From positions 1-42,159 of the forward strand of contig JAMONM010000042.1 of assembly GCA_027065825.1 (NCBI GenBank): 42,159 bases of DNA. Direction: 5' to 3'. The translations under genes were made by a program, and so were the position numbers. Source of the stretch: Campylobacterales bacterium. GTDB taxonomy: Bacteria > Campylobacterota > Campylobacteria > Campylobacterales > Nitratiruptoraceae. Positions 1-42,159 of this stretch are shown here, in pieces. The first letter of the stretch is position 1; each line of letters opens with the position of its first letter. A model generated the notes under the pieces. It searched no databases, was not told the DNA's origin, and worked only from the letters and a program-made list of their open reading frames with translations.

Positions 1-1
1 G

Positions 2-721
2 GCATTCCTGGAAGCAGAACTGCTGATTCAAGCTGGACTTGCAGACAGGGTGCTTATTGTTGGGATAGATGATCAAACCAATTCATTAGTTCTTGAACTA
101 TTCGGTATGCTTGAAGCCTCTATTACACCAGAACTTGAAACGAAGGGCATCATGCCAAGTGCTTTTGATGATATCAATTATGGCTTCCGACTTGGGCAAG
201 GTGCCGGCTATGTTCTGCTCGAAAGCGAAAAGTCTCTTAAAGAAAGCGGTAACAAACCGTTGGCTTATCTGGAAAAAACCGCGCTGACCGCTGAAAAGCT
301 TAGCAATCCGTTTGGACTGTCGCCGGATGGATTTGGTTATTACAAAATCATCAGGCAAGTTCTAGCACAAAGCAATGTGAATCAGAATGAGATTTCATTT
401 ATCAAAACTCACGGTACTGGTAGCAAATCCAACAATATTGCGGAGAGTAATGGAATCAAAAAGGCATTTGGTAATGAGTTCATTGCAACTAGCTACAAAC
501 CAGAGATCGGTCACACTCTTGGAGCAAACGCAATTATCGAGCTTGATATTGCACTCAAAGATGCCAAAGCAGGTTTTGTTCGTGGTATCATAAATCGTAC
601 CAAGCACGATGACCAATTCCTCTCGTACAATAAAGCAATGGATATTTCAAAAATTCTAATGCTGGGGAGTGGCATGGGCAATGTGTATGCTGCATCAATC
701 GTTTCTATCGCAAATTCATGA
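2..721 (+). CDS. beta-ketoacyl synthase, C-terminal part (5'-truncated by window edge)
   Basis: Frame stays open upstream of the listed ORF start to the window edge (AFLEAELLIQAGLADRVLIVGIDD...). KS motifs THGTGS and KPEIGHTLGA present; active-site Cys would lie outside the window. Confidence 0.85.
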   Translation, partial: AFLEAELLIQAGLADRVLIVGIDDQTNSLVLELFGMLEASITPELETKGIMPSAFDDINYGFRLGQGAGYVLLESEKSLKESGNKPLAYLEKTALTAEKLSNPFGLSPDGFGYYKIIRQVLAQSNVNQNEISFIKTHGTGSKSNNIAESNGIKKAFGNEFIATSYKPEIGHTLGANAIIELDIALKDAKAGFVRGIINRTKHDDQFLSYNKAMDISKILMLGSGMGNVYAASIVSIANS

Positions 722-1332
722 CCATACATGCTAAGGCTTTCGGCTACTTTAAGACAAACTGCTACATACTGGAGCAATCTGGTATGTCGCTCATTATTGA
801 TCCGGGGCAAGGTGCACACGCATGGATAGAGAAAACGATGAACGGAAAGCCGCTTGCTATACTAAATACCCACGGACACTATGATCATGTATTTGACAAC
901 TCAATACTACAGAAGAAAATGTCTATACCAATATATATACATCAAGATGATGCCTTACTACTTAAAGATGATGATACCGAAGTAGGTTTAATACCTTCTT
1001 TCCCAGATGTCTATCTAAATGATCAAACGGATTATGAGATTGGCCCTTTTCGCTTTAGATGTATTCATCTTCCAGGGCATTCGCATGGAAGTGTATTGCT
1101 TGACTTTGGTAAATACATCTTCAGTGGTGATTTTGTGATGGAGAACACAGTTGGAAGGTACGACTTTCGAACTTCTTGCAAAGCAGACATGCACAAAAGC
1201 CTTAAAAAATATAAGGACCAATTCTCTATTTATCGTAACAATCGACATGTACTTGTCTATCCTGGACATGGCAGACCAATTACTATTGGCGAATCTATAG
1301 AGACTATTAACAAATGGTTGAAATTTTTTTGA
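718..1332 (+). CDS. metallo-beta-lactamase-fold hydrolase (glyoxalase II-like)
   Basis: THGHYDH metal motif, LPGHSHGS, FSGDFVMENTVGR, YPGHG; start overlaps the KS stop. Confidence 0.85.
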   Translation: MTIHAKAFGYFKTNCYILEQSGMSLIIDPGQGAHAWIEKTMNGKPLAILNTHGHYDHVFDNSILQKKMSIPIYIHQDDALLLKDDDTEVGLIPSFPDVYLNDQTDYEIGPFRFRCIHLPGHSHGSVLLDFGKYIFSGDFVMENTVGRYDFRTSCKADMHKSLKKYKDQFSIYRNNRHVLVYPGHGRPITIGESIETINKWLKFF

Positions 1333-1357
1333 TAAAAATGACATAATAAGGAACAAC

Positions 1358-2467
1358 ATGAATGTATTGGCACTCGATTTCAGTCCTACACCTAAAGAGT
1401 TTTCACTTACGCACATGCTTTTGACGCGCTTTGTTAAAGGGATGATTTTAGCAGGTGCAAATGTTGAAATAATTAAATTCAGTAAAACTGATAACAACGT
1501 TGATCCATGTGTAGGTTGTCTTCACTGTTGGACTGTGACGCCCGGTGAGTGTAAAACAATTAAAGATGACATGAGCACGAGCGTATTCGCGAAATGGCAA
1601 AATGCGGATCTTGTAGTTTATGCTACGCCAATCTATAATCAATTTATGACGGCGAGTATGAAAAGTTTCATCGAAAGACTTCAGCCGGCAGGAGACATTG
1701 CAAATTTTAGAGGTCAAAGCAAAGCAAATTATCCGGATACGGTACTATTAGCTACGGCAACATATCATGGGAAAGAAGAATTCTCTTTTTTGTCAAGCTA
1801 TATGAATGGTTACTATGCCAAAGAGAAGAATTCCCGAATCCTTGTAGAACTTTATCGCCCACAAGTAAAATTCCTCAGTACAGACCTCTTCCCGAAATTC
1901 AAAAGTCGTATATTGTCAGCCTATGAGAAGGCTGGACAAGAATTAATCGAAACAGGTAGTGTATCCCCTGAAACTATTGACAATGCTACATGCGATCTAA
2001 CAGATATGGAACGCTTTAATAGACTGCAACTACTTATCAGCAGAACTATCCAAAAGCATAATATGAGCCACAAAGTATTTATAAGGAAAAAGCCTCCTCT
2101 TGATGTTACCAATATAGATGATTTTATCATGCTAAGTGGTTTGCTTATGGAAAATATGAACATTCCTAAAAAAGCCTTAGATGATTTCAAAATACAGATG
2201 AATTTTGTAGAAGGAAATTGTAGTACAGTGATCAGTAATGATAGTATTAAGGTCAGTAAAGGCATTGTTAAAAACCCCAACATACAAGTGGCGACCAACA
2301 TCGCGACATGGATGAGCATCATGGGAGGCAAAATAAGTTTTCAAGAAGCAGTTGAACAGCAGGATATAAATATTGAATTCAAAGACGAAAACAGTCGACA
2401 TATATTCCTCAATCTCATGCGTACTATGGCCCCAAACATTAGAGTGGAAAAAGGAGTGAGAACATAA
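1358..2467 (+). CDS. flavodoxin-fold NAD(P)H-dependent FMN oxidoreductase with C-terminal SCP2-like domain
   Basis: N-terminal half has VGCLHCW...GECKIKDDM-type Cys motif and ATPIYNQFMTASMKSFIERL; C-terminal ~130 aa resembles sterol-carrier-protein-2 fold (WMSIMGGKISFQEAVEQQDINIEFKDE). Confidence 0.7.
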   Translation: MNVLALDFSPTPKEFSLTHMLLTRFVKGMILAGANVEIIKFSKTDNNVDPCVGCLHCWTVTPGECKTIKDDMSTSVFAKWQNADLVVYATPIYNQFMTASMKSFIERLQPAGDIANFRGQSKANYPDTVLLATATYHGKEEFSFLSSYMNGYYAKEKNSRILVELYRPQVKFLSTDLFPKFKSRILSAYEKAGQELIETGSVSPETIDNATCDLTDMERFNRLQLLISRTIQKHNMSHKVFIRKKPPLDVTNIDDFIMLSGLLMENMNIPKKALDDFKIQMNFVEGNCSTVISNDSIKVSKGIVKNPNIQVATNIATWMSIMGGKISFQEAVEQQDINIEFKDENSRHIFLNLMRTMAPNIRVEKGVRT

Positions 2468-2856
2468 TGGAAATACGTGTTTATTACGAGGATACAGATG
2501 CCAATGGGATAGTTTACCATCCTAATTACATCAAGTATTGCGATCGGGCCAGATCAGAGTATTTTTTTCGGTATGGATTACGCCTCAAAGAAGGTAATTC
2601 ATACCTTGTGATCAGGAGTCTCGACGTTAAATATTATAAACCGGCGGTCTTGGGTGATATTCTTTTGGTTACCAATAAAATTGAATCAATTCAGAGGGCA
2701 TCCATTTCTGTATATCACGAAATATTGAAAAAGGATTCTGGTGAAAAGCTATTTTCCATGAAAATTACCCTTGTTTACTTAAGAAAAGGAGTGCCATCGA
2801 TGCTACCGGCTTCATATGTTGAGCTTTTTCATAAGTTCAATGATGGACTTATATAG
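2467..2856 (+). CDS. acyl-CoA/acyl-ACP thioesterase, 4HBT/YbgC family
   Basis: YYEDTDANGIVYHPNYIKYCDRARSEYF hot-dog thioesterase signature; 1 bp overlap with upstream gene. Confidence 0.88.
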   Translation: MEIRVYYEDTDANGIVYHPNYIKYCDRARSEYFFRYGLRLKEGNSYLVIRSLDVKYYKPAVLGDILLVTNKIESIQRASISVYHEILKKDSGEKLFSMKITLVYLRKGVPSMLPASYVELFHKFNDGLI

Positions 2857-2958
2857 ATTCAGTAACTTTGAAGCGTTGTAATTTAGCTGTAGTAACCAAC
2901 ACTTGATCTGACACTGATAAATTTCTCCTGAGAGTATTTGTTAGTTTGTTAGGAGCCA

Positions 2959-3300
2959 TTATATCCTGCTTTTTTCGATTAAAGCGATCATCTTGATCTG
3001 TGTAAGATGATTGTGTTTTTCGAAATATTCCATTAGGGTCATACCTTCACGGTTTTTACCCTTGACGGATTCGCTAGAAACTATAGTGTTTGAGTCATTC
3101 ATTTAAGTCATTTTGCAGCTCTTCGATGGATCAGTAGATTTTTTTCTAAACGAGATGGCATAGAACCTCCTACTGAACCGTCTTATGAAAGCGTTCACAG
3201 ATGTCGTTGGTTTGGAGAGATTTGGTTTTTGAGAGGATTACTCAATGACACAATAATACCATTCGTTGTTGACCATGCAGCTTACATAAAGCCAGTTTTT
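2959..3300 (-). pseudogene. decayed IS481/IS3-like transposase (rve integrase C-terminal region) remnant
   Basis: Reverse strand reads KSLQTNDICERFHKTVQ*EVLCHLV*KKIY*SIEELQNDLNE*LKHY, then after a frameshift GKNREGMTLMEYFEKHNHLTQIKMIALIEKSRI*. This matches the familiar 'Q-T-N-G-I-C-E-R-F-H-K-T ... S-I-E-E-L-Q-x-D-L-x-x-W-L' tail with several in-frame stops. Confidence 0.75.
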
Positions 3301-3322
3301 AAATAGACTACTTGGTCTATTT
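3301..3322. promoter_or_regulatory. perfect inverted repeat, TetR/NemR-like operator candidate
   Basis: AAATAGAC-TACTTG-GTCTATTT; inner TAGACTACTTGGTCTA differs by one base from TAGACCN4GGTCTA; lies just upstream of the 3374 KS gene. Confidence 0.5.
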
Positions 3323-3373
3323 TAAGGAAAAAAAGGTTAATATTCATTACAAAAATAAATTTAGGAGAATTCC

Positions 3374-4603
3374 ATGAAGCGCGTAGTTGTCACTGGAGTA
3401 GGAATGATTAATGCCCTTGGGCATACGAGCGAAACATCCTTTGATGCCATTACGAAGGGAGAGAGCGGTGTTGGGCCTATTACTCTTTTTGATGCTTCCG
3501 AACAAAAGGTTCGAATCGCAGCTGAAATTAAAAACTTTGATCCAGTTACTATTATGAACCCTAAAGACGTAAAAAAAGCTGATCGTTTTATTCATCTTGG
3601 TCTGCATGCGGCACGCGAATGCATCGAAGATGCTGGCCTTGCAGATTCTGATATAAGAGAATTATTTGGTATTAGTGCATCTAGCGGTATTGGAGGCCTT
3701 CCCCAGATTGAGAAAAATTCAATTATTTGCAACACTAAAGGCCCTGGGCGTGTTTCACCCTTTTTCATTCCATCGTCGTTGTGCAACATGTTGGGAGGTT
3801 ATGTATCGATCAGGTATGGATTGAAGGGTCCAAACTTGGCTTCCGTCACAGCATGTACAGCAGGACTTCATGCAATCACTGAAGCGACCAAGACGATTAT
3901 GCTTGGAGATGTTAAGGGAATGGTAGTGGTGGGTGCCGAATCTGCCATATCGGCCGTTGGAGTTGCAGGATTTGCCTCAATGAAAGCACTATCTACAAGA
4001 AATAATGAACCAAAAAAGGCATCACGCCCATTTGACAAGTATAGAGATGGTTTTGTTCTTGGAGAGGGAGCAGGTGCTCTTGTTCTCGAAGAACTTTCCC
4101 ACGCCTTAGAACGCGGAGCTAAAATTTACGGCGAAATCATTGGATACGGGGAAAGTGGAGATGCATACCATGTAACAATGCCTGCGCCGGAAGGCGATGG
4201 TGCATATCGAGCAATGAAGGCCGCCATGGCCAAAGCTGGATGGCCAAAGCTTGATTACATCAATGCTCATGGCACAAGTACTTATTACAACGATATGTAC
4301 GAGACTATGGCAATAAAAAAACTTTTCGGAGGCACGGATAAATGCCCGCCAGTAAGTTCTACAAAAGGGCAAATCGGACATTGCCTTGGGGCAGCAGGTG
4401 TGATTGAGGCAGTCATTTCTCTTAAAACAATGGAAAAAGGGATTATTCCCCCAACTATCAATCAAGAAGAGATCGACGAGAATTGTGATCTTGACTATGT
4501 ACCAAATAGCGCACGTCAAACCCCCGTTAATACAGTAATGAGTTGCAACTATGGCTTTGGTGGCACTAATGGTGCCATTATCTTTACAAAATACTCCATC
4601 TAA
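3374..4603 (+). CDS. 3-oxoacyl-ACP synthase II (FabF/KS-like)
   Basis: Cys motif SVTACTAGLHAI, NAHGTSTYYND, STKGQIGHCLGAAG; SD aggag upstream of ATG. Confidence 0.92.
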   Translation: MKRVVVTGVGMINALGHTSETSFDAITKGESGVGPITLFDASEQKVRIAAEIKNFDPVTIMNPKDVKKADRFIHLGLHAARECIEDAGLADSDIRELFGISASSGIGGLPQIEKNSIICNTKGPGRVSPFFIPSSLCNMLGGYVSIRYGLKGPNLASVTACTAGLHAITEATKTIMLGDVKGMVVVGAESAISAVGVAGFASMKALSTRNNEPKKASRPFDKYRDGFVLGEGAGALVLEELSHALERGAKIYGEIIGYGESGDAYHVTMPAPEGDGAYRAMKAAMAKAGWPKLDYINAHGTSTYYNDMYETMAIKKLFGGTDKCPPVSSTKGQIGHCLGAAGVIEAVISLKTMEKGIIPPTINQEEIDENCDLDYVPNSARQTPVNTVMSCNYGFGGTNGAIIFTKYSI

Positions 4604-4612
4604 TACAGTGAC

Positions 4613-5374
4613 ATGAAGATAACAGTTATTAATTCTAGCCCTAGAAAAAAGGGAGTGACTTCCTCGTTACTGCATTCACTTACAAATGGTTTCAATGACG
4701 CTGGAGCCATTTTTGAAGTTTACAATCTCTACGAGATGAATATAAAATATTGTGATGGTTGTTTTCAATGTTGGTACAAACACCAAGGTACTTGCAAATT
4801 CCATGATAGTTTTAATGAGATCTACAATACGATGATACAATCGGACCTGATTGTAATTGCATCTCCTATCTATGGAATGATGATTAATGGGATGCTCAAA
4901 TCATTTCTTGATCGTGTATCGATGGTCTCTCATCTTCCTGATTTTATCATAGATGAGCATAGTAAAAAAATGGTCAAGCCAATGTATGACTATCTTCCAC
5001 CAATTGCCATTTTAATGGTTGGCAATATGTCTGGGCGTGAAATTTTTGATGCCGCAACATTGTTTTTTACTGAATATTTTAGAATTACTAATGCGGAACT
5101 GAGGGTAATAATGTTACGTCATCAGTCTGAACTTCTCATTAGACCGATACTTGAAGATGTCAAATCGAAAGTATTTGGAGCCATGAGGCAAGCTGGTTTT
5201 GAATTGGTTAAAGAGGGAATTGTAAAGCCCAATACCCTTAAACAGATAGAACAAGACCTCCTTGAAATAGATAAATTTATTGAAGGACATAATATGTTTT
5301 GGAAGATTTGTACGCGTAAAAAAATAGCACCAATGAATGTGGAATTTGATAAATATCCGTTTTTAAAAATATAG
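4613..5374 (+). CDS. flavodoxin-fold NAD(P)H-dependent oxidoreductase
   Basis: NSSPRKKGVTSSLLHSL, CDGCFQCWYKHQGTCKFHD, ASPIYGMMINGMLKSFLDR; paralogous to the N-terminal part of the 1358-2467 product. Confidence 0.82.
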   Translation: MKITVINSSPRKKGVTSSLLHSLTNGFNDAGAIFEVYNLYEMNIKYCDGCFQCWYKHQGTCKFHDSFNEIYNTMIQSDLIVIASPIYGMMINGMLKSFLDRVSMVSHLPDFIIDEHSKKMVKPMYDYLPPIAILMVGNMSGREIFDAATLFFTEYFRITNAELRVIMLRHQSELLIRPILEDVKSKVFGAMRQAGFELVKEGIVKPNTLKQIEQDLLEIDKFIEGHNMFWKICTRKKIAPMNVEFDKYPFLKI

Positions 5375-5385
5375 AAGGAAATGAA

Positions 5386-6135
5386 ATGAAATTTACAGGA
5401 AAAAATGTACTTGTAACAGGTGGGGGTCGAGGTATTGGTGCCGGAATTGCAACCACGCTAGCGCAATATGGACTTAAAGTATGGATCAATTATAATAATT
5501 CAGAAGAGCATGCCAAGTCTCTTATGAATGAGATTCTTGATAAGTTTCCAGACGCAGAGGTTGAGACAATTAGATTTAATGTTGCTTCTGAAATGAATTT
5601 TCTTGATGCGATGAATCATATAATTCAACAAGATGGAGGGTTGGATTATCTTGTAAATAATGCTGGCATTACGAATGACAAGATATCGATCTCAATGAGC
5701 GTGTCTGAGTATGATCAAGTAATGAATGTAAATGCACGCTCATGTTTTATTGGATCTAGAGAGGCTCTCAAAATAATGGCTCGCAAACATTTTGGAGCAG
5801 TGGTAAATATTTCGTCAGTAACGGCTCAAATGGGGAATGTTGGACAAGTTAATTACGCCTCATCCAAAGGAGCAATAAATTCAATGACAAAAACATTTGC
5901 ACTAGAAGGGGCACTTAGGGGTGTCAGGTTCAATTCAGTCTCACCTGGACTCATTAAAACGGATATGGTTAAGCATGTCAATGATGACGCCATCAATGTA
6001 TTGAAAAGCCGTATACCCATGAGACGTCTTGGAACTATTGACGAAGTATCTTATACTGTAGCGTTTCTATTAAGTGATTACGCTTCGTATATAACTGGTG
6101 AAAATATCAATATCAATGGCGGTATCTATATGTAA
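5386..6135 (+). CDS. 3-oxoacyl-ACP reductase-like SDR
   Basis: VTGGGRGIGAGIA, NNAGIT, NISS...YASSKGA, INGGIYM; FabG-like. Confidence 0.92.
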   Translation: MKFTGKNVLVTGGGRGIGAGIATTLAQYGLKVWINYNNSEEHAKSLMNEILDKFPDAEVETIRFNVASEMNFLDAMNHIIQQDGGLDYLVNNAGITNDKISISMSVSEYDQVMNVNARSCFIGSREALKIMARKHFGAVVNISSVTAQMGNVGQVNYASSKGAINSMTKTFALEGALRGVRFNSVSPGLIKTDMVKHVNDDAINVLKSRIPMRRLGTIDEVSYTVAFLLSDYASYITGENININGGIYM

Positions 6136-6339
6136 TCCAAGGATGGTTTTTGGTATGATTAGGACAATGATATTAGATACTCTCACACATTAATGCACCG
6201 CTTGTTGTTGACAGAGGGTGAATTGCAGATCAATGATATTAGCCACTCCTTCAGATAGTCGTCCTCGCTGGGTTTGAGTAGGTCGCAACACGGCAATGTC
6301 TCGAAGCATGTTGTCCGGTTAGAGAGGCATATGCTCCAT

Positions 6340-6528
6340 CTTCAATTTGGCAGCAAATTTAGTACATTCAACTATTTTCTTGATATAGATTCGTCTTTGG
6401 AACCGGATATTTTGTACAGAACAAGAAAATCTTTAGAGGAGATGGGGCTTTTAAAAAAGATTTCCAAGGGAGAATACATAATTACCGATGTTTTTATTGA
6501 ATTTTATTTAAAAAATGTTTTTGAGTAA
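6340..6528 (+). pseudogene. truncated ATPase C-terminal (winged-helix) fragment
   Basis: LEPDILYRTRKSLEEMGLLKKISKGEYIITDVFIEFYLKNVF resembles the C-terminal wHTH of archaeal-type AAA ATPases; no P-loop part upstream. Lies in the 3' part of the ORF at 6274..6528. Confidence 0.45.
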
Positions 6529-6576
6529 ATATCAATTGCATTGGAATATGTGGTTCATGGAAGGAAATCTCAAAAA

Positions 6577-6936
6577 ATGGAAAAACTAAATATAATAATT
6601 TTAAATTTATTAGCATTAGTTACATTCTTTGCAACTATGTTTTTAATATTAGGGTATGTTTTTGCATCAGTAGCTTCTAAGATTAAAGCTCTTACAGAAA
6701 AAAAATATATGATATTAATAATTGGTTTACTATTTGACTTAATAGTTTATTATTTCTATTACAAAGTATTGTTAAACGAACTCTCTTTCGAATTGGTAGC
6801 TACTTTCTCAGATATGTTTGATGTTACCGTTTTGTTGCTTTTGCATGCGTTGCTGATAATTTTTTTCGGTTTTCACTTTAACCAACTATATCCAAATAGA
6901 GGACAAAAGGGTGTAAATGAAAAGGTTTATTGTTAG
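6577..6936 (+). CDS. small multi-pass membrane protein, unknown function
   Basis: Hydrophobic segments IIILNLLALVTFFATMFLILGYVF, YMILIIGLLFDLIVYYFYY, LLLLHALLIIFFGFHF; ATG at 6577 preferred over 6541. Confidence 0.6.
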   Translation: MEKLNIIILNLLALVTFFATMFLILGYVFASVASKIKALTEKKYMILIIGLLFDLIVYYFYYKVLLNELSFELVATFSDMFDVTVLLLLHALLIIFFGFHFNQLYPNRGQKGVNEKVYC

Positions 6937-7273
6937 CATTTGTATCGTAATTGCAAATTTTGCTTATGCCTGTACCGGTGACTGCATAACTTGTCATCCG
7001 GTGTTAAAAAAATCGATAGAGGAATCGCACCATCGAATCCTAAAGAGCTGTATAGAGTGCCATAAAAACAACACTGGCAATACCGGTTCTTGCGGACAAG
7101 ATTGCTTCGATTGTCACGACAAGCAAAAACTTATAGCTTCAAGTTTGCCAGAGCATCGGGCAATAAAAAAATGTTCTAAATGTCACATTGAAAGGTTCAA
7201 TATAATAGAAAAAAATTCGTTTTATGGGGAACATCTGCTTGATATAATTAATAAAGGGAAAAAGAATGAATAA
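6917..7273 (+). CDS. periplasmic tetraheme c-type cytochrome
   Basis: Signal peptide plus four CXXCH motifs: CITCH, CIECH, CFDCH, CSKCH. Confidence 0.85.
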   Translation: MKRFIVSICIVIANFAYACTGDCITCHPVLKKSIEESHHRILKSCIECHKNNTGNTGSCGQDCFDCHDKQKLIASSLPEHRAIKKCSKCHIERFNIIEKNSFYGEHLLDIINKGKKNE

Positions 7274-7559
7274 ACTAATTGAGAAACTGGGCAAAAAATA
7301 TGAGAATATGACGAAAAATGAGCTTATTGATGAATTAAAAAACGAGTGTAAGAGGCAAACTTGCTATGCTGATTGTTATGTTGATTTAATATGCGAAGAT
7401 GACAATGCTGTTGTTTTCGAGATTGGAATTTATTTCGAAGATGGTAAAGGATTTGATTTAAAATGTGCAGTTGAAAAACGCATCAAGATTTTTAAAAAAG
7501 TCGACGAAAAATTTAAATTACATACAGATACAGTTAAATATTATAAAGATTTTCATTAA
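7266..7559 (+). CDS. hypothetical small soluble protein
   Basis: 97 aa ORF overlapping the cytochrome gene end by 8 bp (translational-coupling arrangement). Confidence 0.5.
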   Translation: MNKLIEKLGKKYENMTKNELIDELKNECKRQTCYADCYVDLICEDDNAVVFEIGIYFEDGKGFDLKCAVEKRIKIFKKVDEKFKLHTDTVKYYKDFH

Positions 7560-7611
7560 AAAGTTTACCAATAAACCGAAAGCAAAAATATTTTTAAAAA
7601 CGGAGGAATGT

Positions 7612-8013
7612 ATGTCAATAAATATGTTTACATTGCTTTGTGTTTCAGCGTTACTTACTTTTTTTGCAATTGTATGTATATCTATATATAGGTTTATGAA
7701 GGAGAGGAAGTTTAAAAATTTTGCGTATATGATGCTTTCAATGGCCGCACTACTTTTTTTATATGGTTATGTATATTTTTTTTATAATTATGGAGAAATT
7801 GGGGAGGATGAATATAAACAATTGTATCAAATTGCCGAAGATCCTAAATATAGATTAGAGATATTCGATCTCTTAAAAGATGGCAAGATTACACCGGCTG
7901 AATGGAATATTTTTATTATTAATCATAAAGATGATCCAATCGATCTCGAAGATACCAAGAGGAACAAATTCAAAAATAGACTAATGGTAATGAAACAGAG
8001 ATTTGAAGTATAA
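7612..8013 (+). CDS. membrane protein with EF-hand-like loop
   Basis: ATG at 7612 preceded by ggagg; two TM segments; DLLKDGKITPAE resembles an EF-hand loop. Confidence 0.55.
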   Translation: MSINMFTLLCVSALLTFFAIVCISIYRFMKERKFKNFAYMMLSMAALLFLYGYVYFFYNYGEIGEDEYKQLYQIAEDPKYRLEIFDLLKDGKITPAEWNIFIINHKDDPIDLEDTKRNKFKNRLMVMKQRFEV

Positions 8014-8058
8014 AAAGCAAGAACCGGCCGGTGAGAGCATATCCCCTTGCGTTAAAAC

Positions 8059-8109
8059 CTTCCCATAAGGGAAGCTCCGCCTATATTGCGTAGCAATTAG
8101 GTGGGGAGG
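8059..8109. repeat. tandem stem-loop element
   Basis: CTTCCC-ATAA-GGGAAG (8059-8074) followed by imperfect inverted repeat CTCCGCCTATATTGC-GTA-GCAATTAGGTGGGGAG. Confidence 0.5.
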
Positions 8110-8151
8110 TTTACTTTTTGATTGGAAAAATAAAAAAGCAATTTTAGAAAA

Positions 8152-8179
8152 AAGTTTGAAAATTATAGTTTTCAAAACA
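8152..8179. other. dif-like chromosome-dimer resolution site candidate
   Basis: AAGTTTGAAAA-TTATAG-TTTTCAAAACA: 11-6-11 architecture with perfect inner arms TTTGAAAA/TTTTCAAA, immediately 5' of an xerH-type recombinase gene. Confidence 0.68.
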
Positions 8180-8185
8180 ATTTGA

Positions 8186-8191
8186 TATAAT
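8186..8191 (+). promoter_or_regulatory. -10 box (TATAAT) for xerH
   Basis: TTTGATATAATCG; the expected -35 region falls in the dif-like palindrome. Confidence 0.5.
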
Positions 8192-8229
8192 CGAATAATA
8201 AAAAATATTTTAGGTATTGAGGTGATACA

Positions 8230-9282
8230 ATGAAATATCCGATCGATTTTAAAGATAGTTTTGAAGATACGCTTCGATTTTGGATCGAGAGATACATCAG
8301 ATACAAACTCGGTTCTCTCTCGAACAGACAGGTTAAGGATCCGGAAAAGATAGCTTCTGTGATGAAAAAGCTAACTCTTGGCACATCAAACATAAAAGAG
8401 CTCTCCCAACTGGCAAAAGACGCCAGAAACGCCGGTTTGATAGGTGTAAACACCTATTATAAGCCTTTGGAAAAGCTCTACTTTTTTTTGAAAAAATACG
8501 CACCGGCGTCAATGAAGGAGATCGACGAGGAGCTGATAATCGATTTTCTAACCTACTCTACCAGCGGACTGAGCGACGCAACCAAGAAAAATTATAGAAT
8601 CGCGATGATAAATTTTTTCAAGTTTGTGGAAAAACAGAACGAAGAGAGATATATTTTTGATATAGAATTAAAAAACTGGGCCGGTCTCAGAGGCAGAGCC
8701 GGAACTAAATTGCCGGAATTTATGAAGGAGGAGGAGGTTTCAAGATTTTTAAAGGCTATAGACGAGTATCCCTTTAGAGAAGATGCCGCTTCTAGAAACA
8801 GGGCGCTGATAAAAATTATAGTCTATACCGGAATCAGGGTCTCCGAAGCGATTAATCTGAAAATGCGGGATATTATCGAAGAAAACGGAATGTATCTGTT
8901 AAAAATAGTAGGTAAAGGAAATAAATCAAGGGTTGTTATGTTAAAATCAAACCATATAAAAGAGGATTTGCATAAGTGGCTAAAGAGGAGAAAGTGTAAA
9001 AACGATCTGCTCTTTTGCAACAAAAAAGGAACTCCTCTGACTCAAGCGTACATAAGTAAAACGGTAGAAAAGATTCTACTAAGTGCCGGTATTCGTAAAG
9101 AAAAAAACGGCGCTCATATGCTCAGGCACACTTTTGCGACGCTTTTATACAACAAAAGCAAAGATCTCGTTTTGGTTCAGGAGGCTTTGGGTCACGCCAG
9201 TTTGGATACAGCCAGGATATATACCCATTTTGATAGGGAAAAGATGTCAAAAGCGGCCAATTTGATGGACGATCTTGGCTAA
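8230..9282 (+). CDS. xerH: tyrosine recombinase, XerH-type
   Basis: VYTGIRVSEAINL, HMLRHTFATLLY, ALGHASLDTARIYTHF: catalytic R..K..HxxR..H..Y set; N-terminal SAM-like domain. Confidence 0.88.
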   Translation: MKYPIDFKDSFEDTLRFWIERYIRYKLGSLSNRQVKDPEKIASVMKKLTLGTSNIKELSQLAKDARNAGLIGVNTYYKPLEKLYFFLKKYAPASMKEIDEELIIDFLTYSTSGLSDATKKNYRIAMINFFKFVEKQNEERYIFDIELKNWAGLRGRAGTKLPEFMKEEEVSRFLKAIDEYPFREDAASRNRALIKIIVYTGIRVSEAINLKMRDIIEENGMYLLKIVGKGNKSRVVMLKSNHIKEDLHKWLKRRKCKNDLLFCNKKGTPLTQAYISKTVEKILLSAGIRKEKNGAHMLRHTFATLLYNKSKDLVLVQEALGHASLDTARIYTHFDREKMSKAANLMDDLG

Positions 9283-9309
9283 TATTATTTAATATAGGAG
9301 GGTTGTGCG

Positions 9310-9603
9310 ATGAAAGAGTGCGCTTCTTTGGAAGAGGTTCGAAAAGAGATCGACAAGATAGACGAAGAGATCGTAAAATTAATAGCCCAGCGCAGCAGAT
9401 ACGTAAAACAGGCTGCCAAATTCAAGGTTAGCGTCGAAGAGATAAAAAGCGACGAGAGAATCGAGGACGTTTTAAATCACGTAAGGCATTTGGCGGCTAC
9501 TTTAGGTATCTCTCCAAATTTGGTAGCCGATATTTTTAAAATCTTGATCGACAAAATGGTGGAGATGGAGATCGAAGAGTTCAAAGAGGGAGGAGCCTAC
9601 TGA
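9310..9603 (+). CDS. chorismate mutase, AroQ class (PchB-like)
   Basis: EVRKEIDKIDEEIVKLIAQRSRYVKQAAKFK ... IFKILIDKMVEMEIEE. Confidence 0.8.
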   Translation: MKECASLEEVRKEIDKIDEEIVKLIAQRSRYVKQAAKFKVSVEEIKSDERIEDVLNHVRHLAATLGISPNLVADIFKILIDKMVEMEIEEFKEGGAY

Positions 9604-10310
9604 CTCTTTCTCTCTTGGTCGGGTCTTTGTGCCTCTACCATTATATATATCTCTACCCTACTGTTTCTTCTTTGCAGCATGGGGTGTTTCCATTTGTAAA
9701 GAGGTCTAGTGTCCCCGTAGCCCGATACCGAAAGTAGCGAAGGATCGACTCCTTGAGCTATGAGATACTCGGCTACTTTGGTGGCTCTTTTTATGGAGAG
9801 TTCCCAAACGTCTTTTATTTGCGCCTTCTGTTTTAAACTCTCTTTTGCGGTATGACCGGCTATTTTGATTGTAACCTTCTCTTTTTTTAGATTTTCTTGA
9901 ATCTCTTTTAGGGTTGTCGCTATCTCTTTTAACGCCTCTTTGGCCTTTGGGGTTAGATCGTAACTGCCCTCTTCAAAAAAGAGATCGTCAAACAGCCTAA
10001 TAAGCGCATACTCCTTCGTTGCTACGATCTGATAGGAGGATATGGGAATGAGCCGTTTTATTCTCTTTTTTATCTTCAGTACCACATCGGTGGAAAAAGG
10101 GACTATCGGGGGCATTATCGACGTTCTGTCCGGAGCGAATTTGGGATTTTCTCCCTGAAAATATGATAAAAACTTCATGGCTTTAGTTACGTCTACCGTA
10201 CTCATGGCGTATAGCAGAATAAAAAAGGTCAACAAAAGACTCATCAGGTCGCTAAAACTGACCAGCCATCCCGGTATGCTTTTGCACTCCTCTTTTTTTC
10301 TTCTGGCCAT
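9597..10310 (-). CDS. MotB/PomB-like stator protein, divergent second paralog
   Basis: MARRKKEECKSIPGWLVSFSDLMSLLLTFFILLYAMST TM segment with Asp; degenerate OmpA-like domain (GHTAKE). Confidence 0.85.
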   Translation of the reverse strand: MARRKKEECKSIPGWLVSFSDLMSLLLTFFILLYAMSTVDVTKAMKFLSYFQGENPKFAPDRTSIMPPIVPFSTDVVLKIKKRIKRLIPISSYQIVATKEYALIRLFDDLFFEEGSYDLTPKAKEALKEIATTLKEIQENLKKEKVTIKIAGHTAKESLKQKAQIKDVWELSIKRATKVAEYLIAQGVDPSLLSVSGYGDTRPLYKWKHPMLQRRNSRVEIYIMVEAQRPDQERKSQ

Positions 10311-10314
10311 CCTC

Positions 10315-11016
10315 TTATCCTGCCGAGAGATCGATTACGAAATCGATCCTTCTGTTTTTGGCCCTATCGGCCGGAGTGTCGTTTGGAGCAACCGGATCGA
10401 ACTCCCCTCTTCCTTCGGCAGATAAAGCTTTTTGCGGATAACCGCACTTTACGAAGAGTCTCAGTACGTTTACCGCTCGCGCAGCCGACAACTCCAGATT
10501 GTTTTTGTATCTGCCGGAATGTATGGGGGAGTTGTCCGTATGTCCCACTATTCTAAGGGGCAGTTCGGTGCTTTTGAGTTTTTCGCAAAGTGTCATTATA
10601 TACGGAATAATATCTTTATATGGATAGGCGCTGCCAGGAGGAAAGATTTTATCGCTAAAGAGCCTTAGGGTTATTTCGCTGCCGTGCGAAACCACCTCGG
10701 CGTTTATACCGGCTTTTTTCAGCATATCCTTTACCTCGTTCAGCTTTTTTTGAACCGCCCTTTTCTTTTTTATTTTGGGATACATTGGAAAGTTAAGATC
10801 GACGTTTTTACCCTGAATAATCTTCTCATCGCTTTTTAAGGTTCTTCCGCCGAAGGCTTCTGTAATACCCCTGATGGATTGATAGAACTTTTCCAACGAT
10901 ATGGTACTCATAGAGTAAAGCAGAATAAAAAAGGTGAGCAAAAGGCTCATAAGATCCCCGAAGCTAACCAGCCATCCGGGAACGCTTTTGCACTCCTCCT
11001 TTTTTCTGCGGGCCAT
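10315..11016 (-). CDS. motB: flagellar motor stator protein MotB/PomB-like
   Basis: GWLVSFGDLMSLLLTFF; OmpA domain GHTDNSPIH...NLELSAARA...NRRIDF. Confidence 0.9.
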   Translation of the reverse strand: MARRKKEECKSVPGWLVSFGDLMSLLLTFFILLYSMSTISLEKFYQSIRGITEAFGGRTLKSDEKIIQGKNVDLNFPMYPKIKKKRAVQKKLNEVKDMLKKAGINAEVVSHGSEITLRLFSDKIFPPGSAYPYKDIIPYIMTLCEKLKSTELPLRIVGHTDNSPIHSGRYKNNLELSAARAVNVLRLFVKCGYPQKALSAEGRGEFDPVAPNDTPADRAKNRRIDFVIDLSAG

Positions 11017-11018
11017 GT

Positions 11019-11777
11019 CTATTCACCTACTTCTACACCATACAATGCGGCAAGTTTCTGTTGTAGCGAGTTGGGATTTAGGCCTTTTTCTATCGCTTTT
11101 GCCGTAATCAGATAGGACTCTTTGAACATGAGTTCCACGTCTTTGTAATATTTTAGTTTTTTCACTATCGGAATACACAAAACGTTGGCGAGAACGGCTC
11201 CGTAGAGAGTGGTAATCATCGCGACGGCCATACCTGGACCCAGAGCGGCGGGATCTGAAAGGTTTTGCAGCATCTGAATCAGACCGATCAGGGTTCCGAT
11301 CATTCCCAGAGCCGGAAAGAGTTCTCCCAGGGAGTCCCAGACGTTTACCTCTGTGGATAGGCGTTGATCGATCTGGGCCAGAGCGTTTTCCACGTTGCTC
11401 TCTATCTCTTCTATATCCTGACCGTCGATGAGCATTCTCATTATATCTCCCAAAAGCCGATCTTTTTCGTAATATTTGTCTATATCGGCTTCCAAAGACA
11501 AGATCCCCTCCTTTCTGGCCTTTTTCATAGTCTCGACCAGAAAATCTATAGTCTCCATGGGATCGGGAGTCGTCGGTTTGAAGACTTTGCCGACGGCTTT
11601 GACTCCGCTGATGAAATCCTTCATCGGGAAACTGGCAAGTGCCGCGGCCATGCCGCCGCCTACGACTATCAGCAAAGAGGGAGCGTTTACGAAAGCCATC
11701 GGACTGCCGCCGATAATTATCGAAATTATGATCAGCAGCCAGGCTCCGCCCATACCTACTAAAGTTGCTATATCCAT
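11019..11777 (-). CDS. motA: flagellar motor stator protein MotA/PomA
   Basis: Four-TM MotA/TolQ/ExbB family; WDSLGELFPALGMIGTLIGLIQMLQNL ... ITTLYGAVLANVLCIPIVKKL. Confidence 0.92.
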   Translation of the reverse strand: MDIATLVGMGGAWLLIIISIIIGGSPMAFVNAPSLLIVVGGGMAAALASFPMKDFISGVKAVGKVFKPTTPDPMETIDFLVETMKKARKEGILSLEADIDKYYEKDRLLGDIMRMLIDGQDIEEIESNVENALAQIDQRLSTEVNVWDSLGELFPALGMIGTLIGLIQMLQNLSDPAALGPGMAVAMITTLYGAVLANVLCIPIVKKLKYYKDVELMFKESYLITAKAIEKGLNPNSLQQKLAALYGVEVGE

Positions 11778-11841
11778 ACCCCGTCCTGATTCGAAGATGA
11801 GCTAATCTTTTGGGTAATTATCGGAAGATGGGAGCTTTTTT

Positions 11842-12090
11842 TTAACTAAGCGAGCGATTTTCCAATATTTGGCGAGCTTTTTCCATCATAGAGTTGAAAT
11901 CTTCAAAATCGATATATCTCTGTTCCCCCTCTTTGGTCAACAAGATCAACGAATAACCGATCAGTTTAACGCTGTTTTTGTTTGATTCGTACCACTCTAT
12001 TGATATTCTGGTTACGATTCCCTCCAGTTCCACTATAGCGCTGGGTCTGATCGAAACCAGATCTGAGAAAGGAGGCTGTTTCGTTTTCAT
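11842..12090 (-). CDS. hypothetical protein
   Basis: 82 aa ORF overlapping the upstream minus-strand gene by 4 bp. Confidence 0.6.
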   Translation of the reverse strand: MKTKQPPFSDLVSIRPSAIVELEGIVTRISIEWYESNKNSVKLIGYSLILLTKEGEQRYIDFEDFNSMMEKARQILENRSLS

Positions 12091-12506
12091 TCTACGAACT
12101 TTTCATACTCTTTGGGCAATACGATGCCTTCGCGTTTTAATAGTGTGCCGTTTAATATAATATTGGGTCTGCCCTTTTGCCAAAAGAATACGCCGTAGGC
12201 TTTGTCTATGTTTTTGAGATAGCTTTTGTAATCCGTAAAAAAGAGGATTGAGTTTTCATAGTTGCAGTTTGGCAGCCTGTTGGTCAGAACAAATTCGGCA
12301 TAATCGCATGTGAAAATTCTTTTAAGGCCTTTGTTATATTTTTCTATATCGAAGAAATTGGCATCTTCTATGTAAATGGTCACTATTTTCTGTTTCATTA
12401 AGTCGCTGGCAAGTTTATATATAATCCTGCTTTGAAGCTCTTTTTCAAGATTTTGTGCCGACAAAAGAGACGAAACCAAAAGAGCGACATACAGTAATCT
12501 ATTCAA
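12087..12506 (-). CDS. hypothetical secreted/periplasmic protein
   Basis: Signal peptide MNRLLYVALLVSSLLSAQ; operon-like overlap. Confidence 0.65.
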   Translation of the reverse strand: MNRLLYVALLVSSLLSAQNLEKELQSRIIYKLASDLMKQKIVTIYIEDANFFDIEKYNKGLKRIFTCDYAEFVLTNRLPNCNYENSILFFTDYKSYLKNIDKAYGVFFWQKGRPNIILNGTLLKREGIVLPKEYEKFVE

Positions 12507-12655
12507 GATATCTCCAGGAGGATTAATGTTTACTACTATTTTAACGAAAATTTAATGGTTCTTCCCTGAAGGCGGTATTATGATTTTTTAATAAAGAAAA
12601 AAACTCTTAATTTTGGTTGAAAAATGCAAGATACGATTTGGTTGATCCTGGAAGA

Positions 12656-13009
12656 CTACTGGTTTGCAGGCTCTTTTTCGACGATTTCCCTGCAGACTAT
12701 ACAGTATTTTGCGTACGGTTTTACCTTTAGTCTAAGTTTTCTTATCGGTTCACCGCACATTTCGCATATACCGTATGTGCCCTCTTCTATTTTTTTAAGC
12801 GCCTCTTCGATCTCTTTGAGTTCTCTGGCCTGTTTTTCGTTGATAGCGTTATCTATGAGGTTGTCCGTACATAAAGAGGCGTAATCGCCGTCGTCATTCA
12901 CCTCTACGTTTTTGAGCTCTTCGAGCTCGGAATTGGTTTCGATGATATTTTTTTCTATCTGTTTTTTTCTTTCAAGCAAAAGCTCTTTAAAATAGTCCAG
13001 CTCGAGCAT
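12656..13009 (-). CDS. dksA: DksA/TraR-family zinc-finger transcription factor
   Basis: EEGTYGICEMCGEPIRKLRLKVKPYAKYCIVCRE. Confidence 0.88.
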   Translation of the reverse strand: MLELDYFKELLLERKKQIEKNIIETNSELEELKNVEVNDDGDYASLCTDNLIDNAINEKQARELKEIEEALKKIEEGTYGICEMCGEPIRKLRLKVKPYAKYCIVCREIVEKEPANQ

Positions 13010-13096
13010 AGCGTTTCCCCCGAAAAAAATTTGAAAAATTCTATCATATTAATCTTTCGTGAAAATTAATATATGGCGAAGATTTCTAATCTTTGT

Positions 13097-13102
13097 TATA
13101 AT
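13097..13102 (+). promoter_or_regulatory. -10 box (TATAAT) for yqeY
   Basis: TTTGTTATAATTTTCGC about 30 bp upstream of ATG. Confidence 0.45.
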
Positions 13103-13131
13103 TTTCGCTAATCTTTTCAAAGGAGACCTAA

Positions 13132-13581
13132 ATGAGCGAACTAAAAAAGAGGATGCAAAATGATCTAAAAGAGGCGATGAAAGCAAAAGATGTTTTCAAA
13201 AGAGACACTATCAGGTTTTTATTGAGCGCCGTAAAACAGGTAGAGGTGGACTCCAGAAAAGAGCTAACGGACGAAGATATCGTCAAAATAGTTCAAAAAA
13301 GCGTTAAACAACGCGAAGAGGCGGCCGCACAGTACAAAGAGGGAGGCAGAGAGGATCTGTATGAAAAGGAGATGAAAGAGGCCGAAATCCTAAAAGGGTA
13401 TCTACCTAAACAGCTAAGCGACGAGGAACTAAATGAAGAGCTAAAGCGCATAATATCCCAAGTAGGAGCCGCTTCGTTGAAGGATATGGGAAAAGTTATG
13501 GGCCAAGCCACAAAGGAGCTGGGATCGAGAGCCGACGGAAGACGAATCAGCGAAGCCGTAAAAAGGCTCCTTGGCAACTGA
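13132..13581 (+). CDS. yqeY: GatB/YqeY domain protein
   Basis: RMQNDLKEAMKAKDVFKRDTIRFLLSAVKQ...EILKGYLPKQLSDEEL...MGKVMGQATKELGSRADGRRISEAVK. Confidence 0.9.
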   Translation: MSELKKRMQNDLKEAMKAKDVFKRDTIRFLLSAVKQVEVDSRKELTDEDIVKIVQKSVKQREEAAAQYKEGGREDLYEKEMKEAEILKGYLPKQLSDEELNEELKRIISQVGAASLKDMGKVMGQATKELGSRADGRRISEAVKRLLGN

Positions 13582-13585
13582 TACT

Positions 13586-14422
13586 TTATCCCGGGACGCT
13601 CTCTTTTTTAGAGAGGTCTCCGCCCTTTAGCCTTCTGACTTCCGAGGCGATGTCATCTTGCCTCATAAAGTGCTCTCCGATCAAAAACGCGTCCACGCCT
13701 ATAGAATTTAACTCTTTTATCTGCTGGAAATTTCCTATTCCGCTTTCGGCCACGATTATTTTGCCTTTGGGAATAAGAGGCACCAGTTTTTCGCACAGAT
13801 CCATATCCATTTCGAAACTCTCCAGGTTCCTATGGTTTATTCCGATAATATTGGCGCCGGCGAAAATAGCTTTTATTAGATCTAGTTTGTCGTGAATTTC
13901 AACCAGGGCGTCCATCCCCAGATGCCAGGTATATTCAAGTAGCTCTTTTAGCTCTTTTCTCGAGAGAGCTTTGGCGATCAACAATACGAAATCCGCTCCG
14001 TATACCAGAGCTTCCACGAGTTGATACTTGTCTATTATGAAATCTTTTCTCAACAGCGGCATGGGAACGTAGCGTCTAACCTGCGTCAGATACTCTATGT
14101 CTCCTTTGAAATAGTGAGGCTCGGTCAGAATCGAAAGAGCGTCCGCCCCTCCCTGTTGATACTCTTTGGCTATGCGAACCGGATCGAAATCCTCTCTGAT
14201 AATCCCTTTGCTGGGACTCGCTTTTTTAATTTCGGCTATAATTCTATACGGATTTTCTTGCGTAGATCTCAACGCCGGCTCAACCGGACGCGGAACAAAC
14301 GGATTGTAGGCCAGACTCCTGCCGAGCCACTCCAGAGGAAACTCCTTTTTTCTTTTTTCGAGATCCTCTTTTGTCTTTTTTATGATCTCATCAAGTATCA
14401 CTTTCGCATCCTTTTTAGGCAC
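13586..14422 (-). CDS. trpC: indole-3-glycerol-phosphate synthase
   Basis: [66 protein letters not shown]. Confidence 0.95.
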
Positions 14423-15690
14423 TCTTTGATCTTTTCGTGATGCAATTTTACCTCCTCATCCTTTAAACCCAGCTTCTTGATCACCTTTTCCATCAACTCC
14501 ATCGCCTCGCGACAGCGCCCAAGTTTATAGTATCCCCAGGCAAGGGAATCGATATAGTATGGAGATTGAGGATTCTGCTTTAGAGCCTCCTTTACCAGTT
14601 CGATTCCACGTTTGATATCGATATCGTGATCTATATATAGATACCCCAGATAGTTTAGGTAGAGTGCATCCTTTTTGATTTTTATAACCTTTTCCAGTTT
14701 CTCGGCCACCTCTTTCAAGAGCTTTTCGTCCTTTTTCTTGGCGGCTTCGAAACGGTATATGGCGTTTTGCGCCAGATAGTCGAGATCTTCGGTTTTATTG
14801 TAGAGTTTCAGAGCCAGTTGAGCCGCTTTGTCGAACATCTGTCTCGATTTGTATAAATCCAGCAAAAAATCGTCGTCGGCGCGGCTTTGTTCCAAAAAAT
14901 CGATAGCCTTTTGCGCGTCTCCTTTGATCAGATATATCTGTGCGATCTTTTTTGCGTATTCCTCTTCTCCGAATTTTTCGTATACTCTTTTGTAAACGGA
15001 CAAAACGCCATCTATATCGTTTTTTTCTCCGTAGAACGCCGCAAGCTGGTCGCAAATCTCTTTGGAACAGCCGTACATTCTGCTATGGGTCTCCAAATAG
15101 GCTATGGCGTCGTTTTTTTTGTTCAGATACAAGAACATAATCGTCGCCATCTGCTTTACCGTTTTATCGGAGGGTTGCAGAGCGTAGGCGCTCTGATAAT
15201 ATTTTAGGGCCATATCGTATCGTTTCTGAGCCAGATATATCATCGCCAAAAACTCGTAATCTCTGGCTTCGTTGCTAAGTTTGACGGCCTGCAGAAGATG
15301 CTTTTTTGCGCTATTTAGATCCTTTTTGTGAAAATCTACGACGGCCGCCAATCTTAAAAGCTGAAGATTACGGGGATATTCGTTCAGGACATCTGCTATC
15401 TCTTTTTTCGCCTCTTCGTATCGACCCATCGTCAAATAGAGTTTGATCTGCTCTATTTTATACTCTACTCTGCCGGTTTTGCGGTAAAGAACCGAAAATA
15501 TCTTTGCGCTGTCCTTGTAAAAACCTAAACTTTTCAGATCGAGAGCCGTCATAATCAGTCTGTCTTCGGCTTCGAACAGTTTAGGGCAGCATCCGCTATT
15601 GGAGGGCACGTTTTTATAACTGCAAGAAGAGAGAAAAAAAATCGTAAAAACGAAACCGAATGTTACAATAATCTTTTTACGCCAGGACAT
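14398..15690 (-). CDS. TPR-repeat lipoprotein
   Basis: Lipobox-like FLSSCSY; multiple TPR units (e.g. [25 protein letters not shown]...[15 protein letters not shown]). Confidence 0.85.
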
Positions 15691-16040
15691 TCCTCAAAAA
15701 CCTCATTTTTATGTTTTTCCTCTCTGTATCTATCCCAAAAGGGATATGATACGCATTGTGACGGCCTAACAGGATAAATTTCGCATCTGCAACTTTTTAA
15801 ATCGAAAAATATGCAGATATTTTCTCCTGCGACTTTAATCTCTTTTAGACTGAATCTATATTTTACCTTTTTTAGATAGCTTTTTATAAAGTTTTCTATA
15901 TCGATATTCAAAAATCGGGCGATTTTTGAAATCTCCTCTTTGTTGACCCAGATAAAACCGCTCTCTCCTCTGCAACAGGCTCCGCAGCAATTTCCGCAGG
16001 CGGCGGGATCGAAATAAAAATCGAAACCCTCTCTTTTCAC
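15663..16040 (-). CDS. YkgJ-family cysteine-cluster protein
   Basis: CGNCCGACCRGESGFIWV...CRCEIYPVRPSQCVSYPFW; probable GTG start at 16040 rather than the longer ORF start. Confidence 0.8.
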   Translation of the reverse strand: MKREGFDFYFDPAACGNCCGACCRGESGFIWVNKEEISKIARFLNIDIENFIKSYLKKVKYRFSLKEIKVAGENICIFFDLKSCRCEIYPVRPSQCVSYPFWDRYREEKHKNEVFEECPGVKRLL

Positions 16041-16729
16041 AGTTCGCACTTTATGCTGTATAGGTCGGCCTTTTCGAAAGCCTCGAGAGCCCTTTGCGAA
16101 TAACCGTCTTTGTCGAAAACCACTAGAGGTTCTTTGATTTTGCATAAAGAGCGGGAACTTTTTTTGGCATAAACGTTTACCAACGTAGCCTCTCTTTCGG
16201 CTTTTGGGTGAACAAATCTAATAGCTTCGGCTATAAATTTGTAGCGGCTCAAAACCGAAAGCAGATGTTGCAACTGCTTGGCGTCATAGCAAAACATGAT
16301 TGCACCTTTTGGGCCCAAAATAGAATTGGCTCTCTTTATCAAATCCTCAAAAGGCAGATTTTCGCTGTATCTGCTGATGTATAGCTCCTTTTTTTCACTT
16401 TTCAGTACCGAAGGGTGGTAAAAAGGAGGATTCGTAATAATGAAATCGAATTTTTTATCAAACTCCAGTTCAAGAAAGTCGCCGCAAATTATTTCAATAT
16501 CAAAGCCGTTGGCTTTGGCGTTTATTTCCGTAAATTTGGCCATAATCGGCTGTTTTTCCACACTTGTCAACTCTATCGGATAGTCCCTTTGCGCCATTAG
16601 ACCCAATACTCCGGAACCCGAACCGATATCGAGAACCTTACCCCTAAGAGGGAAAGATGATATAAAATCGTACAAAAAAATGGTGTCGCTGTTGTAACAG
16701 TAACCGTTTTTAGGCTGGTATATGATCAA
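16037..16729 (-). CDS. tRNA1(Val) N6-adenine methyltransferase-like (TrmN6/YfiC family)
   Basis: VLDIGSGSGVLGLMAQ, ITNPPFYHP. Confidence 0.78.
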   Translation of the reverse strand: MIIYQPKNGYCYNSDTIFLYDFISSFPLRGKVLDIGSGSGVLGLMAQRDYPIELTSVEKQPIMAKFTEINAKANGFDIEIICGDFLELEFDKKFDFIITNPPFYHPSVLKSEKKELYISRYSENLPFEDLIKRANSILGPKGAIMFCYDAKQLQHLLSVLSRYKFIAEAIRFVHPKAEREATLVNVYAKKSSRSLCKIKEPLVVFDKDGYSQRALEAFEKADLYSIKCEL

Positions 16730-16749
16730 ATATGATCTCCCATTTTTGA

Positions 16750-16755
16750 TATAAT
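16750..16755 (+). promoter_or_regulatory. -10 box (TATAAT) for kdsB
   Basis: TTTTGATATAATTG just upstream of the kdsB start. Confidence 0.45.
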
Positions 16756-16779
16756 TGTAGCAAAAAATATGGATGTTAG

Positions 16780-17496
16780 ATGATAATTATTCCCGCCAGA
16801 ATCGATTCAACCAGATTTCCTAAAAAAGTTTTGGCCGAAATCGACGGCGTTCCCATGGTAATCAAAACGGCTCTGAACGCATCCCGAGTAGACGAGACCG
16901 TTATAGCCACCGACAGTCCGCAGATTCTCTCCATAGCGAAAGATTACTCGATAAAGGCCGTACTAACTTCAAAGTCCCATTCAAGCGGTACCGAAAGAAT
17001 AAACGAAGCCGCGGCAAAAATGGGACTCGGTCCTAAAGACGTCGTTATAAACGTGCAGGCGGACGAGCCCTTTTTGGAAATAGAGGTCATAAAGAAAGTT
17101 AGAGAATTAACTTTGGAAAACAGACTCGAAGAGAGTGTGTTGATGAACAGCGCCTATAAAATCGTACCCGCCGATTCGGCTCAAAACCCGGATATTGTGA
17201 AGGTAACGACGGACTCGGTAGATATGGCCCTTTATTTTTCAAGGAGCTTAATTCCCTACCCTAGGCAAGAGTGCAAAAACTACAAGGTACATTTGGGTAT
17301 TTACGGATATACCTACAGGGCTCTTCAAATTTACTGCTCTTTAAAGCCATCGCCTTTGGAGAGTTACGAAAAACTTGAACAGCTCCGCGTTTTATATCAC
17401 GGGTATAAAGTCGCTCTATGTAGGGTAGAGAGCGATAGTATAGGAATAGATACGATAGAGGATCTAAAGGAGGCTTTAAAAAAATTTAGATCGTGA
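16780..17496 (+). CDS. kdsB: 3-deoxy-manno-octulosonate cytidylyltransferase
   Basis: IIPARIDSTRFPKKVLAEIDGVPMV, VQADEPF, YFSRSLIPYPR, HLGIYGY. Confidence 0.95.
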   Translation: MIIIPARIDSTRFPKKVLAEIDGVPMVIKTALNASRVDETVIATDSPQILSIAKDYSIKAVLTSKSHSSGTERINEAAAKMGLGPKDVVINVQADEPFLEIEVIKKVRELTLENRLEESVLMNSAYKIVPADSAQNPDIVKVTTDSVDMALYFSRSLIPYPRQECKNYKVHLGIYGYTYRALQIYCSLKPSPLESYEKLEQLRVLYHGYKVALCRVESDSIGIDTIEDLKEALKKFRS

Positions 17497-18304
17497 TCTT
17501 TCTCGCAAGACAGAAGGCAATTGACTTTTCATAATATGCCGCTTCGTTAATAAACAGCGCATAAGCCCTATCCCCATCATATCTGATGCTTTTTGAATCG
17601 AAACCCAAAAAAATCTCCTCGCCTTTTTCGATCGGCGAGAAATCTCTACCGATCAGTTCCGGATGTATCATTCCCTCCAATTCGCCGTGAACGTCTCTAG
17701 GATAATCAACGTAGCCGAATATTTCGTAACACTCCACAGGACCGGAATTGACGAAATTTTTACTCTCTATTGTCTCCAAAACGGCGTTTAGTACATCCAA
17801 ACTCCTTTGATAGATCGTCGGATCCAAAACTCCCTGACAAACCGGCCCAACCTCTATAGTAACGCTATGGTCGGTTACGCTGTTTATAAATGCCCCCTCC
17901 TCGTTCGAGAGCCATCTGATAATTTTTGCTCCGCTTTTTACGGCGGCGCTTTTGGCGACGGCGGTAGAGATTTCGTCGGTGCTACTTAGCACTATGGTCG
18001 CTCCGAGATTCGCCGTGGTGGTATGTAGGTCGATCAGAAAATCGAAGCTCTTTAAGCGGCCGTTTAGGACTTTTGCCCTCTCATATTCGTAAATGTGCGA
18101 GTCTAAATTCAAAGCCTCTTTGTGAAAGGATCTATTTAGATCGTAATCAATATATCTTCTACATGCTTTAAAGGCTTTCGGATTCGCCAAAATCTTTGTC
18201 ACTTCTATATCGGAAAACTTAGGAGGTTCCCATTTTTTTACCACATAGGCTCCGGTCAACTCGTTTCCGTGAACTCCTCCCGTTACGGCAATCTTTTTAA
18301 TCAA
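17486..18304 (-). CDS. aspartoacylase/succinylglutamate desuccinylase family zinc hydrolase
   Basis: VTGGVHGNELTGAYVV (zinc HxxE), DYDLNRSF, DLHTTTANLG, EVGP. Confidence 0.85.
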   Translation of the reverse strand: MIKKIAVTGGVHGNELTGAYVVKKWEPPKFSDIEVTKILANPKAFKACRRYIDYDLNRSFHKEALNLDSHIYEYERAKVLNGRLKSFDFLIDLHTTTANLGATIVLSSTDEISTAVAKSAAVKSGAKIIRWLSNEEGAFINSVTDHSVTIEVGPVCQGVLDPTIYQRSLDVLNAVLETIESKNFVNSGPVECYEIFGYVDYPRDVHGELEGMIHPELIGRDFSPIEKGEEIFLGFDSKSIRYDGDRAYALFINEAAYYEKSIAFCLARKITI

Positions 18305-19244
18305 CGAATCTCCTTTTGAGGCCGTTTGCGTACTCTTTTGTTTCCGTTAGGGCTTCATTGAACTCCTGCGGGTTGTGTGTCATTGAAACGCCACAGATTT
18401 TACGAATCTCATCTCGGGTTTTTACGGCTTCCTCGACAATATTTTTAGCTACATCCGAAAAATTTTCATATTCTTGTCCAAAAAATTTAGTAATGAGCCT
18501 GATCTCGTATGAGGATTTTGCAAGATCCAAAGAAAGAGTTTCCAAAACCTCCAGAGCCTCGTCGAACATAGCTTTTTTTTCCAGGTAATCCCGGGCTCTG
18601 TTGTCCATATAGCTCTTATATTCCAGGGCCTCGTTGTATAGATTAACGGCTACGGCGTGATTTTTGCGATCAAGTATCACGGATGTGATCAACCAATATA
18701 ATATCGCTAATAGAAGCGGTACTCCTATTAAGACCGCAGCGCCGGCGGCGGAGGTATATTTTGCATCGACGTTTAGGAGAGTTCCCAGATATTCAATTGC
18801 CTTGGCGAAGATCTCGACAGGATCGTTAACCGATTTAAATGCTCCGCTCTCATATATAGAATAGGCTCCAATAATCAGTAGCGCCGCAATGAATATTAAA
18901 ATGGTTTTAATCGCTCTTGAGGCTCTTTTAAAATCGGGCATCTGCAATATTTTCCGTTCAGTCATGGAAAATTCAGCCTTCTCTTCGGAAACGTTCGGCT
19001 TTTCTTGCATCTGCCGGTTTAATTGAGATATATTTTCGATCAGACTCTCAAATTCGCTTATAAGGCCAGAATGTAAACTGTCTTTGAACTCTTCGAATTT
19101 CGTAAGAGACTCGTTATATTTTTTTAGCGCCTCTTCATATTCGGCCTCGCCGCTTTTAACCAGTTCCTGGGCTTTTTTTAAAAGTTCCTGGGTTCCCATC
19201 TTTTCAGCCGTCTGGGTATGCTGTATCACTTCGCCCATTAGCAA
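18297..19244 (-). CDS. coiled-coil membrane protein, unknown
   Basis: Long heptad-rich N-terminus and two TM helices (AIKTILIFIAALLIIGAYSIY; AAVLIGVPLLLAILYWLI). Confidence 0.7.
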   Translation of the reverse strand: MLMGEVIQHTQTAEKMGTQELLKKAQELVKSGEAEYEEALKKYNESLTKFEEFKDSLHSGLISEFESLIENISQLNRQMQEKPNVSEEKAEFSMTERKILQMPDFKRASRAIKTILIFIAALLIIGAYSIYESGAFKSVNDPVEIFAKAIEYLGTLLNVDAKYTSAAGAAVLIGVPLLLAILYWLITSVILDRKNHAVAVNLYNEALEYKSYMDNRARDYLEKKAMFDEALEVLETLSLDLAKSSYEIRLITKFFGQEYENFSDVAKNIVEEAVKTRDEIRKICGVSMTHNPQEFNEALTETKEYANGLKRRFVD

Positions 19245-19446
19245 TCCTTGTAAATTTTTAAACCGATTATATCATTTAAAACGGTCTCTGAGCAAAGCGA
19301 CCCTCCGTCATACACAGAAAAGCAATGGAGTGGACGTTGATCGGCGAGTATTTAGATACAAAGCTCTCTTTGGAGGATCACTTAACAAAGCTTAACATAA
19401 AGTTTGTTAAATTTTAATTATTCAAAACCTATTTTGGATAAGAATA

Positions 19447-20253
19447 TTAGATGATCTTTTCCCTCTTGTTTGTTACGCTTTGAAGATAGTCCGAAATATT
19501 TATTAAAGAAAACGTGACAAGAAAAATCATTAAGCCCGGGAAAAAACTGACCCACCAGGCGATATCTATCACCTCCTTTCCCTCGCTGAGAATCGAGCCC
19601 CAGCTCATCTGAGGCGGCAAAACGCCTAATCCCAGAAAACTCAGACCGGATTCGCTCAAAATAGCGCCGCCTACTCCGAAAGTAAAACTTATAAAAAATA
19701 TCGGAGCTATCAGCGGCAGAAAATATTTCAATATTATTTTATATGAAGGAACGGAGGCTATCTTTAGAATCTTAATAAACGGTTTGTTGCCTATGGCAAA
19801 ACTTTCGCTTCGAATCATTCTGGCCGTCGTCATCCAGCCGGTAATGGATATTACCACTATCAATACCAATGTTGAAGCTTCGACGTAACTGACCATCGCC
19901 AAAAGAAGAAAAAATGTGGGAAAGGTTAAAAACAGATCGACCGCAATCACAAAACTTTTATCTACTTTGCCCTTGAAATAGCCTGCGCTCACGCCGGCCA
20001 TAATTCCAATTAACGAAGCAATGATTGCACTGCCTACGCCTATGGTTAAAGAGACTTTGCCGCCTTCGATAATTCTGGCCAAAAGGTCTCTTCCCAGCCT
20101 ATCCGTACCCAGTGGATGTTCCAAAGAAGGAGGCAACAGTATAGCCTCGCTGTTCAGCTCAAAAGGTGAGACGTTATAGATTAAACCTCCAAAAAAGCTC
20201 AGAAGTATTACTCCGACCAATATAGATATGCTAAACAGCGGCGCTTTTGACAC
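19447..20253 (-). CDS. ABC transporter permease, DppC/OppC family
   Basis: HPLGTDRLGRDLLARIIEGGKVSLTIG; SESGLSFLGLGVLPPQMSWGSILSEG. Confidence 0.9.
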   Translation of the reverse strand: MSKAPLFSISILVGVILLSFFGGLIYNVSPFELNSEAILLPPSLEHPLGTDRLGRDLLARIIEGGKVSLTIGVGSAIIASLIGIMAGVSAGYFKGKVDKSFVIAVDLFLTFPTFFLLLAMVSYVEASTLVLIVVISITGWMTTARMIRSESFAIGNKPFIKILKIASVPSYKIILKYFLPLIAPIFFISFTFGVGGAILSESGLSFLGLGVLPPQMSWGSILSEGKEVIDIAWWVSFFPGLMIFLVTFSLINISDYLQSVTNKREKII

Positions 20254-20255
20254 TT

Positions 20256-20846
20256 TTAACGACTCTCCTTATAGTAACTGAGTGAACTTTTACCAAATTT
20301 CCTGCTTTTTTTCAGCTCGAAATCTCCTATTTTTTGCGGCATTTTCTCTTTTGATAGATGTTCAATGACGATCATGTTTACGATTTGGGCCGGAATCTTT
20401 TCTATAACGGCGAATACCTTTTGGTAAATATCTTCCATTCCTTCCCTGATGTTAAAAGGCGGGTCGAAATAGAAATAGGCTTTTTCGCCTTTTCGCTTTA
20501 AAACGTTAACGATATCTTCGAGCTGTTCAAAGGCGTCGCCGAAATATAAGGTACATCTGTCTGGATCCAGCGATCTGATATTTGATAGCAGCGTATTGTA
20601 TGCCTGCTTGTCTCTTTCTATAAAGTAAACATGCGCGGCTCCGCGACTGAGGGCTTCCAGGCCGACGCTGCCGCTGCCTCCGAAAACCTCTACGAAGTTT
20701 TCATCCATAATTTCGTATTGCAAAGTGTTAAAAAGCGACTCTCTCAAAATGTTTTTGGAGCTTCTGGTAATCTCTTTGGAAGGGAGTTTGATCTTTTTCC
20801 CTTTGAATCTGCCCCCTATGATTTTGGTAGAGAGTTCCGATTTCAA
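20256..20846 (-). CDS. rsmD: 16S rRNA (guanine966-N2)-methyltransferase
   Basis: IIGGRFKGKKIKLP...SKNILRESLFNTL, FVEVFGGSGSVGLEALSRGA, YFDPPF. Confidence 0.93.
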   Translation of the reverse strand: MKSELSTKIIGGRFKGKKIKLPSKEITRSSKNILRESLFNTLQYEIMDENFVEVFGGSGSVGLEALSRGAAHVYFIERDKQAYNTLLSNIRSLDPDRCTLYFGDAFEQLEDIVNVLKRKGEKAYFYFDPPFNIREGMEDIYQKVFAVIEKIPAQIVNMIVIEHLSKEKMPQKIGDFELKKSRKFGKSSLSYYKESR

Positions 20847-20923
20847 GACTCCCTCCTTTTTTGAATGAATTTTAACATAAACTTTTTTTGGATATCATTT
20901 CACAAAAACGAAAAAGGACGCCC

Positions 20924-22141
20924 ATGGGAAAAAAAGAGGTGAAAAAAGTCGTTTTGGCTTATAGCGGCGGTCTCGATACCTCCGTAATTTTAAAGTGGCT
21001 TCAAGAGAACTACGGCTGCGAGGTTGTAACCTTTACGGCCGATATCGGCCAGGGCGAAGAGGTAGAGCCGGCCAGAGAGAAGGCTCTAAAGCTTGGAATC
21101 AGACCCGAAAATATTTTTATTGAGGATTTACGCGAAGAGTTCGTAAAAGATTACGTGTTCCCGATGTTTAGAGCGAACACGGTTTACGAGGGGGAGTATC
21201 TGCTCGGAACCTCGATAGCCAGACCTTTAATAGCTAAAAAACAGATCGAAATTGCCAATAAAACCGGAGCCGACGCCGTAGCCCACGGAGCAACGGGAAA
21301 GGGAAACGATCAGGTCAGATTCGAAATAGCCTATTTGGCTCTCAATCCACAGATAAAAATTATAGCTCCCTGGAGAGAGTGGGATCTAAACTCCAGAGAA
21401 AAGCTTTTGGCTTTTGCCCAAAAACATAATATTCCCATAGAGAAACACGGTAAAAAGAGCCCCTATTCCATGGATGCCAATTTGCTGCACATATCTTACG
21501 AGGGTGGAATACTAGAAGATCCGTGGAACGAGCCTGAAGAGGATATGTGGAGATGGACCTCGCCGATTGAGAAGACGCCTAACGAGCCAGAATACATAGA
21601 GATCGAATTCGACAAAGGCGATCCCGTAGCCATAAACGGCGAACCCCTAACGCCGGCGAAACTTCTCGCTAAATTGAACGAGTACGGCAACAGGCACGGA
21701 ATAGGCAGAGTCGACATAGTGGAAAATAGATTCGTAGGCATGAAAAGCCGAGGTTGCTACGAAACTCCGGGCGGCACTATTTTACTAAAGGCCCATCGAG
21801 CGATAGAATCGATAACTCTCGATAGAGAAGAGGCTCACGAAAAAGATAAACTGATGCCCAAATATGCCGAGCTGATCTACAACGGTTTTTGGTTCAGCCC
21901 CGAAAGAGAGATGATTCAGGCCGCGATAGATCAGACTCAACGCAACGTTTGCGGAACGGTAAGATTGAAGCTTTTCAAAGGAAACGTATTCGTAGTAGGA
22001 AGAAAATCGCCCAATTCACTCTTTGCGCCTGAATTCAGCACCTTTGAAGAGGACGAGGTATATAATCAAAAAGACGCGGAAGGATTTATCAAACTAAACG
22101 CTCTACGATTTATAATAGAAGGATACGTAAGAAAAAAGTAG
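20924..22141 (+). CDS. argG: argininosuccinate synthase
   Basis: [47 protein letters not shown] at 20924 preferred. Confidence 0.97.
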
Positions 22142-22176
22142 TTCGATTGTGAAAATAATCGATTTGGAGAAAAGTT

Positions 22177-22908
22177 ATGAACGAACAGATCAAAAAGATC
22201 GACCCCGAGTCCGAAGAGTTTCAAGAAGAGTTAAAAAAAACGGTCAAATTCACTGATAAAGTGATAAAGAGTTTCGGTTGGAGCTACAATCCAGATCCGG
22301 AAATCAATCAGTCGATACAGTTTGGATTGACCAGAAACAAACTGATATACGGAAAAAGGTATTGTCCGTGTTTTTTCGTAACGGGCAACAAAGACGAAGA
22401 TCGCATTTGTCCGTGTAAGCCGGCTATAGAGCGAGAAATTCCGCAAGACGGCGTTTGCCATTGCGGGATTTTCTGTACGCCGGAATACGCAAAAAAGATG
22501 AAACAGCAAGAGATCCTCGAAGAGGTGGCCCATACACACTCTAGAGGGTTGACCAAAGAGGAGTGCGAAATTCTTCTTGGCAAAGATCAGCTCGACGGGG
22601 ATGAACTCGAATCGCTTATAGAGGCGAGAGAGCTGGGAATGGTCGATTTTAATCTTGTGGACGTGAGAGAGTGGATGGAGTATAGAGCAGCCAGAATTAA
22701 AGGTACGGACTATCTGGTTCCGACCACGACCTTTTACCAGGCTCTAGAGCAGCTGAACGATCAAAAAGAGAAACCCTTGATAGTCTATTGTCACGTGGGA
22801 AGCAGAAGCGCGTATTGCCAAAAGGTTTTAAAAGATCTAGGTTTTAAACAGGTGGGAAATCTCACTTACGGGATAGTAAGCTATCCTGGAGAGATAGAAA
22901 GAGGTTAA
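22177..22908 (+). CDS. ferredoxin-thioredoxin reductase catalytic-like domain fused to rhodanese domain
   Basis: CPC...CPC...CHC Cys set (GKRYCPCFFVTGNKDEDRICPCKPAIEREIPQDGVCHCGIFC) followed by rhodanese VDVREWMEYR...VYCHVGSRS. Confidence 0.88.
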   Translation: MNEQIKKIDPESEEFQEELKKTVKFTDKVIKSFGWSYNPDPEINQSIQFGLTRNKLIYGKRYCPCFFVTGNKDEDRICPCKPAIEREIPQDGVCHCGIFCTPEYAKKMKQQEILEEVAHTHSRGLTKEECEILLGKDQLDGDELESLIEARELGMVDFNLVDVREWMEYRAARIKGTDYLVPTTTFYQALEQLNDQKEKPLIVYCHVGSRSAYCQKVLKDLGFKQVGNLTYGIVSYPGEIERG

Positions 22909-22921
22909 AAAGGAGCAAAAA

Positions 22922-23368
22922 ATGAAAGTGTTGCTGATAAAAGATGTAAAAGGATTGGGCAAAGCTGGAGATATCAAAGAGGTAAAAGACGGCTACGGTA
23001 AAAATTTTCTAATCGCAAAAGGATTCGCCAAACTGGCTACTGATGCGGTAATAAAACAGTGGCAGGCTCAACAGCGCAAAAAAGAGGAAGAGGAGGCGCG
23101 CGAAATAGAGAAGCTAAAAAAACTAAAAGAGAAGATCGAGAGCCTCAAACTGACTATTAGACACAAAACCGGAGCAAACGGAGCGCTTTTTGGCGCTATA
23201 ACCAACAAGGAGATCGCACAGCACCTCAAAAAAGACTACTCTATAGATATCGATAAAAAGAGTATCGAAGTTCATCCCCCTATAAAACAGACGGGAGAGT
23301 ACGAGATAGATATCAAACTGGGACACGGTATACACGCCAAACTCGATCTCATTATTGAGGGCGAGTGA
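22922..23368 (+). CDS. rplI: 50S ribosomal protein L9
   Basis: [36 protein letters not shown]. Confidence 0.97.
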
Positions 23369-23904
23369 TGTTCGAGGCGACTACCATTTTGGGCTACACC
23401 GACGGAAAAACGGCGGTAATCGGCGGTGACGGACAGGTTACCTTCGGAAATACCGTATTAAAAAACAACGCCACCAAAATAAGAACGCTGTACGATTCAA
23501 AAATTCTAGCGGGTTTTGCGGGTAGTACCGCTGACGCCTTTAATCTGTTCGAAATGTTCGAAAACATCTTGCAAAACCAAAAAGGGGATCTGTTAAAAAG
23601 CGTTATAGAGTTTTCCAAAGAGTGGCGCAAGGACAAATATCTCAGAAGATTGGAAGCTATGATGATAGTTTTGAATACGAAAAAGATTTTCATACTCAGC
23701 GGAACTGGAGACGTAGTAGAGCCGGAGGATTCCCAGCTGGCCGCAATCGGCAGCGGCGGGAACTACGCTCTGTCCGCCGCGAGAGCATTAAAGCGCCATA
23801 GCGATCTCGATCCTGAAAGCATAGTCAAAGAGAGTCTCCAGATAGCCGGTGAACTCTGCATCTATACGAATACGAACATAAAAGTTTTGAAACTGGAGGA
23901 GTGA
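23368..23904 (+). CDS. hslV: HslV protease subunit
   Basis: [53 protein letters not shown]. Confidence 0.96.
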
Positions 23905-25235
23905 TGGATCTAACACCTAAAGAGATAGTCAAATACTTAGATGAATACGTCATAGGCCAATACGAGGCCAAAAAAACGATCGCCGTCGCTCTTAGAAACA
24001 GATATAGACGAATGCGCTTGCCCAAAGAGATTCAGGAGGAGATAATACCCAAAAATATCCTTATGATAGGCTCCACCGGGGTGGGTAAAACGGAAATAGC
24101 AAGACGCCTAGCGAAAGCTTTCGATCTGCCATTTATCAAGGTTGAAGCCAGCAAATATACCGAAGTCGGCTTCGTGGGGCGCGACGTTGAATCTATGGTT
24201 AGAGACCTGGTCGCCGCTTCGATAGCGTTGGTCAAGGAACGTCACAAGGAGAAAAACAAAGATACCATAGAAGATTACGTTACCAAAAAGATTCTCGAAA
24301 AGATTCTACCTCCCCTGCCCCAAATGGCCAGCGAATCCAAAAAGGCGGAATATGATAAAAGTTTTCAGAAAATGAGACAAAAACTGATAAAGGGCGAACT
24401 CGACGATCTGAAAATAGAGATAGAAATTCCAAAAACGGGACTTAGTTTCGAAGACAACTCGCTTCCCCCGGAAATCGCCAGGGCGCAGGAGTCGATTGCG
24501 AAAATTTTTACAATCGGTCTAAACAAAGAGGGAATCAAAAAGGAAGTTACAGTCAAAGAGGCCAAAGAGATCCTCAAAAACGAAGCGAGCGAAAAGCTGC
24601 TAGATATGGAGCAGATAAAGCTGGAAGCGCTGAAAAAGGCCGAAAACGAAGGAATAATATTTATCGACGAAATAGACAAAATCGCAGTCTCTTCGTCCGC
24701 ACAGGGAAGGCAGGACCCCAGCAAAGAAGGCGTACAAAGAGATCTGTTGCCTATTGTGGAAGGCAGTAGCGTAAATACCAAATGGGGAACCGTAAAAACA
24801 GACCATATACTGTTCATAGCCGCCGGAGCTTTTCATGTTAGCAAACCGAGCGATCTGATTCCGGAGCTGCAGGGCAGATTTCCTCTGAGAGTTGAACTGG
24901 ATTCGTTAAACGAAGAGACTCTGTACAAAATTCTGACTCAGCCGAAAAATTCGCTGATAAAACAGTATCAGGCCCTGTTGGGGGTAGAGGGAGTAGAGCT
25001 CGAGTTTACCGAAGAGGCGCTGAAAAAAATCGCCTCTTATGCTTTTGAAGCAAATAGCAAAATGGAAGACATAGGCGCCAGAAGGCTCCATACCATAATA
25101 GAAAATCTTTTGGAGGATATCAGCTTCAACGCCGAAGATTACAAAGGAGAAAAAGTAACAGTTACCGTTGAGTATGTGGACGAAAAATTAAAAGATATCG
25201 TAACCGACGAAGACACGGCGAGGTATATTCTGTGA
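23904..25235 (+). CDS. hslU: HslU ATPase subunit
   Basis: LTPKEIVKYLDEYVIGQ, MIGSTGVGKTEIARRLA, TEVGFVGRDVESM, GVQRDLLPIVEG. Confidence 0.97.
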   Translation: MDLTPKEIVKYLDEYVIGQYEAKKTIAVALRNRYRRMRLPKEIQEEIIPKNILMIGSTGVGKTEIARRLAKAFDLPFIKVEASKYTEVGFVGRDVESMVRDLVAASIALVKERHKEKNKDTIEDYVTKKILEKILPPLPQMASESKKAEYDKSFQKMRQKLIKGELDDLKIEIEIPKTGLSFEDNSLPPEIARAQESIAKIFTIGLNKEGIKKEVTVKEAKEILKNEASEKLLDMEQIKLEALKKAENEGIIFIDEIDKIAVSSSAQGRQDPSKEGVQRDLLPIVEGSSVNTKWGTVKTDHILFIAAGAFHVSKPSDLIPELQGRFPLRVELDSLNEETLYKILTQPKNSLIKQYQALLGVEGVELEFTEEALKKIASYAFEANSKMEDIGARRLHTIIENLLEDISFNAEDYKGEKVTVTVEYVDEKLKDIVTDEDTARYIL

Positions 25236-26110
25236 ACAGATCCGGATTCGTAGCCGTAGTCGGCAGGCCTAACGCGGGCAAAAGTACCCTTTTGAACTGG
25301 CTGGTCGGCGAAAAGTTGGCTATGGTGTCACACAAGGCGCAGGCCACCAGAAAGAGGATGAACATAATCGTAATGCACGAAGAGAATCAGATTATATTCG
25401 TGGACACTCCGGGCCTTCACGAAAAAGAGCGCCTTTTGAACAGATTCATGATGGAAGAGGCGCTAAAGGCGATGGGAGATTGCGATCTGATCCTTTTTCT
25501 CTCGCCGGTAACCGACTCTGTCAAACATTACGAAAAGTTTCTGGAGCTGTCTAAAAACAGACCCCACATAGTGGTTTTGACCAAAATAGACAGAGTCACA
25601 AACGAAAAGCTGCTAAAAAAAATGGAGGAGTTTAAAAGATATCAGGATAGGTTTTTGGAACTGATACCGGTATCGGTAAAAAAAGATTTAGGAAAAAAAG
25701 AGCTCCTAGACTCTATAGTCAAATATCTACCTTCTCATCCTTACTACTACGATCCGGAACTTTTGACGACCGACAATATTCGCGATATATACAAAGAGCT
25801 TATTCGAGAAGCGCTTTTTGAGAATCTCAGCGAAGAGATCCCCTATGAAAGCGACGTGCTGATCGAGAAGATAGAGGAAAAAGAAAATTCGGACCTCGTT
25901 TATGCGATGATTATAGTGGAAAAACCCTCTCAAAAAGGGATAGTGATCGGCAAAAAAGGGAGCACTCTAAAACGGATCGGAACTAGTGCCAGAATTAAAA
26001 TGGAGCACTTTAGCGGTAAAAAGATCTATCTAGAACTGTTCGTCGTCGTTAAAAAAGGGTGGACGAAAGATAAAAAATCGATGGAAGAGCTGGGCTACGA
26101 TATAAGATAA
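25232..26110 (+). CDS. era: GTPase Era
   Basis: VGRPNAGKSTLLNWLVG, DTPGLHE, TKID, KH domain KGIVIGKKGSTLKRIG; GTG start. Confidence 0.96.
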   Translation: MNRSGFVAVVGRPNAGKSTLLNWLVGEKLAMVSHKAQATRKRMNIIVMHEENQIIFVDTPGLHEKERLLNRFMMEEALKAMGDCDLILFLSPVTDSVKHYEKFLELSKNRPHIVVLTKIDRVTNEKLLKKMEEFKRYQDRFLELIPVSVKKDLGKKELLDSIVKYLPSHPYYYDPELLTTDNIRDIYKELIREALFENLSEEIPYESDVLIEKIEEKENSDLVYAMIIVEKPSQKGIVIGKKGSTLKRIGTSARIKMEHFSGKKIYLELFVVVKKGWTKDKKSMEELGYDIR

Positions 26111-26165
26111 AAAAATCTTTCCAACTTCCGATAATGTCAAAAAGATGCCCCTAAATAGGCTGAAG

Positions 26166-26230
26166 TTGTGAATGTCACAAAAAAATTTAAGCTTTCATAA
26201 GCTAAAATAGACGTTAAATTTGTCACAAAA
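26166..26230. promoter_or_regulatory. paired palindromic sites around a putative promoter upstream of pilus/competence-like operon
   Basis: TTGTGA-ATG-TCACAA (26166-26180) and TTTGT-C-ACAAA (26219-26229), sharing TGTCACAAAA; TAAAAT (-10-like) at 26203-26208 lies between them. Confidence 0.4.
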
Positions 26231-26255
26231 TAAAAATGCCACGATAGGATTTTTT

Positions 26256-27782
26256 ATGAAAAAGAAAAATTTTAAAAGTATTGTTTCTATAAATCCCTAT
26301 TCGAAAAGCGTTTTTGAAAACAGAGACAGCAAACTAAAAAGAGCCCAAAGCCTTAAATTCAGTAAAAACAGTTACTACATCTCCTTTTTGGCTACCAAAA
26401 ACTTTATCGTTTCCGAAATCAATATCAGCAAAAACATTCCGAACGAGGATCTAAGAGACGCGATCGAGATAAAGGCGTACGAAGAGTTGGGTCTGGATCA
26501 GACTATCGAATACAAAATAGAGTTTTTAGAAATCCCGACGCTTCCTACCGACAAAGAGAGAAAATTCTTCATTTTCGTGGCCGATCCCTCTTCAATAGAG
26601 GAGGATTTCTCTGAAACGGTCGACAAAATAAAATATATAGACGCGATTTTGCCCTCGCCTCTTCTTTTTTCGTATCTGTATAAAAACGAGATCGTCGACT
26701 CTACCGGCGTTCACGCATACATATACTTTCAGCAGGAAGACGCGTTTTTGGCTCTTTATAACGAAGGCAGATATATCTATTCCAAATCCTTGAAATACTC
26801 TTTTAACGATATGAGCGAAAGATTTAGCGAACTTCTCGGCGAAAGAGTCGATGAGAGCGAATTCGCCAAACTTTTGGCGCAAGAGGGCCTTAGAACTTCC
26901 AACTTCGAATACCAGCAGCATCTGATGAAGCTCTTTAGCGAAATTTTTATGCATATAAACGACGTTTTAATCTACGCTAAGAGAGCCAACGATATAGACA
27001 AAATCGACAAAGTTTTCATAAGTAGCGAATTCGGTCATATTTCCGGTATCGACGAATATGCGCAAACGTATCTGGGACTAACGGCTCTGGATTTTTCATT
27101 CGATTACGGATTTTTGAGCGAAGAACCATTTATCGAAGATATACACTATCTGCTTCAGCTGGCGGCAATATCTATGATAGAGGATGAAGAGGAGGATATA
27201 CCCAATTTCACTCTGTTTAAACGCCCTCCTCCAGTTTGGCAAAGACCCAGCGGCAGACTTGTGGCGGTAACGGCTGCGAGTCTGCTTTTGGCCTTTGCCT
27301 ATCCTATCTATAACACCGCCTACTACTATAAGCTTAAATACGATATACACGTTCTCAATAAAGAGTACGAAAAGCTGCACCCGGAAAGAGTCAGGCTGGA
27401 AACTGCCCTCAACGATCTAAGAAACAAGAAAAAGAGCGTTTTGGCCAAAATCGACAAAGAGAAAGAGGTCTTCCAAAAGAGAATGAAGATCCTAAACTCT
27501 ATATACGACAAAAAGGTCAACTATCCGATGAAAGGCAAAATCATTTCCGAACTCTCTCAGGATCTTTTGAGATACAAGGTTCAAACTTCCTCCATAAAGA
27601 GCGAAGAGAACGTGATGGTTTGGAATCTGCTCTCTGCGGACGAAAAGAGAATAACGGATTTTATCAAATTCATTTCTTCAAAAAAAGGTGACAAGTTTCA
27701 TATAGAGACCAATAGAATCGAAAAGGACAGCAACTCTACAAAAGAGAGATACGTAAGTTCAGTCAAGGTGGTTATAAAATGA
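26256..27782 (+). CDS. PilM-PilN-like fusion (GspL-like) inner-membrane platform protein
   Basis: Long cytoplasmic domain, single TM (LVAVTAASLLLAFAYPIYNTAYYY), periplasmic coiled coil; first gene of operon with secretin, PilB and PilC homologs. Confidence 0.65.
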   Translation: MKKKNFKSIVSINPYSKSVFENRDSKLKRAQSLKFSKNSYYISFLATKNFIVSEINISKNIPNEDLRDAIEIKAYEELGLDQTIEYKIEFLEIPTLPTDKERKFFIFVADPSSIEEDFSETVDKIKYIDAILPSPLLFSYLYKNEIVDSTGVHAYIYFQQEDAFLALYNEGRYIYSKSLKYSFNDMSERFSELLGERVDESEFAKLLAQEGLRTSNFEYQQHLMKLFSEIFMHINDVLIYAKRANDIDKIDKVFISSEFGHISGIDEYAQTYLGLTALDFSFDYGFLSEEPFIEDIHYLLQLAAISMIEDEEEDIPNFTLFKRPPPVWQRPSGRLVAVTAASLLLAFAYPIYNTAYYYKLKYDIHVLNKEYEKLHPERVRLETALNDLRNKKKSVLAKIDKEKEVFQKRMKILNSIYDKKVNYPMKGKIISELSQDLLRYKVQTSSIKSEENVMVWNLLSADEKRITDFIKFISSKKGDKFHIETNRIEKDSNSTKERYVSSVKVVIK

Positions 27783-28420
27783 GAAAAAAGAGCTTGATGG
27801 AAAAAATCGACGAGTTTATGCTCTCTAAAAAGAGCAGTGAGCAAAATATCATATATCTATCCATTTTTCTGGTGTTTTTCGTACTTTCGTATCAATATCT
27901 GTTTCCTTATACCGAAAAAATGTTAAAACAGGCCGAGGGAGAAAAGAAAAACATACAGGCGAAAATAAACGACGACAAGAACTTTATAGCCTCGATTACC
28001 GTCAACGGCGACAAAGAGTTCTTTTTGAAAGAGCTAAGAAGAGAGATCGAGACTCTAAAACAGAAGTTCGAAAACGTAAAACATAAAAACGACTATTTGG
28101 ACTTTCAGATACATACTCTTTCCAATCTACTATATAATGAAAAGAACTGGGCCAAGTTCTTGGATTCCATCGCGGCCAAGGCCAAAAAAAGCGGCGTGGA
28201 TATCGATTTTATCAGTAACGAATTCGTAAAAAACAGCAACAGTTTCGGCCACGTTTTAGAGATTGAAATCGGTTGCAACGGAGAGTTCAAAAACATCATC
28301 TCCTTCATCAACTCGATAGAGCAAAGCGAACTGGTTGTGGATATCTACGGGATGGATCTGACTTCCAAAGCCAATATACAAACAAATCTAAAGGTTTCGG
28401 TATGGGGAATAAACTACTGA
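27779..28420 (+). CDS. PilO/GspM-like protein
   Basis: One TM then coiled coil and C-terminal ferredoxin-like segment; overlaps preceding gene by 4 bp. Confidence 0.6.
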   Translation: MRKKSLMEKIDEFMLSKKSSEQNIIYLSIFLVFFVLSYQYLFPYTEKMLKQAEGEKKNIQAKINDDKNFIASITVNGDKEFFLKELRREIETLKQKFENVKHKNDYLDFQIHTLSNLLYNEKNWAKFLDSIAAKAKKSGVDIDFISNEFVKNSNSFGHVLEIEIGCNGEFKNIISFINSIEQSELVVDIYGMDLTSKANIQTNLKVSVWGINY

Positions 28421-28818
28421 TTTTAGTCGTCGCCGCGAGCGTCATATGCGGTTTTGCCTTCGCGCAGAGCGATCCGGAACTGCAAAAAATAGATACTCTT
28501 ATTGAAAAAATCAAGATAAAACGGGTCGGCATCTCAAACGACGAGATAAAAAAACTCAAAGATCCTTTTTATTACGACAAAGAGTTTAGAACGGAGAGAT
28601 TGAAAAAGATCAGAAAACGGGGCAGATATTACAGACTCTACGCGGTCTTTAACGACAAAGCAAAAATCAACGGGAAATGGTACAAAAAGGGATCGAAAAT
28701 CGGACCCTACAGATTAGCCAAAATTTGCGGCAACTGTGTCAAACTGGTCAGCCCAAAACGAGTTTTGACCCTATATATTCCCAAAAAAAGCAAAAAAATC
28801 AAAATCATAGGAAAATGA
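28402..28818 (+). CDS. small exported protein, CtsR-like by operon position
   Basis: Signal peptide MGNKLLILVVAASVICGFAFAQ; immediately precedes the secretin; 19 bp overlap with upstream gene. ATG 28402. Confidence 0.55.
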   Translation: MGNKLLILVVAASVICGFAFAQSDPELQKIDTLIEKIKIKRVGISNDEIKKLKDPFYYDKEFRTERLKKIRKRGRYYRLYAVFNDKAKINGKWYKKGSKIGPYRLAKICGNCVKLVSPKRVLTLYIPKKSKKIKIIGK

Positions 28819-28828
28819 AACGGAGGCC

Positions 28829-30289
28829 ATGATAATGTATGCTATAAAAAGTAAAACGGTAAAATTTATAGGCGCCATCGCTCTGGCGTCCTCTCTCTCC
28901 TATGCCAACAGCTGCGAAATGCAGATATTTAACATATCGACCGCTCCCGGTACGAAAATCAGCGAGTTTATCGATCAGCTGGGAGACGAATGTCAACTTA
29001 GCGTTATTATCAAAGACGACGAGGCCAAAAAGATTCTCAAAAAGAGACTAAACAAACTCAATCTCAAAAACGCCACTTTAGAGGACGTTCTGGATCTAAT
29101 TCTTGTCGAAAACGATCTTTCTTACGAGCTTGACGGAAATATTTTGAAGATCTCCTATTTGATAACAAAAACGTTTCACATAGACTATCTCACAACAAAA
29201 AGAAGCAGCGAAGCCACCACCGACGCCTCCGTTGACGTAGGGGCTCAGAGCACCACAGGCGGCGGAAGCAGACGACAAACAAGAGACGTTAACAAAATAG
29301 AGTCCAAGGACGAATTCGATTTTTGGAAAAACACCAAAGAGGAGATAATGAATATTATCAACAGGCCGGGAGACAGTTACAAGGCGCCCGAACCCATAGT
29401 CAATCCCGAAGCCGGTCTTATTACCGTAACGGCTACCCTGCCTCAGATAGAAAGAGTCGAAAAATATCTCCAAAGAGTAGAAGAGCGACTCCACAAGGAA
29501 GTACTGATTGACGTAACTATTTTGGCGGTTCAGTTAGACGACTCGTTTACCAAAGGAATAAATTGGAATGAGTTTTTGATTAATTTTAACAATACTGCAA
29601 ATTATACAAGTAGTGGAATTGGTAACGGCTTTTTCAATCTTGAAACTTCCTCAAGTGCAACAACCCTTTTTAGTGCGGCTTTTTCCATGCAGGGAATACT
29701 GGATTTTCTCGAAACCAAAGGCGACGTAACCGTTTTGTCCAGCCCAAAGGTGATGACGCTAAACAACCAGCCGGCACTGATTACTGTCGGAAATACCTAT
29801 AATTACAACGTTCCGACAACCATAACGATCACGCAAACCGGTAATTTGGGTACTCAAAGCTATACTCCATCTTCGATATTCGTAGGAATACTGTTAAACA
29901 TAACGCCGGAGATTACGAAAGATGATCATATACTGCTTAGAATAAACCCATCCGTCTCCGAGCTGGTCGATCCGACTCAGCTCCAGCTACAAGACGGTCA
30001 GAGATTTAGAGAGATAGCGCCGGATACGAAAGAGAAAAAGATCTCCTCCGTGGTCAAGGTAAAAGACGGTGAGACGATCGTTATGGGAGGTTTGATTACG
30101 AACACCAAAAACCTTTCGGTAAACGGAGTACCGGTTTTAAAAGATCTGCCGATTTTAGGGTACGCTTTTAAAAGCGAAAAAAAGATCGATTCGACTCTGG
30201 AACTCGTATTTATAATCAAGCCAAAAATCATAAAACATCACAGTGGGCCGGCTTCACTTAAAGATTTAGGGTATAACTCGTTAAAATAA
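28829..30289 (+). CDS. ctsD: secretin (MshL/PilQ/CtsD-like)
   Basis: VTVLSSPKVMTLNNQPALITVGN; VVKVKDGETIVMGGLITNTKNLSVNGVPVLKDLPILGYAFKSE secretin core. Confidence 0.85.
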   Translation: MIMYAIKSKTVKFIGAIALASSLSYANSCEMQIFNISTAPGTKISEFIDQLGDECQLSVIIKDDEAKKILKKRLNKLNLKNATLEDVLDLILVENDLSYELDGNILKISYLITKTFHIDYLTTKRSSEATTDASVDVGAQSTTGGGSRRQTRDVNKIESKDEFDFWKNTKEEIMNIINRPGDSYKAPEPIVNPEAGLITVTATLPQIERVEKYLQRVEERLHKEVLIDVTILAVQLDDSFTKGINWNEFLINFNNTANYTSSGIGNGFFNLETSSSATTLFSAAFSMQGILDFLETKGDVTVLSSPKVMTLNNQPALITVGNTYNYNVPTTITITQTGNLGTQSYTPSSIFVGILLNITPEITKDDHILLRINPSVSELVDPTQLQLQDGQRFREIAPDTKEKKISSVVKVKDGETIVMGGLITNTKNLSVNGVPVLKDLPILGYAFKSEKKIDSTLELVFIIKPKIIKHHSGPASLKDLGYNSLK

Positions 30290-31098
30290 TGGAGAAGACG
30301 AGCGTTTACTCTACGGCAAAAGAGTGTTTCGTAGACACGGAAGATGCCAAAAACTTTATAGGTCTGGATCAGTCGATCTATTTTTTGGAAAAATTAAAAG
30401 AGACGGTCAAAAAGCCGTTGAAAATGATACTGCTTTACGGAGAGCCTGGGATCGGCAAAAGTATCTTGTTAAACAGGCTATATATGGAGCTATCCAAAAA
30501 CAATCCCAACGTCCATCTGATAGCCAGCCCTATTCTAGACGAAAACAATTTTATCAAGGCTCTCAACAGAAAGATTTTTTTTGACGAAGAGGATCCGGAT
30601 TTCGGCAAGTTTATAGACAAGATCAACGAGCATCTTTCCTTTAACTCCACTTTGATTCTTTTGGACGAAGCTCAGCTTTACAGCGACTCACAGATGGAAA
30701 AAATCAGGATTTTGTCCGATACGAGAAAGATCAAATTTGTAGTATCGCTGCATAAAACGGAGCAGGAGGATTTAATAGCCAAAGGCCATTTTCAGACCAG
30801 AATATGGGAAACGATCGAATTGAGACCCCCTAACGCTTCGGAGCTGGAAACCTATATCAAAAAGAAACTTTTAAACAGAAACCTCTTTTCTCTGGCCAAT
30901 CAGTTCGATAAAAAAACGGTCAAATTCATCCATTCGATGACAAAGGGAAACTACAGAGAGACAAACAAATATATGTACTCGCTTTTTGAGATATACGAAT
31001 ATTACGAAAGGCACAGGCCCAGTTTGATAAACTTTTCGAAGATTTCGAAAAAAATTCTAGAAATGGCCGCTATCAAGGTAGGTTATATAGATGTATGA
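30289..31098 (+). CDS. ctsP: ExeA/MshM-like AAA ATPase (CtsP-like)
   Basis: LLYGEPGIGKSILLNRLY Walker A; LILLDEAQ Walker B. Confidence 0.72.
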   Translation: MEKTSVYSTAKECFVDTEDAKNFIGLDQSIYFLEKLKETVKKPLKMILLYGEPGIGKSILLNRLYMELSKNNPNVHLIASPILDENNFIKALNRKIFFDEEDPDFGKFIDKINEHLSFNSTLILLDEAQLYSDSQMEKIRILSDTRKIKFVVSLHKTEQEDLIAKGHFQTRIWETIELRPPNASELETYIKKKLLNRNLFSLANQFDKKTVKFIHSMTKGNYRETNKYMYSLFEIYEYYERHRPSLINFSKISKKILEMAAIKVGYIDV

Positions 31099-31885
31099 AA
31101 TAGAAGAGCTAGAGCGAAAATGGCGCAAGTATAAAAGAAAGCGTCTGCTGAGTCTGTTTTTGAAAATCGTTTTGACGGTTCCTTTTTTAGTGGTAGGAGT
31201 GTTTTTTTATCTACGATATGAGCCTCTAACCGGCGAAGAGAGCAAAGAGAACGCGTCAATAACGGCTGCGGCTCCAACAAAAGAAATTTCAAAGAGCGAT
31301 CAAAAAGTGATCGAAAAAAGTATCCACAAAACTCCTAAAACCGAAAAAATCGAGAGCGACTCAATCCAGATGGAGCCTCAAAAGACGCCAAAAGAGGTGG
31401 TATTAAAGCCCTCCATGGACTTTTTGAACAATCTTGAGGAGTACAAAAAGCTCTCGGAACCTAAACAAAAGAGAGTCGAAAACAGGCCAAAGCCAAAAAA
31501 ACAGGAGACTCTCGTTAAAGAGACAAAAAGCTCTTTGGAAAAAAAGAACAAAAATGTGATTAAAATTAGCAAAAGCGAAAGCGAACAGGACGTTTTAAAG
31601 ACCCTCGAAAAGAGATTTAACAAAAACAAAGACCCAAAAACGGCTCTGTTTCTTTCCAAAGCCTACTATAATAAAAAAGACTACGTTAAAGCTCTAAAAT
31701 GGGCCATAATCGCAAACGATCTTGATAGCTCCAACCCGCAAAGCTGGATACTTTTTGCAAAATCGAGCGTAAAACTGGGCAAAAAAGAGCAGGCCGTCAA
31801 AGCGCTGGAGACCTTTTTGAGAACCAACGACAATATCGAAATCAAAGAGGTACTCTACTCCATCAGACGCGGAGAGCTAAAATGA
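31091..31885 (+). CDS. MshN-like TPR membrane protein
   Basis: N-terminal TM, charged Lys/Glu-rich linker, C-terminal TPRs (YYNKKDYVKALKWAIIANDLDSSNPQSW). Confidence 0.65.
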   Translation: MYEIEELERKWRKYKRKRLLSLFLKIVLTVPFLVVGVFFYLRYEPLTGEESKENASITAAAPTKEISKSDQKVIEKSIHKTPKTEKIESDSIQMEPQKTPKEVVLKPSMDFLNNLEEYKKLSEPKQKRVENRPKPKKQETLVKETKSSLEKKNKNVIKISKSESEQDVLKTLEKRFNKNKDPKTALFLSKAYYNKKDYVKALKWAIIANDLDSSNPQSWILFAKSSVKLGKKEQAVKALETFLRTNDNIEIKEVLYSIRRGELK

Positions 31886-32439
31886 GAAGATATCTGTTTA
31901 TTCTTATTCTTGCGGTCGGTTCGCTCGCAGCAAAAAAGATAACTATCGCCGATATTATCGATTACTACGAAAAGGGAGAGTATAAAAAAGCCTGCCTTTA
32001 CGGCATAAAAATTTTTAACAGTTTCAAAAACAACGAAGATCTCGTAGCCATGTACGCTATTTCCTGTATGAAATCGGACTATATAGACAGGCTCGCCGTA
32101 CCTGCCGTAATTTTAAAAAACTCTCCCCAGGCCAGAGCCAACGCGGCCTATTTCGCGACAATCGTAGCACAAAAAAAACTGCTGTTTCACGCGCTTTTTG
32201 ACAACGTAGATCTGAGCGATCTAAATTTTCCCAAAACCGACCATATAATCTCAAAGGTATTTGAGCTTTATTGTCGTAAAAAATATAAAAAATTCGACGA
32301 TAATCTCTATATATTCAAAGATCCCAAAGAGCCGGACGTGAGTTATGAAGTGAAATTGATCAGAGATGAAAAACCGGTTAAAATTATTGTTTTAAAGCTC
32401 AAAAAGGGTAAAATAGTTCAAACACACAAATATTGGTAG
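31882..32439 (+). CDS. hypothetical exported protein within operon
   Basis: Signal peptide; 4 bp overlap with upstream gene. Confidence 0.65.
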   Translation: MRRYLFILILAVGSLAAKKITIADIIDYYEKGEYKKACLYGIKIFNSFKNNEDLVAMYAISCMKSDYIDRLAVPAVILKNSPQARANAAYFATIVAQKKLLFHALFDNVDLSDLNFPKTDHIISKVFELYCRKKYKKFDDNLYIFKDPKEPDVSYEVKLIRDEKPVKIIVLKLKKGKIVQTHKYW

Positions 32440-32445
32440 GATCCT

Positions 32446-34182
32446 ATGGAAAAATTGACCTCTTTGTTGCTGGAAAAATCCGTCGTTCCCGCTGAGATAA
32501 TGCAAAAGATAAAAGAGGGCACCACTTCCGAAAAAAATCTTTTGCACAATTTGATAGCAAAAGGGGTAATTACTGAAAATTTTGTAATTAAGTTTTTCGG
32601 AGACCTCATTAGAGAAGGAAGTCTCAGTATCGACGACATCGATCAGCTGCCGGACAATCTAAAAGAAAAGATTTTAAAATATCTAGCAAAACTTTTGAAT
32701 ATCGACTATCTGGATCTAGATTCTATAGACATAGATTTTAGGCTGGCCTCCAAACTACCTCTTTCTCAACTTAGAAAATTCGAGGCTATCCCGATCAAGG
32801 AAGAGGATATAAACATTATCATCTCCTTTAAAGATCCTCTGGATATGAACGCACAGGAGTCCATTCAGAGACTCTTTCCGAAAAAACCTATCAAACCCAC
32901 AATTTCAAACGCCAAACAGATTGAACGCTATTTGAATAAACTGGAGCTTTCCGAAAGCGTTAAGGGTTTGATTAACGAAATCAGAAAAGAGATAAACTCC
33001 GGCAACGCCAACGACGCTAGAGAGTCCAGCGCCATATTGAGACTAATACAGATTATTCTACAGACCGCCATTATATCGAGAGCCAGCGACATACACGTAG
33101 AGCCTACCGAAAAAAACTGTATCATAAGAAGCAGAATCGACGGTATTTTGACTGAGACGTTTATATTCGACAAAGATATCTACCCTCCCCTCTCTTCGAG
33201 GCTGAAACTGTTGGCCAATCTGGACATCGCCGAAAAGAGAAAACCGCAAGACGGCAGATTCTCCGCAACAATTATGAAAAAGGAGTACGATTTTAGGATT
33301 TCGACCCTGCCGATCATGACCGGCGAATCTATAGTCATGAGAATTCTCGACAAGACCAAAGCGATGATAAAGCTCGAAGAGGCCGGAATGAGCGACTACA
33401 ATTATAAAAAATTCGTCAACTCGCTAAAGACCCCATACGGGATAATTCTCGTAACCGGTCCTACGGGCAGCGGTAAAACCACGACGCTATACGGCGCCTT
33501 GAACATGTTAAGAAGCATCGAAAAAAAGATAATTACGGTTGAAGATCCGATAGAGTATCAGATGAATCTTGTCCAACAGTCCCAGGTTCAGCCAAAAATC
33601 GGTTTTACTTTCGCTTCAGCTTTAAGATCTATCCTGAGACAGGATCCGGATATAGTCATGATCGGAGAGATCAGAGATCAGGAGACTCTCAGAATCGCCG
33701 TTCAGGCGGCTTTGACGGGACACCTCGTTCTATCTACTTTGCATACGAACGATTCGATCAGCGCTATAACAAGAATGGTGGATATGGGAATCGAGCCGTA
33801 TCTGGTCAGCGGATCTCTCATAGCTATCGAGGCTCAAAGGCTGGTTAGAAAAATCTGCCCCTACTGCAAGGAAAAAACGATCATCCTACCCAATATCGAA
33901 AGAGATCTCAAAGAGTATCTTCCGCAAAACTATCAATTCTATAAAGGCAAAGGGTGTAAACAGTGCAATATGAGCGGTTATATGGGCAGAGAGATGGTTT
34001 CGGAAGTTCTGACGGTCGATGATCAGATGGCCAGTATGATAGCCAGAGAAGAGAGTAAAGAAAAGATCGCCCAATACGCCAAGGAGCACGGCTTTGTCAA
34101 TATGCTGCAAGACGGCATAAACAAAGCTCTCGAAGGACACACCACCATCGAAGAAGTTCTAAGAGTAACGAGGTTGTCATGA
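32446..34182 (+). CDS. ctsE: GspE/PilB-family secretion/assembly ATPase (CtsE-like)
   Basis: LVTGPTGSGKTTTLYGALN, RSILRQDPDIVMIGEIRDQETLRIAVQAALTGHLVLSTLHTND, CPYC...CKQC. Confidence 0.88.
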   Translation: MEKLTSLLLEKSVVPAEIMQKIKEGTTSEKNLLHNLIAKGVITENFVIKFFGDLIREGSLSIDDIDQLPDNLKEKILKYLAKLLNIDYLDLDSIDIDFRLASKLPLSQLRKFEAIPIKEEDINIIISFKDPLDMNAQESIQRLFPKKPIKPTISNAKQIERYLNKLELSESVKGLINEIRKEINSGNANDARESSAILRLIQIILQTAIISRASDIHVEPTEKNCIIRSRIDGILTETFIFDKDIYPPLSSRLKLLANLDIAEKRKPQDGRFSATIMKKEYDFRISTLPIMTGESIVMRILDKTKAMIKLEEAGMSDYNYKKFVNSLKTPYGIILVTGPTGSGKTTTLYGALNMLRSIEKKIITVEDPIEYQMNLVQQSQVQPKIGFTFASALRSILRQDPDIVMIGEIRDQETLRIAVQAALTGHLVLSTLHTNDSISAITRMVDMGIEPYLVSGSLIAIEAQRLVRKICPYCKEKTIILPNIERDLKEYLPQNYQFYKGKGCKQCNMSGYMGREMVSEVLTVDDQMASMIAREESKEKIAQYAKEHGFVNMLQDGINKALEGHTTIEEVLRVTRLS

Positions 34183-35423
34183 AGTTTTACCAGTTGGATA
34201 TTCTACTAAAAGGTAAAAAAGAGACCATCGTCCTAAAAGCCGAGAACAGAGAAGAGGCCCTGCATCTGGCTAAATTGAAAAGAGGCGGCGTGATCGTAAA
34301 GATCCAGGAGACTACCCCGCCTTTGGAAGAGCGATTAAAAGAGCTGCAGGAGAGAGCCGTATCCTATTTCAAGGCGAAAAAGGTAAAACCCGATAGTCTC
34401 ATCGCCGCCATCAGACAGTTGGCCGTAATGACCAACGCCGGCATTCCGATCTACGACGCCTTACAAGAGATCGCAAACTCTTCGATGGATAAGACCCTCT
34501 CCGAAATTCTGAAACAGGTGGCCGAAGACATAAACTCGGGAATGAGCCTTTCGGAATCGGTGGAGAACTACAGATTCCAGCTGGGATCGTTGAGCATCAC
34601 CATGATAAAACTGGGAGAGCAAACCGGTAATATGCCAGAAGCCCTCTTTACGCTAGCGAACATTCTCGAAGAGATCAGAGAAAACGTTATGAAGTTCAAA
34701 AAGGCGATCCGATACCCTCTGATAACTTTGGGAGCTATGGCTATAGCTTTCGTTATTCTTATAATGTTCGTCGTTCCGAAATTCAAATCGCTTTTTGAGA
34801 GGTATCAGGCCGATCTGCCGATTCCGACAAAGATTCTACTCTGGCTGGAGCACGCTTTTTCTACTTACGGATTGCAAATTCTGGGCGTTTTTGCGGTAAT
34901 CGTCTTCATCGTTATGTATCTTTATAGAACCAACGAAGATTTCAAGTATCAGATGGACAAGCTGATGCTAAAGATATATCTCATAAAAGATATAGTCTAT
35001 TACGCCACTCTAAGCAGATTTACGCTGGTATTTACTGAGCTGGTCGGGGCCGGAATTCCAGTGGCCGAAGCTCTCGATAGCGCAGTTGCCATGGTGGACA
35101 ACAGCTATATCAAAGAGAAACTGGATATGGTTAAGGTATACGTAGAACGAGGAGTCTCTTTGACGGACGCGTTTAAGGAGACGGGACTTTTCGAAAATAT
35201 GATAATCCAGATGATTTCCGCGGGCGAAGCCAGCGGACAGCTAGACGGAATGATGAGAAAGGTTAGCGATTACTATCGTATGAAATTCAACTATATTCTT
35301 GACAATATGTCATCTTATATCGAACCTATTTTGCTAACCGTAATAGCCGGTCTGGTTCTTTTACTAGCACTGGGAATATTTATGCCTATGTGGGATATGG
35401 CAAAAGCGGTCAAAGGGCGCTAA
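34179..35423 (+). CDS. ctsF: GspF/PilC-family inner-membrane platform protein (CtsF-like)
   Basis: AIRQLAVMTNAGIPIYDALQEIA; SRFTLVFTELVGAGIPVAEALD; MISAGEASGQLDGMM. Confidence 0.88.
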   Translation: MKFYQLDILLKGKKETIVLKAENREEALHLAKLKRGGVIVKIQETTPPLEERLKELQERAVSYFKAKKVKPDSLIAAIRQLAVMTNAGIPIYDALQEIANSSMDKTLSEILKQVAEDINSGMSLSESVENYRFQLGSLSITMIKLGEQTGNMPEALFTLANILEEIRENVMKFKKAIRYPLITLGAMAIAFVILIMFVVPKFKSLFERYQADLPIPTKILLWLEHAFSTYGLQILGVFAVIVFIVMYLYRTNEDFKYQMDKLMLKIYLIKDIVYYATLSRFTLVFTELVGAGIPVAEALDSAVAMVDNSYIKEKLDMVKVYVERGVSLTDAFKETGLFENMIIQMISAGEASGQLDGMMRKVSDYYRMKFNYILDNMSSYIEPILLTVIAGLVLLLALGIFMPMWDMAKAVKGR

Positions 35424-37432
35424 AGCAGCCCTGCCTCTTTTAGAAATCTGGAAGGCTCGTACGAATTTTTTCTGGCTGAATCGTATTTCGAAAAAGAGAG
35501 AAAAAGTCTGTCTTTTGCTCTGGTTACAGCCACGTAAAAGAGCCTTCTTTCTTCCTCTATGGATCCCCCTTTGGATACAAGTGTACTGTTTGGAAACCTT
35601 CCTTCGGCAAGATCGATAACGTATACGTCCTTAAATTCCAGACCTTTGCTGGCATGTACGGTTAAAAGATTCACTCCGCTTCCTTCGCTAACTTCTGAAC
35701 CTCCTAAAACCATCGCGTTGTAGAAACTCTCTATCTCCTTGTAACTTTTGGAGATCTCTTTTAAAAGAGTCAGTTTTGCCGAAATTTTCTCCTTGGCGTT
35801 TTGAAGCAGTTTCTCCTCTACGCTTCCATCTTTCAATTGAGCTCTTTTTTTGGCTATCTGTTCTACTATCGTGGCGAAAAGACCGGATTTCGTTATCAAT
35901 TCTACGGCTCTGTAGGGCGTCGATGTCCTCTTTAGAGCTTTAAAAAGTATATAAAACTCGTAAAGAAATTTCGCTCCCTCTTTTGTAAGTTTCGGATGTT
36001 TCAAAAAAGCCGCCTCCATAAACTTCTCGTCAAACCCCAAGCCTTTAAATCTGCTTTTACTGCCTATATGTATAAAATCATCAAAAAGCGCCAATTGATA
36101 ATTTTTCCCTCTTTTCTCAAATGGATTTTCCATATCTTTTGGCCTGGTAATACCTCGCACAAAATCCCCCTCACCCATTTTTACGCACACGTCGTAGATC
36201 TCTTTGCCTATAGCCGGCCCTACGCCTTTTGCGTACTCGAAAACGTGAATAAAACTCATAAGATCTTTCGGATTGACTATCAGACTCAACAGATCGGCGG
36301 CGGCTTTGATCTCTTTGGAATCGAAAAACGACACTCCTCCTCTTCTTTTGCACCCTATGCCGACCTCCCTCAGGGCGGCCTCCACTCCGTCTGCCGAGGA
36401 GTTGTTGCGAAATATTACAGCTATCTCATCCTTTGGCGTCACAGAAGCAGATATTTTAGCGGCCAAAGATTTATACTGTTCAAGGGTATCGTTGAATATA
36501 AAGAGTTTCGGCTTTTCAAACTCCCCATTTCTCATCACCTCTACCCTTTTAGGAAATATTCTCTCGTTAAACGATATCACCCTGTCCGCCAACGATACGA
36601 TATATTTGCTGCTTCTGTAATTTTTTGTCAGATTGAAAATTTTAGCTTTGGGATATCTTTTCGCAAAACCGGCTATTATATTGATATTGGCGCCGTTAAA
36701 TGCGTAAATGCTCTGATCATAATCGCCAACGCAAAAAAGAGATTCTCTAGTAAGCGAATCGAGAAGGTTTGATTGCAGATTGTTCGTATCCTGGTACTCG
36801 TCGACCAAAATCTCTTTAAATGGGCCTATTTTTTCCGAATTCTCGGCGGCCCTGATCAAAAGATCGTTAAAACCCAAAAAAGCGTAGTTCTTTTTGGCGT
36901 TTTCGAACTCCTCTACGATATCGTCGTAAATCTCCTCAAAAACTCTCTGATCCTCTTTTCTTTTACTCACCCACTCCCCAAAGGTACAATTTGGCATTTC
37001 GTTCTGATAAAGAGAGTATATATCGTACAAAAATGAGGATGAATAGGGTTTCTCTTCGAAAATGTGAAAGGCTCTTTTGTCGTATACGCTTCTAAATAGG
37101 GTTTTGAGATCCTTGGGTTGTTTTAATACGACTTTTTCGTCTATTGACTTTAGCCATCGATAAGAGAGTGCGTGAAATGTTCCCGCCGCTATCTCTTTTG
37201 CTCTGCTCTTTCCGTAGCGTGCCGCCACTCTTTCTATCATCTCTCTAGCGGCTTTGTTGGTAAACGTCAAAAGCAAAATCTCGGATGGCTCAATTCCTTT
37301 GTCCAGCAAAAAACCGATTCTTCCCACAATAGTCGAAGTTTTTCCGGTACCGGGTCCCGCAATAACCAAAGAGTTACCAAAAGGGGCCGTAGCCGCTGCA
37401 TACTGTTCCGGGTTTAGCCTATCAAGGGCCAT
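35420..37432 (-). CDS. UvrD/Rep/PcrA-family DNA helicase
   Basis: LNPEQYAAATAPFGNSLVIAGPGTGKTSTIVGR; LVDEYQDTN; VGDYDQSIYAFNGA; LLTVHASKGLEFKDVYVIDLAEGRFP; RRLFYVAVTRA. Confidence 0.93.
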   Translation of the reverse strand: MALDRLNPEQYAAATAPFGNSLVIAGPGTGKTSTIVGRIGFLLDKGIEPSEILLLTFTNKAAREMIERVAARYGKSRAKEIAAGTFHALSYRWLKSIDEKVVLKQPKDLKTLFRSVYDKRAFHIFEEKPYSSSFLYDIYSLYQNEMPNCTFGEWVSKRKEDQRVFEEIYDDIVEEFENAKKNYAFLGFNDLLIRAAENSEKIGPFKEILVDEYQDTNNLQSNLLDSLTRESLFCVGDYDQSIYAFNGANINIIAGFAKRYPKAKIFNLTKNYRSSKYIVSLADRVISFNERIFPKRVEVMRNGEFEKPKLFIFNDTLEQYKSLAAKISASVTPKDEIAVIFRNNSSADGVEAALREVGIGCKRRGGVSFFDSKEIKAAADLLSLIVNPKDLMSFIHVFEYAKGVGPAIGKEIYDVCVKMGEGDFVRGITRPKDMENPFEKRGKNYQLALFDDFIHIGSKSRFKGLGFDEKFMEAAFLKHPKLTKEGAKFLYEFYILFKALKRTSTPYRAVELITKSGLFATIVEQIAKKRAQLKDGSVEEKLLQNAKEKISAKLTLLKEISKSYKEIESFYNAMVLGGSEVSEGSGVNLLTVHASKGLEFKDVYVIDLAEGRFPNSTLVSKGGSIEEERRLFYVAVTRAKDRLFLSFSKYDSARKNSYEPSRFLKEAGLL

Positions 37433-37482
37433 CGATATCCTTTGATCGCAAAAAATTAAGAGGTTATTTTACACCCTTTTGT

Positions 37483-37488
37483 TATAAT
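37483..37488 (+). promoter_or_regulatory. -10 box (TATAAT) for valS
   Basis: CCCTTTTGTTATAATTTCGC about 35 bp upstream of ATG. Confidence 0.45.
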
Positions 37489-37521
37489 TTCGCAAAAAAT
37501 TTAAGCAAAGGTTTTTAACAG

Positions 37522-40149
37522 ATGAGCCAAGATACCCGATACAACCCCGAAGATATAGAAAAAAGCTTTTACGAAATCTGGGAAAGTCGCGGATACTTCG
37601 AAATAGACGGAAACAAAGAGATACAACAAGAGGGTAAAAACTTCGCGATTATGATGCCTCCGCCTAACGTTACGGGCAGATTGCACATAGGACACGCCCT
37701 AACCTTTACGTTGCAAGATATCATAGTCCGCTATAAGCGAATGGATGGATATAGAACCTTATGGCAGCCCGGAACGGACCACGCCGGGATCGCTACCCAA
37801 AACGTGGTAGAAAAGGAGCTGTTGAAAGAAAACATCAAAAAAGAGCAAATCGGTAGAGAGGCCTTTTTAAAAAGAGTATGGGAGTGGAAGGAAAAGTACG
37901 GCAACGCGATTGTTGAACAGCTAAAAATTCTGGGTGTTTCGCCGGCTTGGAGCAGAGAGAGATTCACTATGGACGAGGGTCTTAAAAACGCCGTCAGAGA
38001 AGCGTTCGTAAGACTCTACAACGAAGGGCTCATCGTCAGAGGCAACTATATGGTCAACTGGTGTACCCACGACGGAGCGCTTAGCGATATCGAGGTAGAG
38101 TACCAAGAGGAGAAAGGAAAACTTTATCATATTAAATATCCCTTTAGCGACGGAACCGGTTATATCGTAGTTGCCACCACCAGACCCGAAACCTATTTCG
38201 GCGATACCGCGGTTATGGTAAACCCTAACGATCCCAGGTATAAAGATCTTGTATCGAAAAAGGTCAAACTCCCTCTAATCGAGAAAGAGATAGAGATAAT
38301 AGCGGACGAATATGTGGATATGGAGTTCGGAACCGGAGCCGTCAAAGTTACTCCGGCCCACGATCCTAACGATTACGAAGTAGGGAAAAGACACAACCTG
38401 GAGTTTGTAACCGTATTCGACGAAAAAGGTATTCTAAACGAAAACGCAGGCGAATTTGCCGGTTTAGAACGGCTCCAAGCCAGGGAAAAAATCGTAAATA
38501 GGCTAAAAGAGGCCGGATATATAGAAAAGATAGAAGAACACACCCACCAGGTAGGACACTGTTATAGATGTTCAAACGTAGTAGAACCCTATATATCCAA
38601 ACAGTGGTTTGTAAAGGCCGAAATTGCCAAAAAAGCCGTCGAAAAGGTTAATAAAGGGGAGTGCCGCTTTTTTCCTCCCCACTGGATAAACAGCTTTAAC
38701 GCCTGGATGAGAGAGCTTAGAGACTGGTGTATATCCAGGCAACTTTGGTGGGGACACAGAATTCCCGTATGGTACTGCAAGGAGTGTTCGAACGAATGGG
38801 CTTCGCTCGAGGAAAACGAGGAGTCCTGTCCAAAATGCGGATCGTCGCAAATCTATCAAGATCCCGACGTTTTGGATACGTGGTTCAGTTCTGCCCTGTG
38901 GCCCTTTTCAACGCTCGGCTGGGGCAACGGCGAATGGGGAAAAGGCACAAAATGGAACGAAGAGGACCTAAACAGTTTCTATCCCAACTCTTTGCTTATT
39001 ACAGGCTTTGATATTCTCTTTTTCTGGGTTGCCAGAATGATAATGATGGGTGAGCACTTTATGGGAGAGCTACCCTTTGAGGACATCTATCTGCACGCCC
39101 TTGTCAGAGACGAAAAAGGGCAAAAGATGAGTAAATCAAAAGGCAACGTGATAGATCCGATCGAGATGACAAAAAGTTATTCGGCCGACGCTTTGAGATT
39201 TACTTTGGCGATTCTGGCCGTTCAGGGAAGAGATATAAAACTAAGCAAAAAGAGACTGGAACAATCCAGAAACTTTACCAACAAACTATACAACGCCGCG
39301 CGATTTTTACTGATGAACCACGAAAGCTTCCCCGATCTGAAAGATATCGAAATCAAAACCGATCTTGGGCGCTATATGCTCAGCCGGTTCGCGACGGCTG
39401 TCAAAGAAGTCAGAGAAAATCTGGAGGGCTACAGATTCAACGACGCGGCCACCGCAATATACAGATTTCTGTGGGGAGAGTTTTGCGACTGGGGAATAGA
39501 GCTCTCAAAAGCGCACAAAGAATCCATGATAGAGTTGGGCGCGATATACAAAGAGGCTATGAAGCTGTTGCACCCTTTTATGCCGTTTATCAGCGAATAT
39601 CTCTATCAGATGCTTGGCAATACCACTCTCCAAGAATCAAAATCCATTATGGTTGCGAAATTTCCGGATATAATTTTGCGGGAACAGGAGATAGAAGAGA
39701 GATTTTCCGTAATTATAGATTCCATAGTATCTATCAGACGCCTAAAGGCCATGATCGATATGGCCAACAAAAAGATTCCCGAGGCTTTAATTAAAACCGA
39801 GACCGAAAAACTTGACGAAACGGCACTGGAGTATATAAAAAAGCTGGCAAAAGTCGAGAAGGTAGGCCTGACTGATAAAAAGATAGACAACGCCATAGTG
39901 GATGTGGGCGAAAAGGTAGAGGTATTCGTGCCCTCGCAAAGCGTAGATCTAAAACCTGTAATTGCCAGATTGAAAAAATTAAAGGAGAAAACCGAAAAGG
40001 AGCTGGAAAAAATAACAAAGATGCTCCAAAACGAAAACTTTGTAAAGAACGCTCCATCGGCTGTTGTGGAAAAAAATAGAGAAAATATGAGAGAACTGAA
40101 AGAGAAACTGAAAAAAATATCTACGGAGCTAAATCAACTTGGCGGCTAG
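37522..40149 (+). CDS. valS: valyl-tRNA synthetase
   Basis: MPPPNVTGRLHIGHALTFTLQD (HIGH), GTDHAGIATQ, KMSKSKGNVIDP (KMSKS), C-terminal coiled-coil arm. Confidence 0.97.
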   Translation: MSQDTRYNPEDIEKSFYEIWESRGYFEIDGNKEIQQEGKNFAIMMPPPNVTGRLHIGHALTFTLQDIIVRYKRMDGYRTLWQPGTDHAGIATQNVVEKELLKENIKKEQIGREAFLKRVWEWKEKYGNAIVEQLKILGVSPAWSRERFTMDEGLKNAVREAFVRLYNEGLIVRGNYMVNWCTHDGALSDIEVEYQEEKGKLYHIKYPFSDGTGYIVVATTRPETYFGDTAVMVNPNDPRYKDLVSKKVKLPLIEKEIEIIADEYVDMEFGTGAVKVTPAHDPNDYEVGKRHNLEFVTVFDEKGILNENAGEFAGLERLQAREKIVNRLKEAGYIEKIEEHTHQVGHCYRCSNVVEPYISKQWFVKAEIAKKAVEKVNKGECRFFPPHWINSFNAWMRELRDWCISRQLWWGHRIPVWYCKECSNEWASLEENEESCPKCGSSQIYQDPDVLDTWFSSALWPFSTLGWGNGEWGKGTKWNEEDLNSFYPNSLLITGFDILFFWVARMIMMGEHFMGELPFEDIYLHALVRDEKGQKMSKSKGNVIDPIEMTKSYSADALRFTLAILAVQGRDIKLSKKRLEQSRNFTNKLYNAARFLLMNHESFPDLKDIEIKTDLGRYMLSRFATAVKEVRENLEGYRFNDAATAIYRFLWGEFCDWGIELSKAHKESMIELGAIYKEAMKLLHPFMPFISEYLYQMLGNTTLQESKSIMVAKFPDIILREQEIEERFSVIIDSIVSIRRLKAMIDMANKKIPEALIKTETEKLDETALEYIKKLAKVEKVGLTDKKIDNAIVDVGEKVEVFVPSQSVDLKPVIARLKKLKEKTEKELEKITKMLQNENFVKNAPSAVVEKNRENMRELKEKLKKISTELNQLGG

Positions 40150-40277
40150 AATTTGTTTAAGTTTTGCCAAACTAAGAGATTCTTAATAAAATCACAAGTA
40201 ATATTTTATTTTAGTTGAATTGATGTCATAGCTGCTTAACCTTAACGTAACAATAAAAGGTTCTCGGAGAATTTCGA

Positions 40278-42159
40278 ATGTTTAGATTAGGGAAAATAAA
40301 AAAAATATTTATACCCGTTTTATTGACGTCGCTCTTTTACGGATGCGGAGGGGGCGGTTCGGGCGTAGACGTTTCTGAAGAGACCCAAACAGCCGAAGGC
40401 GTAATTTTTACTACCACCGGTATATCCGGTACTATTTTGTTTAGCTCCGAAGATGGAAACACCAAAACGTATGAAATAACGAACATCGTTCCAGATCAAT
40501 GCTCTATTGCGGATTTTACTCCTGTTAGATTTACCCTTAGCAAAGATGCACCTACATTTACCTATACCTTTTCAATACCTTTTACAAATCCGTGCATGAC
40601 CGATTCTTTTACTCTCTATTACGATCTAGTAACTACCTATACTGCCGTTGACGGATCCACCTACGAAGACAGAGAGAGTTTTACGCAAAAGTTCAACAAC
40701 TCGGTTTACGATCAATCCAAAGTTACGGTAATACCGGGAAGCGATCCTCTGTATAAATATCAATGGCATCTGGAAAACACAGGACAATCAGAAGGAGTTT
40801 TAAATCCAGCTACTCCTGGAGAGGATATCAACGTTACCGCCGCATGGGCAGAAGGTATTACCGGCAAAGGTATAGTAGTTGCTGTTATTGATGAAGGAGT
40901 AGATATTTTCCACCCAGATCTAAAAGATAATATTTTAATCTCTCTCTCCTATAACTATCATTACGGAACCAACAATACCACTCCGGTTATAGACAGTTTC
41001 GCACACGGTACGGCTGTTGCCGGATTGATTGCCGCAAAAGCGAAAAACGGTATAGGGACCGTGGGGGTTTCACCGGATGCGAAGTTGGCGAGTCTAAACG
41101 CTCTTGAAGTATTTGAAAATGAGATCAGCTCTCAAGGATATACTGGCGCTGAGCTTCAGCTCGTTAGACTTTTTGATGCCCTTACAAGAAATTTAGACAG
41201 TATCGATATATATAACAACAGCTGGGGACGCTATTCGATAGAACTTGATTCAACTGACTCATTAGGATTTGATACGCAATTGGCAACAGGTGTCAAAGAT
41301 GGTAGAAACGGCAAAGGAGCCGTATACGTTAAATCCTCCGGTAACGGAAGAAACAGCTGCGGAATCGATGGAGTAATTTGTGACAACGCAAATTTCGAAC
41401 AGAAACAGACCAGTCAATACTTTATCGTTGTTTCCGCAGTAAATGCCCAAGGAACAGTATCCTCTTATTCCACTCCTGGTTCTAATGTTTTAGTAGCCGC
41501 TCCTGGTGGGGAAGTAGCCGCATCCTATCTAAATCTCGAAGATCAGTTGATAGTTACAACAGATCTGCCTGGTGATACCAGAGGTTATGACATCAATGAT
41601 CCGTTGGCCACTTCCGTTTCACATTTTAACGTGCTCGGAAACGAAAATTACGACTATACCCAAAGAATGAACGGAACTTCCTCAGCCGCTCCGATAGTTT
41701 CAGGTGTCGTCGCTTTGATGCTGGAGGCAAACCCAGACTTGACATATAGAGACGTTAGAATGATTTTGGCTCAAACCGCAAGGCAGAACGATCAAAACAA
41801 TACAGGATGGAAAACAAACGGAGCAGGGTTTCACTATCACAACGATTACGGTTTTGGCGTAGTCAACGCTTCTAAAGCCGTTAATTTGGCAAAAAACTGG
41901 ACGAGTGTAGGCGGCTACAACGATATCGTTACGATTTCAGATTCAAACACTTCCACTACTATCAATATAGATCAAAACATTACGATAGAACATGTATACA
42001 TTACTTTCGATATAGATACGGCTAACCTCTCCTCTCCGGCCAACCTCGAGATTAGACTTTCACATACGGACAGTAACGGAGCGTATACCACAGAAAGCGT
42101 ATTGGTTCATGCTCCTAACGGTCTGCCTGATACCACTAACTACGCCGATACCAATTTAA
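40278..42159 (+). CDS. kexin-like subtilase (S8) lipoprotein, 3'-truncated by window edge
   Basis: Manual translation from ATG 40278: MFRLGKIKKIFIPVLLTSLFYGCGGGG (lipobox-like); triad VVAVIDEGVD, SFAHGTAVAG, MNGTSSAAPIVSGVVALML; NNSWG oxyanion; C-terminal P/Homo-B-like domain. Not in the ORF track because no stop is reached. Confidence 0.88.
   Translation, partial: MFRLGKIKKIFIPVLLTSLFYGCGGGGSGVDVSEETQTAEGVIFTTTGISGTILFSSEDGNTKTYEITNIVPDQCSIADFTPVRFTLSKDAPTFTYTFSIPFTNPCMTDSFTLYYDLVTTYTAVDGSTYEDRESFTQKFNNSVYDQSKVTVIPGSDPLYKYQWHLENTGQSEGVLNPATPGEDINVTAAWAEGITGKGIVVAVIDEGVDIFHPDLKDNILISLSYNYHYGTNNTTPVIDSFAHGTAVAGLIAAKAKNGIGTVGVSPDAKLASLNALEVFENEISSQGYTGAELQLVRLFDALTRNLDSIDIYNNSWGRYSIELDSTDSLGFDTQLATGVKDGRNGKGAVYVKSSGNGRNSCGIDGVICDNANFEQKQTSQYFIVVSAVNAQGTVSSYSTPGSNVLVAAPGGEVAASYLNLEDQLIVTTDLPGDTRGYDINDPLATSVSHFNVLGNENYDYTQRMNGTSSAAPIVSGVVALMLEANPDLTYRDVRMILAQTARQNDQNNTGWKTNGAGFHYHNDYGFGVVNASKAVNLAKNWTSVGGYNDIVTISDSNTSTTINIDQNITIEHVYITFDIDTANLSSPANLEIRLSHTDSNGAYTTESVLVHAPNGLPDTTNYADTNL

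Follow-up and report, generated by a model that had tools for sequence, protein, structure and literature searches.

Does the dif-like sequence that lies directly upstream of a tyrosine recombinase gene in a Campylobacterales bacterium (Nitratiruptoraceae; contig JAMONM010000042.1, 42,159 nucleotides, the whole of which was analyzed and is called the window here) resolve chromosome dimers, and does its closeness to that gene have a meaning of its own? We have very little doubt about the identity of the two elements: the site is difH, the chromosome dimer-resolution site, and the neighboring gene encodes XerH, the only Xer recombinase of the genome. A further role, in the transcription of xerH, can be proposed more tentatively from the spacing between difH and predicted promoters across Campylobacterota.

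Identity and uniqueness of the site

The plus strand at exactly window 8152-8179 carries AAGTTTGAAAATTATAGTTTTCAAAACA, with the layout AAGTTTGAAAA-TTATAG-TTTTCAAAACA. Its minus-strand reading, TGTTTTGAAAACTATAATTTTCAAACTT, is the published Campylobacterota difH consensus, which was obtained from 24 species (...GTATTGAAAACTATAATTTTCAAACTTTT; PMC3325230; also PMC2731167). The core, the center and the full right arm are identical to the consensus, and the outer left arm is slightly different. A preliminary description of this DNA, made from its letters, had noted a dif-like site here and proposed comparison with published difH sequences; the match to the consensus in Table 2 of both PMC2731167 and PMC3325230 bears it out. 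It had also placed the site correctly beside xerH, although published convention has difH read on the minus strand. Here difH is thus directed away from the gene, and the arm next to xerH is the left one, which in H. pylori binds XerH more strongly (PMC5241119). Likewise, the 11-6-11 layout given there is correct as to a 28-mer with a 6-bp center, but slightly off in the arms, since in the XerH structure the protein spans 11 bp on the left side and 10 bp on the right (PMC5241119); on the window difH, the expected XerH coverage is by analogy 11 + 10 bp and not 11 + 11. The inverted repeat is also imperfect, its arms agreeing at 8/11 positions. These corrections, of orientation and arm lengths, are minor, and the earlier reading is supported in substance.

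The 28-mer occurs once genome-wide with up to three mismatches allowed (1.61-Mb draft, 116 contigs, 99% complete), though a second difH could conceivably lie in a gap of so fragmented an assembly. The degenerate pattern TTGAAAA-N6-TTTTCAA has a single occurrence in the whole genome, the difH site itself, and every other near-match combines an arm mismatch with an unrelated center. Base composition predicts 0.03 copies of this pattern in 1.61 Mb, or about 3e-5 if the center must be CTATAA, so the site is not a chance match. The invariant core TGAAAAC---A-TTTTCAA has one reverse match in the genome, on the minus strand within the same 28 bp. The site is intergenic, between an open reading frame that ends at 8013 and the start of xerH, 50 bp away; five of its 28 bases are G or C, a fraction of 0.18 compared with about 0.41 across the contig.

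The xerH product is a full-length homolog of H. pylori XerH (residues 1-347 aligned to 5jjv, E 7e-106), has a length inside the 350-363 aa used as criterion for the XerH family, and carries the domains PF18644 and PF00589. It keeps all seven catalytic residues of the H. pylori protein (R213, E216, K239, H309, R312, H335, Y344; their counterparts are given in the table below), and the arm-contacting K290 is conserved as K277. It is the single PF00589 match in the genome, where no other tyrosine recombinase was detected, in agreement with the single-recombinase gene that had been described next to the site. Assignment to XerCD was rejected: the protein scores under the XerC and XerD cut-offs, and there are no separate XerC and XerD proteins. 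It is not XerS either, scoring 95.7 bits with the XerS equivalog model against a cut-off of 267. FtsK is present in the genome (gamma domain, E 2e-27).

Features of the difH-xerH locus, in window coordinates
Feature	Position	Strand	Details and basis
difH site, 28-mer	8152..8179	-	TGTTTTGAAAA-CTATAA-TTTTCAAACTT; sequence and consensus in PMC2731167, PMC3325230
difH right arm	8153..8162	-	TTTTCAAACT, consensus-identical; sequence, PMC3325230 Table 2
difH 6-bp central region (putative strand-exchange region)	8163..8168	-	CTATAA; sequence, role from PMC5241119
difH left arm, xerH side	8169..8179	-	sequence compared with PMC5241119; probable role by homology
putative xerH -10 box	8186..8191	+	TATAAT (extended context ATTTGATATAAT); score unreached in 200 leader shuffles
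Shine-Dalgarno-like sequence before xerH	8219..8224	+	GAGGTG; sequence
xerH, single-chain Xer tyrosine recombinase, 350 aa	8230..9282	+	R203, E206, K229, H296, R299, H322, Y331
chorismate mutase-like gene	9310..9603	+	linked to xerH in same-genus genomes

By homology, each difH would be bound on its two arms by two XerH molecules, with earlier and tighter binding of the left arm. At the septum, FtsK would bring together both difH copies carried by a chromosome dimer, and Y331 would then cut the DNA at the borders of the 6-bp center and exchange strands there, yielding two monomers. For the window strain, we infer XerH binding, cleavage and FtsK dependence by homology, and placement of difH in the terminus region from its relatives. 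The feature is almost certainly of a kind already known, an ordinary difH beside xerH serving as the dimer-resolution site of a Nitratiruptor-family bacterium.

The left flank of difH

A low-GC block of small open reading frames (window 6274-8013, down to 0.315) ends just before difH. Its reading frames have no Pfam, PHROG or PADLOC match above cut-off, and the parts sampled from two genomes of the same genus do not contain the block. Further left, window 50-6135 holds ketoacyl-synthase-like, FabF, FabG, thioesterase, metallo-hydrolase and two FMN-reductase-like genes; it resembles a small fatty-acid or aryl-polyene type cluster, and for most of it the sampled sequence of the genus has no equivalent. 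Between the last orphan reading frame and difH, the intergenic stretch 8014-8130 has a predicted hairpin (CTCCGCCTA...TAGGTGGGG). As a candidate structured RNA or repeat it yielded nothing firm: it has no Rfam match, is present in a single copy in the genome, and has a fold z-score of -1.5.

Such a flank could mean that the site is the attachment site of a mobile element that uses Xer recombination, and not a chromosomal dif. The low-GC stretch (0.315) with its family-less reading frames, at 6.5-8.0 kb, does end at difH, and the gene order left of the site is not common to relatives. However, an insertion at difH is largely refuted by the single difH copy, which has no flanking partner, by the lack of phage or integrase genes found beside it, and by the relatives in which the difH-xerH pair occurs without these reading frames. 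We consider an attachment site highly improbable, and retain the chromosomal difH.

Position relative to the replication terminus

The preliminary description held that the site likely marks the terminus region. The skew of the contig itself gives a mixed answer: it is positive to about 10 kb and then mixed, with no single peak, over a contig of only 42 kb. Two sampled complete genomes of the same genus, in which we placed the skew switch by a two-breakpoint fit, are clearer. In G259 (1.77 Mb), the switch is at 1.510 Mb and the orthologous difH at 1.478 Mb, 32 kb apart; in G053 (1.99 Mb), they are at 1.010 Mb and 0.954 Mb, 56 kb apart. Random placement would give such closeness with a chance of about 4% and 6%, respectively. 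On the right-hand side of xerH, the window shares its gene order with the terminus region of each genome; left of difH, this collinearity is absent. In G053, the piece comprising difH, xerH and chorismate mutase is inverted relative to the adjoining block. The assembly contains no better dif, which together with a distant skew switch had been named as what would speak against the site. The terminus claim is supported by the two relatives, and difH would supply the draft assembly with a fixed terminus marker.

Spacing between difH and the predicted xerH promoter

Linkage of difH to xerH is found in most but not all Campylobacterota species, and among the 29 closest relatives examined, difH is directly upstream of xerH in 28, in either orientation. 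We scored -10 boxes, all of them predicted, in the interval from difH to the start codon, and took a score of 17 or more to denote a strong extended box. In 32 of the 37 loci with such a box, the difH dyad is 31-34 nt upstream of it. This spacing holds in 7 of 12 genera, counting a genus when at least half of its scored loci show it (loci within one genus are not independent), and extends to four families and both difH orientations: the Nitratiruptor family, the Helicobacter group, Arcobacteraceae and the Sulfurospirillum group. When leaders were shuffled, at most five genera had it in 500 trials, and usually none or one. The range was picked post hoc from the data; the result accordingly describes a pattern, with the shuffles as control, and is not a test planned in advance. 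The spacing is 33 for loci with difH in the same orientation and mostly 32-33 for the opposite one, while the distance from the predicted -10 to the ATG varies from 32 to 140. The window itself is an outlier, with its 28-mer ending 6 bp ahead of the predicted -10 and a dyad-to-box spacing of 20 nt; in G053 the spacing is 47.

Two observations were made in Arcobacteraceae. Within genus g10, the orientation of difH with respect to xerH differs between species (L018, L130 and L148 versus L019-L031), while the distance from difH to the box is unchanged. In a genome with two xerH genes (G371, locus L143), a half-difH-like TTTTCAAAC is found upstream of the -10 box of one copy.

A fixed distance in either orientation, across several Campylobacterota families, raises the possibility that difH is also the operator of xerH, an addition to dimer resolution and not an alternative to it: XerH bound at the terminus site would adjust its own transcription, and its occupancy there would set the XerH level. 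We regard this as a reasonable conjecture that falls somewhat short of even chances. Repression would be the simplest form, because the XerH footprint would overlap or abut the site of RNA polymerase; in the window, where the -10 begins only 6 bp past the 28-mer, polymerase and XerH could hardly bind together. The number of strong-box loci and genera with the common spacing, set against the shuffles, points in this direction, as does its constancy in both orientations while the distance to the ATG is free to vary. There is also precedent in the autorepression known from integrases and in MrpR, a repressor with a recombinase fold (PMC10516654). On the other hand, the spacing in the window is itself exceptional, in several species of the same family 7-40 bp separate difH from the ATG and this interval holds no clear box, and every box is a prediction, with loci of one genus not independent of each other. 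Moreover, in species with difH elsewhere, we found no residual palindromic operator at xerH clearly above chance, so such control would be dispensable.

The spacing may instead reflect RNA polymerase and not XerH, a reading to which we give slightly less credence than to the operator. Sigma-70 promoters of Campylobacterota are without a -35 box and have T-tracts phased at about -17, -27 and -38 (PMC3847290, PMC3656092), and the TTTT of a difH arm could be one of these tracts. In both difH orientations a TTTT faces the promoter. That of the window occupies roughly -29 to -26 and coincides with the -27 peak, which would account for the spacing of 20 nt. However, the common spacing puts this tract near -42 to -39 and misses the -38 peak by about 2-3 nt; G053, with its spacing of 47, fits no peak; and helical phasing alone would permit several spacings, yet one dominates. 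The spacing is the only part of our results that goes beyond the published literature searched, and it may be new; in that literature, which comprised papers readable without subscription, we found no report of XerH autoregulation. If the regulatory hypothesis of an operator at difH is true, it would account for the frequent retention of the site next to its gene in single-recombinase systems.

Comparison with known systems

The locus confirms the textbook single-recombinase system in a genome of the Nitratiruptor family. The XerCD/dif system of E. coli, and of Sulfurimonas and Sulfurovum, performs the same task with two recombinases, whereas XerH is the only one detected here. XerS/difSL of streptococci and lactococci resembles the window in having one recombinase with its site beside the gene (PMC5357621); however, XerH and XerS are phylogenetically unrelated (PMC2731167), and difSL is 31 bp long, with a longer center. 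In H. pylori XerH/difH (5jjv, 5jk0; PMC5241119), the recombinase is a full-length homolog with the same seven catalytic residues and arm-contacting lysine, and the site shares the GAAAA/TTTTC inner arms and a 6-bp center. The system differs in the sequence of that center (CTGCAC versus CTATAA) and in the distance from difH to xerH, about 2 kb compared with 50 bp in the window.

Relatives with a XerH identity of about 71-72% include Nitratiruptor MAGs, and Nitratiruptor sp. SB155-2, of the same family, has a XerH about 71% identical to that of the window. There, too, difH precedes xerH with the same relative orientation, its core lying 43 bp from the xerH start, and the core TTGAAAACTATAATTTTCAAACTTTT is identical apart from left-arm bases. 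The outer left arm is AGTATTGAAAA in SB155-2 and TGTTTTGAAAA in the window, and no -10 box stands at the place where that of the window follows difH by 6 bp. The pairing of difH with xerH in SB155-2 was listed as early as 2009 (PMC2731167 Table 2).
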